Assembly: GCF_030863805.1 (NCBI RefSeq)
Contig: NZ_CP132957.1
Span: forward strand, 2,356,001-2,420,000
Origin: Kineothrix sp. MB12-C1
GTDB lineage: Bacteria > Bacillota > Clostridia > Lachnospirales > Lachnospiraceae
Direction of reading: 5' to 3'
Length of the DNA: 64,000 nucleotides
The translations under genes were made by a program, and so were the position numbers. Under the pieces are notes generated by a model. It ran no database searches. It was not told where the DNA came from and worked only from the letters and a program-made list of their open reading frames with translations. Positions 1-64,000 of this stretch are shown in pieces (position 1 is the stretch's first letter; each line of letters opens with the position of its first letter).

Positions 1-846
1 TTAGATTACATTGAAGAGCACTTAACAGAAGAAATTGATTATAGCGAAATATCTAAAATAGCTTACTGTTCAGAGTATCATTTTAAGCGGATGTTTTCTT
101 TTTTATCAGGCATAAGTTTATCGGAGTATATTAGAAGAAGAAAATTAACACTGGCTGCACTCGATTTAAAAGATAAGAATTTGAGGATAATCGACATTGC
201 TGTCAAATATGGCTATAGTTCGGCTGATTCATTTACCCGTGCTTTTCATTCTATGCACGCTATTCTTCCTTCGGAAGCCAGAAGTGAGAATACACAAATA
301 AGAGCTTATCCTAGAATGACCTTTCAATTATCAATAAAAGGAGGATGTGTAATGAATTATCGCATTGTTAAGAAAGATTCATTTAAGTTAGTAGGTTTTA
401 AGAAGAGAGTTCCGATTATTTTTGAAGGTGTCAATCCGGAAATTGCTAAAATGAGTGAATTTTTGACCCCTGATATTATCAAACGATTAAAAGCAATTTC
501 AAATGTAGAGCCAACGGGGATTATTAGTGCGTCTACTAACTTTTCGGAAGGAAGAATGGAAGAAAAGGGCGAGCTGGATCATTACATCGGAGTGGCGACT
601 TTAAGTGATGAAACGGCGGAATTTGATGTATTGAAGATCGATGCCGGAACTTGGGCAGTATTCGAGGCAATCGGGCCATTTCCGGAAACACTTCAAAATG
701 TGTGGGGCAGAATATACTCAGAATGGTTTCCATCTTCAGGTTATGAAGCAGTTGAAGGCCCTGAGATTTTGTGGAATGAGAGTCCGGACACCGGAAATCC
801 CAAGTATAGAAGTGAAATCTGGATTCCGGCCAAGAAAAAAGAATGA
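1..846 (+). CDS. AraC-family regulator with GyrI-like effector domain, 5' end outside window
   Basis: The reading frame is open from base 1, so the gene starts before the window. The visible part begins inside the first helix-turn-helix of an AraC/XylS DNA-binding domain; the second helix-turn-helix follows, with the typical pattern '[20 protein letters not shown]' at about residues 64-83 of the visible part. From about residue 115 ([16 protein letters not shown]) a GyrI-like/SOUL-type small-molecule-binding domain runs to the end and closes with the usual '[10 protein letters not shown]' strand. This architecture (Rob/MarA-like HTH plus GyrI-like domain) is typical of regulators answering to hydrophobic drugs or metabolites. 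A weak hairpin follows the stop. Family call is firm; ligand and targets are unknown. Confidence 0.9.
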
Positions 847-870
847 AGTATATATTGATGATTATAGACG

Positions 871-898
871 AGGGCACTCTTGATTAGAGGGCCCTTTT
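871..898 (+). terminator. Weak rho-independent terminator after the AraC-family gene
   Basis: An interrupted stem (AGGGC-a-CTC / GAG-g-GCCCT) with a 7-base loop is followed by a short TTTT run, 25 bases after the stop codon. One internal mismatch and the short T tract make it a modest terminator. Confidence 0.5.
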
Positions 899-989
899 CG
901 TAATAAGGGCCTATTGCTATACAGATGTGAAATTATGGAGTTCGTCTCGTCTTGCTTTCCCAATGTTGTATTTATTCTTTTCCAAGGGT

Positions 990-1003
990 ATTATAAATAT
1001 AAT
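990..1003 (+). promoter_or_regulatory. Probable -10 region and small palindrome upstream of ArsR-family gene
   Basis: TATAAT at 998-1003 is a perfect -10 hexamer 47 bases before the ArsR-type start codon. It is the right half of a small palindrome (ATTATA-aa-TATAAT, 990-1003), which could serve as autoregulatory operator. No convincing -35 is seen. Confidence 0.4.
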
Positions 1004-1049
1004 GGTTTATCGGTGCGAACCAAAGAACGAATGAGGTGAAACTTTAATT

Positions 1050-1385
1050 ATGGATAAAAAAGAACAAATTAAGATGCTACAAGAAGATTTTAAAAATGCA
1101 CGATCGATTTTAACCGCAATCGGGGATGAAACACGTCAGATCATACTTCTGGTTTTAATGGAATCCGATTGTAAAAGCGGGATGCGTGTCGGTGAAATTA
1201 CAGCCAAAACGCACCTTTCCCGGCCTGCTGTGTCACATCAACTGAGAATATTAAAGGATATAGGGCTTGTAAAGATGAGAGAGGAAGGGACTAAAAACTT
1301 TTATCATATCGATGCTTCCGAAGAATTAAATGCATTGAAAAAATTAGTTATGGATATTGAGTATTTGATGAAATCGAGTATGTGA
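1050..1385 (+). CDS. ArsR/SmtB-family transcriptional regulator
   Basis: A 111-residue winged-helix protein. The segment 'ARSILTAIGDETRQIILLVL' is the usual first helix of ArsR regulators, and 'THLSRPAVSHQLRILKDIGL' is the recognition helix region, followed by the wing (MREEGTKNFYHID). No cysteine pair of the ELCVCDL metal-binding type is present (the only cysteine is in 'ESDCKSG'), so a metal-independent or redox signal is likely. GAGGTG lies about 10 bases before the ATG. The next gene, a ferredoxin-nitroreductase, starts 23 bases after the stop, so the regulator probably controls its own operon with the two nitroreductases. Confidence 0.88.
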   Translation: MDKKEQIKMLQEDFKNARSILTAIGDETRQIILLVLMESDCKSGMRVGEITAKTHLSRPAVSHQLRILKDIGLVKMREEGTKNFYHIDASEELNALKKLVMDIEYLMKSSM

Positions 1386-1408
1386 ATGAGAACATTGAGG
1401 TGTGAGAA

Positions 1409-2203
1409 ATGAATAGTATTATAAAGATTGACGTGGAAAAATGTATTGGCTGTGGGCTATGTTGCAAAGACTGTCCCAGTCATGTACTTGTACTGAAAAA
1501 AGGGAAAGCTGCAATATTGGCTGAAAAATGCCTTGAATGCGGCCATTGCGTTGCTATATGTCCCACAGAGGCTTTTACTATGAGCGGATATGATATGGAT
1601 GAAGTGAAAACTTATGATAAAAATAGCTTCGGTATCGATGAAGATATTCTTCTCAACACAATACAGTTCAGACGATCGGTAAGGCACTATAAAGATAAGC
1701 AGGTAGAAAAGGAGGTAATTAAGAAAATAATAGAAGCAGGGCGCTTTACCCCTACCGGAAGCAATAAGCAAAGGGTAAGATATATCGTTGCGCAAAAAAG
1801 TATTCCTATGTTTGAAAATGAGGCACTGAAAACCTTCAAGAAGCTGAAGCGCCTGTTGGAAATTGCGGGCAAATTTATTAAGCTCCCTTATGACGTAAGC
1901 AGATACAAATTAGAGCCGGGCTTCTTTTTCCACGGAGCGCCAACAGTTCTCTTTATTATTTCCGATGATACTGTGGATGCCTCACTTGCATCGATGAGTA
2001 TGGAATTGATGGCTGAGTCTATGGGGCTCGGTACACTGTATGTTGGGTTTTTTGCAGTGGCGGCGAAACGAAGCAATAGGATTAGAAAAGAGCTGGGTCT
2101 TACGAAAAAAGAAAATGTGGTAACCTGTCTTGCAATGGGATATCCCGATGTTAAATATATGCGGACCGTGCCCAGGAAAAAATCTGAAGTTGAATGGAGA
2201 TAA
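1409..2203 (+). CDS. Ferredoxin-nitroreductase fusion protein
   Basis: A 264-residue protein with two 4Fe-4S clusters at the N-terminus (CIGCGLCCKDCP and CLECGHCVAICP, residues ~12-51) joined to a nitroreductase-fold FMN domain starting at 'FRRSVRHYKDKQVEKEVI' (~residue 90). The 'GRFTPTGSNKQ' loop is the FMN-binding signature, and the C-terminal 'LGLTKKENVVTCLAMGYP' strand is typical of the family. Such fusions occur widely in anaerobic Clostridia and transfer electrons to flavin substrates; the physiological substrate is not known. It sits between an ArsR regulator and a second nitroreductase in one probable operon. The family call is firm. Confidence 0.9.
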   Translation: MNSIIKIDVEKCIGCGLCCKDCPSHVLVLKKGKAAILAEKCLECGHCVAICPTEAFTMSGYDMDEVKTYDKNSFGIDEDILLNTIQFRRSVRHYKDKQVEKEVIKKIIEAGRFTPTGSNKQRVRYIVAQKSIPMFENEALKTFKKLKRLLEIAGKFIKLPYDVSRYKLEPGFFFHGAPTVLFIISDDTVDASLASMSMELMAESMGLGTLYVGFFAVAAKRSNRIRKELGLTKKENVVTCLAMGYPDVKYMRTVPRKKSEVEWR

Positions 2204-2249
2204 ACATAAATATAAAGGAAAATATACACGAATAATGGGAGGTAATTTT

Positions 2250-2954
2250 ATGCGCAGTGCAATAGAAAACAGAGTTTCGCGGAGAAAATTTGAAAAGAAA
2301 CCGGTTACAGCTTTGGAAAAAGAAAATATAGTTTCTCTTATTTATCAATTAAACGAAGTATCCGGTTTAACAATGGAATTTAAGGAAGATGGAAGCGGTG
2401 CCTTTGGGAAGTTAAGGAAAAGTTACGGACTGTTTACCAATGTACGTTCTCTTATATTGATGAAAGGCAAGAAAGATGATAAAGATTTGAAGGAGAAGAT
2501 TGGATATTACGGAGAAGATTTAGTTCTTGCTATCACTGATTTAGGTTTGGGAACATGCTGGGTTGGAGGCACCTTTGATAAGAATGAATTACCTATTGAT
2601 AGTGGCGAGGAATTGATTTGCGTTGTAGTGGTAGGTAAGGTGGAAGCGCCCTCATTGACAGAAAAAATGGTGCGATCAGTTATACATAGAAAAGTAAAGG
2701 CTATGGAAGAACGAATCATAAGCGATCGCCCTTTACCACAATGGGTACAAAACGGAATGAAAGCCGTTTTATTTGCTCCGAGTGCTATGAATACACAAAA
2801 AGTAATGTTTAAGTATGAGAACAACATCTTAAGCGCTCAGATTGCGGATGACTATTCAATGGATCTGATTGATTTAGGCATTGCAAAGAAACATTTCGAG
2901 ATAGAGGCGGGAGGAAAATTTGAACTTGGGAATGGAGGCAGGAGGTATCTGTGA
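2250..2954 (+). CDS. Nitroreductase-like flavoprotein (TM nitroreductase type)
   Basis: A 234-residue nitroreductase-fold protein starting 'MRSAIENRVSRRKFEKKPVT'. It carries the paired domain seen in anaerobe nitroreductases: one half up to about residue 150 ('LGLGTCWVGGTFDKNEL' is the flavin-proximal segment), then 'MKAVLFAPSAMNTQKVMF', a second substrate-proximal loop. An in-frame upstream ATG exists at 2130 but would overlap the previous gene; the start at 2250 is chosen because GGGAGG lies 8 bases before it. It follows the ferredoxin-nitroreductase by 46 bases and is probably co-transcribed. Substrate unknown. Confidence 0.82.
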   Translation: MRSAIENRVSRRKFEKKPVTALEKENIVSLIYQLNEVSGLTMEFKEDGSGAFGKLRKSYGLFTNVRSLILMKGKKDDKDLKEKIGYYGEDLVLAITDLGLGTCWVGGTFDKNELPIDSGEELICVVVVGKVEAPSLTEKMVRSVIHRKVKAMEERIISDRPLPQWVQNGMKAVLFAPSAMNTQKVMFKYENNILSAQIADDYSMDLIDLGIAKKHFEIEAGGKFELGNGGRRYL

Positions 2955-3041
2955 ATATGCCTCCCTATGTATGAACCCGTCTGATTCCAGTTCTTTCAAC
3001 TGTTGGCTTAACATTTTATGAGTAATGTTGTTCAGGGACTT
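2940..3041 (-). pseudogene. Remnant of an HxlR-family regulator
   Basis: On the minus strand, 34 codons read as the heart of an HxlR winged helix ('NITHKMLSQQLKELESDGF' then 'IHREAYSQIPP'), which is nearly diagnostic of the family. The conserved part before it (GKWK...ILW..L) is missing apart from a possible 'AWKIKK', and the part after it is replaced by sequence antisense to the nitroreductase gene. So only a fragment of about one third of the usual ~110 residues remains. HxlR regulators often sit beside nitroreductases, so this may be the dead former regulator of this locus. Confidence 0.65.
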
Positions 3042-3214
3042 TTTTATTTTCCATGCCATTACTTTCCTTTCATATAGTATCATACTAAAAAGTGCGTTGT
3101 TGAAATGAAGAAATAGTTACGCAGTAATTTGTTGGAAAAGTGAACGAGGTATTTCCGTTAGTGGTATCCGGTTAAAGTATTTATATTGTCAACTATTAAA
3201 AAAGGAGTAGGTGC

Positions 3215-3733
3215 ATGAATGCGTTTTTCACATTAATACCACTGATACTTATAAGGTTCGGGCTTTTACGTTTATTAGATAAGGGGGCATTGAAGCGTGC
3301 CGCTTTTTTTGCACCGCTGCTAGGAAAAGAAAAAGCGGCATATTGGTTTTATCAGATTTCAAACATATCGATTTTTGTATATCTGTGCTTCCTCGAAGTT
3401 ACGACTGATTTATACTGGTTTTATGTAGGTTTGGTGATATATGGTTTAGGAGTCATATTGTGCTTTATATCCGTATCAAATTTTGCAAAGCCTGCGGAGA
3501 ATGGGATTAATGTGAAAGGACTTTATCGTATTTCCCGCAACCCGATGTATGTGGCATATTTTGTTTATTTTTTAGGTTGCAGCTTGCTTACACAGTCGTT
3601 GATATTGCTTGCAATGCTATTAGTTTTTCAAATATCAGCGCACTGGATTATCCTTTCAGAAGAAAGATGGTGTATAAAGAAGTTCGGGGAAGAGTACATA
3701 AATTATATGAATAAAGTACGGCGTTATATTTAG
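3215..3733 (+). CDS. Membrane methyltransferase of the PEMT/isoprenylcysteine methyltransferase fold
   Basis: A 172-residue membrane protein with about four or five hydrophobic segments. The C-terminal half has the signature of the phospholipid/isoprenylcysteine methyltransferase family: 'GLYRISRNPMYVAYFVYFLG' and, near the end, 'SEERWCIKKFGEEYINYMNK', which in the family bind S-adenosylmethionine. AAGGAG precedes the ATG by 8 bases. The gene stands alone after the HxlR remnant. What it methylates (lipid, small molecule or protein cysteine) cannot be told. Confidence 0.8.
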   Translation: MNAFFTLIPLILIRFGLLRLLDKGALKRAAFFAPLLGKEKAAYWFYQISNISIFVYLCFLEVTTDLYWFYVGLVIYGLGVILCFISVSNFAKPAENGINVKGLYRISRNPMYVAYFVYFLGCSLLTQSLILLAMLLVFQISAHWIILSEERWCIKKFGEEYINYMNKVRRYI

Positions 3734-3762
3734 AAGTCCACAAATTGAGAGGGGAAGATACT

Positions 3763-3831
3763 TTGATAATTAGACCTATAAAGAAAAATGAAGCCATTCT
3801 CTTGTCGGAATTTTTTCCGCCTTACCATTGA
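3763..3831 (+). pseudogene. 5' fragment of a GNAT acetyltransferase gene
   Basis: After AGGGGAAG, a TTG codon opens 22 codons reading 'IIRPIKKNEAILLSEFF', the characteristic first strand and helix of a GNAT acetyltransferase, and then hits TGA. The rest of the gene is gone. The fragment runs into minus-strand remnants of another gene, so a deletion has fused two gene beginnings. Confidence 0.45.
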
Positions 3832-3860
3832 GGCCTGAGTAAACGCAATGTATCTGACAT
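3822..3860 (-). pseudogene. Possible 5' fragment of an arginase-family gene
   Basis: On the minus strand a good ribosome site (AAAGGAG) precedes ATG at 3860 and the codons MSDTLRLLRPQW, then TAA and GGC GGA. Arginase-family proteins of Clostridia commonly start with a similar 'LRL..PQWQGG' string, so the TAA may replace a glutamine codon; the match ends after GG. The identification rests on about 14 residues and is tentative. Confidence 0.3.
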
Positions 3861-3876
3861 AAAAAATCTCCTTTAT

Positions 3877-3914
3877 TTAATAATATGCTTATTGTACAAT
3901 AAACATATTATTAA
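3877..3914. promoter_or_regulatory. 38-bp near-perfect palindrome upstream of GNAT gene, probable operator
   Basis: A perfect 14-base palindrome TTATTGTACAATAA (3889-3902) is flanked by matching arms TTAATAATATG (3877-3887) and CATATTATTAA (3904-3914), with a single mismatched pair. It lies 45 bases before the GNAT start and just upstream of the former minus-strand gene start at 3860. No T-tract makes it unlikely to be a terminator. It looks like the operator of a homodimeric (MarR-type) repressor. Confidence 0.55.
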
Positions 3915-3958
3915 GAATAAGTATCATAACAATGAAAAAACCATGAGGGGGATAAAAA

Positions 3959-4417
3959 ATGAATATTAGGGATATTGCATCCAATGATTACACTGGTGTT
4001 GATGAATTAATGCAGCAGTTACATAAAGTGCATGTAAAAGGTCGCCCCGATTTATATACAGATTTAGAACATCCATATTCTGAAAAAGAGTTTACTGAAT
4101 TAATATTAAACCCAGAGGTTATTTCGATTTTAGCAGAGGAAGATGCTGAAATTGTGGGAATATGTTTTGCAAATATAAAAAACAAAAGTGGAATGGTTAA
4201 AATGCGCACAGCGTATATAGATGATTTGGTAATAAAAGAAGAGTATCGGCAAAAAGGAATTGCAAAACAGTTATTTGGTGAAATAGAAAGAAGAGCAAAA
4301 AGTTTAGGAGCGGAACGAATGGATTTAATGGTTTGGTCATTCAATGAAAATGCATGTAAGTTATATGAATCGCTTGGTATGACGCCGCAGAGATTTATTT
4401 ATGAAAAGCAGCTATAA
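3959..4417 (+). CDS. GNAT-family N-acetyltransferase
   Basis: A 152-residue single-domain GNAT. Motif A, the acetyl-CoA pyrophosphate-binding segment, is 'IDDLVIKEEYRQKGIAKQLF' (~residues 89-108), with the Q/R-x-x-G-x-A pattern intact, and motif B follows as 'WSFNENACKLYESLGM'. The ATG is preceded by GAGGGGG. The gene appears monocistronic, behind the palindrome at 3877-3914. The acetyl acceptor is unknown. Confidence 0.9.
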   Translation: MNIRDIASNDYTGVDELMQQLHKVHVKGRPDLYTDLEHPYSEKEFTELILNPEVISILAEEDAEIVGICFANIKNKSGMVKMRTAYIDDLVIKEEYRQKGIAKQLFGEIERRAKSLGAERMDLMVWSFNENACKLYESLGMTPQRFIYEKQL

Positions 4418-4498
4418 GAACGAAACGCTTTAATTTATGAAAGTATATTAATATGGGAATTTCTAGGGGATGTTTCTCCGATGGCGGGGTGAGATAAG

Positions 4499-5281
4499 AT
4501 GATTGATATTGGAATGCCAACACTGATTGAAACAAATACACTTGATGAATGTGCCCGGCTTTGCCATGTGCTGGGATTGCAATTTGTTGAGCTGAATATG
4601 AATCTTCCACAATATCAAATCAGCAAAATTGATATTTCACATTTCAAAGATATTGCTGAACGTTATAACATATATTATACGATTCATTTCGATGAGAACC
4701 TGAATATAAGTGATTTCAACCCTTATATTGCCGAGGCTTATCGCCGTACAGTGAGAGAAACGATTGAGACTGCAAAGCAGCTCGGTGCACCGATTCTGAA
4801 TATGCATCTATCTCGGGGCGTATATTTTACGTTGCCCGATAAGAAGGTCTTCCTTTTCAATGAATACAAGGAGCAGTATTTGAAAAGTATCGAAGCTTTT
4901 CGTGATGAATGCGAGAAGACTATCGGTGAGTCCAATATTATAATATGTATAGAGAATAGTGACGGTTATACGGGCTTTCAGATAGATGTGCTTAATTTGC
5001 TCTTGCAGAGTCCGGTGTTTGGTCTTACTTTTGACATCGGTCATGATTATGTGATTGGCGGAACGGACGAGCCGCTTATTATGGAGTATATAGACAGGCT
5101 CTATCACATACATATGCATGACGCACTCGGCAAGAAGAATCACCTTGCACTTGGAACGGGAGAGCTCGATTTGCAACAGTATTTAACTCTCGCGAATAAA
5201 CATAGTTGCCGTATTGTTCTTGAAACAAAAACAGTCGCGGGATTAATGAAGTCTGTCGAATGGATAGAAAGCAATAATTAA
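4499..5281 (+). CDS. Sugar phosphate isomerase/epimerase-like TIM barrel protein
   Basis: A 260-residue protein of the xylose isomerase-like/AP endonuclease 2 barrel family. Metal-binding positions typical of the family are visible: His in 'LNMHLSRG', Glu in 'IICIENSDG', Asp/His in 'GLTFDIGHD', His in 'LYHIHMHDALG' and Glu near the end in 'RIVLETK'. The strongest segment, 'HIHMHDALGKKNHLALGTGE', is shared with sugar isomerases/epimerases of unknown substrate. Start at ATG 4499, with GGGGTGAGAT just before. Nearby genes give no pathway context. Confidence 0.85.
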   Translation: MIDIGMPTLIETNTLDECARLCHVLGLQFVELNMNLPQYQISKIDISHFKDIAERYNIYYTIHFDENLNISDFNPYIAEAYRRTVRETIETAKQLGAPILNMHLSRGVYFTLPDKKVFLFNEYKEQYLKSIEAFRDECEKTIGESNIIICIENSDGYTGFQIDVLNLLLQSPVFGLTFDIGHDYVIGGTDEPLIMEYIDRLYHIHMHDALGKKNHLALGTGELDLQQYLTLANKHSCRIVLETKTVAGLMKSVEWIESNN

Positions 5282-5360
5282 GCAAATGAAATTAGTATAA
5301 CGCAAAGTTGATGAATAAGAATTTATCGAATAATTGTAATAGGGATAAGGGGTGGAATAT

Positions 5361-6236
5361 ATGTCTTGGGTTATGATAGTTTTGATTGTGTTGGTAATTA
5401 TAGTGATATACATGGCAATGCCCGGGGGCAGACTTTGGAAGCAGTATCTGATGGATGTAAGAAGTTCTTTGACCGAATTAAATAGGAAAAGAAGCATGCA
5501 AAGTATATTTACGGAAAATCATGTCGCTGAATTGCCTGCCCTGCTCCGTCAGCACATCAGTAACGGGGGTTATATGGGGAAGCCTTTGATGGATAACATG
5601 CTGATACATTTTTACAATACAAGGTTTTGTATGTCGGCAGGCAAAAAACCAATTAGAATTAAATTTATGCAGGTTAATTTTGTAAATAGGCCGGATCGGC
5701 ACGCTTTCTTGACCGCACGAATTATGGGGATTCCATTGCAGGCCAAAGACAGCGTATTGGACGGATTCGGCTCTATGACAGGTGTGCTCGCCAAGCAGTT
5801 CAGGCTTTTTTGTTCTACCGGTGCAGAAATGGATCAAGGTCAGTTGATAACTGCGTTGGCAGATGCAGTATATATGCCAGCCTTATTTTTGCAGAAATAT
5901 GTGTCATGGAAAGTCGTTGATGAATGTACTGTTGAAGGTAAGATTTCATGGAAGGGCATTACAGCGAAAGGAAGATTTACTTTTGACAATAAAGGTAACA
6001 TTATACGTTTTGATACCAATGATCGATATATGGATGATAATGGGAAGGGAAGCTCGCTGGTGCCGTGGTATGTAGCCTATTCTGATTATAAAGAACAGAA
6101 TGGTTACTTTCAACCGGGAAGCGTCAGTGTAAATTGGGTGCTCCCGGATGGTGATAACACATATTTTGAGAGCGACCATATTGAGGTTCAATATTCCATA
6201 AATGAAGCTGAAGTTTTAAACAGGAAATTACCGTAA
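5361..6236 (+). CDS. DUF6544-like protein with N-terminal membrane anchor
   Basis: A 291-residue protein with one N-terminal transmembrane segment (about residues 2-22) and a soluble remainder. The segments 'ITALADAVYMPALFLQKYVS' and the later 'WYVAYSDYKEQNGYFQPGSV' with 'VNWVLPDG' follow the pattern of the DUF6544 family, whose function is unknown. A GTG three codons upstream (5352) could also start translation, but AAGGGGTGG is placed better for the ATG at 5361. The AAA ATPase gene follows after 39 bases and may be co-transcribed. Confidence 0.7.
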   Translation: MSWVMIVLIVLVIIVIYMAMPGGRLWKQYLMDVRSSLTELNRKRSMQSIFTENHVAELPALLRQHISNGGYMGKPLMDNMLIHFYNTRFCMSAGKKPIRIKFMQVNFVNRPDRHAFLTARIMGIPLQAKDSVLDGFGSMTGVLAKQFRLFCSTGAEMDQGQLITALADAVYMPALFLQKYVSWKVVDECTVEGKISWKGITAKGRFTFDNKGNIIRFDTNDRYMDDNGKGSSLVPWYVAYSDYKEQNGYFQPGSVSVNWVLPDGDNTYFESDHIEVQYSINEAEVLNRKLP

Positions 6237-6275
6237 TTAAATGATATGGAGTGCGCAATACAAAGGGGTAAAGAG

Positions 6276-7130
6276 ATGGTATATTTATCACACTTTTCAT
6301 TTCCGTCAATTGAGGCAGAATACAGTTTTCAATTTGGATTACAAAGAACTTGCTATGATACACTATATCCATTTTTTGTATTGTCAAAGCACAGTTTGGC
6401 TATGTTGGATTTCGAGCCGATTACAATTCTTTACGGAGGCAATGGTTCGGGCAAGACTACGGCACTTAATATTATGGCAGAGAAGCTTGGCCTTATCAGA
6501 GATACAAGATATAATCGCTCCAACTTCTTTGAAGATTATACCGGTTACTGTTCCTATAAATCGGAGCGAAAGATTTCAAGAGACAGCCGTATTATTACAA
6601 GTGACGATGTGTTTGATTTCATGTTGAATCTGAGGGCGATCAACGATGGTATCAATGAAAAGAGAGAGGATTTATTTGAGGAATATCTGGTTGCAAAATA
6701 TTCTAAATATCAGATGAAGTCTTTGGATGACTATGAACAGCTTAAGAAAGTCGGTATGGCCCGTTCTAAGACACAATCCAGATATGTAAGAGCCAATCTG
6801 ATGGACAATGTCAGGGAGCATTCGAATGGAGAAAGTGCCTTTTTGTATTTCACGGAGAAAATAAAGGAAAATGGGCTATATCTTTTGGACGAGCCGGAGA
6901 ACAGTCTTTCGCCGGAGAAGCAGCAGGAATTAACGAAGTTCCTGGAGGATTCGGCAAGATTCTTCGGGTGCCAGTTTATCATAGCAACGCATTCTCCGTT
7001 TTTACTGTCGATGAAATGTGCTAAAATCTATGATATGGATGAAGAACCGGTTGATGTGAAGAAATGGACACAGCTCGCCAATGTGCGGGCATATTATGAT
7101 TTTTTCAAGATCCATGAGAATGATTTTTAA
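6276..7130 (+). CDS. AAA-type ATP-binding protein, stand-alone ATPase
   Basis: A 284-residue soluble ATPase of the ABC/Rad50-related AAA_21 type. Walker A is 'ILYGGNGSGKTTALNIMAE' (~residues 50-68); the C-terminal half has an ABC-like 'EHSNGESAFLYF' serine/glycine signature, Walker B 'GLYLLDEPENSLSPEKQQEL' and the switch 'FIIATHSPFLLS'. No transmembrane segments and no fused nuclease or TOPRIM domain are seen. AAGGGGTAAAG precedes ATG 6276; an upstream ATG at 6246 has no such site. Proteins of this kind occur alone in many Firmicutes with unknown role; neighbours do not reveal a partner nuclease. Confidence 0.82.
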   Translation: MVYLSHFSFPSIEAEYSFQFGLQRTCYDTLYPFFVLSKHSLAMLDFEPITILYGGNGSGKTTALNIMAEKLGLIRDTRYNRSNFFEDYTGYCSYKSERKISRDSRIITSDDVFDFMLNLRAINDGINEKREDLFEEYLVAKYSKYQMKSLDDYEQLKKVGMARSKTQSRYVRANLMDNVREHSNGESAFLYFTEKIKENGLYLLDEPENSLSPEKQQELTKFLEDSARFFGCQFIIATHSPFLLSMKCAKIYDMDEEPVDVKKWTQLANVRAYYDFFKIHENDF

Positions 7131-7180
7131 GAAATGAATGGATATTTGGATTATAAAAATGAGAGGTAAGGAGTGTTGCT

Positions 7181-7876
7181 ATGAATAAAGTGATTATAGA
7201 ATTTTTCCATGATGTAATATGTAGTTTTTGTTTTCCGATGTCATATAGGATGCGCCAACTCCAGAAGATGATGCCGGAGGTTCAAATCATACATCGCTCG
7301 TATGCATTGGTAAAATCGGAACGTGATTTTGACGAGATGTTCGGTTCGAGGGCGGCAGCTAAGACCGAAATCCTGCATCATTGGGAACAAGCGAATCAAA
7401 ATGATGACTTGCACAGATTTAATATTTCGGGGATGCATCAGGCAGAGTTCCCGTTTCCGTCCTCTATGAAGGTACTTATTGCATGTAAAGCAGCGTATTT
7501 CGCGGCAGATGATGCGGGATATTGGGATGTTTTTGACGCCTTGCAAAATGCTTTGTTCGTATACAGCCGCAACATTGAGGATTTGAATGTCATTAATGAG
7601 TGCATCAGGCAAAGTGGCATAGACTTTGTGAAATGGGAAGAGCATTACAACAATGATAATACAAAAGAAGCGGTGGAGAAGGACTTGCTCCTTGCAGAAC
7701 AATATGGTATCAGTGGTGTGCCATGCCTTATCATAGATGGAAAATATCGAATTAGTGGTGCGCAGCCACTGGAACAAATTATCCAAGCTATCCGTGATAT
7801 CGCCAAGCCACAAGAGAATCCGCCTTCTACCGGTGCGGCTTGCCGGTTAGATGGGGGAAAGATAAATTGCGATTGA
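7181..7876 (+). CDS. DsbA-family (FrnE-like) thiol oxidoreductase, cytoplasmic
   Basis: A 231-residue thioredoxin-fold protein with an inserted helical domain, as in FrnE/2-hydroxychromene isomerase-like DsbA relatives. The N-terminal 'FFHDVICSFCFPMSYRMRQL' contains a CSFC redox pair at the helix start, and the cis-proline loop is 'GISGVPCLIIDGKYRISGAQ'. There is no signal peptide, so it acts in the cytoplasm. AAGGAG lies before the ATG. Likely role: protein or small-molecule disulfide exchange, perhaps under oxidative stress; this is inferred from family membership. Confidence 0.88.
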   Translation: MNKVIIEFFHDVICSFCFPMSYRMRQLQKMMPEVQIIHRSYALVKSERDFDEMFGSRAAAKTEILHHWEQANQNDDLHRFNISGMHQAEFPFPSSMKVLIACKAAYFAADDAGYWDVFDALQNALFVYSRNIEDLNVINECIRQSGIDFVKWEEHYNNDNTKEAVEKDLLLAEQYGISGVPCLIIDGKYRISGAQPLEQIIQAIRDIAKPQENPPSTGAACRLDGGKINCD

Positions 7877-7926
7877 ATGAATTGTTTTTAGTATGAAAGA
7901 TAGCGAACAGATGGAGAAAATAAAAC

Positions 7927-8370
7927 ATGGTGTCATTGAAAGAGATAAATGAAGATAACTTTAGAGCAGTCGTAGGGATGAAATTAGAAGGGGAGCAAAG
8001 TAAATATGTGGCCTCAAATGTGTATTCATTAGCACAAGCATGGCTTTATCCGGAAGAAGCAAAACCGTATGCCATCTATAAGGATGAAGAGATAATAGGT
8101 TTTATGATGCTGGATTGGGATGAAGAAGAACGTGAATGCGGTATATGGCGATTTATGATAGCAAATGATCAGCAGGGCAAGGGGTATGGTAGAAAAGCTT
8201 TGGAATATGCGGTTAATAGAATCAAAGAAACGGGAAAGTTCGACTATGTGTCTCTGGATTATGCTCCCGGCAACAATGTAGGGAAACATTTATACGAAAG
8301 TGTAGGGTTTAGAGAAACCGGGGAAATTGAAGAAGGTGAAATTATTATGAAGTTAGATTTAATAAAGTAG
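7927..8370 (+). CDS. GNAT-family N-acetyltransferase (SpeG/BltD-like)
   Basis: A 147-residue GNAT. It starts 'MVSLKEINEDNFRAVVGMKL' and has motif A 'WRFMIANDQQGKGYGRKALE' with the Q-x-x-G-x-G signature, then 'YAPGNNVGKHLYESVGFRET'. The overall pattern (KEINEDNFRAV..LKL, ...SLAQAW) resembles the Firmicutes spermine/spermidine acetyltransferase BltD group, so a polyamine or aminoglycoside substrate is possible but unproven. GGAG lies 11 bases before the ATG. A long hairpin follows the stop. Confidence 0.88.
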   Translation: MVSLKEINEDNFRAVVGMKLEGEQSKYVASNVYSLAQAWLYPEEAKPYAIYKDEEIIGFMMLDWDEEERECGIWRFMIANDQQGKGYGRKALEYAVNRIKETGKFDYVSLDYAPGNNVGKHLYESVGFRETGEIEEGEIIMKLDLIK

Positions 8371-8409
8371 TTTGCAAAAAATAATCTTAATAAGATATAT
8401 TTACCAAAA

Positions 8410-8465
8410 GGCGAAAGCATGAAAGGATTCGTGCTTGTTTGCATGACTCCCTTCATGTTTTCGCC
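8410..8465. terminator. Long hairpin between convergent GNAT and catalase genes
   Basis: A 17-base stem (GGCGAAAGCATGAAAGG with its partner ending TTTTCGCC), containing one mismatch and one G-U pair, closes a ~22-base loop. On the minus strand the stem is followed by TTTTGG, which fits termination of the catalase transcript; on the plus strand the T-run is poor. Confidence 0.6.
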
Positions 8466-8545
8466 TGAGATTCGGTATTTTTACCGTTTTATAGAATTGG
8501 CTTGAATACTGCTTCTATGTCAGTGATAGCGAAGTACAATAAACG

Positions 8546-10051
8546 TTAGCAAGGCTTATTACCGGAGTACATACGCATTTGATTTCTGACTTTATCAGCA
8601 AGAACAGGGGAGACTTGCTCTAAATGGTATAAGACAACGCGCTGTGTATTGGGTAGGGCATCCACTAGCCCCGATGCGATATTGCTCGCTAAGTTATTTT
8701 TTTCTTTGGCGGAGAAGGATTCATATCTTTGGGTCGCTTGTGTAAAATTATCAGGATCAGGGATTCCGGAACGCATAATTTCACCGCCCACATATCTGCC
8801 GTTTCCGCTGGATACCATAGATGCAGGAGACCAGTTCGGTTGTTTGTTAACAGGGATATTACGATAATCAGGCCCCAGCCTATGACGCTGTGCATCCGAA
8901 TAAATAAATGTACGTCCCTGTAATATTTTGTCATCTGAGAATTCCAACCCGGGAAGTAGATTTGCCGGATTAAGAGCCAATTTTTCGACCTGCTCGGCAT
9001 AATTGTCCGGATTGCGGTTTAGAACCATTCGTCCAACGGGTAAAAGAGGATACTGCGTTTCATCCCATACCTTGGTATCATCCAAAGGGTCAAAGGGAAG
9101 TATCTTTGCATCTTCAGGATCCATAAGCTGTACACACAGTTCGTATTCCACCGACTTTCCTTTTGCGATATAGTCATATAGATCGCGGCCGGAGATATTA
9201 GGGTCTTGGCATGCCAGCCATTGAGCCTCCTGCTGGTCGATGTGCTCTGCCCCTGCCATAGGGAACCAGTGGTATTTTACATAGCGGCGGACACCCTGTG
9301 CATTTTTCCAGACATAGGTACTCACACCATAGCCCTTGATATGGCGAAGACTCTTTACTGTTCCCAAATCAGAGAAAAACCACATCATCATATTTGTTGC
9401 TTCGGGATACTTGGCAAACAGGCTCCAAAGCCTCTCCGGGTCAGGAAGATTATTCACGGGTGAGGGAGAAAGATGGCTGATTACATCAGGTACGTTAATA
9501 GCATCCCGTATAAAAAAGACAGGGAGATGATTACAGAGCAGATCAAAGAATCCATCATCAGTATAAAATCTGGTACTGAATCCGCGCACATTTCTTAAGG
9601 TATCCGGTGTTCCCTCATTGCCCGCAGCGAGAGAGAAACGCACTGCTACCGGCACCCGCTGATTGGGCGTTTGTAGAAATTTGGCTTCTGTATATTCTCT
9701 CATTGAATGAGTGGTATAAAAATATCCGAAAGCACCATAGCCTTTTGTATGAAGACGTCTTGGCAGTGTAGTGGAGAATACAAAGGTTTCCAAGGTCTCA
9801 TGCAGAGCGGTATCCTGAACAAGCACAGGTCCCCGCACCCCCACCGTCTGGGAATGATATATATCTGTGTTTCCTGTTTTGGAAGATACTGCGTTGGGAC
9901 AGGCAGCTTGGGCGGTCAGTGGTTTATTGTTCTTATAAGCACCGGAACAAGGCGCTTGAGGTTGCTTGTGATTCATTTGTTCGTTTTGTCTGTTTGGCGT
10001 AGGTTGGGTATTTCCTTTCTCGGATGGAAAGTATTCATTATTGCTATACAT
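8546..10051 (-). CDS. katA: Heme catalase (monofunctional)
   Basis: A 501-residue monofunctional heme catalase that converts hydrogen peroxide to water and oxygen. The distal His is in 'RRLHTKGYGAFGYF', the distal Asn in 'LLCNHLPVFFIRD', and the proximal heme-ligand Tyr in 'RTFIYSDAQRHRLGPDY'. The first ~65 residues are a polar, Gln/Asn/Pro-rich extension before the core, longer than in small catalases such as B. subtilis KatA. No C-terminal flavodoxin-like domain follows, so it is a small-subunit type. GGAGG precedes the ATG by 8 bases. An active catalase is uncommon in strict anaerobes; next to the flavoprotein and thiol genes it suggests defence against oxygen exposure. Confidence 0.96.
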   Translation of the reverse strand: MYSNNEYFPSEKGNTQPTPNRQNEQMNHKQPQAPCSGAYKNNKPLTAQAACPNAVSSKTGNTDIYHSQTVGVRGPVLVQDTALHETLETFVFSTTLPRRLHTKGYGAFGYFYTTHSMREYTEAKFLQTPNQRVPVAVRFSLAAGNEGTPDTLRNVRGFSTRFYTDDGFFDLLCNHLPVFFIRDAINVPDVISHLSPSPVNNLPDPERLWSLFAKYPEATNMMMWFFSDLGTVKSLRHIKGYGVSTYVWKNAQGVRRYVKYHWFPMAGAEHIDQQEAQWLACQDPNISGRDLYDYIAKGKSVEYELCVQLMDPEDAKILPFDPLDDTKVWDETQYPLLPVGRMVLNRNPDNYAEQVEKLALNPANLLPGLEFSDDKILQGRTFIYSDAQRHRLGPDYRNIPVNKQPNWSPASMVSSGNGRYVGGEIMRSGIPDPDNFTQATQRYESFSAKEKNNLASNIASGLVDALPNTQRVVLYHLEQVSPVLADKVRNQMRMYSGNKPC

Positions 10052-10218
10052 TTATGCCTCCATAGCGCGCAAAACACGAGAATAATATAATACAGTGTAT
10101 TCATGGTTCTTTAAAAGAGTGCCATTGTGCCTACATGCTTTGAATTTTAATACATCGCTATGTCAGGCTGCTATCTGTATTGATACGTGATTTTACAATG
10201 ATATATGATGTCTATATA

Positions 10219-10247
10219 TTGACAAGAAAAGTATGGTGAGTTATTAA
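10219..10247 (+). promoter_or_regulatory. Sigma-A promoter for the double flavodoxin-fold gene
   Basis: A perfect -35 TTGACA (10219-10224) and -10 TATTAA (10242-10247) are separated by 17 bases, and lie 47 bases before the start codon. The catalase promoter must lie in the same intergenic region on the other strand; I could not place it with confidence. Confidence 0.65.
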
Positions 10248-10293
10248 AAAGGAAGAAAATGAAAAAGATAATGATTAAGGAGCTTGAGGAAGA

Positions 10294-11541
10294 ATGAAGA
10301 TAACCATTTTTGATTTAAGGCCAAAGACGGCGGACGAATCGCTAGCAGGAGCAATAGAGGATAATTACAAGAAAAAGAATGAAAAAACAGAGGTAATCAT
10401 CTATAATCCTATGGAAACTGAACTGAAGGACTGTATAGGCTGCTGGAGCTGTTGGTGGAAGACTCCCGGCAAATGTGCTTTGAATGATGAGACTTATAAG
10501 CTAAACATGGATTATATCAGTAGTGATGAAGTGGTTCTTCTTTTTCATACGGCAAATGGCTTTATCGATGGTAAGGGGAAAACGTTTCTGGATAGATTGA
10601 TACAACATTATTTGCCCTATATTAAAATAAGAAATGGTGAATGCGGCCACTTGAAAAGATATGATAAATATCCCGTTATCAATTTCTATTTTGAAAAGCA
10701 TGAGTTGAGTACCGATGAAATAAAGGTCATTAAAGATTATCTTGTTCGAACTGCGTATCATTTTCATAATCCCTGTAAAGAACTCTTGTATGAAAATGAA
10801 AATGTACGTTTTATTAATTCAGAAACCGAAAAGCCGATGGATGAAGTTCTTGCGAAAGAAGTCGCTGAGAGAAAGGTAAGAGGTAAATGGGTAATTTATA
10901 ATGGTTCCCCAAGAGGTAACAGCTCTAACAGCAAGCTGATTATCGAAAAGATAATTAAGGGAATGAACGCACAGGGAATAGAAGATATAGAAATAAGGAA
11001 CTTGATAAATGTAAAAGAACATAAAGCCTGGGCGGAAAGCTTCGGTTCGGTTGAGAATAATTTGTTCGTTTTCCCCCTTTATGTCCATGCTATGCCGGGT
11101 TCCGTAATGAAGTTTTTGGAACAATTAAAACCAATAAACAATAAAGAGATACATATGGCATTTATGGTTCAATCCGGCTTTCCGGAGACGAGTCAGTCGT
11201 ATTATTTACGGCCTTATCTCGAATTAATTACAAAAAGGCTGGGAGTATCCTTCGATGGAACCATTATAAAAGGCGGTATAGAAGGTATTCGAATGAAACC
11301 GGAAAAAGCGAATCAAAAGCTCTTTGACCAATTGGAATCGATAGGAAGAACCTATGCCGCTAAGGGAATGATGGACTTGACTTTGAAAAAAGAGTATGAG
11401 AAAGATGAATATTTATCAAAAGGAGCTCAATTAATATATTCTATCGTTTCATTAACCGGTTTGACAAACTACTATTGGGACTTCAACCTTAAGAAAAATA
11501 GCGCTTATGAAAAAAGATTCGCAAAGCCATATTTGGAATGA
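10294..11541 (+). CDS. Tandem flavodoxin-fold NAD(P)H-dependent oxidoreductase
   Basis: A 415-residue protein made of two flavodoxin-like/FMN-reductase domains. The N-terminal domain (~1-180) has the cysteine cluster 'DCIGCWSCWWKTPGKCALND' typical of iron-sulfur flavoprotein-like FMN reductases. The C-terminal domain begins with the FMN phosphate loop 'VIYNGSPRGNSSNSKLI' (~residues 201-217) and contains 'FVFPLYVHAMPGSVMKFLEQ', but lacks the cysteine cluster. The usual family member is one ~200-residue domain, so this is a fusion or duplication in which the halves have specialised. The N-terminal half has a weak phosphate loop, suggesting that the C-terminal half binds FMN. Substrate unknown. 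Confidence 0.8.
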   Translation: MKITIFDLRPKTADESLAGAIEDNYKKKNEKTEVIIYNPMETELKDCIGCWSCWWKTPGKCALNDETYKLNMDYISSDEVVLLFHTANGFIDGKGKTFLDRLIQHYLPYIKIRNGECGHLKRYDKYPVINFYFEKHELSTDEIKVIKDYLVRTAYHFHNPCKELLYENENVRFINSETEKPMDEVLAKEVAERKVRGKWVIYNGSPRGNSSNSKLIIEKIIKGMNAQGIEDIEIRNLINVKEHKAWAESFGSVENNLFVFPLYVHAMPGSVMKFLEQLKPINNKEIHMAFMVQSGFPETSQSYYLRPYLELITKRLGVSFDGTIIKGGIEGIRMKPEKANQKLFDQLESIGRTYAAKGMMDLTLKKEYEKDEYLSKGAQLIYSIVSLTGLTNYYWDFNLKKNSAYEKRFAKPYLE

Positions 11542-11622
11542 AATTCATTGCAATTTTGAAGTAGTCACTTGTGGTTTTCAAAAATATGGTTCTCGTAAGG
11601 AAGCATTCTATGAAAAAACCTA

Positions 11623-11653
11623 TTGACTCTCACACTATGGTATACTCTAAAAT
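11623..11653 (+). promoter_or_regulatory. MerR-type promoter with 19-bp spacer, autoregulatory
   Basis: TTGACT (11623-11628) and TAAAAT (11648-11653) are 19 bases apart, 2 more than optimal. This long spacer is the hallmark of promoters that MerR-family proteins untwist. It lies 42 bases before the MerR-family start. An alternative -10, TATACT, sits only 12 bases from the -35 and is too close. Confidence 0.6.
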
Positions 11654-11694
11654 AAAGATGAGCTCAATAACCACATATATGTGAGGAATAAAAA

Positions 11695-12513
11695 ATGCTG
11701 AAAATAGGTGATTTTTCAAAACTATCAAGGATTAGTATACGGATGCTGCGGCACTACGATGAACTAGGTCTGCTTATGCCCAAAACAATTGATAACTTCA
11801 CAGGTTACCGCTACTATGCAGAGGATCAGCTTCCGGTAGCCAGCCGGATTGCGTCCTTAAAGGATATGGGGTTTGGCCTTTCTGCTATTGGTGAAATTCT
11901 CAAAAACTATGAAGACCCACAAGCATTGTCTGAATTTTTGACTGTGAAGCAAGCGGAAGTACAGGCAGATGCAGAGGAAGCCAGACGCCGTCTACTTCTC
12001 CTTGATACAGCCATCAAACGGCTGAGAAAGGACGAAACTGCCATGACTTACAATGTAACATTAAAAACTTTACCGGAGCGTTATGTCGCCAGTGTACGAA
12101 AAGTTATTCCTTCCTATGATCAAGAGGGGATGTTATGGAATATTATGATGACCGAAACTGCTTCCCTGAAATTGCAGCCTGCCGATAATTGCTACAGCCT
12201 TGCCATTTTCCATGATGAGGGATACAAGGAGAATGATGTGGATGTGGAAATCCAAGGTATTGTAAAAGGGACTTACCAAAATACTGAAAATGTTGTATTT
12301 AAAACTATGCCTGCTGTGGAGATCGCTTCGGCGACTTATAAGGGTAGTTATGAGCAGCTCACCGCAGTAAACCATGCAGTAGCAAATTGGGTGAACGACA
12401 ATGATTATAAGTTTGACGGAGCGATGTTCTGTATTTATCATGTCAGCCCTGCTCAAACACAAAACCCCGATGAATATGTCACAGAGGTATGCTATCCCGT
12501 CAAAAAGAAATAA
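11695..12513 (+). CDS. MerR-family regulator with GyrI-like ligand domain (BmrR-like)
   Basis: A 272-residue regulator. Residues ~1-70 are the MerR winged helix ('GDFSKLSRISIRMLRHYDEL' then 'NFTGYRYYAEDQLPVASRI'), ~75-115 the dimerising coiled coil, and ~120-272 a GyrI-like/BmrR-type multidrug-binding domain ending 'YVTEVCYPVKKK'. Such proteins activate efflux or modification genes when binding lipophilic cations. No transporter gene lies immediately downstream, so it may regulate only itself plus distant targets. It is followed by a good hairpin, consistent with a monocistronic unit behind the 19-bp-spacer promoter. Confidence 0.93.
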   Translation: MLKIGDFSKLSRISIRMLRHYDELGLLMPKTIDNFTGYRYYAEDQLPVASRIASLKDMGFGLSAIGEILKNYEDPQALSEFLTVKQAEVQADAEEARRRLLLLDTAIKRLRKDETAMTYNVTLKTLPERYVASVRKVIPSYDQEGMLWNIMMTETASLKLQPADNCYSLAIFHDEGYKENDVDVEIQGIVKGTYQNTENVVFKTMPAVEIASATYKGSYEQLTAVNHAVANWVNDNDYKFDGAMFCIYHVSPAQTQNPDEYVTEVCYPVKKK

Positions 12514-12524
12514 TGTGATTATAG

Positions 12525-12556
12525 AAATGCTGTCTGCCGGAACGCAGGCAGCATTT
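12525..12556 (+). terminator. Rho-independent terminator after the MerR-family gene
   Basis: A 13-base-pair stem (AAATGCTGTCTGC / GCAGGCAGCATTT, one G-U pair) with the 6-base loop CGGAAC, followed by ATCTTTCTC. Strong stem, moderate T-run. Confidence 0.7.
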
Positions 12557-12745
12557 ATCTTTCTCAAAATAGGCATCGAAAAATATGGATTGCTATGTTA
12601 TAATTAGTAAAAATATTGTGAAAAAATTAGAATAGTGAAAAGGGCGAAAGTGTATCATTAGAAATAGTGGTACGCTTTTATTGCATACAGTTTATCCGGA
12701 TGACAGCAAAAAGATACGGATATATTCTACGAGGAGGGAAGTCAT

Positions 12746-14713
12746 GTGAACCATATTAATAGAATCATAAAGGAAGAAGTAACGAAAGCAGGACGATTGT
12801 GGTGGGCTTTAAAACGACTTATTGTCATCTTAACGATAAGCATACTTCTCATCCTTTTTCTAAGGAGTGGACGGAGTTTCGAACTCCATCCGAGAGCCGA
12901 GGCAGGATTTCTGGATTTAACACAAGTGGAATTTGAAAGTGAGGTGGTTTCTTTAGACGGTGAGTGGGAACTTTATTGGAATCAGTTTCTAAGTCCGAGC
13001 GAATTAAAGGCGGCTCCGGTAACCGAGTATGTTAATATTCCCAGTTCATGGAATAAATATGAATCCAACAAAAGTGCTTATTCGGGAGACGGTTATGCGA
13101 CCTACCGGCTAACCTTTATAACTGAGAATGATAAGAGATTAGCTTTAAAGATTCCAAGGCTGCGTACAGCCTATAAGCTTTGGATCAATGGAGAATTAAT
13201 ATCCTCGGCAGGAACAATAGGTAAATCCGGAGATACGATGAAACCGCAGTATTTGACCCATGTTTCTTTTTTTGAAGGGCAACAGGGAGAAAATGAAATT
13301 GTAATTCAGATCTCTAATTTTTATCATAGAAGCGGCGGTATACTGGAAAGTATAAAGATTGGCAGTGAAGAGCAGATTCTTGCGCTGAAACTTAAAAGTA
13401 TAGCCATGGAATTTATTTTATTTGGGAGTCTGATGTGCATTGGAACATATCACCTCACTTTATTTTTCTTTAGGAGAAAAAAGGATTGCTCTCCGCTGTA
13501 TTTCGGATTATTTTGTGTTTTAATCGGGATAAGGATTATGTTTGGAGGGGAATGTTTTTTTACCTATTTATTCCCTGAATTTAGCTGGGAAATCGCCCAT
13601 AAAATATTGACGTTGACTTATTATTTAGGAACCCTCCTTGTCTTGATGTTTCTTATGTCGATTTTTCCCCAATACTTCCATATACGAATGATTAAAGCAG
13701 CCCAAATAATGGGGGGAATTTTTACATTAATCGTTCTTTTTACCCCTGCTCGGGTTTTTACGGTTAGTAATATTTTATATCAGATATGGAGTATTGGTAT
13801 AGTTCTTTATATAGTAAGCGCTCTTATCAAAATATCCGCACACAGGGAAAAGGATAGCTGGTTTATTATTTTAGGTGCGGTAGCCCTACTGTTGAGCAGT
13901 ATAAATGATATTATTTTTTTCAGCCCATGGATGTATGATAATGAGGCTATATTTCTAAGGACTTTGGTCAGAACCGGTAACCTTACTCCTTTGGGGCAAC
14001 TCATTTTTGCCTGTGCCAATTCTTTGCTGTTGGCAAAGCGATTTGCCGATGCCTTGGAGCAAGAAGAGGTGATGACCGCAAAGCTGACTGAGATGAATAC
14101 CCATTTGGATGAGTTGGTATTTCAGCGGACTAAAGATCTAGCCGAGTCTAATCAAAAAATAGAATACCAGAATCTTGAACTAGAAAGAAAAAATAAAATT
14201 TTACAGAGACTTTCCTTTAAAGATTCTTTGACAGGGATATGGAACAGGCGAAAATATAATCAAATGATAGAAAGCGAATGGTACCGATGCCTAAGAGAAC
14301 AAAGTCCCATAGCTTTAGTGCTTCTGGATATCGATTATTTTAAAAGATTCAATGATTTCTATGGACATATGGAAGGAGATAAGTGCCTTGTTAAAGTCGG
14401 ACGCACCCTCAAAAGCTCTTTATCCCATTCTAACGGCATGTTGGCTCGTTACGGCGGGGAGGAGTTCATTGTGCTTTTAGCCGGTGCGGACAAAGAAAAT
14501 GCGATAAAGACTGCCAACATGCTGCGGCAGAAGATAGAGGATCTCAAGATACCGCATGAGAAATCCCCGGTAAGTAATTATGTTACGGTAAGCATAGGGT
14601 GTACCTTTATGATTCCGGAGCTCAATTCTTCCTATAAAGATTTATTCAATATTGCTGACAAAGCTTTATATCAGGCAAAATATGGCGGTAGAAATCAAGT
14701 TAAATTCTTATAA
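12746..14713 (+). CDS. Membrane diguanylate cyclase with 7TMR-DISM sensor
   Basis: A 655-residue protein. After a first transmembrane segment (~25-42), an extracytoplasmic beta-sandwich (~60-210; 'LDGEWELYWNQFL', 'YRLTFITEN', 'LWINGELISSAG') matches the DISMED2 carbohydrate-binding-like domain. About seven transmembrane helices follow (~220-430), then a coiled coil and a GGDEF domain with intact GGEEF at ~570-574, predicting synthesis of c-di-GMP. The product-inhibition motif RxxD is absent at its usual place (HSNG there). Start is GTG 12746 after GAGGAGGG; the overlapping ATG at 12744 is followed directly by TGA. Confidence 0.92.
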   Translation: MNHINRIIKEEVTKAGRLWWALKRLIVILTISILLILFLRSGRSFELHPRAEAGFLDLTQVEFESEVVSLDGEWELYWNQFLSPSELKAAPVTEYVNIPSSWNKYESNKSAYSGDGYATYRLTFITENDKRLALKIPRLRTAYKLWINGELISSAGTIGKSGDTMKPQYLTHVSFFEGQQGENEIVIQISNFYHRSGGILESIKIGSEEQILALKLKSIAMEFILFGSLMCIGTYHLTLFFFRRKKDCSPLYFGLFCVLIGIRIMFGGECFFTYLFPEFSWEIAHKILTLTYYLGTLLVLMFLMSIFPQYFHIRMIKAAQIMGGIFTLIVLFTPARVFTVSNILYQIWSIGIVLYIVSALIKISAHREKDSWFIILGAVALLLSSINDIIFFSPWMYDNEAIFLRTLVRTGNLTPLGQLIFACANSLLLAKRFADALEQEEVMTAKLTEMNTHLDELVFQRTKDLAESNQKIEYQNLELERKNKILQRLSFKDSLTGIWNRRKYNQMIESEWYRCLREQSPIALVLLDIDYFKRFNDFYGHMEGDKCLVKVGRTLKSSLSHSNGMLARYGGEEFIVLLAGADKENAIKTANMLRQKIEDLKIPHEKSPVSNYVTVSIGCTFMIPELNSSYKDLFNIADKALYQAKYGGRNQVKFL

Positions 14714-14752
14714 AAAAGAGTAAATAGGGCTGGTCCTTGATGGTGAAACGCC

Positions 14753-14781
14753 TTGTATTAAAAGAACAGCTTTGATATAAT
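14753..14781 (+). promoter_or_regulatory. Sigma-A promoter for the CHASE-GGDEF gene
   Basis: TTGTAT (14753-14758) and a perfect TATAAT (14776-14781) with an exact 17-base spacer, ending 67 bases before the start codon. The second cyclase can therefore be transcribed independently of the first. Confidence 0.7.
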
Positions 14782-14837
14782 ATCACAAATATGTTTATTT
14801 TACGGTTAATTCACACAAGATACGATAAAAAGGACTT

Positions 14838-14852
14838 ATGAAATCAATATGA
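14838..14852 (+). other. Four-codon leader ORF overlapping the CHASE-GGDEF start
   Basis: ATG AAA TCA ATA TGA encodes MKSI and overlaps the following start codon as ATGA. The only ribosome site in view (AAAAAGGA) is placed 5 bases before this mini-ORF, while the main ATG at 14849 is 16 bases away. Translation of the cyclase might therefore depend on termination-reinitiation at the mini-ORF. It could also be coincidence. Confidence 0.3.
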
Positions 14853-16207
14853 GAAAAAATGAAGCCCTCCCTAAAAAAACAAAACCACTGCTCATTGCGT
14901 TGGCGGCCGCTATCACTCTATTCTCTGTCTGTCTTTCCTTTATCCTAATGCTGCACAACAGCATTAGGCAGAGAGAGATTTTGGAAACGACCGACCGATA
15001 TATGGTATTTGAAAGCAGAGTCCAACGGCTGATTTACTCCAATGTCACGCTGCTTCAAGGATACGAGGCGTATATTAAATTAAATCCTAACTTGGATGCA
15101 GAGGTCTCCTATCGTTATATGGACAAGCTTCTTTCGACAAACTCGGATTATATTCGTAATGTGGGAGTCCTCAAAAATACGACCATTATATGGAATTATC
15201 CGGAGGAGACTAATGCTGCGGCAGTCGGGGTGGATTTGGCCAAGGTAAAAGAGCAGCAGGAGCTTGTGCTGAAAGTAAAGCAGGAATTGCAGCCTGTTTT
15301 GCAGGGGCCTGTGAATCTGGTACAAGGTGGGCTCGGTTTCATCGTCAGAACTCCGATTATTATGGAAGATACGGGATACTGGGGACAAATAGCCATTGTT
15401 CTGGAGAGTGATAAGATATTGGACGAGATTGCGTCCTACGCGGAAGAGTCCGGATTAGCTATTGAAATCTACAATCAAGAGAATAAATTGGTTCCATTTT
15501 TTCATTCTATAGATTCGGATAAGAATTCTGAGCTGAAATTTGCGGTAGACCCCGATTTTATCAATTGGAATATTACGGTTAGTTCATCGAATGGCTGGAT
15601 GGACAACATTTTGTTGTTCATACTGCTTTTTGTCTTTTCCTTTTGTTTCGCTACCGCTATGGGTCTTTTGGTTTATAAATATATTAAATCTAACGATAGG
15701 ATCGTTGCGATGTCAACTCATGATTCTTTGACCGGCTTGTTTAACCGGCATTTTCTCAATAAGTATCAGGCCATTGCTCTTGCGGCAGTGAAACGCAAAG
15801 AGTCTCAGGTGGGAATTATGTTGATGGATTTAGACTATTTCAAGAAGATTAATGACACTTACGGACATAATGTAGGAGATATGGTACTTGTGGAAACGGC
15901 ACGTATATTAAAAGCGAGTACCGGGAAAAACGGGATGGCTTTTCGGCTGGGCGGCGATGAGTTTCTCTTGGTATTGCCGGAAGTCAGGGATGTTGAGAGT
16001 CTCTTGCGTGCTAAGGAGCAGCTGAAGAGCCGTTTTGAAGATGAGTTTAATATCCCGGGATATCCGATTAAGATATTGCCCAGCATTGGCTATGCAATAT
16101 TCCCGGAAGATGGAGATGACCTCGATACTCTTCTGCATACGGCGGATCAACTGATGTATTTGGAGAAGTCAGAAAGGCGATCAGGCTTAGAAGCGGCAGA
16201 AAGGTAG
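14849..16207 (+). CDS. Membrane diguanylate cyclase with CHASE-like sensor
   Basis: A 452-residue protein with transmembrane helices at ~15-37 and ~250-275 enclosing a CHASE-type extracellular sensor: 'YIRNVGVLKNTTIIWNYPEE', then 'GVDLAKVKEQQELVLKVKQE', then 'QGPVNLVQGGLGFIVRTPII', the standard CHASE progression. The cytoplasmic GGDEF domain has the intact GGDEF at ~367-371 and 'DLDYFKKINDTYGHNVGD' upstream, so it should be catalytically competent. RxxD feedback-inhibition residues are missing (GKNG at that place). It follows the other diguanylate cyclase on the same strand and has its own promoter. No matching EAL/HD-GYP phosphodiesterase is present in this window. Confidence 0.92.
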   Translation: MRKNEALPKKTKPLLIALAAAITLFSVCLSFILMLHNSIRQREILETTDRYMVFESRVQRLIYSNVTLLQGYEAYIKLNPNLDAEVSYRYMDKLLSTNSDYIRNVGVLKNTTIIWNYPEETNAAAVGVDLAKVKEQQELVLKVKQELQPVLQGPVNLVQGGLGFIVRTPIIMEDTGYWGQIAIVLESDKILDEIASYAEESGLAIEIYNQENKLVPFFHSIDSDKNSELKFAVDPDFINWNITVSSSNGWMDNILLFILLFVFSFCFATAMGLLVYKYIKSNDRIVAMSTHDSLTGLFNRHFLNKYQAIALAAVKRKESQVGIMLMDLDYFKKINDTYGHNVGDMVLVETARILKASTGKNGMAFRLGGDEFLLVLPEVRDVESLLRAKEQLKSRFEDEFNIPGYPIKILPSIGYAIFPEDGDDLDTLLHTADQLMYLEKSERRSGLEAAER

Positions 16208-16240
16208 TATCCTCAATCATAAAAAGATGGAGACGCGAGC

Positions 16241-16831
16241 ATGGATTGTGTGAAAATAGGCAGGTTAATTGCCAGATTAAGAAAAGAAAGAAATCTTACA
16301 CAAAAGGATATTGCGGAGGAGTTAGGAATCCAAAATAAAACTGTTTCGAAATGGGAATGCGGTTTAGGGTGTCCGGATATATCCTTATGGCCGGAACTAT
16401 CTGCTATTTTGGGCGTTGATATGGAGCAGATGATGGAGGGTGAAATTACATCCAATAAACCGGATAGTGGTAATATTGATAAAGTACGTTTTTATGTCTG
16501 TCCCTCTTGTGGGAATATTCTGGTTAGTACGGGAAGTGCCTCTATCTCCTGCTGCGGAAGAAAATTAGAATATATCTTACCTGAGGAGATATCCATTGAA
16601 CCCCGGATCACAATAGAGGAAATAGATACCGATTACTTTATTACTTTCGATCATCCTATGAATAAAGAACATTATCTTTCTTTTGTTGCATGTGTTAAAA
16701 GCGACAGGGTATTTTTAAATCGTTTATATCCGGAACAAAGCCCGACTTGCAGAATTCCAATCAGTGCCGGCGGAAAATTATATGTTTATTGCGTCAAACA
16801 TGGCTTAATGGTATATCCGGGTAATTTGTAA
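16241..16831 (+). CDS. XRE-type regulator fused to a desulfoferrodoxin-like module
   Basis: A 196-residue protein with three parts. Residues ~5-65 are a Cro/CI-type helix-turn-helix ('LTQKDIAEELGIQNKTVSKW'). Residues ~85-115 are a desulforedoxin-type metal site: FYVCPSCGN, then 15 residues after the second Cys, then CCG, the spacing of the FeS4 centre of desulfoferrodoxin. Residues ~125-196 resemble the superoxide reductase domain: 'DHPMNKEHYLSF' (two of the iron-ligand His positions) and 'YVYCVKHGLMVY' (Cys and His ligands). One of the four expected His ligands (the usual HVP) is not visible. I infer a redox- or iron-sensing repressor rather than an enzyme. GGAG lies 9 bases before the ATG. 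Confidence 0.8.
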   Translation: MDCVKIGRLIARLRKERNLTQKDIAEELGIQNKTVSKWECGLGCPDISLWPELSAILGVDMEQMMEGEITSNKPDSGNIDKVRFYVCPSCGNILVSTGSASISCCGRKLEYILPEEISIEPRITIEEIDTDYFITFDHPMNKEHYLSFVACVKSDRVFLNRLYPEQSPTCRIPISAGGKLYVYCVKHGLMVYPGNL

Positions 16832-16904
16832 TTACATTTGAGGGAATATCGGATTCAAAGGAGGAACTAATTTCCTATGAAAGTTTTCTGAAAAGTCACA
16901 AAAA

Positions 16905-17468
16905 TCAGTAATAAGCAAACAAGCCGATAATACCTGTCAGAACCATAATCAGGATAGGATTTGGCTTGTATTTTCTTAACAAAAATAAGGATACAATAAA
17001 TAAAATAATCGCAGTAATGTTTATGTTAAAGCTTCTAATATTAAGCGATGAAGTTCCGAGAAATGCGATTAAAATAATGGTAGAGGCAGCAGATGCGATA
17101 AGCCCGACGGAGCTGGAACGCAATCCTCTTAATACATTGGAAATGCTGTCTAGCTTCTTATACTTCTTGAAAAAGTTATATAAAAGAATAGAAATAATAG
17201 ATCCAGACACAATACTTCCCAAAGTTGCCACAATAGCTCCGGGAATGCCGGCGATACGTATTCCTACAAAAGATGCAGTATTAACGACCAGAGGGCCGGG
17301 GGTCATTTGAGAGATTGTGATAATATCGGTATATTCCTGGGGTGTAAGCCAACCATGGTGATTTACTACTTGATCCTGAATTAACGGTATGATCGCATAT
17401 CCTCCACCGATACTGAATGTGCCAATTTGTAAAAAACTGATAAATAATGCAAAAATAATTTTATTCAT
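16905..17468 (-). CDS. CHR-family (chromate-type) transporter half protein, second gene
   Basis: A 187-residue membrane protein with about six hydrophobic segments. It carries the CHR-family N-terminal signature 'FLQIGTFSIGGGYAIIPLIQ' and the conserved 'ITISQMTPGPLVVNTASFVG'. In Firmicutes the CHR superfamily is often encoded as two half-size proteins that together make the transporter. Its start overlaps the end of the upstream half (17461-18039) by 8 bases, so the two are translationally coupled. Chromate export is the founding activity, but sulfate or other anions are possible. Confidence 0.9.
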   Translation of the reverse strand: MNKIIFALFISFLQIGTFSIGGGYAIIPLIQDQVVNHHGWLTPQEYTDIITISQMTPGPLVVNTASFVGIRIAGIPGAIVATLGSIVSGSIISILLYNFFKKYKKLDSISNVLRGLRSSSVGLIASAASTIILIAFLGTSSLNIRSFNINITAIILFIVSLFLLRKYKPNPILIMVLTGIIGLFAYY

Positions 17469-18039
17469 TTCGGATGCCCCCTTTTTTACTTCTTATATAA
17501 ACCTGCACAAAACACAAAATAGAGCATGAAATAATAATGATCAATATATTGATATTAAAAACAAAACTGGCTAAGAATGCAGCAGGAGCCATCATGGTTA
17601 ACAGCAAGTTTTTTTCTTTCACAATTCCTTGCCCCATATCAATGACCAAATCTACAATGATAGCGGCAACTCCGGCTTCCATACCCTTCAAAATGGCAGA
17701 GATTATCTTGTTATCTCTAAAAGCTTTATAAAAAAAGGATATAATTGATAATATAATCAAAGGGGGTAAGACTGTTCCGATACAAGCGATAATAGCCCCC
17801 GCTATTCCGGAAATGCGGTAACCTACTAATACCGCAAGATTGACTGCAATAGCGCCCGGAGTTGATTGTGCGATTGCCGCCATATCTAATAATTCTTGTT
17901 CACTAATTACCCTCAGGCCGTTAACGAAATATTTACGCATCATAGGAATAACGATATATCCCCCTCCAAAGGTAAAAGCGCTGATAGAAAATGTAATTCG
18001 AAAAAGTGAAAGATATAGCTTTATTTTTTGTATATTCAT
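17461..18039 (-). CDS. CHR-family (chromate-type) transporter half protein, first gene
   Basis: A 192-residue homologue of the following gene with the same motifs: 'ISAFTFGGGYIVIPMMRKYF' at the N-terminus and 'MAAIAQSTPGAIAVNLAVLV' after it, and about six transmembrane segments. The pair forms a heteromeric short-chain CHR transporter. It is divergent from a LysR-type regulator that starts 124 bases away, the usual arrangement for LysR control of a neighbouring transporter. Confidence 0.9.
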   Translation of the reverse strand: MNIQKIKLYLSLFRITFSISAFTFGGGYIVIPMMRKYFVNGLRVISEQELLDMAAIAQSTPGAIAVNLAVLVGYRISGIAGAIIACIGTVLPPLIILSIISFFYKAFRDNKIISAILKGMEAGVAAIIVDLVIDMGQGIVKEKNLLLTMMAPAAFLASFVFNINILIIIISCSILCFVQVYIRSKKGGIRNE

Positions 18040-18162
18040 AATAGTGAGCCTTTCAATAGATTAATCCTCAATGTCGTCTATTATACACCTGGATTTAGTA
18101 TAGGTATAATAGTATAATTTTATATAATATATAATTAAATGATAATGAATGAGGAATTGAAT

Positions 18163-19047
18163 ATGAAAATAAGGCATTTACGTATTTTTAAGATAGTATG
18201 TGAGGAAGAAAGCATTACAAAAGCAGCAGAAAAGTTGTTTATGACACAACCGGCAGTTTCTAATGCGATTAACGAATTAGAAAACCACCTGGGTGTTAAT
18301 TTATTCGATAGAATTTCCAGAAGGATTTATTTAAATGAAACAGGTAAATTGTTCTTGGAAAAAGCGATAAAATTATTAAATCAGTATGATGATTTAGAAC
18401 AAAACATAAAAGAATTGGAAGATAACGCAACTATTAAGATTGGGTCAAGTATAACGATAGCGAATTTTATCTTGCCTGAAGTCATAGTAGACTTTGAGAA
18501 GATCTATAATAATACCCCGACAAAGGTTATAGTCGGGAATGCCAGAAAAATCGAAGAGATGTTATATAATAATGAGATTGACTTGGGTTTAATCGAAGGG
18601 GCTATTTACAATGAAGAATTAATAAAGATTCCATTTTCATCCTATAAACTGGCAATAATAGGTTCTCCTAAGCATAAATTGGCTTCAGAAGAACCTATAG
18701 GAATTGATGAATTAATAAGAGAAAGACTATTACTTAGAGAAGAAGGCAGTGCAATCCGTGATGTTTTTGATAGTGCGTTATTGTTACATAATTTAAGAGT
18801 GAATCCGGAATGGACAAGCATAAATTCACAGGCTCTCATCTATGCAGTAAAACAAAATCTGGGGATAAGTATATTGCCTAGAATACTGGTAGAGAAAGAA
18901 ATCGATAGTAATGAAATCTTTGAGATCAAAGTGAATGATTTGGAATTAATCAATGTAAATCACATTGTATTTCATAAAAATAAGTTTCAAACGAGGGGAT
19001 TCAAAGCGTTGATTGAAATCATTAAGGATAAAGTAAATGATAATTGA
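18163..19047 (+). CDS. LysR-family regulator, probable controller of the CHR transporter
   Basis: A 294-residue LysR-type regulator. The N-terminal winged helix is canonical ('MKIRHLRIFKIVCEEESITK', 'AAEKLFMTQPAVSNAINELE', 'LGVNLFDRISRRIYLNETG'), followed by the two-lobed periplasmic-binding-protein-like effector domain (~90-294), with 'KIGSSITIANFILPEVI' and 'LGISILPRILVEKEI'. ATG 18163 is chosen because GAGGAATTGA lies just before it; an in-frame ATG at 18139 has no ribosome site. It is divergent from the CHR genes. Similar regulators include CysL/YtlI-like proteins, but the effector is unknown. Confidence 0.93.
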   Translation: MKIRHLRIFKIVCEEESITKAAEKLFMTQPAVSNAINELENHLGVNLFDRISRRIYLNETGKLFLEKAIKLLNQYDDLEQNIKELEDNATIKIGSSITIANFILPEVIVDFEKIYNNTPTKVIVGNARKIEEMLYNNEIDLGLIEGAIYNEELIKIPFSSYKLAIIGSPKHKLASEEPIGIDELIRERLLLREEGSAIRDVFDSALLLHNLRVNPEWTSINSQALIYAVKQNLGISILPRILVEKEIDSNEIFEIKVNDLELINVNHIVFHKNKFQTRGFKALIEIIKDKVNDN

Positions 19048-19081
19048 ATAGAATGAAGGAATATGCTGTTAATTGCGGACG

Positions 19082-19120
19082 GCCAACTTTCTGGTATAGT
19101 AGAAAGTTGGCTGTTTTTTG
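19082..19120 (+). terminator. Strong rho-independent terminator after the LysR gene
   Basis: A perfect 11-bp stem (GCCAACTTTCT / AGAAAGTTGGC), 8-base loop and a TGTTTTTTG tail, 35 bases after the stop codon. It insulates the LysR gene from the sugar operon. Confidence 0.93.
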
Positions 19121-19187
19121 TTCATCCTGGTACTTGGCGATTACCTTTTTCGGTAAAATTGTACAAATTTAACATCTCATTTTTTAC

Positions 19188-19216
19188 TTGCTCTAATTAT
19201 TAACCCATGATAAAGT
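19188..19216 (+). promoter_or_regulatory. Promoter of the dgoD sugar operon
   Basis: TTGCTC (19188-19193) and TAAAGT (19211-19216) are 17 bases apart. Predicted transcription start is around 19223, immediately before the two palindromes at 19232-19266. Both hexamers are imperfect, so the call depends partly on spacing and context. Confidence 0.5.
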
Positions 19217-19231
19217 GAAGCCAAAAATGAT

Positions 19232-19266
19232 ATTCGTAAATAAGAATGTCGTTCGCATATAAGAAC
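19232..19266 (+). promoter_or_regulatory. Tandem palindromic operators upstream of dgoD
   Basis: Two related 16-base imperfect palindromes, ATTCGTAAATAAGAAT (19232-19247) and GTTCGCATATAAGAAC (19251-19266), have centres 19 bases apart, about two helical turns. They share RTTCGyawATAAGAAy and lie between the predicted transcription start and the dgoD start codon, a typical position for repressor operators. No GntR, IclR or LacI gene lies beside them, so the repressor would be encoded elsewhere. Confidence 0.6.
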
Positions 19267-19308
19267 GATGATTTTGTTGCAAGCGATGGGAAAGGAAGGA
19301 TTGATATA

Positions 19309-20457
19309 ATGAAAATAATTAAGGTGAACACATATTTAGTACGTCCCAGATGGGGGTTTGTGGAGATATTGACGGATGAAGGGATTACCGGATGGGGAGA
19401 AGCTGTTTTGGAAGGACATGCACGAACTGTTTTGGCATGTGTCCATGAGATGGAAGATTATCTTATAGGTGCTGATCCAGGGAATATCGAAGACATTTGG
19501 ACGATATTATACCGGGCTGGCTTCTACCGGGGCGGTGGAATTATGATGAGCGCAATAGCCGGAATCGATCAAGCTCTTTGGGATATAAAAGGGAAGCGGT
19601 TCGGCGTTCCTGTATATGAACTGATGGGAGGGGCTTTAAGAAATAAGATGCGCGTGTACTCTTGGATAGGCGGAGACCGGCCTTCTGATGTGGGAGCAGC
19701 AGCCCTTGCGAAAAAGGAAGAAGGATTTACAGCCATCAAAATGAATGCCACTGAGGAACTGCAGTTTATCGATTCTTACGATAAGATAGATGCAGTTTTG
19801 GAGCGTGTGGACGCTATCCGTCAAAGTTGCGGAAAGCACTTTGGAATTGCTATTGATTTCCATGGTCGCGTCCATAAACCTATGGCTAAAATCCTGGCTA
19901 AGAAATTGGAGCAGTTCGATCCTATGTTTATAGAGGAACCTGTTCTTTGTGAAAACATGGAGAACTTTGCTGAAATTGCAGCTTCTTGTAATATACCGAT
20001 TGCCACCGGAGAACGGCTGTATTCCAGGTGGGATTATAAGCGATTGTTCGAAAAAGGGGGAATTGATATTATTCAGCCTGACCTATCTCATGCAGGAGGG
20101 ATTACAGAGGTGAAAAAAATAGCATCCATGGCGGAGGCTTATGACATTGCATTGGCACCTCATTGTCCCCTTGGTCCTATCGCTCTCAGTGCATGCCTGC
20201 AGGTTGATGCTACTTGCTATAATGCGGTGATTCAGGAGCAGAGTATAGGAATTCACTATAATAAGGATAAAAGTGTGTTGGATTACATTATGAATAAGAA
20301 GGATTTCCTATTTGAAGATGGATATGTAAAGCTTCCGGTAAGGCCGGGGCTTGGTGTGGAAGTGAATAGGGAGCTGGTATTGGAGGAAAATGCAAACCCA
20401 CATAATTGGAAAAATCCATTATGGAGGCATGAGGATGGCTCTGTGGCAGAATGGTGA
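19309..20457 (+). CDS. dgoD: D-galactonate dehydratase
   Basis: A 382-residue enolase-superfamily enzyme, the same length as E. coli DgoD, converting D-galactonate to 2-keto-3-deoxy-galactonate. Key residues fall at the known numbers: metal ligands Asp183 (AIDFHGR), Glu209 (FIEEP) and Glu235 (ATGER), and catalytic His185 and His285 (LAPHCPLGP). The C-terminus 'NPLWRHEDGSVAEW' is diagnostic of DgoD rather than of general mandelate racemase proteins. ATG 19309 is chosen from AAAGGAAGGA upstream; an in-frame start at 19246 lies within the operator. It opens the long sugar operon; the sensor kinase starts 12 bases after it. Confidence 0.93.
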   Translation: MKIIKVNTYLVRPRWGFVEILTDEGITGWGEAVLEGHARTVLACVHEMEDYLIGADPGNIEDIWTILYRAGFYRGGGIMMSAIAGIDQALWDIKGKRFGVPVYELMGGALRNKMRVYSWIGGDRPSDVGAAALAKKEEGFTAIKMNATEELQFIDSYDKIDAVLERVDAIRQSCGKHFGIAIDFHGRVHKPMAKILAKKLEQFDPMFIEEPVLCENMENFAEIAASCNIPIATGERLYSRWDYKRLFEKGGIDIIQPDLSHAGGITEVKKIASMAEAYDIALAPHCPLGPIALSACLQVDATCYNAVIQEQSIGIHYNKDKSVLDYIMNKKDFLFEDGYVKLPVRPGLGVEVNRELVLEENANPHNWKNPLWRHEDGSVAEW

Positions 20458-20469
20458 TGAGGATATCTT

Positions 20470-22251
20470 ATGAAAAAACTATTACGGATGTGGAGAAGAC
20501 AGACCTTTGCCAGGCAGCTGACCCTCGTTTTTCTCAGCGTATTTCTCTTTCAGCTCATAATTGTACAGGGAATCAGCAGTTTCTATATGAAACAGTTTAT
20601 GAAGGAGAGGATAGAGGAATCTTATCAAAATGCGCTGAAGCAGACGACACTGAATCTGGAGGCATCCTTGAGCGGCTACAAAAATGCGATAGATGAACTT
20701 TTCCGTAATACGGATTTTGTGCTGGCAGTAAATGCACTGAACACTATGGACGCTGATAATGAGTGGAAGGTAAAGACCAATCTGGATAGCTATATGAAGG
20801 ATTTTATGACCTACCGCTCGGAAATACGAAGCATGACGATTCAGACAGAGTCTGGGCTGCAATACGGCTATGACAGACAGGAATTGGAGCTTTTGAACCC
20901 GAAGATATCTGAGCTGCATCGAAATTATTTCGAGAGTGGAATATTTGAAGAGAACCAAGGGCTTAGAGGGAAATGGGTGCCTACCGCATATTTGGATCGA
21001 AAAGGGACGAGGGAATACTATGTTTTTTCCTATGGGAAGCAGGTGGTAGAATGGTATGCCAATCGTCAGGTGGGGATAGGAATTGTCAGTATTGAGGAAA
21101 GTGTTCTATCGGATATTTGTGAAAATGCACAGATTAACGATGATAGAAATGCCAATTATATTATGCTGGTGGATGAAGAAGGAAGGATTATCTCTCATTA
21201 TAACAAAAAGATGCTGGGGAAAAGCCTTCAGGAATATATCGAGGAAAGAGGATTAAATGACCTGGATAATTCTAATATGATATTAAAAGAGACGGTTACT
21301 TCTACTGGCTGGAAGATGATCAGTGTGTTGGATGAAGACTATGTTTACAGCCGTCTGTACGAGATACAGCGCATTGTTTTTTTGTTTTCTGTAACTTTAG
21401 CAGTTATCGTCCTTTTTCTTATCTTGTATGTATCGAAGAAAATGTCTAAATATATTTCTGATATTGTGGTAGCTATGAATAAGGTACAGGGAGGCAAGCT
21501 GAATGCCAAGGTAGGGATACGCCAGGGGGAGAAGAACGAGATTAGCCTGATTGCAAGCCATTTTAATATTATGATGGAGACGGTTAATAATCAGATGGAA
21601 ACGATCAGAGAATCAGGGCAGCGCGAGAAAGAGGCTGAGTTACGGGCATTAGAGGCTCAAATAAACCCTCACTTTATTTATAATACTTTGGATTCTATCA
21701 ACTGGCTGGCCATTGAGAATGACCAGAAGGAAATTAGTGGCATGCTGGGGAAATTTGCACAGATACTCAGATATCAAATCCAAAAAAGCAATAAAATAGT
21801 ATCCATCGAGGAGGAACTTATTTATCTGGAACAATACCTGTACCTTCAAAAGGTGAGGTTTATGGACAATTTTGAATATGTAATAGAATGCCATAATACA
21901 GTGAAGAGCTGCTCGATTCACAAGATGATTTTTCAGCCATTTATTGAGAATGCTGTCTTCCATGGTGTTGCGGATGTGGATTATGGAGGTCTGATTAAAA
22001 TACAGATAGGGGAAGAGGACGAGAAGCATCTCTACTTCACAGTGAGCGATAACGGACAAGGTATGACGGAAGAGCAGAAGCGTCTGATTTTTGTGGAAAG
22101 AAAGAATCCGGGGAATTCCATCGGTGTATTGAACGTGCTCGCCAGGTTAGATTTATACTATGGTATGGATTATGAAGTGAAGGTAGAAAGTGAATCTGGA
22201 AATGGAACAATTATCAAAGCGATAATCCCTAAACGCTGTAGCGAAAAATAA
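20470..22251 (+). CDS. YesM-type sensor histidine kinase of the dgoD operon
   Basis: A 593-residue membrane kinase with transmembrane helices at ~16-38 and ~301-321, an extracellular Cache-like sensor between them, a HAMP linker and a His_kinase/HATPase module. The phosphoacceptor is His401 in 'LEAQINPHFIYNTLDSINWL', and the ATP-binding region shows 'FIENAVFHGV' and 'SDNGQGMTEEQ'. Kinases of this class pair with AraC-type response regulators and usually sense sugars. The response regulator follows 11 bases downstream. It probably controls the adjacent SBP-permease genes. Confidence 0.95.
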   Translation: MKKLLRMWRRQTFARQLTLVFLSVFLFQLIIVQGISSFYMKQFMKERIEESYQNALKQTTLNLEASLSGYKNAIDELFRNTDFVLAVNALNTMDADNEWKVKTNLDSYMKDFMTYRSEIRSMTIQTESGLQYGYDRQELELLNPKISELHRNYFESGIFEENQGLRGKWVPTAYLDRKGTREYYVFSYGKQVVEWYANRQVGIGIVSIEESVLSDICENAQINDDRNANYIMLVDEEGRIISHYNKKMLGKSLQEYIEERGLNDLDNSNMILKETVTSTGWKMISVLDEDYVYSRLYEIQRIVFLFSVTLAVIVLFLILYVSKKMSKYISDIVVAMNKVQGGKLNAKVGIRQGEKNEISLIASHFNIMMETVNNQMETIRESGQREKEAELRALEAQINPHFIYNTLDSINWLAIENDQKEISGMLGKFAQILRYQIQKSNKIVSIEEELIYLEQYLYLQKVRFMDNFEYVIECHNTVKSCSIHKMIFQPFIENAVFHGVADVDYGGLIKIQIGEEDEKHLYFTVSDNGQGMTEEQKRLIFVERKNPGNSIGVLNVLARLDLYYGMDYEVKVESESGNGTIIKAIIPKRCSEK

Positions 22252-22262
22252 AGGAAGAAAAA

Positions 22263-23777
22263 ATGAAAATATTAATTGTGGAGGATGAACTTAAAACATT
22301 ACATGGTGTTGCCGGACTGATAATGGAGATTCCGGGAGACTATGAGGTAGTCGGAATGGCACGCAGTGGGGAGAAGGGAATCGAACTCGCCCGGGAAATG
22401 AATCCGGATATTATTATTACCGACATACGGATGGGTGGTATGAGTGGCTTAGAAATGATTAAGGAGCTCAATTCTTCGAAAGTTCAAAGTCGGTATATAA
22501 TACTTAGCGGTTATGCGGAATTCCAATATGCCAGAGAAGCGATCACACTTGGAAGTATGGATTACCTGCTAAAGCCGATCACGAAGGAACTGTTGGAAGA
22601 ATCCTTGAAAAAGGTAAAAAATGCGATTGAAGAAGAAGCTTTGAAAATACAGACTTCTACTATGGATGGCGATGTTATTCTGGAGCGTGCCCTGTTCATG
22701 TCAGGATTTGCAGAGTCTAAATTTGAACAGGAATTAAGAAAACGGCTGGAAGGGAAGAACTTAAATTATCTGCTTTTGCTGCGTGGTGAGAATAGAATTG
22801 TACAATCTGATATGGAAGCTGTTTTGCAAGAAATAAGGGGAGTAATGCCATCATTGCACATTTGGTCATGCAAAGAGAATGGGAATAAGGAGAATTATAT
22901 TTTAATCCAGGAGCTGGAGCGGGAGGCCCTTCCCATTTTAGATGAGATGGTGAGAAAGTGCAGGCAGCATATTAACCCTTATATGGTATTTGTAGGAAGT
23001 TATTTTCAGGATGTGCGAGAGATTCAAGAGTGCAGGGAGAGGATGCAGGATATGAGCAATTGGAATTTAACCATTGTGAATCCGGCAGTCATAACTGAAG
23101 ACAAGATAAAGGAAGTAACTACGCAGAAGTTTTCTTATCCTTCTGATTTGGAGCGTGATATTATTGCCTGCATTAATGAAGGAAAGATTCAGGAAATAGA
23201 GAATCATCTAACTGCGTTTCTCGAATACTTAAGAAAGAAGACTTATGCATATGGGGATTTGAGGGAAGCGTTGATATGTATGACTGCGGCGATTCTGTAT
23301 GCGATTCGAAAAGCGAGCTACGGATTATATGAAAATATAAGCAGTCTGAATATTTTGGAGTGGGTTAAGGACATATTATTCCTTGAGAACTATCCTCGAA
23401 TTATCATGAATGTTATGCTCCAATATGAACAATATTCGAAAAAACTTAAGTCTGGGAACCATCCCATTATCAATAAGGTGTTGCAAATACTGGAAAAGGA
23501 ATATCAAAATGAACTTCAGTTAGAAGATATGGCACAGAGAATGAATGTAACGCCGGAGTATTTAAGTTCTCTGTTTATGAAGGAGCTTGGTATAAAATAT
23601 ACTACATATCGGGCGCAGATACGCATTGATGTAGCTAAAAGGCTTTTGCAGGAAGGAAAACTGAAAATATATGAGGTTGCAGAAGAAAGCGGCTTCCCGG
23701 ATGTGAAGTATTTTACCAAGGTATTTAAGAAATATACCGGAACGAGCCCCGGTGAGTACGTTCGTAATTTAGTTTAA
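22263..23777 (+). CDS. YesN-type response regulator with AraC DNA-binding domain
   Basis: A 504-residue regulator with a receiver domain (acidic pocket 'VEDE', phosphoacceptor Asp54 in 'IIITDIRMGG', Thr/Ser and Lys switch in 'LSGYAEF' and 'LLKPI'), a long central linker (~130-400) and a C-terminal double helix-turn-helix of AraC type ('LEDMAQRMNVTPEYLSSLFM', 'IYEVAEESGFPDVKYFTKVF'). It is encoded right after its YesM partner. Its likely target is the promoter region of the substrate-binding protein gene 180 bases downstream. Confidence 0.95.
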   Translation: MKILIVEDELKTLHGVAGLIMEIPGDYEVVGMARSGEKGIELAREMNPDIIITDIRMGGMSGLEMIKELNSSKVQSRYIILSGYAEFQYAREAITLGSMDYLLKPITKELLEESLKKVKNAIEEEALKIQTSTMDGDVILERALFMSGFAESKFEQELRKRLEGKNLNYLLLLRGENRIVQSDMEAVLQEIRGVMPSLHIWSCKENGNKENYILIQELEREALPILDEMVRKCRQHINPYMVFVGSYFQDVREIQECRERMQDMSNWNLTIVNPAVITEDKIKEVTTQKFSYPSDLERDIIACINEGKIQEIENHLTAFLEYLRKKTYAYGDLREALICMTAAILYAIRKASYGLYENISSLNILEWVKDILFLENYPRIIMNVMLQYEQYSKKLKSGNHPIINKVLQILEKEYQNELQLEDMAQRMNVTPEYLSSLFMKELGIKYTTYRAQIRIDVAKRLLQEGKLKIYEVAEESGFPDVKYFTKVFKKYTGTSPGEYVRNLV

Positions 23778-23787
23778 GTTAAGACAC

Positions 23788-23867
23788 CTTTCTTAGAACT
23801 GTCAAATTTACAGAATATTTGAGTGATGTTATTCTAATGTTATCAAATACGACAGTTCTTCAGAAAG
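23788..23867 (+). repeat. Long-range inverted repeat between the response regulator and SBP gene
   Basis: CTTTCTTAGAACTGTC (23788-23803) pairs with GACAGTTCTTCAGAAAG (23851-23867) apart from one small bulge; the intervening ~47 bases are AT-rich. It lies directly before the terminator-like hairpin at 23879. It may be the response-regulator binding region, an mRNA structure protecting the SBP transcript, or both. Confidence 0.5.
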
Positions 23868-23878
23868 AATCAGTAAGA

Positions 23879-23903
23879 GACCTGTCTTGTACAGGTCTTT
23901 TAT
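23879..23903 (+). terminator. Terminator or attenuator upstream of the SBP gene
   Basis: A 7-bp stem (GACCTGT / ACAGGTC) with loop CTTGT, followed by TTTTAT, within the operon between the response regulator and the substrate-binding protein gene. It would separate the low-level regulatory transcript from a strongly expressed transporter transcript. Confidence 0.6.
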
Positions 23904-23957
23904 AGTATTGATGGGGATGCAAAAAACAAAAACAGAATCCAAGGAGGAGGAAACGAA

Positions 23958-25319
23958 GTGAAAAAGAAATTATTAAAAAAAGCAGTAGCGGCAGTTATGG
24001 CCGGATGTATGGTATTTTCATTAGCTGCCTGCGGAGGAAGCAGTCAGACACCTGCACAGAGCGGAACAGAAACAACAGAAAAGGAAGCTGCACCGACATC
24101 CGAAAGTGAGGCATCAGGGACCCAGGAAACTGCTTCAGGTGAAAAAACAAAGATTACTTTCTGGGCACCATTTTCCGGCGGTGACGGCGATATTATGACA
24201 TCTCTTGTAGATGAATTCAATGCACAAAGTGAAACTACGGAAGTAGAGTTCATGATCATCAAATCGGAAGAGTATTATACAAAGCTTTTGGCAGCGATGA
24301 CATCTGATTCAGCACCAACGGTTGCAATTAACCATATCACCAGAATTAAAGAATACGTGGTAGACGAGCTTCTCGAGCCGCTGAATGATCTTGGATCAGC
24401 AGCAGATGTTCAATGGTCTGACTTCACAGAAAGATTACAGCAGGCATCGCAGGTGGATGGATCTTACTATTGCATGCCTATCGACACACACTTGCTGCTT
24501 ATGCACTTCAATGTTGATGAGTTCGAAAGCATGGGCTTGTTAGAAGCTGATGGAACAGTAAAGGTACCGGCAGGTGAAGAAGCATTCTTCGAGTATTTTA
24601 ATAAGATAAAAGAGGAAAGCGGTAAGATGCCGTTATCCGGAACATCTATGAATGGTCTCCCTATGTATGTATGGTATACACTTTTGACACAGTTCGGTGG
24701 TGACGTATGCGATGCGGAAGGCAAGACAGCGACCTTGGACAGCGATGCGAACAGAAAAGCATTAGAAATCATGATGAAGATGGTGGATAGTGAAATCTGG
24801 CCTAAGAACCAGAAAAACGGAGCGGAGCTTTTCACAGGTAATGTTGCGGTAGCTACAATAAACGGAGACTGGGCAATCCCTACTTTCACAGGAACAGAAG
24901 GCTTGAACTTCGTTTCCATGGCTTTCCCTCAGCTTGGAACTACGGATTCTGTATACGCAGACTCCCATACATTAGTAATGCCAAAAAGTGCTAATACAAC
25001 GGACGCACAGAAAACATCCGGTATGGAATTCATGAAATGGCTTACCGATAATACAGGAAAATGGGCACAGTCCGGCCATATCCCGAGTAAAGTATCTGTA
25101 ATGGAATCGGAAGAATTCAAGGCTCTTCCATTCAGAGAGAACTATGCAGCTTCTGCAAATTATGCAAAATTCTATCCTCAGGTTTGTGGAGTAGCAGGAC
25201 TTACCGAGATGACTTATCGTGAATTGGCAACTATGATTGCAGGTGAGCAGGACGTAGATACAACGATGAACAACATGCAGACACAGTTCCAGGAAATATT
25301 GAATTCTTATAATAAGTAA
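23958..25319 (+). CDS. Sugar ABC transporter substrate-binding lipoprotein (CUT1 type)
   Basis: A 453-residue extracellular solute-binding protein, family 1. The signal peptide ends in a lipobox (SLAAC, Cys25), followed by a Ser/Thr/Glu-rich linker to ~residue 55 and the two-lobed binding domain ('KITFWAPFSGGDGDI', 'TLVMPKSANTTDAQKTSGME', 'HIPSKVSV'). Start is GTG 23958 after AAGGAGGAGG. It lies upstream of two permeases and downstream of a YesM/YesN pair. GH51 and GH2 enzymes in the operon suggest an oligosaccharide with arabinose and galactose; the actual ligand is inferred. Confidence 0.94.
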   Translation: MKKKLLKKAVAAVMAGCMVFSLAACGGSSQTPAQSGTETTEKEAAPTSESEASGTQETASGEKTKITFWAPFSGGDGDIMTSLVDEFNAQSETTEVEFMIIKSEEYYTKLLAAMTSDSAPTVAINHITRIKEYVVDELLEPLNDLGSAADVQWSDFTERLQQASQVDGSYYCMPIDTHLLLMHFNVDEFESMGLLEADGTVKVPAGEEAFFEYFNKIKEESGKMPLSGTSMNGLPMYVWYTLLTQFGGDVCDAEGKTATLDSDANRKALEIMMKMVDSEIWPKNQKNGAELFTGNVAVATINGDWAIPTFTGTEGLNFVSMAFPQLGTTDSVYADSHTLVMPKSANTTDAQKTSGMEFMKWLTDNTGKWAQSGHIPSKVSVMESEEFKALPFRENYAASANYAKFYPQVCGVAGLTEMTYRELATMIAGEQDVDTTMNNMQTQFQEILNSYNK

Positions 25320-25404
25320 CTATGGAAAAGCTGCTGTGGTGAGGAATTACTGCAGCAGCTTAATAAAAAGGCAAAAATAAGTTTTGTTAAGTAGGAGGCA
25401 TTGT

Positions 25405-26277
25405 ATGAACACTTCAGAAAAAAAAGAGAATCTGATCGCATGGTGTTTTGTTTTGCCATTTTTATTTTTCTTTTTAGGGTTCTTGCTCTATCCGATACTG
25501 AAAGGTATGAATCTGAGTTTGTATGATGCGACCTTAGGAGGCAAGACAAGCTTCGTCGGTATAGAGAACTATATAAAGATGTTTGGCGATAAAGGATTCT
25601 GGCAGGCGATGTTTAACACCCTGTTCTTCGTATTAATATCCACACCGGCTATAGTGCTTGTGGGCTTTACCTTTGCGATGTTTATCAACTCTAAGTTGAA
25701 AGGAACAACATTTATAAGAGCGTGTCTTTTTTCTCCTTATGTGCTATCCATGTCGGTAGTGACCGGACTTTGGGTCTTCATTTTCCAGCCTTATACAGGA
25801 TTGGTAACGCAGCTTACGAAAGTGCTTGGGGTTGGAGAGCTATACTGGCTGAATACAAAGTGGCTCGTTTGGATAGCGGTTTTGATTACTACGGTATGGT
25901 GGACCGTTGGATTCAATATGATATTGTTTCTGGCAGGCTTACAGGATATCCCTACCGATATTTATGAAGCGTCCAGAATTGACGGAGCAAATGCAAGACA
26001 GATACTATTCATGATTACGATTCCTATGCTGAGAGATACAATTGCGCTCGTTATTATGCTGCAGACAATTGCATCCTTCAAGCTGTTCGGACAGACCTAC
26101 CTGATGGCAGGAGGAGGTCCGGGGACACACACAAGGACCATTGTACACTATATTTATGAAACTGGATTCACGAACCGCAGGATGGGAAGTGCGGCTGCGA
26201 TGTCGTTTGCATTCTTTATCGTAGTATTTGCCATCACAATGCTGCAGAACAAAATTCTAGGTAAAAAGGACAAATAG
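25405..26277 (+). CDS. Sugar ABC transporter permease (MalF/UgpA type)
   Basis: A 290-residue inner-membrane permease with six transmembrane helices and the EAA loop 'DIYEASRIDGANARQILFMI' that docks onto the ATPase. ATG 25405 follows GTAGGAGG; an in-frame upstream start at 25384 lacks a ribosome site. It pairs with the next gene. No ATPase subunit is encoded in the operon, as is usual in Firmicutes where a shared MsmX/MsmK-type ATPase serves many CUT1 transporters. Confidence 0.95.
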   Translation: MNTSEKKENLIAWCFVLPFLFFFLGFLLYPILKGMNLSLYDATLGGKTSFVGIENYIKMFGDKGFWQAMFNTLFFVLISTPAIVLVGFTFAMFINSKLKGTTFIRACLFSPYVLSMSVVTGLWVFIFQPYTGLVTQLTKVLGVGELYWLNTKWLVWIAVLITTVWWTVGFNMILFLAGLQDIPTDIYEASRIDGANARQILFMITIPMLRDTIALVIMLQTIASFKLFGQTYLMAGGGPGTHTRTIVHYIYETGFTNRRMGSAAAMSFAFFIVVFAITMLQNKILGKKDK

Positions 26278-26289
26278 GGGGTAAATGCA

Positions 26290-27123
26290 ATGAAAATAAA
26301 AAATAAGATAACGCCCGGCAGAGCCGTCCTCTATATTGTGGTATATGCGGTAGCATTGGTATGGCTTTTCCCAGTAATTTGGATGATGGTATCTTCACTG
26401 AAATCATATGGAACTCCGGTAAGTATTTTATCAAAGGTATTTTCGGGAACTTTTACTCTTCAAAACTACGTGACGGTAGCAGAGAAAGCTCCCATTCTCC
26501 GTTGGATATGGAACAGTGCTCTCATAGCGATATGTGTGACGATAGGCACGTTGGTTCTGACCTCTCTGGCGGCTTATGCCATATCAAAGCTGAAATTTAA
26601 AGGAAGGAATTTCGCATTTATTTTGATTACAGCCGGTATGATGGTTCCGATAGAATCTATCATTATTCCTCTTTATCAGGAAATGGCGGGACTCAATCTG
26701 CTGAATACCTATATTGGATTGATGTGCCCGAGTCTTGCGGCTCCGATAGGAGTGTTAATTATGAAGCGCTGTTATGACGGCATTCCCAATGACTTGATGG
26801 AGGCAGCTGTTCTGGACGGAGCTAACCAATTTAGAAGATGGTGGGATATCTGTCTTCCTGTATCCAAGTCTTCTATGGCAGCGGTGGGAATTTTTACTTT
26901 TACTAACTCATGGAATAACTTCCTCTGGCCATTTTTATCCATCACCTCAGAGAAAATGATGACATTACCGGTAGGTATTCCACAGTTTCAGGGAGCAAAT
27001 TTATCGGAGTTTACGTTGCCGATGACCGCATGTGTAATAGCATCGGTACCTGCAATTATTGTATTTTTAATCTTCCAGAAGCAGATTATTCAGGGAATTG
27101 CCATGACAGGGATAAAAGGATAG
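26290..27123 (+). CDS. Sugar ABC transporter permease (MalG/UgpE type)
   Basis: A 277-residue permease with six transmembrane segments, starting 12 bases after the first permease. The EAA loop is 'DLMEAAVLDGANQFRRWWDI', followed by the conserved 'PVSKSSMAAVGIFTFTNSWN' and the C-terminal 'IIQGIAMTGIKG' typical of MalG-like proteins. It completes the membrane part of the CUT1 importer. Confidence 0.95.
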   Translation: MKIKNKITPGRAVLYIVVYAVALVWLFPVIWMMVSSLKSYGTPVSILSKVFSGTFTLQNYVTVAEKAPILRWIWNSALIAICVTIGTLVLTSLAAYAISKLKFKGRNFAFILITAGMMVPIESIIIPLYQEMAGLNLLNTYIGLMCPSLAAPIGVLIMKRCYDGIPNDLMEAAVLDGANQFRRWWDICLPVSKSSMAAVGIFTFTNSWNNFLWPFLSITSEKMMTLPVGIPQFQGANLSEFTLPMTACVIASVPAIIVFLIFQKQIIQGIAMTGIKG

Positions 27124-28641
<1,518 letters not shown>

Positions 28642-28661
28642 AGCGGAAGGAGGAATGTCCA

Positions 28662-30419
28662 ATGGATAAGGGCATACCAAAGCCGGAGTACCCCAGGCCA
28701 CAGATGGTAAGGGAAGAATGGATGAATTTAAACGGTGAATGGGAGTTTGAATTCGATGATGAGGATAAAGGAAAGGAAGAAGAGTGGTTCTTGAACCATT
28801 CGTATTCCAGAAGGATACAAGTTCCTTTCGCTTATCAGTCAAAAAGATCGGGAATCCATATTACGGATTTTCATGATATCGTTTGGTACAAAAGAGAAAT
28901 AGAGAGTAAGGAACTTACGCCGGGTAAGCGATATTTACTTCATTTTCAGGCAGTGGATTATCAGGCCGAACTGTGGGTGAATGGAAGCTATGTTGGCATT
29001 CACAGGGGAGGGCATGTCTCCTTTACGTTCGAGATCACTCCATATTTGAAAGAAGGGAATAATGTCATTACTTTGCGTGTAGAGGATGACTCGGAGAATT
29101 TAGAACTTCCCAGAGGGAAACAGTTTTGGAAGGAAACCTCGGAAAATATCTTTTATACACGTACTACCGGCATTTGGCAGACCGTATGGCTGGAGCCGGT
29201 GAATGATATCTACATGGAAAGAATACGTATGACACCTGATGTGGACCGTAAGATGATTCGTATGGATATTCAGCTGGATAAGAAGGCGGAAGCATTTCTT
29301 GACGTAGAGATATCCTATGGCGGGAAAAGAATGGTTTGTGATACGGTCAGTATCTTCAAAGGAAGAACGGTTCGGGAATTTAAACTGGATCAGAATATAA
29401 ATAAAGAGTGGGAGCACAAGTTCTACGAATGGACCCCGGATAATCCCGTTTTATTCGATGTGAAGTTCTCACTGAAATCGGGAGAAGTGTTACAGGATGA
29501 GGCCAGCTCTTATTTTGCAATGCGGAAAGTGAGCGTGGAGAACGGAAGATTTCTTCTCAACAACAGACCCTGCTACCAGAAAATGCTGCTGGATCAAGGC
29601 TATTGGCGGGATTCTCTTATGACAGCACCCGATGATGAAGCACTCATTAAGGACATTATGCTCTGTAAAGAGATGGGATTCAATGGGGCGCGTAAGCATC
29701 AAAAGATCGAGGAAGAGCGATATTTTTATTGGGCGGATAAGCTGGGGTTTCTAGTATGGGCCGAGTTCCCCAATGCCTATATTTATTCTGAAAGGTATGT
29801 GGAGAACATGATACCGGAATGGATAGAGGCAATGACGAGGGATTACAATCATCCCTGTATCGTTGCCTGGGTACCGCTGAATGAATCATGGGGTGTGGAT
29901 AGTATTATGTGCAGGGAAGAAGAACAAGCTCATGCATCGAGCATGTATTATCTCACTAAGTCGCTAGATACGACCAGAATGGTAATATCCAACGATGGAT
30001 GGAATCACACGCATTCGGATCTTTTGACCATTCATGATTATGATTGTGACGGAGAAGTTCTGAGGGGACGGTATGCATCCCTGGATCGTATTTTAAACGA
30101 CATGCCTACGAACCGGACATTGTTCGCAAAAGGCCATCATTATGAAGGGCAGCCTATTATCGTTTCTGAATTCGGAGGCATTGCATATAAGAAAAATTCG
30201 GATAGCGGATGGGGATACGCTAATGCAGACAGCGATGAGGAATTTGAAGAAAAGTATAAAGAAGTGGTGGATAGTTTACTTACATCGCCACTTGTTCAAG
30301 GCTTTGTATACACTCAGTTATGTGATGTGGAGCAAGAAATTAACGGACTTCTAACTTATGACAGAGAACCGAAGCTTCCAATGGAGAAGATTCGGGCCAT
30401 TAATCAGGGAAAAAAATAA
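28662..30419 (+). CDS. GH2 glycoside hydrolase, beta-galactosidase/beta-glucuronidase-like
   Basis: A 585-residue GH2 enzyme with the standard order: sugar-binding jelly roll (~1-170, 'FQAVDYQAELWVNGSYVGIH'), immunoglobulin-like domain (~175-275), and TIM barrel (~280-585). The acid/base Glu is in 'VAWVPLNESWGVD' and the nucleophile Glu in 'PIIVSEFGGIAY'. It is shorter than LacZ (no C-terminal domains) and lacks a signal peptide, so it acts inside the cell. The exact substrate (beta-galactoside, beta-arabinoside or beta-glucuronide) cannot be settled; the DgoD context favours a galactose-related sugar. Confidence 0.9.
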   Translation: MDKGIPKPEYPRPQMVREEWMNLNGEWEFEFDDEDKGKEEEWFLNHSYSRRIQVPFAYQSKRSGIHITDFHDIVWYKREIESKELTPGKRYLLHFQAVDYQAELWVNGSYVGIHRGGHVSFTFEITPYLKEGNNVITLRVEDDSENLELPRGKQFWKETSENIFYTRTTGIWQTVWLEPVNDIYMERIRMTPDVDRKMIRMDIQLDKKAEAFLDVEISYGGKRMVCDTVSIFKGRTVREFKLDQNINKEWEHKFYEWTPDNPVLFDVKFSLKSGEVLQDEASSYFAMRKVSVENGRFLLNNRPCYQKMLLDQGYWRDSLMTAPDDEALIKDIMLCKEMGFNGARKHQKIEEERYFYWADKLGFLVWAEFPNAYIYSERYVENMIPEWIEAMTRDYNHPCIVAWVPLNESWGVDSIMCREEEQAHASSMYYLTKSLDTTRMVISNDGWNHTHSDLLTIHDYDCDGEVLRGRYASLDRILNDMPTNRTLFAKGHHYEGQPIIVSEFGGIAYKKNSDSGWGYANADSDEEFEEKYKEVVDSLLTSPLVQGFVYTQLCDVEQEINGLLTYDREPKLPMEKIRAINQGKK

Positions 30420-30458
30420 CTATTCAGTAGGATGCGGGAATCGGAAGAAGGCGAAAGT

Positions 30459-31484
30459 ATGAAAGCAATTGTTTATAAAGAGCCAAATGTTTTGGCTTAT
30501 GAAGAGGTAGCGGTGGTTATGCCGAAGGAGAATGAAGTAAAAATTCGTGTAAAGGCCTGTGGCATATGCGGCAGTGATGTACATGGATATCTCGGACTGA
30601 CAGGAAGAAGGCTTCCTCCCATGATTATGGGGCATGAATTTGCCGGAGAAATCGTGGAGATTGGCACAAATGTAGTAGAACGAAAATGTGGAGAACGTGT
30701 AGCAGTCTATCCGGTGGATTTCTGCGGAAAATGCGAAATGTGTGAGAAAGGTGAGGTACACCTTTGTCTGAATAAGCGTGCATTCGGCGTACTCGATGTG
30801 GATGGAGCCTTTGCAGAATATATCTGTGTACCGGAAAAATGTTGTTTCCCTATTAACGATGGGATACCTTATGGAATTGGTTCTCTGGCGGAACCTCTGG
30901 CGGTAGCTTATAGAGGTGTTGCCCACGCGAAAGAGCTGAAAGGAAAGACGGTTCTCTTAGTGGGAATGGGGACAATCGGTTTATTAGCACTGGCATGCGT
31001 TAAGATGAAACAGGCAGCTAAAATAATTGTTTCGGACTTAAGTGACAGCCGTCTCCAAATTGCAAGGGAGATGGGAGCGGATATCACCATCAATCCCGGG
31101 AAAGAAGATTTTAAAGCGAGGATATTGGAAGAAACCGGGGGACTTGGAGTGGACGTTGCTATTGAAGCGGTAGGAGCTGCAGCAACTGTGCAGCAGGCTA
31201 TGTCAGCGCTCAGTTTTGGCGGAACAGCTATATGGATTGGAAATAATAAGCCGATGATTGAGATCAATATGCAGGAAATTGTAACGAGAGAGCTGGTAGT
31301 TCACGGTTCTTTCTTATATGGATACGAGGAATTTAAGACAGTAATAGAGCTTGTGAATCAAGGCAAGATAAATGTGGCTCCGTTAATTAGCGCCGAGGTT
31401 TTACTGGAGGAAGCACCCAAGTATTTTGAGCAGCTCGCCCATGCGCCGGGAAATCTGATAAAGGTCGTTGTGGTTGATAAGTGA
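30459..31484 (+). CDS. Zinc-dependent medium-chain dehydrogenase (polyol/sugar dehydrogenase type)
   Basis: A 341-residue MDR-family dehydrogenase. Catalytic zinc residues lie in 'ACGICGSDVHGY' and 'MGHEFAGEIVEIG'; the structural zinc site is 'CGKCEMCEKGEVHLC'. The NAD-binding Rossmann segment is 'VLLVGMGTIGLLALACVKM', with an acidic residue after the second strand (VSDLSD) favouring NAD. Similar enzymes oxidise galactitol 1-phosphate, sorbitol, threonine or arabinitol. The start at 30459 is chosen since upstream ATG 30432 lacks a ribosome site. In this operon it could generate an aldonate or keto-sugar. Confidence 0.9.
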   Translation: MKAIVYKEPNVLAYEEVAVVMPKENEVKIRVKACGICGSDVHGYLGLTGRRLPPMIMGHEFAGEIVEIGTNVVERKCGERVAVYPVDFCGKCEMCEKGEVHLCLNKRAFGVLDVDGAFAEYICVPEKCCFPINDGIPYGIGSLAEPLAVAYRGVAHAKELKGKTVLLVGMGTIGLLALACVKMKQAAKIIVSDLSDSRLQIAREMGADITINPGKEDFKARILEETGGLGVDVAIEAVGAAATVQQAMSALSFGGTAIWIGNNKPMIEINMQEIVTRELVVHGSFLYGYEEFKTVIELVNQGKINVAPLISAEVLLEEAPKYFEQLAHAPGNLIKVVVVDK

Positions 31485-31502
31485 GAGCAGGAGGAGGAAG
31501 AA

Positions 31503-32330
31503 ATGGCATATGATAAGGAACTGATTAAGACGCTTGAACAAAAGGGCCGTAAGCTGCGGGAGGATGTTGTTGTAAGCATTGGTATAGGGGTGGCAGGACA
31601 TATAGGCGGATCGAATTCCGCCGCGGATTTGGTGGCTGCGTTATATTTCTATAAGATGAAGCACGATCCGAAGAATCCCAAAATGGAAGACAGAGACCGT
31701 TTTCTATTGAGTAAGGGCCATGTGGCAATACTGCAATATGCAGCATTGGCGGAAGCCGGATATTTCCCGGTAGAGGATCTAAAACATACGAAAGCAATAG
31801 GCTCTTACCTGCAAGGACATCCTGATGTGCAGAAGACACCGGGTATCGAAGCGGGTACCGGTTCTCTCGGACAGGGCTTGTCTATCGGTCTTGGTATGGC
31901 CCTTGGACAAAAATTGAATAAAATAGACAGAAAGACATATGTTCTCGTAGGAGACGGCGAAGTGGCGGAAGGACAGATATGGGAAGCTGCTATGGCAGCA
32001 GCAGCCTATAAGGCGGATAACCTTGTGGCTATTGTGGATAGGAATAGACTTCAGGCCAATGGCAAGGTGGTGGACCGTTTTGATTCCGGAGATATCATTG
32101 CGAAACTTATAAGCTTCGGATGGCATGTTATTGAGATAGATGGACATAACATGGAAGAAATTCTGACCGCGCTGGATACGGCGGATACCATAAAAGGAAT
32201 GCCTACAGCCATTGTTGCGAACACGGTCAAGGGAAAAGGTGTCAGTTTTGCAGAAAACGTAGTAAGTTATCACAACGGAATGCTGACAGAAGAAACTTAT
32301 CATCAGGCACTGGAAGAGTTATCCAGATAA
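31503..32330 (+). CDS. Transketolase, N-terminal (ThDP-binding) subunit
   Basis: A 275-residue protein equal to the N-terminal third of transketolase. The thiamine diphosphate motif is intact: 'VLVGDGEVAEGQIWEAAMAA' through 'VAIVDRNRLQANGK'. Other conserved parts are 'HIGGSNSAADLVAALYFY' and 'GHVAILQYAALAEAGYF'. It needs the partner encoded 16 bases downstream, as in archaea and many Clostridia. It transfers two-carbon units between sugar phosphates, which suits pentose (arabinose) catabolism; alternatively such split enzymes act in specialised ketose pathways. Confidence 0.93.
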   Translation: MAYDKELIKTLEQKGRKLREDVVVSIGIGVAGHIGGSNSAADLVAALYFYKMKHDPKNPKMEDRDRFLLSKGHVAILQYAALAEAGYFPVEDLKHTKAIGSYLQGHPDVQKTPGIEAGTGSLGQGLSIGLGMALGQKLNKIDRKTYVLVGDGEVAEGQIWEAAMAAAAYKADNLVAIVDRNRLQANGKVVDRFDSGDIIAKLISFGWHVIEIDGHNMEEILTALDTADTIKGMPTAIVANTVKGKGVSFAENVVSYHNGMLTEETYHQALEELSR

Positions 32331-32346
32331 GAGGGAGGCAGAAGAT

Positions 32347-33276
32347 ATGAGTTATACAAATCAAAGAATTGCATATGGAAGCACCTTGGTGGAGCTTGGA
32401 AAGAATGATGAGAGGATCGTTGTTCTGGACGCTGACTTGGGTGGATCCACTATGGGAAAGCTTTTCGAAGCTGAGTATCCTGAAAGATATTTCGAGATGG
32501 GAATTGCCGAAGCGAATATGACTAGTGTGGCAGCAGGGCTGGCACAGAGTGGGAAAATACCTTTTACCAATTCCTTCGCGGTATTTTCGGGCGGACGTGC
32601 ATTCGATCAGATTCGTCAAACCATTGCCATCGGGGAATTGAATGTAAAAATCTGTGGTTCTTCCTCAGGATTATCAGATTTCGGTGACGGTGCTACTCAC
32701 CAATGTGTGGAAGATATGGCTATTTTCCGTTCGGTACCTAATATGACGGTACTATGTCCGGCAGATGCCAATGAGACAGTAGAAGCTGTAAAAGCCATGG
32801 TAGAGACAGATGGCCCTTTCTATATCAGACTGAATAGAAACGACTATGCTAATGTTACCGAAGAAGGAGAGACGTTTGAAATAGGAATGCCTAAGCTGCT
32901 CAAGGGAGGTTCTGATGTCGTTGTGTTTGCCACCGGCTATATGGTTGGATTGGCTATGGAAGCTGCAAAAGAACTGGAAGGTAGAATATCCGTGAAGGTA
33001 GTAAACATTGCTACCATAAAGCCTATGAACGGTCAGGCGATTATTGATCTCGTAAAGGGATGCAAGGCAGTAGTTACTGCGGAAGAGCACAATATCAGAG
33101 GCGGAATGGGCAGTGCGATTGCAGAAGTGCTTTGCAAGGAATGCAAGCCTATCGAGTTCGTGGGAATTCAAGATACTTTTGGATGCAGTGCACATAATTA
33201 TAAGGAAGTGCTTGAATATCATGGTTTAACAAAAGAAGCAATCAAAGAGGCTGTACAAAAGATGTATTATCTGTAA
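32347..33276 (+). CDS. Transketolase, C-terminal (pyrimidine-binding) subunit
   Basis: A 309-residue partner subunit with the pyrimidine-binding domain ('VVLDADLGGSTMGKLFEAEY', catalytic Glu in 'YFEMGIAEANMTSVAAGLA') and the C-terminal transketolase domain ('VKVVNIATIKPMNGQAI', 'VVTAEEHNIRGGMGSAIAEV'). It lies 16 bases after the N-terminal subunit and its stop codon shares a base with an in-frame ATG of the next gene's extended frame. The pair is complete and should be active. Confidence 0.93.
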   Translation: MSYTNQRIAYGSTLVELGKNDERIVVLDADLGGSTMGKLFEAEYPERYFEMGIAEANMTSVAAGLAQSGKIPFTNSFAVFSGGRAFDQIRQTIAIGELNVKICGSSSGLSDFGDGATHQCVEDMAIFRSVPNMTVLCPADANETVEAVKAMVETDGPFYIRLNRNDYANVTEEGETFEIGMPKLLKGGSDVVVFATGYMVGLAMEAAKELEGRISVKVVNIATIKPMNGQAIIDLVKGCKAVVTAEEHNIRGGMGSAIAEVLCKECKPIEFVGIQDTFGCSAHNYKEVLEYHGLTKEAIKEAVQKMYYL

Positions 33277-33293
33277 TGAAGGAGGTCATTAAA

Positions 33294-34178
33294 ATGCGTA
33301 TAGGATTTATTGGACTTGGAATCATGGGAAAACCTATGGTCAATAATCTGCTGAAAGCAGGCCATGAGGTTATTGTATATGATGTAATTCAGGAGAACGT
33401 GGATATGGCAGTAAGTGCAGGTGCGATTTCTGCTGATTCATCGAAGAACGTTGCAGAACAATGTAAATTAATTATCACTATGCTCCCCAATTCACCCCAC
33501 GTAAAAAGTGTGGTTCTAGGTGAGAATGGAGTGTTAGAAGGGGCAATAGAAGGGACGATTCTAGTAGATATGAGCTCCATAGCACCTATGGCTTCACAGG
33601 AAATATGCGAGGCTTGTGCTGAAAAAGGTATAAAGATGATCGATGCACCTGTATCCGGCGGTGAGCCGAAGGCTGTGGATGGAACGCTGTCTATTATGGT
33701 TGGCGGAGATAAGGATGTATTTGATGAGGTTTATGATATTCTAATGTCTATGGGTGGAAGTGCGGTTCATTGCGGAGATATCGGTGCAGGCAATACTACG
33801 AAGCTGGCAAATCAGATTATTGTAGCACTTAATATTGCAGCAGTATCCGAAGCCTTTATGTTGAGTACAAGGGCGGGAGTGGATCCTACCAAAGTATTCG
33901 ATGCGATAAAGGGCGGCCTGGCCGGCTCAACGGTTATGAATGCCAAAGTACCTATGATAACCGATGGCAATTTTAATCCGGGATTCAAGATTGATCTTCA
34001 CATAAAGGATTTAAATAATGCCCTGGAAACGGGACATGGCGTAGGAGCACCCCTGCCTCTTACGGCTCAGGTCATGGAGATTCTTCAAAACCTTCATATG
34101 GATGGACATGGACAATGTGATCACAGTGCGATTGCAAAATATTATGAAAAACTCACCGGAACAGAAATACGGAAGTAA
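33294..34178 (+). CDS. garR: Tartronate semialdehyde reductase (2-hydroxy-3-oxopropionate reductase)
   Basis: A 294-residue beta-hydroxyacid dehydrogenase. The N-terminal NAD(P)-binding motif is 'MRIGFIGLGIMGKPMVNNLL', the substrate signature is 'DAPVSGGEPKAVDGTLSIMV', and the catalytic Lys lies in 'GNTTKLANQIIVALNIAAVS'. GAAGGAGG is just before ATG 33294; an upstream ATG at 33276 is less suitable. Followed by glycerate kinase, as in the galactarate/glucarate pathways where tartronate semialdehyde is reduced to D-glycerate and phosphorylated. Another beta-hydroxyacid substrate is possible. Confidence 0.88.
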   Translation: MRIGFIGLGIMGKPMVNNLLKAGHEVIVYDVIQENVDMAVSAGAISADSSKNVAEQCKLIITMLPNSPHVKSVVLGENGVLEGAIEGTILVDMSSIAPMASQEICEACAEKGIKMIDAPVSGGEPKAVDGTLSIMVGGDKDVFDEVYDILMSMGGSAVHCGDIGAGNTTKLANQIIVALNIAAVSEAFMLSTRAGVDPTKVFDAIKGGLAGSTVMNAKVPMITDGNFNPGFKIDLHIKDLNNALETGHGVGAPLPLTAQVMEILQNLHMDGHGQCDHSAIAKYYEKLTGTEIRK

Positions 34179-34205
34179 AAGAATACATAAATAGAAATAA
34201 AACAC

Positions 34206-34231
34206 ATGTCCCGCATATGATTGCGGGACAT
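34206..34231 (+). terminator. Hairpin between garR and garK
   Basis: A perfect 9-bp stem (ATGTCCCGC / GCGGGACAT) with an 8-base loop and only a short ATTGTAT tail. Probably partial termination or an mRNA processing/stability structure rather than a full stop. Confidence 0.5.
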
Positions 34232-34279
34232 ATTGTATAGAAGTGTAATGACGATAGAAAGCATAAGAAGGAAGAATCT

Positions 34280-35440
34280 ATGAAAATATTAATTGCGTCG
34301 GATTCATTTAAAGGAAGTTTAAGTAGTACTCAGGTGGCCAGAAACATAAGTGAAGGGATATTGAGAGTCTTTCCTGATGCGGAAATAAAGTATATTTCTG
34401 TAGCTGACGGCGGAGAAGGTACGGTGGAGGCCATTATATCTAGTATTGGAGGAAAAATTATTAATACTCCTGCGATGGGTCCTGATGGCAAGATATTTGA
34501 TTCCTTTTTTGGCATATTGGAGGATGGATCTGCTGTAATAGAAATGGCGGCAGCATCCGGATTACCCCTGGTACCTGAGCTGGAACGCGACATTATGAAG
34601 GCTACTACATATGGAACGGGTCAGCTTTTGAAGGCGGCGATGGATCATGGATGCAGAAGGATTTATATTGGGGTAGGGGGATCAGCAACCAATGATGGAG
34701 GCATCGGCATGGCACAGGCTCTCGGCATCTCTTTTGCAGATGAAAAGGGAGAAGAAATCGGTTATGGCGGTGGGCTGTTGGAAAGAATAGAAAAGATTGA
34801 CCTAAGCAACGCAGATGAACGGCTTAGCGGGACGGAAATCATTGTAATGAGCGATGTGACTAATCCCCTTTGTGGACCGTTCGGAGCTTCGGCTGTTTAT
34901 GGCCCTCAGAAGGGAGCAAGCCCTGAGCAGGTAGAACTTCTGGATAAAGGGCTTTCTCATTTAGCGAAGATTATCGAAGAGGAGCTATATATAGATATAA
35001 GAAACAGGAAAGGCGCCGGAGCCGCAGGAGGGCTCGGCGGCGGACTAGTGGCATTTACAGGCGCATCCATACGTTCGGGGATTGACGCAGTCCTGAATAT
35101 GTCAGGCTTCGAAGAAAAAGCGGAGTGGGCAGACTTAATTATTACCGGGGAGGGGCGGATTGATTTCCAGTCTGCATATGGGAAGGTGATTTCCGGAATT
35201 GCACAAAGGGCTGAGAAATATAATGTTCCTGTAGCGGCAATTGCGGGTTCTCTTTCAGAAGGCTCGCAAGAAGTATATAAAATCGGCATCAGCTGCATAG
35301 AAGCGGCAGTGTGCAGGCCGATGCCTTTGCAAGAAGCTATGGGAGAAAAGGCGGGTGAATTGGTCTCTGATGCGGCAGAACGGTTAATGCGTAATATCAA
35401 GGCCGGCATCATGCTGAGAGATTCCACTCTTGTCGAATAA
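34280..35440 (+). CDS. garK: Glycerate kinase (GarK/GlxK type)
   Basis: A 386-residue class I glycerate kinase of the GarK family. It starts 'MKILIASDSFKGSLSSTQVA' and has 'VADGGEGTVEAI', 'GGSATNDGGIGMAQALG' and 'GAGAAGGLGGGLVAFTGA', all conserved in the family. It phosphorylates D-glycerate, usually at position 2, feeding lower glycolysis. Its position after garR fits the sequence tartronate semialdehyde to glycerate to phosphoglycerate. It ends the operon; the convergent amidase gene begins 30 bases later. Confidence 0.93.
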   Translation: MKILIASDSFKGSLSSTQVARNISEGILRVFPDAEIKYISVADGGEGTVEAIISSIGGKIINTPAMGPDGKIFDSFFGILEDGSAVIEMAAASGLPLVPELERDIMKATTYGTGQLLKAAMDHGCRRIYIGVGGSATNDGGIGMAQALGISFADEKGEEIGYGGGLLERIEKIDLSNADERLSGTEIIVMSDVTNPLCGPFGASAVYGPQKGASPEQVELLDKGLSHLAKIIEEELYIDIRNRKGAGAAGGLGGGLVAFTGASIRSGIDAVLNMSGFEEKAEWADLIITGEGRIDFQSAYGKVISGIAQRAEKYNVPVAAIAGSLSEGSQEVYKIGISCIEAAVCRPMPLQEAMGEKAGELVSDAAERLMRNIKAGIMLRDSTLVE

Positions 35441-35469
35441 AGTAAACAGTGAATAAAATACCTTTTCTA

Positions 35470-36432
35470 TCACTTAAAAGGTAAATGTGTCATATCGCTG
35501 GAACGTCGCTGTGTTTGCCAAAGACTGGCGACCTTAATGTTTACATCATCATAGGTTTTATAGAAATATTCACAGGTACTGGTATTAATAAATGCTGTAT
35601 ATTTCGTATAGTCATAAGTGTTTCGGTTGGTTATAACAGCTCCCTTGGGGATGGAGACACTTGCTAAGATATGAAAACATGCTGCAATTGCTTCGCGATT
35701 GTCTTTCGGCTTTGGCAAATGTGTTTTCAGATAAGCAGTTCGTACAAACCGCTCCGGAGAGGTAAAGCCTCCCGGCAGAGGCATTGTTCCTGTAGCCTGC
35801 CCAAAAGGAGTTAATTTTACACTATCCCAAAAGGCTTCTTCTGTTTGCTCAGGAGAAGCTTCTATATAGTTTCTCAAATTTGTCATATGCCAGTGGAAGT
35901 CAGGGCTGTTTGTCATCACGCCGATAGGATTATCTGTTAATTCCAGACCTTTATCAGTCGGCTCAATAACGGCACATGCTCCGCTTCTGTCAGCCACAAT
36001 CCAATGTAACGGGGCTATCGTCTTAGTAACAGGGTCGGGGACGCCCACTACAGTAATTTTTTTTAATAGATCAGGCAATTCTTTTACAGAAGAACATCTG
36101 CCCAGAATGTAGTGAAGGAAATCAATGGATGCGATCGGCTCGGTATCATTGCAGGCTGTTGTATTATATTGGGCATAGCCGGCGAAATATAAAGTTGCCG
36201 CCGCCAATCCTTTCTCGTTAACACCGTCAAAAAAACCGAGAATCCCATCAAGCTCCTGTCCGAGTCCAATGAATCGATAGGAGTCTTTTATTTGGTTGTT
36301 GTTTAAATTGTTATACCATACATAGGAATTAGGAATGATATAAATCTGTGGTATAATATCGTGTGAAAAGTCCATGGTTCTGCCAAAAAACAGCTTATTG
36401 GACTGGGACTGTAAAGTCATTGCTGTACACAT
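35470..36432 (-). CDS. Choloylglycine hydrolase/penicillin V acylase-family Ntn amidase
   Basis: A 320-residue N-terminal-nucleophile amidase. Cys2 becomes the catalytic residue after Met removal; Arg18 and Asp21 are at the canonical positions ('KLFFGRTMDFSH'). At the position where bile salt hydrolases have Asn (~82; 'LNFPGY' there), this protein has Tyr ('LYFAGYAQY'), as in penicillin V acylases. Later 'GVMTNSPDFHWHMTNLRNYI' contains the conserved Asn. No signal peptide, so cytoplasmic. Bile salt, penicillin V or N-acyl-homoserine lactone-like substrates are all possible in the family; the Tyr favours the acylase side. AAAGGAT precedes the ATG. Confidence 0.9.
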   Translation of the reverse strand: MCTAMTLQSQSNKLFFGRTMDFSHDIIPQIYIIPNSYVWYNNLNNNQIKDSYRFIGLGQELDGILGFFDGVNEKGLAAATLYFAGYAQYNTTACNDTEPIASIDFLHYILGRCSSVKELPDLLKKITVVGVPDPVTKTIAPLHWIVADRSGACAVIEPTDKGLELTDNPIGVMTNSPDFHWHMTNLRNYIEASPEQTEEAFWDSVKLTPFGQATGTMPLPGGFTSPERFVRTAYLKTHLPKPKDNREAIAACFHILASVSIPKGAVITNRNTYDYTKYTAFINTSTCEYFYKTYDDVNIKVASLWQTQRRSSDMTHLPFK

Positions 36433-36624
36433 GTATCAATATCCTTTAAACATTATTTACATAATATATGAAAATAAATAATTGATTATTATATCAGTAA
36501 TGCGAAATAAAAGTTTTATTTCACTGTTTATCTGTGCAAAGTTATGTGGTTATTGTATTGAACACGGTTTAATGGTATATTTTAAGTAATTTATGAGTAG
36601 GAAGGAGATGGAATTATAAGGTGT

Positions 36625-37206
36625 TTATAGCTGATGATACATCTCAGTGAAAATCTGGAGATGCCGTTCTTCATCGAGTACGATACGCTTCAATATCGCC
36701 ACGATATTTTCATCACGGATAATATCCGCCTGATTCGAATACTTGGCGATGGCAGCTTCCTCGGCACGGATGGATTCCTCTACCAAAGCGCGCAATCCGC
36801 GCGGATAACCAACAAAGGAAGGTGACCACCATTGCGAATATTCATTGCAGCTCCAAAGCCGCGGATCTGCCCCCAGCAGCAGTGCGAGCTCAGCAAATAT
36901 ATTAAGGTGATGCATCTCTATAATACTAATATGGTGGAAGCATGAGGAAATCCAACTAGACTGCGGTTTAGCCACAACGGCAATATAGAAATACCTGGAG
37001 ACATCACTCATTTCGGAAACGACCTCCGACATATTGCCAAGCATATCACAGGCATAAACAGAATTTTTGCTATCTACCTGTATTGGCGGGTATGGTACAT
37101 CTACCTTGTATGGGCATACATCAATGCTACTGGTATTGGTTTTTATCTTCATATTTTTCTTAAGGTCTGTAACAGAATAAAATTCTTCCAACCTTCTCCC
37201 CTTCAC
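36625..37206 (-). CDS. Ferritin-like domain protein, CotJC/rubrerythrin-like
   Basis: A protein of at most 193 residues. Its C-terminal ~140 residues form a ferritin-like four-helix bundle with possible di-metal ligands in 'DMLGNMSEVVSEMSDVSRYF', 'SIIEMHHLNIFAELA', 'EESIRAEEAAIAKY' and 'LDEERHLQIFTEMYHQL'. This repeats the E...EMHH / E...EERH pattern of rubrerythrin and spore-coat manganese-catalase-like proteins. The start is uncertain: GTG 37206 has no ribosome site, TTG 37191 has GGGGAGAAGG very close, and ATG 37155 lacks a clear site. Role in peroxide or metal handling is inferred. Confidence 0.75.
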   Translation of the reverse strand: MKGRRLEEFYSVTDLKKNMKIKTNTSSIDVCPYKVDVPYPPIQVDSKNSVYACDMLGNMSEVVSEMSDVSRYFYIAVVAKPQSSWISSCFHHISIIEMHHLNIFAELALLLGADPRLWSCNEYSQWWSPSFVGYPRGLRALVEESIRAEEAAIAKYSNQADIIRDENIVAILKRIVLDEERHLQIFTEMYHQL

Positions 37207-37243
37207 GTATTAATATGATACAGTTTATTCATAGGAAGAAAAA

Positions 37244-37249
37244 ATTATA
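37244..37249 (-). promoter_or_regulatory. Extended -10 promoter for the ferritin-like gene
   Basis: On the minus strand TGTTATAAT gives a perfect TATAAT with an upstream TG in extended -10 position, about 38 bases before the first possible start codon. No good -35 is visible, which is acceptable for an extended -10 promoter. Confidence 0.45.
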
Positions 37250-37313
37250 ACAGGATAGCTGAGCATCATTTGCCTGAATCATTATGGGTAAGGAAATCAG
37301 TTTTCCTTATAAT

Positions 37314-37348
37314 ATAAAAAGGCAGATGCCAATTCCCCGGCACCTGCC
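37314..37348 (-). terminator. Rho-independent terminator of the amino-acid permease gene
   Basis: On the minus strand GGCAGGTGCC pairs with GGCATCTGCC (one G-U), with an 8-base loop, followed by TTTTTAT. It lies 20 bases after the permease stop codon. Confidence 0.9.
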
Positions 37349-37367
37349 TAAACTATTTTATACGGTT

Positions 37368-38726
37368 TTATTTCTCCAACGGTCGCTTTGTCTTTCGCAG
37401 AAGGAATGCAGCCGTTGACATAATAGCAAGAAATACTATTAAATAAGCAATGACGGCAATTCCGTGAGCGAACCATGCAGCGATCATCATAAAGATGCAT
37501 CCGGCAAGGGAGAGACAAGGCATAAGTATGCGATTGAAAAAGTTGAGATCATTTCCCTTTACCATAAACATGATAAAAATAGGAATGTATAGCGCATATA
37601 GCGTAACAATGGGCAGTTCCGAGGAGTCAAAGCTAAAGAATCCGAACCAGCTATCAGTTAAATTTGCCCCATAGAAATAAAATAGCCAGGTACTGCAGAG
37701 TAATAGTCCAAGGATGGCAGAGTTCGCAGGCATATTAGTGGAAGGGTCTATCTGGCTGAAGATTTGGGGCTTGGGACCAAGTCCTCTTGCAGCGATGGAA
37801 TAGATGCCCCGCGTACAGCCAAGCATCAGACCGTTTAAGGTTCCAAGGCATGAAATGATAACAAAGATAAACAACAGTGAGCCGCCCACAGAGCTAAAGA
37901 CGGTTTGGAATGCTAATTTGGCACCTGCCTCGCCGCCTGCCATGATTACTTCATTTTCAACGGCGCCTGCTAAACCAATATAGTATAGAATATAGACGGT
38001 CATGATAATAAAAGTACCTGAAATCAAAGCCAAAGGAAGATTCCTCTTGGCATTTTTTAATTCTGCATTAATGCAAGTTGCGATAATCCAGCCTTCATAG
38101 GCGAAACATGCCGCAACAACGGCCGTGAATAATCCGTTAGGAGTACTTTGAGATACATAATGTGTGAAGTTGTAAAGAGTCATACCGCTTCGAAGTCCTG
38201 TAAATGTTCCGATAATTGCCATTAAAGAGAGAGGAATCAGCTTGATGACTGTGGTACTGACCTGAAACTTTCCGGCCAAAACCGGAGATAAGGAGTTCAA
38301 TGCGAAATTTGCAATTAAGTAGAACCCAGCAATAGTCATGCATTCTCCGCCGGTAATGGGGAAGCCAAAGATAACACAGGTGTATCTGGCAGAGACCCAA
38401 GCCAGTACCGAGGTAATGGTAGGATAGTAGATAAGTGCCATAAACCAACCTACATAATATGCATATTTTCCCCCCATTGTAGCTTCCGCATAATCCACAA
38501 TGCCATTGATATATTCATATTTGGTAGCCATGACGGAAAAGGTATATGCACAGGAAATCATAATAATACCTCCGATTACCCATGCCAGAATACCTTGTTT
38601 TAAATTGCCGCCGGTGGCAGTGAGGATTTTCTCCGCTTTGAAGAATACGCCGCTACCGACAACAATACCTACGACCATTGCAATGGCTGTAGGAAGACCA
38701 TATCTTTTTTCTAGTTTTGCTTCCAT
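37368..38726 (-). CDS. APC-family amino acid permease
   Basis: A 452-residue membrane protein with about twelve transmembrane helices. The N-terminal 'GLPTAIAMVVGIVVGSGVFF' is the helix 1 substrate/sodium-site signature of the APC superfamily (GxG motif), and 'VVAACFAYEGWIIATCINAE' matches the helix 6 unwound region. It resembles the LAT-like/serine-threonine exchanger branch of Clostridia. Substrate not determinable. Single gene with its own strong terminator. Confidence 0.92.
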   Translation of the reverse strand: MEAKLEKRYGLPTAIAMVVGIVVGSGVFFKAEKILTATGGNLKQGILAWVIGGIIMISCAYTFSVMATKYEYINGIVDYAEATMGGKYAYYVGWFMALIYYPTITSVLAWVSARYTCVIFGFPITGGECMTIAGFYLIANFALNSLSPVLAGKFQVSTTVIKLIPLSLMAIIGTFTGLRSGMTLYNFTHYVSQSTPNGLFTAVVAACFAYEGWIIATCINAELKNAKRNLPLALISGTFIIMTVYILYYIGLAGAVENEVIMAGGEAGAKLAFQTVFSSVGGSLLFIFVIISCLGTLNGLMLGCTRGIYSIAARGLGPKPQIFSQIDPSTNMPANSAILGLLLCSTWLFYFYGANLTDSWFGFFSFDSSELPIVTLYALYIPIFIMFMVKGNDLNFFNRILMPCLSLAGCIFMMIAAWFAHGIAVIAYLIVFLAIMSTAAFLLRKTKRPLEK

Positions 38727-38901
38727 AAGTTAACTATTCCTATCTATAATAGGACCCCTTCTTATTATTCTTTTCTCACCGAAAAATAACTGCCATAAAA
38801 CCCCAATTTGATAAACCCCTGCACTTATTTTTTTATGAAGAAACTGATTTTCATCTTATCACAAAGTCAAACATAATTCAGTAAAAATTTTTTTTATTTA
38901 C

Positions 38902-38920
38902 GAAAATGATAGTCAATATC
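38902..38920 (+). promoter_or_regulatory. Fur box upstream of the siderophore transporter operon
   Basis: The 19 bases GAAAATGATAGTCAATATC match the Fur consensus GATAATGATAATCATTATC at 16 of 19 positions. They end 8 bases before the -35 hexamer, so bound Fur would block RNA polymerase when iron is replete. Confidence 0.8.
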
Positions 38921-38927
38921 AAAATAG

Positions 38928-38956
38928 TTGACAAAGAGAATATTTTCATATAGACT
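38928..38956 (+). promoter_or_regulatory. Promoter of the siderophore transporter operon
   Basis: A perfect -35 TTGACA (38928-38933) and -10 TAGACT (38951-38956) have a 17-base spacer. Just downstream, AGTTAG-ttgaat-CTAACT forms a 6-bp inverted repeat near the predicted transcription start, a possible second regulator site. Confidence 0.75.
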
Positions 38957-39017
38957 AAATAAGTTAGTTGAATCTAACTCATTAATTTATAGTACATAAA
39001 ACAGGAGGACATATATT

Positions 39018-40112
39018 ATGAAACGAAAGATGTTAAGTTCTATTTTAGCACTTACACTCGCTTTTTCCCTTACAGCTTGTTCCGCAGGAACAAAGGAGGA
39101 GGCATCGAATATATCGGATGCTGCGGATGCATCGAATACATTAGATGAGGTGGTATCGGATGAGGCAGATGCAGAGGATGTCTCGGCTCAGGAAGAAGAT
39201 ACTGAGTATCCTATTATTATTGAACATGCATATGGACAGACGATAATAGAAGCTAAGCCCGAGAGAGTAGCTACGATATCTTGGGGAAATCAGGATACAC
39301 CCTTAGCCTTGGGAGTCTCTCCTGTCGGAATATCAGAAGCGAACTATGGAGTAATCGACGGCAGCGGTATCTTGCCATGGACGAAGACGGCTATCGAGGA
39401 GTTGGGGGCAGATACAGAGATATTTAAAGATACGGCAGGATTGGATTATGAAGCGATAAGCGATGTTCAGCCGGATGTAATTCTGGCAGCCTATTCAGGA
39501 ATTACGCAGGAAGAATATGATCTGCTTAGCCAGATCGCACCTGTAGTAGCATATCCTAATCTTGCATGGCAGACATATTGGCGTGACCAGATTATTATGG
39601 ATGCAACAGGAATGGGAATGCAGGACGAAGGAGAACAGTTAGTTGCTGATTTGGATGGACTGATAGCACAAAAGGCAGGTGATTATCCTCAGATACAAGG
39701 AAAAAAAGCAGCGTTCTTCTATTTTATGCCTACGGATTTAGGTACATTTTATGTCTATCTTCCTACGGATCCTCGTGCAGCATATTTGCTTGATCTGGGT
39801 ATGGAATTCCCGGAGAGCGTTCTGGCCCTTGCTACTGAGAGCGGAAGCTTTTCTCTGGAAATGAGTGCTGAGAATGCGGATGCATTGCAGGATATAGATA
39901 TTATTATCGCCTATGGAAACTCGGATTTATTGGAAGCTTTGCAGGCAGATGCACTGCTTGGTACCATCCCTGCAATTCAAAATGGATCGGTAGCTATGAT
40001 TGAGGATGGAACCCCGATTGCAGCATCCAGTACACCTAGTGCACTTTCTATTCCCGCAACGATTGATGACTATTTGAAATTGATTGGAGAGGCAGCTGAT
40101 AAAGTGAAATGA
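39018..40112 (+). CDS. Iron-siderophore ABC transporter substrate-binding lipoprotein
   Basis: A 364-residue class III binding protein (FepB/FhuD/FecB type). The signal peptide ends with lipobox 'SLTACS' (Cys21), then comes an acidic linker rich in Asp, Glu and Ala (~25-65). The binding domain starts 'PIIIEHAYGQTIIEAKPERV' followed by 'VATISWGNQDTPLALGVSPV', and 'DYEAISDVQPDVILAAYSGI' is the conserved lobe-joining region. It is first in a four-gene operon with two FecCD permeases and an ATPase, behind a Fur box. The siderophore type is unknown; no biosynthesis genes are present, so it may use xenosiderophores. Confidence 0.94.
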   Translation: MKRKMLSSILALTLAFSLTACSAGTKEEASNISDAADASNTLDEVVSDEADAEDVSAQEEDTEYPIIIEHAYGQTIIEAKPERVATISWGNQDTPLALGVSPVGISEANYGVIDGSGILPWTKTAIEELGADTEIFKDTAGLDYEAISDVQPDVILAAYSGITQEEYDLLSQIAPVVAYPNLAWQTYWRDQIIMDATGMGMQDEGEQLVADLDGLIAQKAGDYPQIQGKKAAFFYFMPTDLGTFYVYLPTDPRAAYLLDLGMEFPESVLALATESGSFSLEMSAENADALQDIDIIIAYGNSDLLEALQADALLGTIPAIQNGSVAMIEDGTPIAASSTPSALSIPATIDDYLKLIGEAADKVK

Positions 40113-41107
40113 AACGTTCAAAAATGATTTTGCTCAGCACAGGCAGTTTACTTTGTATCTGTCTGTGCATTCTGGCTTCTTTGGCATTAGGAGCGAAAAG
40201 TATAAGTTTTCCGGAAGTAATCGGTGCACTTCTTCATAAAGAGGATACTTCTTTTTATGCTCTCATTGTCAGAGAACGGGTTCCCAGGACTATTTTCAGC
40301 ATGCTGGCAGGGGCCTCCCTCGGGGTATCCGGAGCCCTCATGCAGGCAATTACCCGCAATCCGATTGCTGATCCGAGTATCTTAGGTGTTAATACCGGCG
40401 CATCATTATTTGTAGTAAGCGGAATTGCATTTTTTAACATTAGTACAGCCGGGCAATATATATGGCTGGCTCTTATAGGTGCCGGAATAACAGCGGCCTT
40501 TGTCTACGCCATCGGTTCTCTCGGTTATGGCGGAGCGACACCGATTAAGCTTGCGCTGGCTGGTGCGGCAACAAGTGCTGCATTATCCTCTCTCGTAAGT
40601 GCGGTTACATTGCCGAGAACTCAGGTAATGAATGTATTTCGATTCTGGCAAGTGGGAAGCACCAGCGGTGCCACATGGGAAGGGATTACGACCGTACTGC
40701 CTTTTCTGGCAGTTGGCCTCCTTATAGGAATTTTTTCTGCTCCGGCATTAAATGCGCTCGCTCTGGGAGAGGAAGTTGCCACTGGGCTAGGCGTAAGAAC
40801 CGGACTTGTTAGAATTATCAGTGCGCTGGCAGGCGTTCTGTTATGCGGAGCGACAACGGCGTTAGCGGGTCCGATTGGTTTTGTAGGGCTTATGATTCCG
40901 CATACGGTACGCATGCTTTGCGGCTCTGATATGCGTTATATCATTCCTTTGTCTGCGGTGGGGGGAGCGATTCTTTTGACAATATCAGATGTGGCGGGAA
41001 GGCTGTTGGCTTATCCGGGAGAATTGGAAGCCGGTATTATTACAGCTTTTCTGGGAGCGCCTATTCTGATTATTATTGCTATGAGAGCGAAGGTGCAGGC
41101 ATTATGA
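40109..41107 (+). CDS. Siderophore ABC transporter permease, FecCD family, first
   Basis: A 332-residue permease with about ten transmembrane helices. Family segments: 'IVRERVPRTIFSMLAGASLG', 'QAITRNPIADPSILGVNTGA', 'GATTALAGPIGFVGLMIPHT' (ATPase-contacting loop nearby) and 'GGAILLTISDVAGRLLAYPG'. Its ATG overlaps the stop of the binding-protein gene by 4 bases (ATGA), showing translational coupling. Confidence 0.95.
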   Translation: MKRSKMILLSTGSLLCICLCILASLALGAKSISFPEVIGALLHKEDTSFYALIVRERVPRTIFSMLAGASLGVSGALMQAITRNPIADPSILGVNTGASLFVVSGIAFFNISTAGQYIWLALIGAGITAAFVYAIGSLGYGGATPIKLALAGAATSAALSSLVSAVTLPRTQVMNVFRFWQVGSTSGATWEGITTVLPFLAVGLLIGIFSAPALNALALGEEVATGLGVRTGLVRIISALAGVLLCGATTALAGPIGFVGLMIPHTVRMLCGSDMRYIIPLSAVGGAILLTISDVAGRLLAYPGELEAGIITAFLGAPILIIIAMRAKVQAL

Positions 41108-42138
41108 GAAAAAAGGATTTTAATTCAATACAAAAAGGCTATGCCAGCAGAAGAGCTCGTTTTCTGACAGCAGCAATATTGATGGGAGTGTTAGTTTTGT
41201 TGCTCGCAGGCACGATGTTATTACTCGGTAATACGAAATATCCGCTTTCTGTAGTGGTCAGGGTATTATCGGGAGAAGAGATAAAGGGTGCTTCTTTTGC
41301 CATAGGAACGATACGTCTGCCCAGAATGCTTGCGGGCTTACTGGCGGGGCTCGCTTTTGGGATGGCAGGCAATACCTTTCAGACCATGCTGAGAAACCCT
41401 TTGGCAAGTCCGGATATTATAGGGATTACGTCCGGCTCCAGCGTTGCGGCCGTGTTTTGTATTTTGATTTTAAAAGTGAGCGGAACAGTGGTTTCCGTAG
41501 TAGCAGTCATTAGCGGACTATGTGTAGCGATGGCTATATATGCGCTTTCAAGAGGTGGCAGCTTTTCCGGCGGAAGATTGATTCTGATCGGTATTGGAAT
41601 TCAGGCTATGCTGAATGCAGTGATCTCCTTTCTATTATTGAAGGCGGCAGAGTATGATGTGCCTGCAGCGATGAGATGGCTAAGCGGCAGCTTAAATGGT
41701 GTACAGATGAAAAGCATTCCGGGACTTTTACTAACGGTGGTATTATTTGGGTTTATTCTTTGTATATTGGGAAGACAACTACAGATCTTGGAATTGGGAG
41801 AGCAATCCGCTATTACTCTCGGGCTGAAGACAAATCAGACTCGCTTTCTATTAATGATTGGATCGGTCTTTTTAATAGCCTTTGCTACATCCGTTACGGG
41901 CCCTGTTGCTTTCGTAGCCTTTCTGGCGGGACCGATAGCCGGAAGATTGACAGGCAATGGGCATTCCAATGTGATCTCTGCGGGGCTTACAGGAGCAGCC
42001 CTGGTACTCGGAGCGGATTTGATCGGCCAGTATGCTTTCAGCACCCAGTTCCCGGTGGGAATTGTTACAGGAATATTGGGAGCGCCTTACCTTATTTACT
42101 TACTGATACATATGAATCGGACAGGAGGAGCGGCATGA
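41104..42138 (+). CDS. Siderophore ABC transporter permease, FecCD family, second
   Basis: A 344-residue FecCD-type permease with 'LPRMLAGLLAGLAFGMAGNT', 'TMLRNPLASPDIIGITSGSS' and 'VTGPVAFVAFLAGPIAGRLT'. The start overlaps the previous stop by 4 bases, and its own stop overlaps the ATPase start by 4. It forms the heterodimeric channel with the first permease. Confidence 0.95.
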   Translation: MRKKDFNSIQKGYASRRARFLTAAILMGVLVLLLAGTMLLLGNTKYPLSVVVRVLSGEEIKGASFAIGTIRLPRMLAGLLAGLAFGMAGNTFQTMLRNPLASPDIIGITSGSSVAAVFCILILKVSGTVVSVVAVISGLCVAMAIYALSRGGSFSGGRLILIGIGIQAMLNAVISFLLLKAAEYDVPAAMRWLSGSLNGVQMKSIPGLLLTVVLFGFILCILGRQLQILELGEQSAITLGLKTNQTRFLLMIGSVFLIAFATSVTGPVAFVAFLAGPIAGRLTGNGHSNVISAGLTGAALVLGADLIGQYAFSTQFPVGIVTGILGAPYLIYLLIHMNRTGGAA

Positions 42139-42947
42139 GTAAAGAAAGAGAATTTTCTGCCAATAATCTGGTGGCGGGATATGATAAAAAGGTAATTATC
42201 GATGGGGTAGATGTGTTAATACCGAGCAATAAGATCAGTGTCATTATAGGAGCCAACGCCTGTGGAAAGTCTACCATGCTCAAAGCCCTTGCAAGGCTGG
42301 TAAAGCCTATTTCAGGTGAAATACTACTCGATGGAAAACAAATCGGGACTATGCCTTCCAAGCGGTTGGCGCAGATTTTAGGCTTGCTGCCGCAATCCCC
42401 TATTGTTCCCGAAGGAATTATTGTTTCGGATTTGGTGGCGCGTGGACGTTTTCCTCATCAGACCTTCTTAAAAGGAATGGGGAAAAAAGACTATGAAGCG
42501 GTAGAAGAGGCATTGCACATTATGGGCATTGCAGATCTTGCCAATCGAAGTGTGGATGAGCTTTCGGGAGGTCAGCGCCAAAGGGTATGGATCGCTATGG
42601 CGCTTGCCCAACAGACGGATATACTTCTTCTGGATGAACCCACTACTTATCTGGATATCACATACCAGGTGGAAATCTTGGATTTGTTGACAGATCTAAA
42701 CAGAAAGAGAGGAACGACCATTGTAATGGTATTGCATGATATCAATCTCTCGGCCCGGTATGCGGATTATATTTTTGCGGTGAAAAAGGGAGATCTTGTG
42801 GCACAGGGCGAGCCAGGGGATATCATTACAGAAGAGCTGATTCGGCAAGTTTTCGATTTAGACTGTAGTGTTATTCCGGATCCGGTTTCCGGCTCTCCGT
42901 TTATTATTCCCAAGGGAAGATATTATGTAAGGCCTCAAGGCGCTTAG
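42135..42947 (+). CDS. Siderophore ABC transporter ATPase (FepC type)
   Basis: A 270-residue ATPase. Walker A is 'VIIGANACGKSTMLKALARL'; note Ala-Cys where Gly-Ser or Gly-Ala is more common (GANACGKS), also seen in other FepC-like proteins. The ABC signature is 'DELSGGQRQRVWIAMALAQQ', Walker B 'DILLLDEPTTYLDI', and the switch His lies in 'VLHDINLSARYAD'. ATG 42135 follows AGGAGGAG, 4-base overlap with the permease stop. A longer in-frame reading exists upstream but runs antisense-frame through the permease and is not real. Confidence 0.96.
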   Translation: MSKEREFSANNLVAGYDKKVIIDGVDVLIPSNKISVIIGANACGKSTMLKALARLVKPISGEILLDGKQIGTMPSKRLAQILGLLPQSPIVPEGIIVSDLVARGRFPHQTFLKGMGKKDYEAVEEALHIMGIADLANRSVDELSGGQRQRVWIAMALAQQTDILLLDEPTTYLDITYQVEILDLLTDLNRKRGTTIVMVLHDINLSARYADYIFAVKKGDLVAQGEPGDIITEELIRQVFDLDCSVIPDPVSGSPFIIPKGRYYVRPQGA

Positions 42948-42976
42948 CTTTCTATCTTATTTTATATTGCAGGTTT

Positions 42977-43020
42977 AAACTGCTATAAAGGAAAATGATT
43001 CCTTTATAGCAGTTTTTATT
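42977..43020 (+). terminator. Strong terminator of the siderophore operon
   Basis: A 14-bp-plus stem (CTGCTATAAAGGAA / TTCCTTTATAGCAG, extended by AAA/TTT), 5-base loop AATGA, and tail TTTTTATT, 30 bases after the stop codon. Confidence 0.95.
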
Positions 43021-43095
43021 ACTTTATAAGAAAGACCTTGTTCATTCGATAGACGATTTTCATGAAATATAGTAGACTGAGTTCAGTGAATAGGA

Positions 43096-43394
43096 AATTT
43101 ACAGCATGAGATTCGGGTGACAAAAGCCTTCTTACTCAATATATTTCATCAATTTGCACCATTTACGTTATTAAAAAGTGATACAGAATATAATTTATTC
43201 GTAACACGCTTTCGCTTGGATGAATCCCGTAATGGTACGTAAGACCGCAAAATACGCGGTCTAAGTGCCAACGGTTTCATACAGTTACTCATCCAACTAT
43301 ATTCTGTATCACTTTGGAAAAACAATATGAGTGCAAATTGACGGAGCCAAGTTGTTTGAAAGGCTTTTGACACTCGAATCCGGCGTGATAAATT
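43096..43394. repeat. 299-bp gap-free imperfect inverted repeat, MITE-like element
   Basis: The 464-base gap between the siderophore operon and the next gene holds an element whose two arms are collinear around base 43245. Matching blocks: AATTTA (43096/43394), GATTCG (43110/43380), CAAAAGCCTT (43121-43130), CAATTTGCAC (43150/43340) and AAGTGATACAGAATATA (43176/43314). Spacers are unrelated in sequence but identical in length. The centre has a hairpin AGACCGC-aaaatac-GCGGTCT (43242-43262). No transposase is encoded. Read toward the centre, both arms share the same frame pattern (KAF..QFA..SDTEY), so the arms may derive from a duplicated, inverted short coding or repeat sequence. Confidence 0.75.
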
Positions 43395-43410
43395 AAGGTG
43401 GGGGATAGGA

Positions 43411-44253
43411 ATGCATAAGGATACAAGATGGGCAAAACAAATTATTGCATTGCAGCAGGAGGATGGAAGCTGGGGGGACTTTCACTCTCTTTCGCAGTTG
43501 AGTAATTCTCCTATAACAACGGAACAAGCGCTGCGCCGCCTTGAACGTTTAGGATATACGCTGGAAGATGATTGTATCCAACGGGCTGTATCCTATATGA
43601 ATGATTGTTTAATAGGAAAAGTTGAAATTCCGGATAGAAAAGAGAAGCTGCATGATTGGAATATCTTCACATCTCTAATGTTAGCGACACGGATTCGTGT
43701 ATTCACAAAGGATAACGTGGCAGCAAATAAAGTCGCGGAACAATGGGCTGGTGTTATTACCGGTACATTTATAAATGGTGAATATGACTATGATAAATAT
43801 GTTTCTGCCTATTATGACACTTGGGGGGTAAAACCCAGGGGTGGCAGGTTAATTGATTGTGTGAGTTTTTATCAGGTTTCATTATTGGCGGATTGCTTGG
43901 AAAAAGAGACAGAGAAGGATTTTATTGATTATGTAATAAATAAAGATAGTGGGATTTATTATATATATGATAAAAAAATCTGTATTCTTCCCCAGGTTTT
44001 TGAAAGCAGACATTCCAGCTATTATCTTACAGCTATTGAGTTGTTATCAGAATATAAATATGCAAAATGTAAAATTCGGTTTGTGATAAATTGGCTGAAT
44101 GATAATAAAAATGAAAATGGAAAATGGGATATGGGGAAGAATGTGAATGACAAAGTATATTTTCCTCTTTCTGATAATTGGAGAAAAAAAGAAATGAGAG
44201 AGGCAGATTGTACGGAACGAATCTCTAATTTAATAAGTAAGTTATCCTGCTAA
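43411..44253 (+). CDS. Alpha/alpha-toroid (prenyltransferase/squalene-oxidase-repeat-like) protein
   Basis: A 280-residue soluble protein. The N-terminal 'IIALQQEDGSWGDFHSLSQL' is the QxxDGSWG repeat of terpene-cyclase/prenyltransferase toroids, and a second, weaker repeat is 'INWLNDNKNENGKWDMG' (~residue 225). No aspartate-rich DxDD catalytic motif was seen. The protein is shorter than true cyclases and likely has a binding rather than cyclising role. GGTGGGGGATAGG precedes the ATG. It is 27 bases upstream of the sensor kinase; co-transcription is possible. Function unknown. Confidence 0.65.
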   Translation: MHKDTRWAKQIIALQQEDGSWGDFHSLSQLSNSPITTEQALRRLERLGYTLEDDCIQRAVSYMNDCLIGKVEIPDRKEKLHDWNIFTSLMLATRIRVFTKDNVAANKVAEQWAGVITGTFINGEYDYDKYVSAYYDTWGVKPRGGRLIDCVSFYQVSLLADCLEKETEKDFIDYVINKDSGIYYIYDKKICILPQVFESRHSSYYLTAIELLSEYKYAKCKIRFVINWLNDNKNENGKWDMGKNVNDKVYFPLSDNWRKKEMREADCTERISNLISKLSC

Positions 44254-44280
44254 ATCTTAACTCTTGGAGGTAATAAGCCT

Positions 44281-46080
44281 ATGAAGATAAAAATGAGAAC
44301 GAAAATATTAATACTATGTTTGGGGAGTACCTTGATGGCACTCGTTCTCCAGACTGTTTTATTTCAGCGAGTATCCGGTACGCTGATTTATAATCAGGCG
44401 AAAGCGGAGAATTATAACTTACTTAAAAATATGCAGAATGAAGTCTATACCTTCGTGAAAAAGATAGAAAATGGACTGATTGAAATATATAACAATAAAG
44501 AATTTCTTCAGGAACTGAAAAGTGAAGAGAGTGTGGAAGTAATCAGGGAGAATAACTATAGAATTGCTTATGATCAGGCGATGGAGAACTTCTCGACGGC
44601 GGACAGTGTGGTGGCTTTGTACGTGTATAACAGCGATCACCGGGTAATCAGCACTTACAGGCGTGCGGTAACGCCAAAGCATAATTACCCCAAAGATATT
44701 TATGAGGATGAGGAAATGTATAATGCAGCTAAGGTGAAGGAATATATTGCCTCGGATGAAAAATACATGTTCTTATCCAGCTATTATAATGTATATCGTG
44801 AGACGAATATTGCAAGGTTCGTTTTGAAGATCTATGATAATGTGAATACAAATAAAGTCATTGGCTATGTAGTATGCGACATCGATAGCAAGGCCTTTGT
44901 GAAGATTATGGAAAAATACAGCACCCATCAGGAGGTGTACATGTGGCTGCAACCCCTTTCTGACAGGCCGATTACAGCGATAGAAAATGCGGAGACTGCC
45001 AGCAGGGAAAATTATCTGGAAATTAGCGAGCGGATAAGAAGTAATACATTGGAGACCTTTATGGATACGTCGGAAGAGAATAAAGTTTTGTTTCAAGTTC
45101 CTCAGAATAAATATAATCTGGGGGCTTATTCCCTGATGCCTCAGTCAATTCTGGAACAGAATCAGAAGGCGCTGACACAGAACCTTATTTTAATAGGAAT
45201 TATGATGTGTATCATATTGTCGGTGGTGACTGTATTTATTTCAAGAACCTTAACACGACCCTTAGAAGAGTTAATGCGAACCATCACCCGAATTAGAAAG
45301 GGAGATACGAAGAATAGAGTATTGTATCTGGAACGAGATGAAATCGGGCAGATTGGAAAAGAATTCAACGAAATGTTGGACGAGATAGAGCGGTTGATCG
45401 GACATGAGTATGAGACGCAGTTACTTCTCAATAAAGCGGAGTATAAGGCGCTGCAATCGCAGATTAATCCGCATTTCCTATATAATACCTTAGATACGAT
45501 GAGCAGTATTGCAAGCGTTCAGAATTGTGATATGGTCAGCCATTTATGCCAGTCTCTTTCCACTATTTTCCGATATAGCTTGGATATTAAACATCCTTAT
45601 TCCACGGTTGCTAAGGAGATGGTTCATCTGAAAAATTATATTTATGTGATGAACGTAAGGATGCGGGAAGAGGTAGCCTATGAGTTCCGTATCGATGATG
45701 AGATACTGCAAAGCTCTATTCCGAGAATATCGATTCAGCCCCTTGTGGAAAATGCGATTAATCATGGCCTTCGGAATAAAAAAGGGGAAAAGAAGATTCT
45801 TGTGCAAGCTTCCAAGAGGGAAGGAATTCTTGAAATAGAAGTGGAAGATAACGGTGTCGGTATGGAAGCGGAAGCAGTGAATCAAAGTCTTAAGGAGAAT
45901 AATCATGGATTGGTAGAAGGCGGAAGCTCCATAGGCCTCTTTAATATCAATGCGAGAATGAAGATGCTATATGGGGAGGAATATGGGCTGCATATCGATA
46001 GCGATGGAAAAAGCGGAACGAAAATCTCGTTGAGAATTCCCTGTATGAGTGTTGAGGAGGCAGAAATATGGCAGAAATAA
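44281..46080 (+). CDS. YesM-type sensor histidine kinase of the alpha-galactoside locus
   Basis: A 599-residue membrane kinase with transmembrane helices at ~8-28 and ~300-320, a Cache-like extracellular region, HAMP and His_kinase/HATPase domains. The phosphoacceptor is His398 in 'ALQSQINPHFLYNTLDTMSS'; the N-box is 'LVENAINHGLRNKKGEKKI' and G-box 'VEDNGVGMEAEA'. The response regulator start overlaps its end by 13 bases. Together with the tethered SBP paralogue (47672-48961) it may form a three-component sensor. Confidence 0.95.
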   Translation: MKIKMRTKILILCLGSTLMALVLQTVLFQRVSGTLIYNQAKAENYNLLKNMQNEVYTFVKKIENGLIEIYNNKEFLQELKSEESVEVIRENNYRIAYDQAMENFSTADSVVALYVYNSDHRVISTYRRAVTPKHNYPKDIYEDEEMYNAAKVKEYIASDEKYMFLSSYYNVYRETNIARFVLKIYDNVNTNKVIGYVVCDIDSKAFVKIMEKYSTHQEVYMWLQPLSDRPITAIENAETASRENYLEISERIRSNTLETFMDTSEENKVLFQVPQNKYNLGAYSLMPQSILEQNQKALTQNLILIGIMMCIILSVVTVFISRTLTRPLEELMRTITRIRKGDTKNRVLYLERDEIGQIGKEFNEMLDEIERLIGHEYETQLLLNKAEYKALQSQINPHFLYNTLDTMSSIASVQNCDMVSHLCQSLSTIFRYSLDIKHPYSTVAKEMVHLKNYIYVMNVRMREEVAYEFRIDDEILQSSIPRISIQPLVENAINHGLRNKKGEKKILVQASKREGILEIEVEDNGVGMEAEAVNQSLKENNHGLVEGGSSIGLFNINARMKMLYGEEYGLHIDSDGKSGTKISLRIPCMSVEEAEIWQK

Positions 46081-47675
46081 ATTATAAAGTGCTAATTGCG
46101 GATGATGAATATTGGACGCGGGAAAAAATACGAAACATGCTCGATTGGAAGGCGTATCATCTGGAATTTCTGGAGCCTGCGGCGAATGGGGAAGAAGTCT
46201 TGGAACGGATGAAGACAGAGAAGCCGGACATATTAATTACCGATATCAATATGCCTTTTGTGAACGGTGTTGAACTTGTGAAAGAGGTGAAGGAGAAATA
46301 TGAAGAGGTTGTAGTATTCGTTATTAGCGGATATGATGACTTCGAATATGTGAAGAGCACCTTAATGGCGGGAGCAATTAATTATCTGTTAAAACCGATT
46401 ACGAAGATAGATTTAGTGAATGCTTTATCGAAAGCACTTGAAATTATTAGTAAAGAGGAAATAAATAAAAAGCAGATATTAAAAGCGGCCTCTGCCATTC
46501 AGGACAGGGAGCTGAGTCTGTTAGTGGAGAGGGAGGAGACCCCGTTTGCACCGCTTATAACGATGAATAAGGAGATAGACTTCGCCGGATACAGCCTTAT
46601 TCTCATTAAGATTCATGATTTGAAGGAGATTATGGCGGCGTATGAATATGATATGAACTATCTGTCCTATTCTATTAAAAAGATGAGCAAAGAAGTGACG
46701 GAATCGGAAAATCTTCTGATCTTCAATCATATATACCGTTCCAATGAATTCTTGATTATTACAGAATTGGACAGTGCGGAACAAAATAAGATGGCTGTTA
46801 AACTCTTGAACGCTATTAGGAATATGACCGCAAGCCCTATCAGTATTGTAATCAGTGAGCACACTTACTCTATCGAAAGTATTCATACTGCGTATACACA
46901 ATGTGTTTCTTTGCTTATGACGAGAAAATATAAAAAGGAAAGTATCATCTTATTCAACAGGAAACAGGATGAGGTAATTTATAGAGATTTGAAGGATCCA
47001 CTAGGAGAAGAAGCGGAGAATCGCTTAAAGAATCTTCTGAAGACCGGCAATGCAGAAGCGGTAAAGCAGCTAATCTTCGAGACCATTGGAGTGAAGCACT
47101 GTGAAGAATTGGGGTGGGAGTATATCAGGCTGCGGCAGACAGTAAAAAGGGTATGTAATCTCCTCACTGATTTTAAAATGGAGCAGAAGTCAGCGAAGGA
47201 AATAGTGGATCTGGAAAACATGGTGGATGTGCTCGATAAAACAGTGGAATATATGGAAGCGGATAAACTCTGTGAGGTTATTGAAGAGATTGTAGATACG
47301 GTGGTGAGTGAACCTAAGGGAGAGCTTGGAAGCAGTATCAGAGAGGTTGTGAAAAAGGCAGTAGTTTATATTAATGAACGGTTTTTTGAGGAGCTTTCTC
47401 TCGCCTTTTTGTCGAATCATTTCGGAGTGGAAAGTTCTTATTTTTCCAAAGTATTCCGGCAGGAGACGGGAGAGAGTCTTATGATTTATATCGCAGGGAA
47501 AAGGATTGAAAAGGCAAAGGAATATATGTTGGATTCTACGATTAATCTGACAGAAATTGCGTTCATGGTAGGATACGATGACTATACCTATTTTAATAAA
47601 GTATTTCGGAAAATGACTGGCATGAGCCCTCGCGATTATCGGGGGTCTCTGCATAAGGATGAGGCTGTATTATGA
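46068..47675 (+). CDS. YesN-type response regulator of the alpha-galactoside locus
   Basis: A 535-residue regulator: receiver domain (ADDE pocket; Asp59 in 'DILITDINMPF'; 'VISGYDDFEYV'; Lys in 'LLKPITK'), a long helical linker and an AraC-type double helix-turn-helix at the C-terminus ('YFSKVFRQETGESLMIYIAG', 'LTEIAFMVGYDDYTYFNKVF'). It overlaps the kinase gene by 13 bases and the following SBP gene by 4, so the three are translated as one unit. Confidence 0.95.
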   Translation: MAEINYKVLIADDEYWTREKIRNMLDWKAYHLEFLEPAANGEEVLERMKTEKPDILITDINMPFVNGVELVKEVKEKYEEVVVFVISGYDDFEYVKSTLMAGAINYLLKPITKIDLVNALSKALEIISKEEINKKQILKAASAIQDRELSLLVEREETPFAPLITMNKEIDFAGYSLILIKIHDLKEIMAAYEYDMNYLSYSIKKMSKEVTESENLLIFNHIYRSNEFLIITELDSAEQNKMAVKLLNAIRNMTASPISIVISEHTYSIESIHTAYTQCVSLLMTRKYKKESIILFNRKQDEVIYRDLKDPLGEEAENRLKNLLKTGNAEAVKQLIFETIGVKHCEELGWEYIRLRQTVKRVCNLLTDFKMEQKSAKEIVDLENMVDVLDKTVEYMEADKLCEVIEEIVDTVVSEPKGELGSSIREVVKKAVVYINERFFEELSLAFLSNHFGVESSYFSKVFRQETGESLMIYIAGKRIEKAKEYMLDSTINLTEIAFMVGYDDYTYFNKVFRKMTGMSPRDYRGSLHKDEAVL

Positions 47676-48961
47676 GAAAAGTTGGAATAATAGTTTTGCT
47701 GCTTGCTGTTGTGGCAGTATTTGGAGTTGCTGTTTTTGCATTGGAGAATGGAAGGGATGAGCCGGAGGAGAAACCGGAAAAGGTAGTTATCACCGTCTTA
47801 GCCGGACAATCGACCTCCGATGCGGGCGTGGAAGATATGATTGATGAAGTGATTGCCGAGAAGTTTCCCGGTGTGGAGCTGGAGTGGGAATGTGTGGACT
47901 GGGGAGAAAAGTTCGACTCTCGGATGCAGGGGCGGCTGGCAGCCGGCGATGTGCCGGATATTATTGTAGGGAAGGCACAGGATATTCATGCCTATATGGA
48001 TGGCGGCAACTTGGCTCCGCTTCAGGTGGAGGGAATGGAACGTCTGGAGAAAGGAGTACGCGATACGGTAACGATAGATGGGGAAGTGTACGGTATCCCA
48101 TATAATGCGTGGTATCAAGGGGTGGTATATAGTAAGAAGATATTCGAACAATTACAGCTCAAGACACCGGATACCCTGGAGGAGCTTGCACAGACGGTGC
48201 AAATATTAGAGGACAATGGAGTGACTCCGTTTGCGGCACATTTCAGGGAAAGCTGGAAGGTCGGAAATATGACAATGCAATTTTTGCTCAATAATGTATT
48301 CGCACAGGAAGCGGATTGGGGAGAGCAGTTCCGCTTAGGAAACCGGGATTTTGCCGGAGATATACGAATAAGAGAATGTGTAGAGCAGAATAAATATGTG
48401 CTGGAACATTCTTGGGAAGATGCTCTTATGATTGAACAATATGAAAGTGACCGAAGGTTCGCAGAGGGACAAGCAGCCATGTATCTGACCGGTTTGTGGT
48501 CATTACAATCTATGAACCAATATGATTCAAATGTGCGTTATGGTTTCTTCCCTTATCCGACGAAAGAGGGGGGCGCCAGCCTGATTAAGGAAACGAATAT
48601 GACTTTTATGATGAGTGAAACATCGAAATATCAGGAGCTGATTAATCACATCTTCACGGAGCTGCTGCAAAATGAAAAGCTTATGCAGGAGATTCTTGGA
48701 TTCACGGGAACATATCCGGTAGTTACAGATATGATGGTAACTTATGAGAGTGCAGTGGAGGAGGATATCAGAAGTTACGAGGCAGAAAATAGAATTATTG
48801 ATGCTTCTATAGGGAATAACCAATTGATATGGAGATTTCAAAATGATCTGTCGGAGGAAATTTTAAAGTGGTTAAAAGGGGAAGCCGATTTGGATGAGGT
48901 GCTCACTTATGCAGATGAACATAGGCAGGAAAGCGGAAATATTCCGATAATTTCAAAATAA
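47672..48961 (+). CDS. Membrane-tethered sugar-binding protein paralogue, probable sensor
   Basis: A 429-residue family 1 extracellular solute-binding protein whose N-terminus 'VGIIVLLLAVVAVFGVAVFA' is an uncleaved-looking hydrophobic helix with no lipobox Cys. It is clearly paralogous to the lipoprotein encoded next (both have 'TVLAGQST.DAG', 'LEWECVDWG' and 'MTMQF/VTMQF'). Its ATG overlaps the response-regulator stop by 4 bases, so it belongs to the regulatory unit rather than to the transporter. I infer a membrane-anchored ligand sensor presenting sugar to the YesM kinase. A second transport SBP remains an alternative. Confidence 0.88.
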   Translation: MRKVGIIVLLLAVVAVFGVAVFALENGRDEPEEKPEKVVITVLAGQSTSDAGVEDMIDEVIAEKFPGVELEWECVDWGEKFDSRMQGRLAAGDVPDIIVGKAQDIHAYMDGGNLAPLQVEGMERLEKGVRDTVTIDGEVYGIPYNAWYQGVVYSKKIFEQLQLKTPDTLEELAQTVQILEDNGVTPFAAHFRESWKVGNMTMQFLLNNVFAQEADWGEQFRLGNRDFAGDIRIRECVEQNKYVLEHSWEDALMIEQYESDRRFAEGQAAMYLTGLWSLQSMNQYDSNVRYGFFPYPTKEGGASLIKETNMTFMMSETSKYQELINHIFTELLQNEKLMQEILGFTGTYPVVTDMMVTYESAVEEDIRSYEAENRIIDASIGNNQLIWRFQNDLSEEILKWLKGEADLDEVLTYADEHRQESGNIPIISK

Positions 48962-49056
48962 TACAACTGCTTTTTTCAAAACAGTCCTACTTCCGGGAAC
49001 TCAATCAAAGATATACTGATGATAGAACAACAAACGAGTTTAATTGGAGGGAAGAC

Positions 49057-50394
49057 ATGAAAAAGAAAGTATTAAGTATGATTTTGTGTACCACGATGTT
49101 AACCACAGTATTAGTCGGATGCGGCCAGGGAAGTGCGGCAGAAACGAAGCCGGCAGCACAACCTGCGGAGGAAAGCGCAGAAGTGAAGGAAGAAGCTCCG
49201 GCACAGGAAACAGCAGCTGCGGATGAGAAGGTAACGCTCACCGTTTTGGCGGGACAGTCCACTACGGATGCGGGCATTGAAGATTTAATCGACGAAGCGC
49301 TTGCAGAGCAATATCCAAATATTACTTTGGAATGGGAATGCGTTGACTGGGGGAATGATTTCCAGCCGAAAATGCAGCAGTATATGCAGTCAGGACTTCC
49401 TGATATTATGATTGGTAAAGCACAGGACGTGGCAACTTATGCACCTCAGGGAATTCTGGGACCGATTGCCGATACCTATCTGGATAGAGTATTGGATGCA
49501 GCAAGTGCCAACGTTACGCTAGATGGCGAAACATACGGACTCGTATATAACGCAATGTATCAGGGAGTTTATTACAACAAAGATATGTTTGCTGAAAACG
49601 GATGGGAGATTCCTAAGACAATCGATGATTTACAGGTAATTATTGATGACTGCAAGGCAAAAGGTATTACTCCTTTCGCAAGCCATATGGTGGATACATG
49701 GTCTATCGGCAATGTTACGATGCAGTTTGCTATGAATGATGTATTCAACAAGGTTCCTTCCTGGGGAGATGATTTCAGAAACGGAACGACTTCCTTTACG
49801 GAAAGCAAAGAATTCCAGACAGCATACAGCTATAATAAGCTGATTTTTGATAATACCTTCCCGGAGACGTTCTCCACAGAGCAGACAGACTGCGATGCGA
49901 GAATGGTACTTGGAGAAGCGGCAATGAAGGTATCCGGTTCCTGGTCTATTCAGAACTTTTTGGATATTGATGAGAATTTTAATTTCGGAATATTCCCCTT
50001 CCCTAACCAGACGGGAGATTCCAAGCTCATTTTCGAACCTAACATTACAATTATGAAGAGTGCAGCGAGTGAACATCAGGATGCGATCGATTGTGTCATC
50101 GATGTAATGACCGGAAATAAGGAGCTCGCAAGAGAAATTTATGATTATACGAAAACAGCGGCGATGTTAAAAGACGTAACTCCTACCTTCGCGAATCCCA
50201 GTCAGGAAGACATTGACAAGTATGCGGCTGAAGGAATGATTGTTGACGTAACATCGGGAAATAATCAGCTTGTATGGGGCGGTTTCCAAGAAGAGAATGC
50301 AAAAGATATCGCAGCATGGCTCCAAGGTGATGTGACATTTGAAGATGCGTTAGCGGCGTCGGATGCCAGAGTGGCAGCAAGCAGCGCTAATTAA
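49057..50394 (+). CDS. Sugar ABC transporter substrate-binding lipoprotein
   Basis: A 445-residue family 1 solute-binding protein. The signal peptide ends in lipobox 'VLVGCG' (Cys22), then an Ala/Glu/Pro-rich linker to ~residue 58, then the two-lobed binding domain beginning 'KVTLTVLAGQSTTDAGIEDL'. It is the transport receptor for the permeases encoded after the repeat-filled 415-base gap. The GH36 gene downstream suggests alpha-galactosides such as raffinose or melibiose as ligands. GGAGG lies 9 bases before the ATG. Confidence 0.94.
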   Translation: MKKKVLSMILCTTMLTTVLVGCGQGSAAETKPAAQPAEESAEVKEEAPAQETAAADEKVTLTVLAGQSTTDAGIEDLIDEALAEQYPNITLEWECVDWGNDFQPKMQQYMQSGLPDIMIGKAQDVATYAPQGILGPIADTYLDRVLDAASANVTLDGETYGLVYNAMYQGVYYNKDMFAENGWEIPKTIDDLQVIIDDCKAKGITPFASHMVDTWSIGNVTMQFAMNDVFNKVPSWGDDFRNGTTSFTESKEFQTAYSYNKLIFDNTFPETFSTEQTDCDARMVLGEAAMKVSGSWSIQNFLDIDENFNFGIFPFPNQTGDSKLIFEPNITIMKSAASEHQDAIDCVIDVMTGNKELAREIYDYTKTAAMLKDVTPTFANPSQEDIDKYAAEGMIVDVTSGNNQLVWGGFQEENAKDIAAWLQGDVTFEDALAASDARVAASSAN

Positions 50395-50402
50395 GAGAAG
50401 GA

Positions 50403-50432
50403 GGCTGTTACATTATGTGACAGCCCCTTTCT
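50403..50432 (+). terminator. Terminator-like hairpin after the SBP gene
   Basis: Ten base pairs (GGCTGTTACA / TGTGACAGCC, one G-U), loop TTA, tail CCCCTTTCT, 8 bases after the SBP stop. It probably gives partial termination so that the SBP mRNA exceeds the permease mRNA. A second hairpin, TTTCATGTAATAG / CTATTACATGAAA, follows at 50436-50470. Confidence 0.6.
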
Positions 50433-50474
50433 AATTTCATGTAATAGGAAAGTGCTTCTATTACATGAAACAGA

Positions 50475-50783
50475 TGCGCAGCTGCGCGCGCGGAACAAAA
50501 GTTGTGCTGCTAAAAGTTTAAATCGCGAGAGTGAGTGAAGCACACTTTTGTTCTTTAATCGGAAAGAGCGCCTATTAAAGAACCGATTAATGCGCAGCTG
50601 CGCGCGCGGAACAAAAGCTGTGCTGTAAAGGTTTAAATTGCGAGAGCGGGTGAAGCACACTTTTGTTCTTTAATCGGAAAGAGCGCCTATTAAAGAACCG
50701 ATTAATGCGCAGCTGCGCGCGCGGAACAAAAGCTGTGCTGTAAAGGTTTAAATTGCGAGAGCGGGTGAAGCACACTTTTGTTC
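50475..50783 (+). repeat. Three tandem structured repeats in the SBP-permease intergenic region
   Basis: Three cores at 50475-50553, 50591-50668 and 50706-50783 are separated by two identical 37-base linkers (50554-50590, 50669-50705), giving a 115-116-base period. Copies 2 and 3 are identical; copy 1 differs at several positions. Each core starts TGCGCAGCTGCGCGCGCGG and contains a stem GAACAAAAG-c/t-TGTGCT with AGCACA-CTTTTGTTC; each linker is itself a hairpin (TTTAATCGG / CCGATTAA). The repeats fill the leader of the permease genes and end 26 bases before the start codon. No coding potential is credible. Not a CRISPR array: linkers are identical and the repeats are palindromic. Confidence 0.88.
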
Positions 50784-50809
50784 ATATCAGAGATGAGGAG
50801 TGAAAAGGA

Positions 50810-51700
50810 ATGAATAATAGAAAAAGTAATGGAATGGAAAAGAAGATGGAGCGGCAATATCTGCTCATGGTCCTTCCCGGATTCTTAATTTTTACGGTAG
50901 GGCTTATTATTCCTATGTTTATGGCAGTTCGTTATTCCTTCACGAGTTGGGATGGAATGTCTTCGACGAAGCCCTTTGTAGGCTTACAGAATTACATCGA
51001 TTTGATGAAGAGTTCGGACTTTCGGGCAACTTGGTGGTTCACCATCAAGTTTACCATCGGTAATACGATAATACAAAATGTGCTGGCGCTTCTTTTTGCT
51101 ATTGCGTTGGATAGCGGGATTAAAGCGCAAAAAATATATAGAACGGCGTTCTTTGTTCCATGTTTGATCAGTTCTTTAATTGTGGGCTTTATCTGGTTGA
51201 AAATGTACTCCAATGTACTTCCGGCAATGAATGAATTGTTGGGAACAAATATTAATTTCCTGCTCTTTGGCAGCGGGCAGACAGTGTTAACTGGTCTTTT
51301 AATTGCGAATAACTGGCAATGGATAGGATATTGGATGTTAATTTATCTTGCGGGGCTTCAATCGATTCCGTCAGAGTTGTACGAAGCGGCGAAGGTGGAC
51401 GGAGCCGGTGCGATCAGCCGGTTTAAAAACATAACAATTCCGATGCTGGCTCCTGCAATTACGATCTGTGTGGTGGGAATTACGACCGGCTCCCTGAAGG
51501 TATATGATTTGCTGGTAGCCTCAACCAAGGGCGGGCCGGGAAGAGCATCTACATCGATTATCTACCAGACTTATATTACTGCAATTAATGGAAGACAGTA
51601 TGGCTATGGGTCTGCCATGTCAGTGACACTTGTTATTGTACTCTTATTGGTAGCATTGATTCAGGTAAAGGGATTGAAAAAGAGGGAGGTGCAGGCATGA
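50810..51700 (+). CDS. Sugar ABC transporter permease (MalF/UgpA type)
   Basis: A 296-residue permease with six transmembrane helices. The EAA loop is 'ELYEAAKVDGAGAISRFKNI' and the preceding 'NNWQWIGYWMLIYLAGLQSI' is a family segment. GAGGAGTGAAAAGG precedes the ATG. Forms a heterodimer with the next permease; ATPase subunit encoded elsewhere. Confidence 0.95.
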   Translation: MNNRKSNGMEKKMERQYLLMVLPGFLIFTVGLIIPMFMAVRYSFTSWDGMSSTKPFVGLQNYIDLMKSSDFRATWWFTIKFTIGNTIIQNVLALLFAIALDSGIKAQKIYRTAFFVPCLISSLIVGFIWLKMYSNVLPAMNELLGTNINFLLFGSGQTVLTGLLIANNWQWIGYWMLIYLAGLQSIPSELYEAAKVDGAGAISRFKNITIPMLAPAITICVVGITTGSLKVYDLLVASTKGGPGRASTSIIYQTYITAINGRQYGYGSAMSVTLVIVLLLVALIQVKGLKKREVQA

Positions 51701-52572
51701 TTGCTGTAGAAAAAATGAAACGTCCGAAAGAAGACATACAAAAACAGCCTTATACAAAGATAACGCTCCTCATTCAGATTGTAATGACATTTATTGCATT
51801 TTTGTTTATTGCCCCTATTTTAATGATTGTCAATTATTCCTTTAAAACGAAGAAAGAGCTATATTTATCGAGTCCTCTGGCTCTGCCTGAAAGCATTCAA
51901 TTCAGCAATTATGAAAAGGCATTCGATAAGCTGAGTTTGGCGACCACTTTTACAAACACCTTTTTGTATACAGCAATCAGTGTTCTTATCCTGGCACTTC
52001 TATGTGGGTCTACTGCATGGGCGATTGCCAGATGTAAGGGGAGATTTTTCAAGTTCTGTTACATCTATTTTATTGTGGGAATTTTAATTCCTTATCAAGC
52101 TTTATTCTTACCTATTTATATTATAGGATATAATATGAACCTTACGAACAGTGCACACGGGATTATTTTCATGTATATCGCAACAGGACTCTCTTTCGGA
52201 GTATTTCTTATGACTAGTTTTATGTCAACGGTCCCGATTGAGTTGGAGGAGGCTGCGAGAATCGACGGATGTTCCGTATTTCGTACTTATTTTACGATTG
52301 TTATGCCGCTTTTGAAGCCGGCAATGGCTACGTTAGTAATTATGCAGGCATTCCAGATATGGAATGATTATCTGCTTGCCAGCTTATATGTGAGCAAAAA
52401 ACAGCTCAAAACGCTTACCGTAGCAATTCAGTCTTTATTCTCGGCACAGACTAGCGATTATTCCACGGCGATGGCGGCTATTGTTATATCGGTGTTACCG
52501 ATTGCCATACTGTTTATCAGCCTTCAGAAATACTTTATCAAGGGTATGACGGTAGGTGCAGTCAAGGGTTAA
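51697..52572 (+). CDS. Sugar ABC transporter permease (MalG/UgpE type)
   Basis: A 291-residue permease overlapping its partner by 4 bases (ATGA). EAA loop 'ELEEAARIDGCSVFRTYFTI', C-terminal 'YFIKGMTVGAVKG'. About 25 polar residues precede the first transmembrane helix. Completes the importer probably specific for alpha-galactosides. Confidence 0.95.
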   Translation: MIAVEKMKRPKEDIQKQPYTKITLLIQIVMTFIAFLFIAPILMIVNYSFKTKKELYLSSPLALPESIQFSNYEKAFDKLSLATTFTNTFLYTAISVLILALLCGSTAWAIARCKGRFFKFCYIYFIVGILIPYQALFLPIYIIGYNMNLTNSAHGIIFMYIATGLSFGVFLMTSFMSTVPIELEEAARIDGCSVFRTYFTIVMPLLKPAMATLVIMQAFQIWNDYLLASLYVSKKQLKTLTVAIQSLFSAQTSDYSTAMAAIVISVLPIAILFISLQKYFIKGMTVGAVKG

Positions 52573-52629
52573 TTAGTGATGGCATTGAACTGTTACGTTA
52601 ATTGCGTTTATGAAAGGAGCAGTATAGAT

Positions 52630-54741
52630 ATGGTTGTTTTATTGAACAAGTACTTACTGGGAGATATGGAATGTTATTATTATTTGGATGAGGGGACGAA
52701 GTTGGTGGAGCTTATCGTCGTACCGGAGGGTATGGAACCTCTCGACTGGAGTGAGAAGAAGCAGGAAATCGATTCCCTGGTCCAATTGAAGGTCGCAGGA
52801 GATATCTATCCGGGGGGATACGCAGGAGGAGTGACGTTACGCCAAGGCGGTTCGCTTGCTTCTTTACAATATGAAACTCAATATGTGGAAAAAGACGGAG
52901 GTCAGACCTCGGTGTACACTGTTCTTTCTTATAAGAATAGAGCAACTTGTAAGGTTACCCACCGCTTATGTTATAAGGAAGGAAGTGAACATCTGGAAAG
53001 TGATGTCACGCTGGCAAACGAAGGGGATAAAGAAATTTCTCTGGAAATGCTGTCCAGCTTTTCCTTAGGGGGAATCTCTCCATTTATTCAGAAGGATGCA
53101 CATGATTCCTTGAAGGTGCACCGGTTAAGAAGTGTATGGAGCATGGAAGGACGCTTGGAGACGAGAACGATAGAAGAATTGCAGCTTGAACCGTCTTGGG
53201 CAGGTCATGCAATCCGTTCCGAACGATTTGGACAGGTGGGTTCGATACCGGTCAATCGATATTTCCCTTATCTCGTGGTGGAAGATAGCGTCAGCGATGT
53301 GTTCTGGGGGGTACAGTTGGGACACAATGCTTCGTGGCAGATGGAAGTCTATCGGAAAGATGATGGTGTTTCCATATCAGGAGGTCTGGCTGACAGAGAA
53401 TTCGGCCATTGGATGAAGTGTGTACAGCCAGGCGAGAGTTTCTCAGTACCGACGGCAATTCTGTCGATTTGCAAAGGGGGCGGTGTAGATAAAGTTTCCC
53501 AGAGAATGACGGCAGCAATAGAAGAATATGTGAATCAGGAACCGGAAATCGAACAGGACCTTCCGATTATTTTCAATGAATACTGCACCACATGGGGATG
53601 TCCTTCCGATGAAAATATAGCGGGTATCTTAGAGGTAATTAAAGATAAGGGCTTTTCTTATTTTGTTATCGATTGCGGATGGTATAAGAAGGAAGGGATT
53701 CCGTGGGATATTATGATGGGTGATTATAATGTATCCAAGGAGCTGTTTCCGGAGGGGCTTGAAAAAACGGTTCAGAGAATCAAAGAAGCAGGAATGAAGC
53801 CGGGTATTTGGTTCGAAATAGAAAATGTTGGATCTGCGTCGGAGATCTATAATGATGAAGAGCACCTTCTTAAGCGAGACGGCGAAGTATTAACTACCAG
53901 TATGAGACGCTTTCTCGATCTGCGCAATCCGTGGGTAATCAATTATTTAAATGAGAAAGTCATTGGCACTTTGAAGCGATATGGCTTTGAATACATGAAG
54001 ATGGATTACAACGATACGATAGGTCTGGGATGCGACGGGGCGGAATCTCTGGGTGAAGGTCTCCGCCAGAATATGGCTGCCTCTCTGGAATTTATTAAGA
54101 GGGTGAAGGAAGAAATTCCGGGAATTATTTTGGAGAATTGTGCATCCGGCGGACATCGCTTAGAGCCCCTTATGATGAGCCTGACAAGTATGGCATCCTT
54201 CTCAGATGCTCATGAATGTGAGGAAATTCCCGTCATTGCGGCTAATCTTCATCGTGCTATTTTGCCAAGGCAGAGCCAGATTTGGGCAGTAATAAGGAAA
54301 GAAGACTCCTTGAAGAGAATTGCTTATTCTGTGATCAATACTTTCCTGGGAAGAATGTGTATTTCCGGGGATGTAACGGAGTTAAGTGTGGAACAATGGG
54401 ATGTTATCGATCGGGGAATGGCTTTCTATAAGAAAATTGCTCCTATTATTAAGCACGGATATACCTACTTTTATGGCAGTGAGATTACAAGTTATAGGAA
54501 CCTGAAAGGATGGCAGGGAATCTTAAGAACATCGGAAAGCGGTGAAGCATATGCCCTTTTCCATGTGTTTGAGGTTCCGGAGGGAAGCATGTTGAAAATG
54601 GAGCTGCCCGCAGAAGTTCAGGCAGTGGTTCAAGAGGTATATTCTGACAGCAAATATGAGGTGACGATAGAAGGGAACCTTTTGTGCTATAAAGCAGAGG
54701 AGAATAAAAAGGCGGTGGCAGTATTGCTTGGCGGAAAATAG
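52630..54741 (+). CDS. Alpha-galactosidase, GH36
   Basis: A 703-residue GH36 enzyme: N-terminal beta-supersandwich (~1-290), TIM barrel (~300-600), C-terminal beta domain. The nucleophile Asp lies in 'FEYMKMDYNDTIG' (equivalent of the KWD motif) and the likely acid/base Asp in 'SMASFSDAHECEEIP'; 'IILENCASGGHRLEPLMMS' is the substrate loop. No signal peptide, so it hydrolyses imported raffinose-type sugars inside the cell. AAAGGAG 10 bases before ATG 52630 decides the start; in-frame GTG 52576 has none. The sequence is a divergent GH36 member, so another alpha-linked sugar is possible. Confidence 0.9.
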   Translation: MVVLLNKYLLGDMECYYYLDEGTKLVELIVVPEGMEPLDWSEKKQEIDSLVQLKVAGDIYPGGYAGGVTLRQGGSLASLQYETQYVEKDGGQTSVYTVLSYKNRATCKVTHRLCYKEGSEHLESDVTLANEGDKEISLEMLSSFSLGGISPFIQKDAHDSLKVHRLRSVWSMEGRLETRTIEELQLEPSWAGHAIRSERFGQVGSIPVNRYFPYLVVEDSVSDVFWGVQLGHNASWQMEVYRKDDGVSISGGLADREFGHWMKCVQPGESFSVPTAILSICKGGGVDKVSQRMTAAIEEYVNQEPEIEQDLPIIFNEYCTTWGCPSDENIAGILEVIKDKGFSYFVIDCGWYKKEGIPWDIMMGDYNVSKELFPEGLEKTVQRIKEAGMKPGIWFEIENVGSASEIYNDEEHLLKRDGEVLTTSMRRFLDLRNPWVINYLNEKVIGTLKRYGFEYMKMDYNDTIGLGCDGAESLGEGLRQNMAASLEFIKRVKEEIPGIILENCASGGHRLEPLMMSLTSMASFSDAHECEEIPVIAANLHRAILPRQSQIWAVIRKEDSLKRIAYSVINTFLGRMCISGDVTELSVEQWDVIDRGMAFYKKIAPIIKHGYTYFYGSEITSYRNLKGWQGILRTSESGEAYALFHVFEVPEGSMLKMELPAEVQAVVQEVYSDSKYEVTIEGNLLCYKAEENKKAVAVLLGGK

Positions 54742-54756
54742 CGGATAGGTAGGAGC

Positions 54757-56763
54757 ATGAAGAAAAAGAAAAATACACAAAAGATTATATACAAATTGTT
54801 TGTTTCCTTCGGAGTACCTATTATTTTAAGTGTCCTTTTAGGTGTTGTGTCGTATAACGTTGCAGCAAAGGCAATTGTAGAACAATGTACGGATTCTCTT
54901 GTGAAAACAATAAGTGCAGTTCAGCTGTATACGAATGCGACATTGCAAAATGTAGAAATAAAGGCAAAAGAAATTATAAATAATGAGGATGTTGTTAATT
55001 ATTATAAGCGGCATTGGGGCAAGAGTACCGGAGAATCCAAAAAGACTTTTAGAGAAGCCGAAAAGCTGCTCGGGCAAATGAAAGAAAACTCAGCAGCAAT
55101 CGGTGCATATCATATGTTCGCGGAAAATGGAGAAAGTATTTCTTCGTCAAGAGAAGAAGGCAGCAACTTTTATGAAAAGTATAAAACGTATATGGAAAAA
55201 GCCACTGACAGTGGAGGGGGAAGCTGGTATATAACGAACAATTCATTGATAGAACCGGAGGTACAAGAATCAGTATTGGCATATATGATAAAAATGCCGG
55301 AATCAGAAGTGTTCTTGTTTATTGAACTATCTAAAGATGAGACAGATAAAATATTGAAAGAATTATCGGCAGAAAAGGGAAGTATTTGTGCGATTATTCA
55401 TCGGGATGGTACGGAAATCACAATGAAAGACGGTATAAATGAGATTCCGGTATTCTCTGAGATTAAAGAAGCTTTGGGCGATATATCGCAAGAAAAAAAG
55501 GAAATTCAATATAAGGATACTGCTTATTTGCATGTTTCCAAAGACATGGAAGGAACAGATCTGTCGCTGGCTGTGTTAATTCCAATAAAAAATGTCGTAG
55601 AGAAAGTAAGTGGTATAAAAAGTGTTACCGCTGTCATTATTGTGCTGATTACTTTTATATCTTTATTGATTGGATTTACCATATCCAGGGGAATCAGCAG
55701 GGAAATTAAGAACGTGTGCAAGACCCTTTCAGATTGCGGAGAGGGTAATTTAGCAATCCGCTACCGGACAAAAAGAAAAGATGAATTTCAGGTTTTAAGT
55801 ACAAGTCTGGATAACATGTTGAAAAAGGTAAAGGGAATATTGACGAATATTCTGGAATTCAATAAGGAGGTTATTAATTCTTCCAACGAAGTATCGGATA
55901 AGGCAGAAAAGGTGCTCATTTCCACGCTTGAAATAGATAAGGAAATTGAGAACATTGAAAAGGGCGTTCGGGAACAGGCGAATGATTCAGAAAAAAGCAT
56001 GGAGAAAATGTGTGAATTTACCGATAAGGTGAAGTCTGTCGCAGAAAATACAAAAGAAATAGAGATAACCGTACAGGATGTAGAGGCTGTGACAAAGGAA
56101 GGAATCGGCCTAATCGATAAATTGAAAGATAAGACCAATGATACAGCCGAAATCACAGCAATTCTTGCGCAGGATATTTCTGATGTCATGAAGAACTCGG
56201 AGAATATAAGTCATATAACCGTTACCATTAATGGGATTGCACAGCAGACCAATCTATTAGCTTTGAATGCTTCTATAGAAGCGGCGAGAGCGGGCGAAGC
56301 GGGGAAGGGTTTTTCCGTAGTTGCGGAGGAAATAAGAAAGCTTGCAGATCAGGCATTACAGGCAAGCAGCGAAATAGAAAACATGGTTAAGCAGATACGG
56401 ATTTCCTCTGAGAAGACGGAAGATTCCGCGAATAAGACGGAGGAAAATATAAGAGTTCAGAATGATTCTTTGGCTAAGATAATACGTCTGTTTTATCATA
56501 TCAACGGCTTCGTGGAAGTCCTGGTGGATAAGCTGTCGAATATTCACCAGGACACAGGTTTTTTAGAAAAAGACAGTACTGTTATCTTAGACTCCATCCG
56601 AAGCATAGCGGCAGTCGCGGAAGAAATTTCTCTTTCTACACAAGAAACATCGGCCACAACAGAGAGCCTGGTAGGACTTATTAAAGGATTTGCAAAAGAG
56701 GCTCATGAATTAAAGGGAAAGACCGAGGACTTGCATCAAACAATAAGTATATTCAACATGTAA
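54757..56763 (+). CDS. Methyl-accepting chemotaxis protein
   Basis: A 668-residue chemoreceptor. Transmembrane helices at ~11-33 and ~285-308 flank a Cache-type extracellular sensor; a HAMP linker (~310-362) and a long signalling coiled coil follow. The hairpin tip is standard ('[20 protein letters not shown]', '[20 protein letters not shown]'). It starts 15 bases after the alpha-galactosidase stop with AGGAGC before the ATG, so it may be co-transcribed and steer the cell toward the sugar. No che or flagellar genes are in the window. Confidence 0.96.
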
Positions 56764-56775
56764 AAGTTAAGTGTC

Positions 56776-58500
56776 TTATTGTGATACGGTAAATAAGGAA
56801 TAGAAATATTCCTTTTTATCCATCAATTCTGCAAAGGTACCGTGTTCTTCTACTTTGCCATTTCGAAGAACGAGGATTTCGTCGTATTTGCGAAGCAAAG
56901 CTTCTTCCAAGCGATGAGTTACGATAATTCTGGTTAGGCCGGAGATAGAGAGAATGGAGTTAGTTACCGAAAAGGCAGTCTCCGCATCTAAGGCAGCGGT
57001 CGCCTCATCCACTAACATGACCGGAGTGCCGCGGAGAAGACAGCGTGCGATAGAGATGCGCTGTCTCTCGCCCCCCGAAAGACCGTTTCCATTTTCTCCG
57101 CATTCGTAGCTGCTTCCTCTTTCCTCAATAAAAGGGGATAGGCCGGACATTGCGATGGCATGATGTAACTTCTCCTCATCGAAGTTACGAAACATAGTAA
57201 TATTATTCTGCACAGAGCTGTTGAATACAAAAACATTCTGCTGAACAATGGAAACAAGATCATAAAGGGAATCCAGGCTGAGTGTGCGAAGTTCATTGCC
57301 GTCGAAAAGTATTTCTCCCTCATAATCTTCCCGGCTTCCGATGAGGAGATTGAGAAGAGTTGACTTCCCGCTTCCGGAGGCACCTACAACTGCATAGCTT
57401 TTACCGGCTTCGAAACGCATGTCGATATGATCTAATATCGGTGTGCTTTTTTCGTAGGAAAAGGAGAGATCTTTTAATTCGATAGCTCTGTTTAATTGTT
57501 TGTTTATCTGTTTGCCATCTCTTTGTATATTGGAATGGACGGCATCTGCAAGTTTGTCGATAAGAGCATTTGCGGCCTTGCGGTTAGCCAGAATCTGTGG
57601 GACATCAGCAATTGGTGTGATCACGAAGTTCATAAGCTGTACGAAGACGATAACAATGCCGGCAGTGATGCTTTGCTGTGTAAGTGCGAGGTAGGAACCG
57701 AATAGAAAGACACCGAATTGTGCAGTCAGTCCGGCCATAAAGCCGATAATCATAATCATAGTTTCTGTCATGCGCCGCCTGCACTTGGCTTCCTCGGTAG
57801 AGGTATTGCGTTCGGCAAAAAGGCGGATAACTTCAATCTCAGCCTTAAAGCTTTTAATCACCGAGAAGCCGGTCAGGATATCTTTGACTGCTCCTATAAA
57901 ACTCTCATTTTTATCGGATACTTCTTTTTCCTGAATGGCCAACCGGTTGCCTGTTAAAAGGGAGGCAATAACCGGAAGCAGGGAGAGAAGGAAAGCTACC
58001 AAAGTTAGAATGGGGCTGTAATATAACATTAAGGCAAAAGCACCGACGAACATCACTGATTCCTTTATTAAAGTGAAAATCTTCAGCAGATAGTTGTTCT
58101 CAATGCTAAGTACATCGTTGGACAAGGCGGAGAGGTAAGTGGAAGTATTCTCCGTATGGAATGAGTGAATGCTTTTCTGAGCAATTTTCTGAAAGGCAAA
58201 ATCCTTATATTGGATGATAGCTTTCTTGATGAAACGAGGACAAGAGTAGTATTCAATCATAAGAACGAAAAAGGTTGCCGCAACAATAATAATAAAAATA
58301 TAGGTAATCCGTAAAATGCCATATTGAGTGTTACCTGAGATAGAATCGATAATTTGCTGCATAATCCATGAAATGAGCAGATTGGAGCAGCCTAATAAAA
58401 TAGTGGCAGCTACAGAGAGAAGAAAAGCTCCTTTATTATGCAGATAAAATTGTTGTGTGAATTCTTTGCGCCGTGTCGGCATTTTACTTATTTTCTTCAT
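56776..58500 (-). CDS. ABC exporter, fused permease-ATPase (multidrug/peptide type)
   Basis: A 574-residue half-transporter: six transmembrane helices (~25-310) and an ATPase domain with Walker A 'AVVGASGSGKSTLLNLLIGS', signature 'NGLSGGERQRISIARCLLRG', Walker B 'TPVMLVDEATAALD' and switch 'IIVTHRLEEALLRKYDEI'. It would work as homodimer. ATG 58500 is chosen: it has GGAGG 9 bases upstream and overlaps the regulator's end by 17 bases; a longer frame upstream lies entirely in the regulator gene. Its regulator partner (XRE-TPR) suggests control by a peptide or antibiotic. Substrate unknown. Confidence 0.94.
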   Translation of the reverse strand: MKKISKMPTRRKEFTQQFYLHNKGAFLLSVAATILLGCSNLLISWIMQQIIDSISGNTQYGILRITYIFIIIVAATFFVLMIEYYSCPRFIKKAIIQYKDFAFQKIAQKSIHSFHTENTSTYLSALSNDVLSIENNYLLKIFTLIKESVMFVGAFALMLYYSPILTLVAFLLSLLPVIASLLTGNRLAIQEKEVSDKNESFIGAVKDILTGFSVIKSFKAEIEVIRLFAERNTSTEEAKCRRRMTETMIMIIGFMAGLTAQFGVFLFGSYLALTQQSITAGIVIVFVQLMNFVITPIADVPQILANRKAANALIDKLADAVHSNIQRDGKQINKQLNRAIELKDLSFSYEKSTPILDHIDMRFEAGKSYAVVGASGSGKSTLLNLLIGSREDYEGEILFDGNELRTLSLDSLYDLVSIVQQNVFVFNSSVQNNITMFRNFDEEKLHHAIAMSGLSPFIEERGSSYECGENGNGLSGGERQRISIARCLLRGTPVMLVDEATAALDAETAFSVTNSILSISGLTRIIVTHRLEEALLRKYDEILVLRNGKVEEHGTFAELMDKKEYFYSLFTVSQ

Positions 58501-59566
58501 CGATAAGTTTCCTCCAAAGTGTGTTGAGAATAGGATTAATATTTTCACGTAACATAAAAGCTTTCTTGAGTCCGGATAGGGCTGTTTCTCCGAAGTCATC
58601 TCCGATTGTCTGTGGTTTTCCGTGATAAAATCTAATATGAAGAGCATCGAAGCTCGGGTCTTTATCGAAACGGCGTGCAGCATCGATTGCCTGACTGAGA
58701 TATTCCTCTGCTTTATCGGCATCGTTCATATCGGCAGCTGCTTGTGCACAGGAAAGGAAGAGTACAACTTGTGCCCGATCCATATAGCAAACTTGATCCG
58801 GATATTTTAAGCCGCAAATAGTCTCGTTCATCCATGACAAGATATCGATTGCTAATTCATAATTGCCGTGGTGGCTATAGTAGTCAGAGAGGCCAATCAC
58901 CGTACGGAATACATTCAATACAGAGTCCAGGACGGTTTGGGAAAAATAAGGAAGAGCTTCTTCATGTCTTTTCAGTTGGGATAAGATGCAGCCAATCATA
59001 CTATTATTAATACCACAGGCATTATACTTTCTCAAATGCTCTAAAGCGCGCTCACTATCTCCTAAAGATACATAGAGTTCGCCTATGCTGGTCTGGAGGG
59101 ATAATTCGCTGATGGATGGGTCGGTGTTCTGAGAAATCAGACCGCATGCATGTTGAAACAGATTAATGGATTTGTGCAGCGCGGCCTGATCCCCTTTTTC
59201 TACACCCTTCATGGAATATAAAATAGCACTTTGATAAACTACATCAAAGCAGTTGGGAAAACGCTGCAGTGCCTTTTCGGCTTCTGCCTGGCCCTCTTCA
59301 TAATTTTTCTTAAGTAATAATTCCCGTATCTTCCCGGCGGCGAGTTCTGTAGTGCGAGTGGTTGGCTGATAACCCAGAAGAACATCTACCGATATCTCAA
59401 AGAAGTCAGCCAATACAGGGAGCATATTGATATCCGGATTCGACATACCGGATTCCCATTTCGATACCGCACCTACAGTAACTCCCATGGCCTCAGCTAA
59501 TTGTTCCTGCGTCAGTGAGAAAGACTTGCGGTGTTTACGGATATTTTCATTTAATGTAAGTTTCAT
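58484..59566 (-). CDS. XRE-family regulator with TPR-like repeats
   Basis: A 360-residue regulator with an N-terminal Cro/CI helix-turn-helix ('LTQEQLAEAMGVTVGAVSKW', 'ESGMSNPDINMLPVLADFFE', ~15-65) and then ~290 residues of helical TPR-like repeats ('YEEGQAEAEKALQRFPNCFD', 'LYVSLGDSERALEHLRKYNA', 'HEEALPYFSQTVLDS'). This layout recalls peptide-responsive RRNPP/Rgg regulators, but no small peptide gene is evident nearby. It overlaps the ABC exporter gene by 17 bases, so the two form an operon. AAGGAGAT lies before the ATG. Confidence 0.9.
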   Translation of the reverse strand: MKLTLNENIRKHRKSFSLTQEQLAEAMGVTVGAVSKWESGMSNPDINMLPVLADFFEISVDVLLGYQPTTRTTELAAGKIRELLLKKNYEEGQAEAEKALQRFPNCFDVVYQSAILYSMKGVEKGDQAALHKSINLFQHACGLISQNTDPSISELSLQTSIGELYVSLGDSERALEHLRKYNACGINNSMIGCILSQLKRHEEALPYFSQTVLDSVLNVFRTVIGLSDYYSHHGNYELAIDILSWMNETICGLKYPDQVCYMDRAQVVLFLSCAQAAADMNDADKAEEYLSQAIDAARRFDKDPSFDALHIRFYHGKPQTIGDDFGETALSGLKKAFMLRENINPILNTLWRKLIDEENK

Positions 59567-59635
59567 AGGAATCTCCTTGTGAAGAAATATTAGGTAATTG
59601 AGAAATTATACTTTTACTTAGTTAGGTTTGTGAAG

Positions 59636-59866
59636 GGATTTCGCTTGGCAGCTTTTGTTTTCCTTCCGGTGCGCGCAGTTGTTATTTTCTGGAATGAAAC
59701 GAGGAGGAGTGAGGATTCGCCCGGGGCGGAAGCAAGGTACTTCCATGTACCGTGCTTCCTAAACACCGCCTCCATGCGGTGTTTGCCCTGGATTCTCGAA
59801 CGTTTCATTAAGAAAATAGGAACCGCTTGCTGACAGGAAGTAAAACAAAACTGCCAAGCGAAATCC
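59636..59866 (-). ncRNA. Structured element A: candidate RNA with two GGA-loop hairpins
   Basis: The arms 59636-59667 and 59836-59866 form a 31-bp stem with one bulge and one mismatch (GGATTTCGCTTGGCAG...CTGCCAAGCGAAATCC). Inside, on the minus strand, a ~71-nt core (59791 to 59721) folds as a three-way junction. P1 is CCAGGGC / GCCCCGG. P2 is AAACACCGC-[AUGGAG]-GCGGTGTTT. P3 is GGAAGCAcGGTAC-[AUGGAA]-GTACCtTGCTTCC. Both hairpin loops expose AUGGA. The core is homologous to element B on the other strand. Layout resembles the TwoAYGGAY RNA class. Transcription from a minus-strand TATAAT around 59907 is possible but not convincing. Confidence 0.6.
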
Positions 59867-60057
59867 TAATAAAGGCTGTGAAATGGTACATAAAGCTAGT
59901 AGAAATTATACATTTCATAATTTCGTATTACTTTGTACTGAGTATGAAAAGTAATGTGTAATTTATAGTGATTAATGCTATTATATATGATGTAAAAATA
60001 GATTTGAAGATAATGAATGGAAAGATAGTAAAAAAATATTTTTACTGTTAGTATAAT

Positions 60058-60087
60058 TTGATAAAGTAAAAATGGATATGTTATACT
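60058..60087 (+). promoter_or_regulatory. Promoter for element B
   Basis: TTGATA (60058-60063) and TATACT (60082-60087) with an 18-base spacer predict a transcript start near 60094, six bases before the outer stem of element B. So the element would be transcribed from its very first base pair, either as an RNA of its own or as the leader of the DUF4180 gene. Confidence 0.55.
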
Positions 60088-60099
60088 ATAGAGAAAACA

Positions 60100-60316
60100 G
60101 GATTCGCCCGTGTTGATTTGGAATCCGTCAAGCAAACTGCTTGCATTTTCTTAATGGAATCTAAATAACCCAGGGTAAATGCCACAAGGATGTGGCATTT
60201 AGGAAGCCGGTACAAGGATGTACCTGCTGACGCCCCGGCTGCCACTAATATGTAACGATTCCATTTAGAAAATACAGCAGTGTGCGCCCGGCATTCAAAT
60301 CAATACGGGCGAATCC
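60100..60316 (+). ncRNA. Structured element B: candidate RNA with two ACAAGGAUGU hairpins
   Basis: Outer arms 60100-60126 and 60291-60316 (GGATTCGCCCGT... / ...ACGGGCGAATCC) and a second stem 60137-60161 / 60257-60280 enclose a ~69-nt core (60170-60238). P1 is CCAGGGT / GCCCCGG. P2 is AAATGCCAC-[AAGGAT]-GTGGCATTT (60177-60200). P3 is GGTAC-[AAGGAT]-GTACC (60209-60224). The P3 string GTACAAGGATGT equals the SELEX consensus for CsrA binding (RUACARGGAUGU), and P2 matches ACAAGGAUGU. With its own promoter just upstream it is a candidate CsrA-binding RNA or a TwoAYGGAY-like RNA. No U-tract follows. Confidence 0.65.
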
Positions 60317-60380
60317 GTCCCATCGATAGCACAAGGCTGTATATGAAACAATAGAAATAGGAAAGGAAATAAAAGCGAAC

Positions 60381-60770
60381 ATGAAAACGGAAATTATATC
60401 ACTGGGAGAAATACAAATAGAAAAAATAGAAATGGATGGGAATACGATAGCTTACATCAGAAGTGATTCCCCGATACTTACTGATGTGCAGTCGGCCTTA
60501 GATTTAATAGCAACGGTGGATTATCAGACAGGATGCAGCAATCTGATCCTCGACAAAGAGAGTATTGTGGAAGAATTCTTTGACTTAAAGACGCGCCTTG
60601 CAGGGGAAATCATACAAAAATATGTGAACTATAGGGTCAGACTTGCGATCGTCGGCGATTTTTCCGGATACACGAGCAAGGCTTTGCGCGATTTTATCTA
60701 TGAGTGCAATCATGGAAAAGATTTATTTTTTGTTTCCGATAAAGAGGAGGCATTGAAGAGGCTTCTGTAG
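60381..60770 (+). CDS. DUF4180-family protein
   Basis: A 129-residue soluble protein matching the DUF4180 pattern over its whole length: 'ILTDVQSALDLIATVDYQTG', 'KESIVEEFFDLKTRLAGEII', 'NYRVRLAIVGDFSGYTSKAL' and 'DFIYECNHGKDLFFVSDKEE'. The fold resembles STAS/SpoIIAA-type small domains; function unknown, sometimes found with regulators or alpha/beta proteins. The start codon lies 65 bases after element B, with a weak AGGAAA site ~14 bases away, so translation may depend on the upstream RNA structure. Convergent with the histidine kinase, 19 bases apart. Confidence 0.8.
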   Translation: MKTEIISLGEIQIEKIEMDGNTIAYIRSDSPILTDVQSALDLIATVDYQTGCSNLILDKESIVEEFFDLKTRLAGEIIQKYVNYRVRLAIVGDFSGYTSKALRDFIYECNHGKDLFFVSDKEEALKRLL

Positions 60771-60789
60771 AGGAAGCCCTTTTTGCTAT

Positions 60790-61836
60790 TTAATTATGTG
60801 GGAGGCGAATGACGAAAGTAGTTCCGTTGTCTCCGGTCTCGGAGACTTCGATGGTACCTTGGTGCAAATGAATTATTTTATTTACGAGGGCTAATCCCAG
60901 GCCGTTGCCTTGCGTGGTATGAGATCTGTCGCCTTGGTAAAACTTATCGAAGATACGTTCCAGGGAGTCCGCTTCGATTCCGCAGCCCTGATCTGTGAAG
61001 CGGAAGATAGTTTCTTTTTCTTCTTGGCGAATCATGATTTCAATAGCGGAATATTCCGGTGAGAATTTAATCGCATTATCCAGCAGGTTGATCCATACTT
61101 GCCTAAGCAGTTCTTCGCAGGCATAGATAGGAATCTCTTCACATTCCAGATAGATTTCCATATGTTTACCGGACCATTTATTTTCGAGAAGTGCTACTGC
61201 GCGGCGTATTTGCTCGCTTACATTGTAAGTGGTCTGTCCGGAAAGAATAGTCTGATTCTCGACCTTGGACAGATTTAGAACGTTGGTAGCCAGCTCGGAG
61301 AGGCGGGTTGATTCTGTAATAATGATATCCAGATATTCGTCCCGCTCTTCTTTTGATAAGTTTTCATATTTCAGTATTTTTGCGAAGCCCAACATGGAGA
61401 CGATGGGTGTTTTGAACTCGTGGGAGAAATTATTGATGAAATCGGTACGGAGCATTTCCGTATTTCCCAATTCCTCTGCCATATGGTTGAAACTATCGTT
61501 TAAGCTTCGCAGCTCTTTATTGGCTTCATTTAAGTTAAGGCGTACCGTAAAATCTCCGCCGGCCAGACGATCGGTAGCGGTAATTACCTTCCGCAGAGGG
61601 GAAAAGGGGATCTTGCTGAAGATAACGGATAGCAGGGTGGCGACGATGATGGAAGAGATTGCCCAATGGAAAAAGGGACCGCGAGCGAAATGGAAGTAGT
61701 AGAAGCCAATACGCACTAGGAACGCGGTAGAAAAAAAGACGATGATAATAGAAAAAAGCATAATAAGAAACACGATGACCGCGAAGAAGAAAGATAGCGG
61801 TACTTTTTTTAAGTTTTTTATGGTAGATTTAATCAC
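60790..61836 (-). CDS. Sensor histidine kinase of an OmpR-type pair
   Basis: A 348-residue kinase with two transmembrane helices (~15-37, ~57-75) enclosing almost no external loop, so it probably senses the membrane or an intramembrane partner. HAMP (~75-125, 'PFSPLRKVITATDRLAGGDF') precedes HisKA with His in 'DFINNFSHEFKTPIVSMLGF', and HATPase has 'WINLLDNAIKFSPEYSAIEI', 'FTDQGCGIEADSLERIFDKF' and 'GNGLGLALVNKI'. It overlaps the response-regulator gene by 8 bases. Confidence 0.95.
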   Translation of the reverse strand: MIKSTIKNLKKVPLSFFFAVIVFLIMLFSIIIVFFSTAFLVRIGFYYFHFARGPFFHWAISSIIVATLLSVIFSKIPFSPLRKVITATDRLAGGDFTVRLNLNEANKELRSLNDSFNHMAEELGNTEMLRTDFINNFSHEFKTPIVSMLGFAKILKYENLSKEERDEYLDIIITESTRLSELATNVLNLSKVENQTILSGQTTYNVSEQIRRAVALLENKWSGKHMEIYLECEEIPIYACEELLRQVWINLLDNAIKFSPEYSAIEIMIRQEEKETIFRFTDQGCGIEADSLERIFDKFYQGDRSHTTQGNGLGLALVNKIIHLHQGTIEVSETGDNGTTFVIRLPHN

Positions 61837-62506
61837 AGTTTTTCACCACCTTGTATCCAATACCTCTGATGGAAACAATATCGAACTCAGGATAATGTTC
61901 GAATTTTTTCCGGAGGCGGTTAATGTGCACATTTACCGTAGCATCGGTCGTTTCTGAATCCATGCCCCATATTTCATCCATAAGCTGAATTCGTGTAAAG
62001 ATTTTATCGGGATAGGATAATAACTTATAGAGAAGATAGAACTCCTTTTGAGGAAGCGTCTGAGATTCACCCTCTCTGGAAACGGTGAATGCATCGTAAT
62101 CCAGGGAAATCTTGCCGATGGTCAGCTTGTGTTCATTGACAATTTTGGCACGGCGAAGAAGAGCCTTGATGCGAAGAAGCATTTCCTCTTCATTCACCGG
62201 CTTTACCATGTAGTCATCGGTACCTACGATAAATCCCTTATATTTATCTTCTTGAAGCTGCTTTGCAGTGAGCATAAGAATGGGAAGTATATTGCCTGCA
62301 TCTCTTAGCTGTCTTGTGAATTCGTAGCCATCCATCTGCGGCATCATAATATCCAGAACAATCAAATCGATATGCTGCTTGTCCATTAATTCCAGGGCGG
62401 CAAGACCATTACCGGCACAGAACACTTCGTAACCTGCATGGGTCAATATGGTACTGAGCAGCTTCGCCGTATGTTTATCATCTTCTACGACCATAATATG
62501 AAACAT
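61829..62506 (-). CDS. OmpR/PhoB-family response regulator
   Basis: A 225-residue regulator with receiver domain (acidic pocket VVEDD, phosphoacceptor Asp in 'IDLIVLDIMMPQMDGYEF', Lys in 'DDYMVKPV') and a C-terminal winged helix ('FYLLYKLLSYPDKIFTRIQL', 'TVNVHINRLRKKFEHYPEF', 'IVSIRGIGYKVV'). First gene of the two-component operon, divergent from the membrane-fusion protein gene. The intergenic region contains four copies of AGTTTATT in 11-base-spaced pairs, probably its own binding sites. Confidence 0.96.
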   Translation of the reverse strand: MFHIMVVEDDKHTAKLLSTILTHAGYEVFCAGNGLAALELMDKQHIDLIVLDIMMPQMDGYEFTRQLRDAGNILPILMLTAKQLQEDKYKGFIVGTDDYMVKPVNEEEMLLRIKALLRRAKIVNEHKLTIGKISLDYDAFTVSREGESQTLPQKEFYLLYKLLSYPDKIFTRIQLMDEIWGMDSETTDATVNVHINRLRKKFEHYPEFDIVSIRGIGYKVVKNCD

Positions 62507-62553
62507 AAATTCCTCCTGTTGTACTACCTCTTTCTACTCATTCTACCATAAAA

Positions 62554-62619
62554 AATAAACTCTGAATAAACTAAATAAAATTTCTATTATATGTGCATAT
62601 AGTTTATTTTCGGTTTATT
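62554..62619. promoter_or_regulatory. Symmetric pairs of AGTTTATT direct repeats, OmpR-type operator
   Basis: On the minus strand AGTTTATT occurs at 62572-62565 and 62561-62554; on the plus strand AGTTTATT at 62601-62608 and GGTTTATT at 62612-62619. Each pair has an 11-base period, typical for tandem binding of OmpR-family dimers, and each faces its own gene. A -10 candidate TATAGT (62629-62634) for the plus-strand gene lies just after the right pair, which would then occupy the -35 region, as in activated promoters. Confidence 0.7.
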
Positions 62620-62686
62620 GAACTCGTGTATAGTGTCAGAGAATATTACGAAAAAGAACGGACTTGGAAGGAGTAGAATTCTTAAA

Positions 62687-64000
62687 ATGGCAAAGGTTAA
62701 GGAATTATTGACAAAACACAAAAAGCTGGCAATACTGCTTTGCGTTATTATCGTGCTCGCAAGCGGTGTATTAGCGGTAAGAGCACAGGTGAAAAAAGGT
62801 ATGGAAGCGATGAATGCGGCTATGAATAAACAGGAAATAGCAGCGGTCGAAAGACGTTCACTGGTAAGCTCCATCTCGGCGACAGGAACGATTGTCAGTG
62901 CAGAAAGCAGGGATATTGTGGTCAATTTGTCTGGGATTGAAGTGGAAACAGTGGCTGTGGAAGTGGGAGACTCAGTAATAGAGGGTGATATTCTGTTGGA
63001 GTTCGATTCTACGGATATTGAAGAGAGCTTGGAAGATGCGAAAACTGCTCTCAATGCGAGTGGGGGGCGATCTGACATTTCTGTTTCTTCTTCGGAAAGA
63101 AGTCTTCAGGAGGCGCAGGCTACGAGGGATATTAATGCCGAACGGGCAAACCAGGACGTGGCAGATGCATGGAATGACTATTTAGAAGCCTTGACGGATC
63201 TGGAAGAGGCGGAGGGTGACTATGAGGATGCGAAGCAAACGACAATTGAAAAAAAGGGAGAGTTGGAAGGCAGTCAGGCGAGATCTTCGGAAGCTCAGTC
63301 GAAAATGACAGAAGCGCAAGCTCTTATGGAATCCTTATCCGGTCAATTCGATAGTATTGTTGCACAGATGAACGAAACTTATCCGGAATATAGTAGCCAA
63401 TTTAATGAAAAATTACATATCGGATCTTCGGAGTTGAGTGGTTTAAGCAGTACAAATCTGGTGCCGGATGAGGCGACAGAGGCGAAAGCATATGTGGATG
63501 GAAAGCTGGTTGACTTAATCGGGATAAGCAATCAGTATCATACGGCGAAAGGCACCTATGACACTGCTGCTGCTTCGTATAATAGCAGCAGTGCAGAAAT
63601 TGCGAGCTGGCAGAGCAAGTATGCTACAGCCCAGGGTAATGAAGCGACTTATGAAAAGGCGATAGATGCTGCGGAAAGTGCCGTAGATAATATGCTCAAT
63701 GCTTATAATAATCAGGTGAGAAGTCAGGAAGACAGCACGAGGAATAACGCCAGCACGGTGGCTGCCAAAGAAGACGGACTGAAAAGTGACAAGCTGACAG
63801 CATCTACAGCGACTCTTTCCGATAAGAAACAGGTGAAACAGTATGAGACTCAGTTAGAGGACTGTATCGTAAAAGCCCCCTTTGCCGGTGTGGTGACGGC
63901 AGTGAATGTAGAAGAGGGAGATATGTATAAAGGAGATACCCTCATTACCATAGAGGATACGAGTGCTTATGAAGTATCCGCTGAAATCGATGAATATGAT
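62687..64000 (+). CDS. Membrane-fusion (HlyD/RND-adaptor-like) efflux protein, 3' end outside window
   Basis: The open frame continues past the last base; 438 codons are visible. An N-terminal transmembrane helix (~14-31) precedes a beta-barrel/lipoyl half ('RRSLVSSISATGTIVSAES', 'SVIEGDILLEFDSTDIEESL'), then a long Ala/Glu/Ser-rich coiled coil (~120-385), then the second lipoyl half 'DCIVKAPFAGVVTAVNVEEG' and 'DTLITIEDTSAYEV'. This is the order of periplasmic adaptor-like proteins of MacA type, which in Firmicutes work with MacB-like ABC transporters (probably encoded after the window). TGGAAGGAG precedes the ATG. Divergent from and probably controlled by the OmpR-type pair. Confidence 0.92.
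   Translation, partial: MAKVKELLTKHKKLAILLCVIIVLASGVLAVRAQVKKGMEAMNAAMNKQEIAAVERRSLVSSISATGTIVSAESRDIVVNLSGIEVETVAVEVGDSVIEGDILLEFDSTDIEESLEDAKTALNASGGRSDISVSSSERSLQEAQATRDINAERANQDVADAWNDYLEALTDLEEAEGDYEDAKQTTIEKKGELEGSQARSSEAQSKMTEAQALMESLSGQFDSIVAQMNETYPEYSSQFNEKLHIGSSELSGLSSTNLVPDEATEAKAYVDGKLVDLIGISNQYHTAKGTYDTAAASYNSSSAEIASWQSKYATAQGNEATYEKAIDAAESAVDNMLNAYNNQVRSQEDSTRNNASTVAAKEDGLKSDKLTASTATLSDKKQVKQYETQLEDCIVKAPFAGVVTAVNVEEGDMYKGDTLITIEDTSAYEVSAEIDEYD

What the first reader, a model, noticed from the sequence alone, without database searches (positions are those of the whole stretch)
59721..60238. Two divergent homologous RNA-like cores with GGA-loop hairpin pairs (CsrA/TwoAYGGAY-like)
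The cores at 59791-59721 (minus) and 60170-60238 (plus) share the frame CCAGGGy-AAA-[hairpin]-AGGAAGC-[hairpin]-GCCCCGG. Stems differ by compensatory changes (AAACACCGC/GCGGTGTTT versus AAATGCCAC/GTGGCATTT), while loops keep a 6-base GGA-containing loop (AUGGAG, AUGGAA; AAGGAU twice). Covariation plus loop conservation is strong evidence for a functional RNA. One hairpin equals the CsrA SELEX consensus. Known: CsrA dimers bind two such hairpins, and TwoAYGGAY is a described orphan RNA motif with two AYGGAY loops. Inference: either a CsrA-sequestering sRNA pair or a TwoAYGGAY relative with relaxed loops (ARGGAY).
Basis: partly seen in the sequence, partly recalled or inferred. Interest (0 to 1): 0.82.

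Follow-up and report, generated by a model that had tools for sequence, protein, structure and literature searches.

The report
Mobile DNA palindrome behind "TwoAYGGAY RNA"
The two look-alike hairpin cores belong to a catalogued but unexplained "RNA" family (TwoAYGGAY) that, in this bacterial genus, looks like the centre of a short mobile DNA palindrome copied up to dozens of times per genome; whether its transcripts also catch the regulator protein CsrA is still open.

Summary
In detail: both cores match Rfam RF01731 (TwoAYGGAY) above its gathering score (76.7 and 59.5 bits, cut-off 43), and the CsrA idea is already in print (PMC4333381). The inference "covariation, hence functional RNA" does not hold as stated. 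Each core is the centre of a longer palindrome. The own genome holds about 23 copies; the 16 same-genus genomes list 0 to 58. In two of them copies have terminal inverted repeats and target-site duplications of about 8-10 bp (8 of 15 and 6 of 25 copies; about 0.1 expected each). Neither window copy is found beside the orthologous genes of two relatives. Stems covary strongly, but G-U cells do not exceed A-C cells (12 vs 21), whereas RNase P and T-box RNAs from largely the same genomes give 256 vs 15 and 75 vs 11: pairing appears to be kept at DNA level. Yet the GGA loops are conserved (36 of 40 each), and 60 of 66 carrier genomes have csrA. Best reading: a MITE-like mobile palindrome; a CsrA role is possible, unproven. 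No transposase was found, and TSDs are not detectable in the window's own genome.

The parts
59668..59833 (-). copy A, TwoAYGGAY core (RF01731)
   Evidence: 59.5 bits, gathering 43
59636..59866 (-). copy A with its palindromic outer arms (59636-59660 / 59842-59866, 88% complementary)
59761..59784 (-). copy A hairpin 1, loop AUGGAG
   Evidence: sequence, fold
59728..59759 (-). copy A hairpin 2, loop AUGGAA
   Evidence: sequence, fold
59601..59615. candidate target-site duplication of copy A, left (14 of 15 letters like 59901-59915); unproven, the genome-wide test is negative
59901..59915 (.). candidate target-site duplication of copy A, right; unproven
60129..60288 (+). copy B, TwoAYGGAY core (RF01731)
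   Evidence: 76.7 bits
60100..60316 (+). copy B with its palindromic outer arms (60100-60127 / 60289-60316, 86% complementary)
60177..60200 (+). copy B hairpin 1, loop AAGGAU
   Evidence: sequence, fold
60209..60224 (+). copy B hairpin 2, loop AAGGAU
   Evidence: sequence, fold
60002..60063 (.). box between the two copies; in relatives G200 and G201 a similar box (81 and 84% identical) lies upstream of the XRE-TPR gene without an element in between
58484..59566 (-). neighbour: XRE-type HTH_3 + TPR regulator gene, downstream of copy A
60381..60770 (+). neighbour: DUF4180 gene, downstream of copy B

Best explanation
The two cores are old copies of a dispersed, MITE-like mobile DNA element. Its layout is: terminal inverted repeat, long palindromic arms, inner stem, and a centre with two GGA-loop hairpins, which is what Rfam calls TwoAYGGAY RNA. 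Shown: multi-copy dispersal, palindromic arms, TIRs with target-site duplications of about 8-10 bp in two same-genus genomes, absence beside the orthologous genes of two relatives, strand-symmetric covariation. Inferred: a cut-and-paste type (DDE) transposase supplied in trans moves it; stem complementarity is restored by DNA-level copying between palindrome arms (template switching), so stems drift in step while the loops stay. The conserved twin GGA loops are under some other, strand-specific constraint. Binding of read-through transcripts by the host's CsrA is the leading guess for that constraint (about 0.4), not a result; it is compatible with the mobile-element reading.
For: Copies: 14 CM matches in the own genome, the window's minus copy, 8 further BLAST sites, some partial. 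Genus: 12 of 16 genomes carry it, 0 to 58 matches. Palindromes: in G202, 41 of 42 copies have arms of 51-143 aligned columns outside the core, 33 of them at least 90% complementary (lowest 74%; L099 shows only 10 nt), while 65 nt of the 5' arm are on average only 0.58 and 0.56 identical between copies (maxima 0.79, 0.82; shuffled 0.52, 0.53) and cores 0.87 and 0.81. Arms beyond the Rfam model also in 23 of 23 family loci and 19 of 24 class-sample loci, 0 in shuffles. TIR pattern in G202: 93 hits, 2 for the reversed control. TSDs: G209 8 of 15, G202 6 of 25 copies with score 7 or more; permuted means 0.12 and 0.06, maxima 2 and 1 in 300. XRE loci of G200 and G201 keep the box but are about 310 nt shorter, without copy A; no RF01731 match near their DUF4180 orthologues. 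Strand symmetry: GU/AC cells 12/21 in TwoAYGGAY, 256/15 in RNase P, 75/11 in T-box; 9/8 in 25 further loci; arms 178/189 (corrected).
Against: No transposase or autonomous copy with this TIR: no TIR pair 1-3.5 kb apart among the 93 hits in G202 (by eye), and no transposase among 20 ORFs from ten loci tested against Pfam. In the window's own genome the TSD test is negative (0 of 15 at score 8 or more, 0.30 expected); in G122+G176 it is weak (1 of 13 against 0.47; mean 5.15 against 3.97). The absence of copies in relatives was not polarised, and XRE and DUF4180 are not neighbours there, so copy B has no strict empty site. Some insertions are old: G200 and G201 both have copies on both sides of ribH. 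In 25 loci, 23 of them outside the family, folding energy favours the sense strand (21 of 25, mean -5.6 kcal/mol), although GU and AC stay equal. The conserved GGA loops and the csrA co-occurrence are not explained by mobility alone.
Confidence: 0.8

Rival explanations
1. A CsrA-sequestering small RNA family: each copy is transcribed, and the twin GGA hairpins hold one CsrA dimer, so many copies together act as a sponge (Gardner and Eldai hypothesis). This need not exclude that the copies spread by transposition.
For: GGA kept in 36 of 40 sequences for each loop. csrA in 34 of 35 (family) and 31 of 36 (class) carrier genomes, against 110 of 200 and 125 of 391 overall. Host CsrA looks canonical and sits beside FliW. 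Published motif match.
Against: Six of 66 distinct carrier genomes lack both csrA and fliW; the one copy looked at from each keeps GGA in both loops. No intrinsic terminator at the 3' ends of the window copies; promoter-like matches 4 against 2.6 expected. Stems lack the G-U excess that RNase P and T-box show. Some lineages have CGA instead of GGA.
Confidence: 0.35
2. A cis-regulatory leader of the neighbouring genes: copy A in the XRE-TPR 5' leader and copy B in the DUF4180 5' leader.
For: Both copies lie in sense upstream of these start codons; copy A lies between the XRE gene and the box. Rfam types the family as Cis-reg.
Against: Orthologues of both genes in G200 and G201 lack it. Elsewhere gene context is mixed: convergent, divergent and tandem (rough ORF calls). 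Weinberg 2010 scored it not cis-regulatory.
Confidence: 0.05
3. A single-stranded DNA hairpin or cruciform recognition site (as in REP or integron-like systems): the GGA loops are read as DNA by a recombinase or replication protein.
For: Strand-symmetric pairing, long palindromes, head-to-head pairs: among 19 close pairs in the printed lists 17 divergent, 2 tandem, 0 convergent.
Against: TIR plus TSD points to a DDE transposase rather than a Y1 or tyrosine recombinase (established knowledge, recalled); no candidate protein was identified and none of those families was searched for.
Confidence: 0.25

Closest known systems
TwoAYGGAY RNA, Rfam RF01731 (clan CL00106)
   Same: Both cores pass the gathering score over the whole 168-position model.
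   Different: Strict AYGGAY is not met in the four loops; the element extends beyond the model into palindromic arms; multi-copy and, in two same-genus genomes, with TIRs and TSDs; helices look DNA-maintained.
[quoted passage not shown]
   Same: Short, TIRs, TSDs, dozens of copies, lineage-specific presence.
   Different: Palindromic almost throughout; conserved structured centre with twin GGA hairpins; close copies pair head to head; driving transposase unknown.
CsrB/CsrC/RsmY-type CsrA sponges
   Same: GGA-loop hairpins in pairs; csrA in the genome.
   Different: E. coli CsrB and CsrC fold 16.2 and 13.0 kcal/mol better in sense than antisense, TwoAYGGAY does not (mean +1.7 over 40); no terminators at the window copies; dispersed repeats rather than one or two genes.
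REP/BIME palindromes
   Same: Extragenic palindromes in many copies, paired copies (recalled).
   Different: Length, TIR and TSD; a Y1 transposase was not searched for.

Membership tests
TwoAYGGAY RF01731 | score at or above the Rfam gathering threshold (43 bits) | tested here: met
   76.7 and 59.5 bits
TwoAYGGAY RF01731 | two terminal loops AYGGAY | tested here: inconclusive
   GGA kept in all four; loops AUGGAG, AUGGAA, AAGGAU, AAGGAU
TwoAYGGAY RF01731 | helices covary across homologues | tested here: met
   25 of 26 pairs with double changes; covariation score 0.86 vs 0.22 shuffled
functional structured RNA | G-U tolerated and A-C not, in the sense strand | tested here: not met
   GU 12 vs AC 21; RNase P 256 vs 15; T-box 75 vs 11; 9 vs 8 in 25 further loci
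functional structured RNA | sense strand folds better than antisense | tested here: inconclusive
   21 of 40, mean +1.7; one per genus 19 of 26; G202 26 of 42; G209 4 of 20; but 21 of 25, mean -5.6, in loci mostly outside the family
CsrA-sequestering sRNA | paired GGA-loop hairpins | tested here: met
   36 of 40 for each loop
CsrA-sequestering sRNA | csrA in the genome | tested here: met
   own genome yes; 60 of 66 carriers
CsrA-sequestering sRNA | free-standing transcript with own promoter and terminator | tested here: inconclusive
   promoter-like sites not above chance, no 3' terminator at the window copies; no expression data
CsrA-sequestering sRNA | binds CsrA | not testable with these tools
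   needs a gel shift or CLIP
MITE | terminal inverted repeats | tested here: met
   G202 and G209: GGAAATCMATTTT-type ends on both sides (up to 2 mismatches) in 25 of 42 and 15 of 20 copies; window copies have inverted-repeat ends of a different, degraded kind
MITE | target-site duplication, in same-genus genomes G209 and G202 | tested here: met
   8 of 15 and 6 of 25; permuted means 0.12 and 0.06
MITE | target-site duplication, in the window's own genome | tested here: not met
   0 of 15 against 0.30 expected; one 14-of-15 candidate repeat at copy A
MITE | empty orthologous sites | tested here: met
   copy A: XRE locus in G200 and G201; copy B: only absence near DUF4180 orthologues
MITE | cognate transposase or autonomous parent | tested here: inconclusive
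   none found: by eye; 20 ORFs against Pfam
cis-regulatory leader | conserved position before orthologous genes | tested here: not met

The most novel reading that the evidence does not exclude
TwoAYGGAY is not primarily an RNA but a family of selfish DNA palindromes, present in 12 Clostridia families of the sample, whose centre carries a CsrA-like docking pair. It spreads by transposition, tends to insert head to head, keeps its stems complementary by DNA template switching, and seeds the genome with potential CsrA decoy sites, tying the reach of a global regulator to transposon copy number.
Probability: 0.3. Interest if true: 0.87.

Novelty: new variant of a known kind. Interest (0 to 1): 0.7.

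Why it matters
An orphan Rfam family described as RNA in 2010 and proposed as a CsrA sponge in 2014 shows, in this genus, the marks of a mobile DNA palindrome. That would explain why it is scattered and has no gene context, and it makes the CsrA hypothesis testable in a named isolate (Kineothrix alysoides; 16 matches in G200, which I take to be that strain). The strand test used here (G-U versus A-C among non-Watson-Crick cells, with true RNAs from largely the same genomes as controls) is a general way to tell RNA covariation from DNA-palindrome covariation in Rfam-like families.

Tried and rejected
Dedicated sRNA pair: rejected as the main reading, because of about 23 copies in the genome and missing copies in relatives. 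Cis-regulatory leader: rejected, gene context not conserved. Autonomous transposon with the same TIR in G202: not found; two wider divergent pairs (about 1.0 and 1.2 kb apart, G201 and G200) looked like a possible autonomous unit, but they flank ribH, a host gene. Phage or plasmid carriage: no match of one G202 element in plasmids or of the window stretch in phages by distant BLAST, nor of two exact core patterns in viral contigs.

Tests that failed or were wrong: the alignment-free single-mismatch count did not separate the RNA controls (RNase P 35 GU/25 AC, T-box 8/8), so it is not used. In one search a key collision inflated the AC count; corrected by arithmetic (AC-type 87, 44, 31, 27; GU 76, 41, 41, 20). 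In one search the hairpin filter counted G-U as paired and so was biased towards it (13 GU vs 4 AC); one search used a symmetric filter (11 GU vs 7 AC over 122 hairpins, distinct within each of five sets). Searches used wrong gap lengths; repeated in 92 and 93. The loose TSD test was negative for the own genome. The sense-versus-antisense energy test is mixed; where it favours sense this may come from loops and tandem G-A rather than G-U (inference). The cmscan missed L171, which by eye is a copy, so copy counts are lower bounds. Paper searches gave no paper on mobility of TwoAYGGAY in their listings.

Rows left out: RNase P control 28 loci of 29 genomes with a match (the partial G192 match left out); T-box control 26 of 28 genomes (L285 and L305 left out); L149 left out of the class-sample set; that set of 25 loci includes two of the own family (G168, G326).

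Full report
WHAT IS IN THE WINDOW. The two cores are present at the stated coordinates. Rfam's TwoAYGGAY model (RF01731) matches both over its full length: 60129-60288 (+), 76.7 bits, and 59668-59833 (-), 59.5 bits, gathering score 43. Around each core lies an imperfect inverted repeat outside the Rfam core: 60100-60127 with 60289-60316 and 59636-59660 with 59842-59866. The whole elements fold at -106.1 and -116.0 kcal/mol, z about -10.9 and -10.5 against shuffles. No intrinsic-terminator-like site sits at their 3' ends, and promoter-like sites are not above chance (4 found, 2.6 expected). The neighbours are an XRE/TPR regulator and a DUF4180 gene.

WHO CARRIES IT. The window's genome is one 3.94 Mb contig. 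A named relative by the XRE protein is Kineothrix alysoides KNHs209 (58% identity; Lachnospiraceae). Its contig NZ_JPNB01000002.1 has the same length as contig C2 of the same-genus genome G200 (1,934,598 bases), so I take G200 to be that strain (inference). The own genome has 14 listed matches, the window's minus copy, and 8 further BLAST sites (197394, 1033300, 1033674, 2606140, 2671512, 2794356, 3144785, 3284682; some partial). In the genus 12 of 16 genomes carry it, from 0 to 58 matches. In the family sample 35 of 200 genomes (one per genus) and in the class sample 36 of 391 carry it; 27 of those 36 exceed the gathering score.

IT LOOKS LIKE A MOBILE PALINDROME. In G202 I took 42 copies (38 single loci and two pairs), two subfamilies with cores 0.87 and 0.81 identical. 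Outside the core 41 of 42 copies have complementary arms of 51-143 aligned columns, 33 of them at 90% or more, the lowest 74%, with cases such as 128/128, 108/108 and 93/93; L099 shows only 10 nt. Between copies, 65 nt of the 5' arm are on average 0.58 and 0.56 identical, close to shuffled letters (0.52, 0.53), though single pairs of copies reach 0.79 and 0.82. Many ends share the terminal inverted repeat CACGGAAATCAATTTT (93 hits with up to 2 mismatches in G202, 2 for the reversed control). Direct repeats of about 8-10 bp sit at near-constant offsets outside the ends. In G209, 8 of 15 copies with both TIRs (of 20 fetched) score 7 or more, against a permuted mean of 0.12 (maximum 2 in 300); in G202, 6 of 25 (of 42 fetched), against 0.06 (maximum 1). 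This is the signature of DNA transposition. In the window's own genome the looser test is negative (0 of 15 against 0.30), and in G122+G176 it is weak (1 of 13 against 0.47; mean 5.15 against 3.97): those copies may be older or end differently. Outer arms beyond the Rfam model are general: 23 of 23 family loci and 19 of 24 class-sample loci, none in shuffles. No transposase was found: no TIR pair 1-3.5 kb apart in G202 and none among 20 ORFs from ten loci against Pfam.

MISSING COPIES AND SHARED COPIES. The XRE gene has orthologues in G200 and G201. There a box 81-84% identical to window 60002-60063 sits about 178 and 122 nt from the matched end of the gene, against 487 and 435 nt in the window, and copy A is missing. 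No RF01731 match (E up to 0.1) was found in the loci around the XRE orthologues (L188 of G206, L189 of G200, L190 of G201, and L247, the named copy of the G200 locus) or around DUF4180 orthologues (L198 of G201, L199 of G200, L192 of G208; located). XRE and DUF4180 lie about 60 kb apart in G200 and G201, so copy B has no strict empty site, and I did not polarise gain against loss. A 15-nt direct repeat (14 of 15) at 59601 and 59901 may be the duplication of copy A, but given the negative genome-wide test I do not lean on it. Not every insertion is recent: G200 and G201 both carry a divergent couple flanking ribH (lumazine synthase, 96% identical), so those insertions predate their split.

THE COVARIATION IS NOT RNA-LIKE. 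In an alignment of 40 sequences (15 own copies plus one from each of 25 other genera) 25 of 26 pairs show double changes and 87.7% of cells pair against 51.6% for shuffles. But G-U cells (12) do not exceed A-C cells (21); one-per-genus 10 vs 12; own genome 7 vs 4; 25 loci, 23 of them outside the family, 9 vs 8. RNase P from 28 genomes, 26 of them in the TwoAYGGAY alignment, gives 256 vs 15, and T-box from 26 largely overlapping genomes gives 75 vs 11. Sense and antisense fold about equally well for TwoAYGGAY (sense better in 21 of 40, mean +1.7 kcal/mol; one per genus 19 of 26, -0.7; G202 26 of 42, -1.2; G209 4 of 20, +2.0), whereas RNase P (27 of 28, -12.4), T-box (26 of 26, -14.2), CsrB (-16.2) and CsrC (-13.0) favour sense. 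One result goes the other way: in the 25 mostly non-family loci sense is better in 21 (mean -5.6), although GU and AC stay equal. The arms too are symmetric (178 GU vs 189 AC, one search corrected). Selection for a folded sense RNA should allow G-U and punish A-C; Weinberg et al. 2010 argue from G-U pairs in this way to orient another motif (passage seen). Template switching can create and repair perfect stems (abstract of PMC8794818 seen) and could give this symmetric pattern and the drifting arms. An RNA read from both strands would also be symmetric; I cannot exclude it.

WHAT STAYS UNEXPLAINED: THE LOOPS AND THE PAIRS. GGA is kept in 36 of 40 sequences for each loop, and in the one copy looked at from each csrA-less carrier. 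So the loops seem to be under a strand-specific constraint. Close copies (starts within 600 bp, in the printed lists) are head to head in 17 of 19 cases, tandem in 2, tail to tail in none (counted by eye). Flanking genes run in all orientations, so this is not simple 5'-leader placement.

CsrA. Carriers have csrA in 34 of 35 (family) and 31 of 36 (class) genomes, against 110 of 200 and 125 of 391 overall (five genomes are in both samples, giving 60 of 66 distinct carriers). In the class sample the carriers fall in 12 families, each of which includes csrA-positive genomes (my reading of the lists). The six exceptions (G168, G391, G432, G471, G489, G531; 80-98% complete) also lack fliW, while genus mates of five of them (G234, G322, G406) have it. 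The host CsrA carries the usual LSRK and YRKEVY segments (their role in RNA binding is recalled). The association is strong, but csrA is patchy by lineage and, as far as I recall, goes with flagella, so it is not proof. The CsrA hypothesis for TwoAYGGAY was published by Gardner and Eldai (PMC4333381, passages seen); Weinberg et al. 2010 scored the motif as probably RNA and not cis-regulatory (PMC2864571, table row seen).

LITERATURE. Searches for TwoAYGGAY (7 papers, 5 listed), RF01731 (4), 'miniature inverted-repeat' with CsrA (1, the Rfam 12 paper, which warns of MITEs among plant miRNA families) and a six-term MITE/Rfam query (0) gave, in the passages I read, no statement that TwoAYGGAY is mobile. 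I did not open PMC7682815. Only open-licence PMC papers were searched, and Weinberg's additional files were not seen.

VERDICT. Member of a known Rfam family; most likely a MITE-like mobile DNA palindrome whose stem covariation has been read as RNA evidence; a CsrA role for its loops is possible and now sharply testable.

Noticed in passing
L162 1501-1883 (G202:C1:1396341-1396723): An element with intact TIRs and arms but a heavily changed core: A changed 29/39, C 18/33, G 11/41, T 2/39 against the subfamily consensus. Adenine-biased, but the core is T-rich in sense, so alignment bias is possible.
   Followed up: partly
close pairs in G000, G202, G086, G008, G037, G212, G391: Neighbouring copies are almost always head to head (17 divergent, 2 tandem in G166 and G434, 0 convergent).
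   Followed up: partly
L057 1501-2709 (G201) and L067 281-1663 (G200): In two species a divergent couple of copies flanks ribH at the same place: an old, shared pair.
   Followed up: partly
window 59605-59634 (-): A promoter-like TTCACA-18-TATAAT (11 of 12) spans the region just past the 3' arm of copy A and the candidate direct repeat, pointing at the XRE gene.
   Followed up: no
L160 1202-1466, L184 1198-1486: The long hairpins also hit plant microRNA models (MIR1858, MIR533) below their gathering scores, showing how palindromic repeats mimic miRNA precursors.
   Followed up: no
L178 1467-1516 (G202:C3:679136-679185): A 50-bp remnant with the two TIRs almost back to back: deleted element.
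   Followed up: no
A1 rows G022, G096, G170 (loop 1); G096, G008, G166 (loop 2): Loop CACGAUG (CGA) replaces GGA in these copies.
   Followed up: no
G202 and G209 5' arms: The 5' arms are purine-rich (about 0.6-0.77 A+G in most copies) although their sequences differ between copies.
   Followed up: no
G153:C14:42175-42326 (+): A TwoAYGGAY copy lies about 270 nt from the RNase P RNA gene (42594-42938, -).
   Followed up: no
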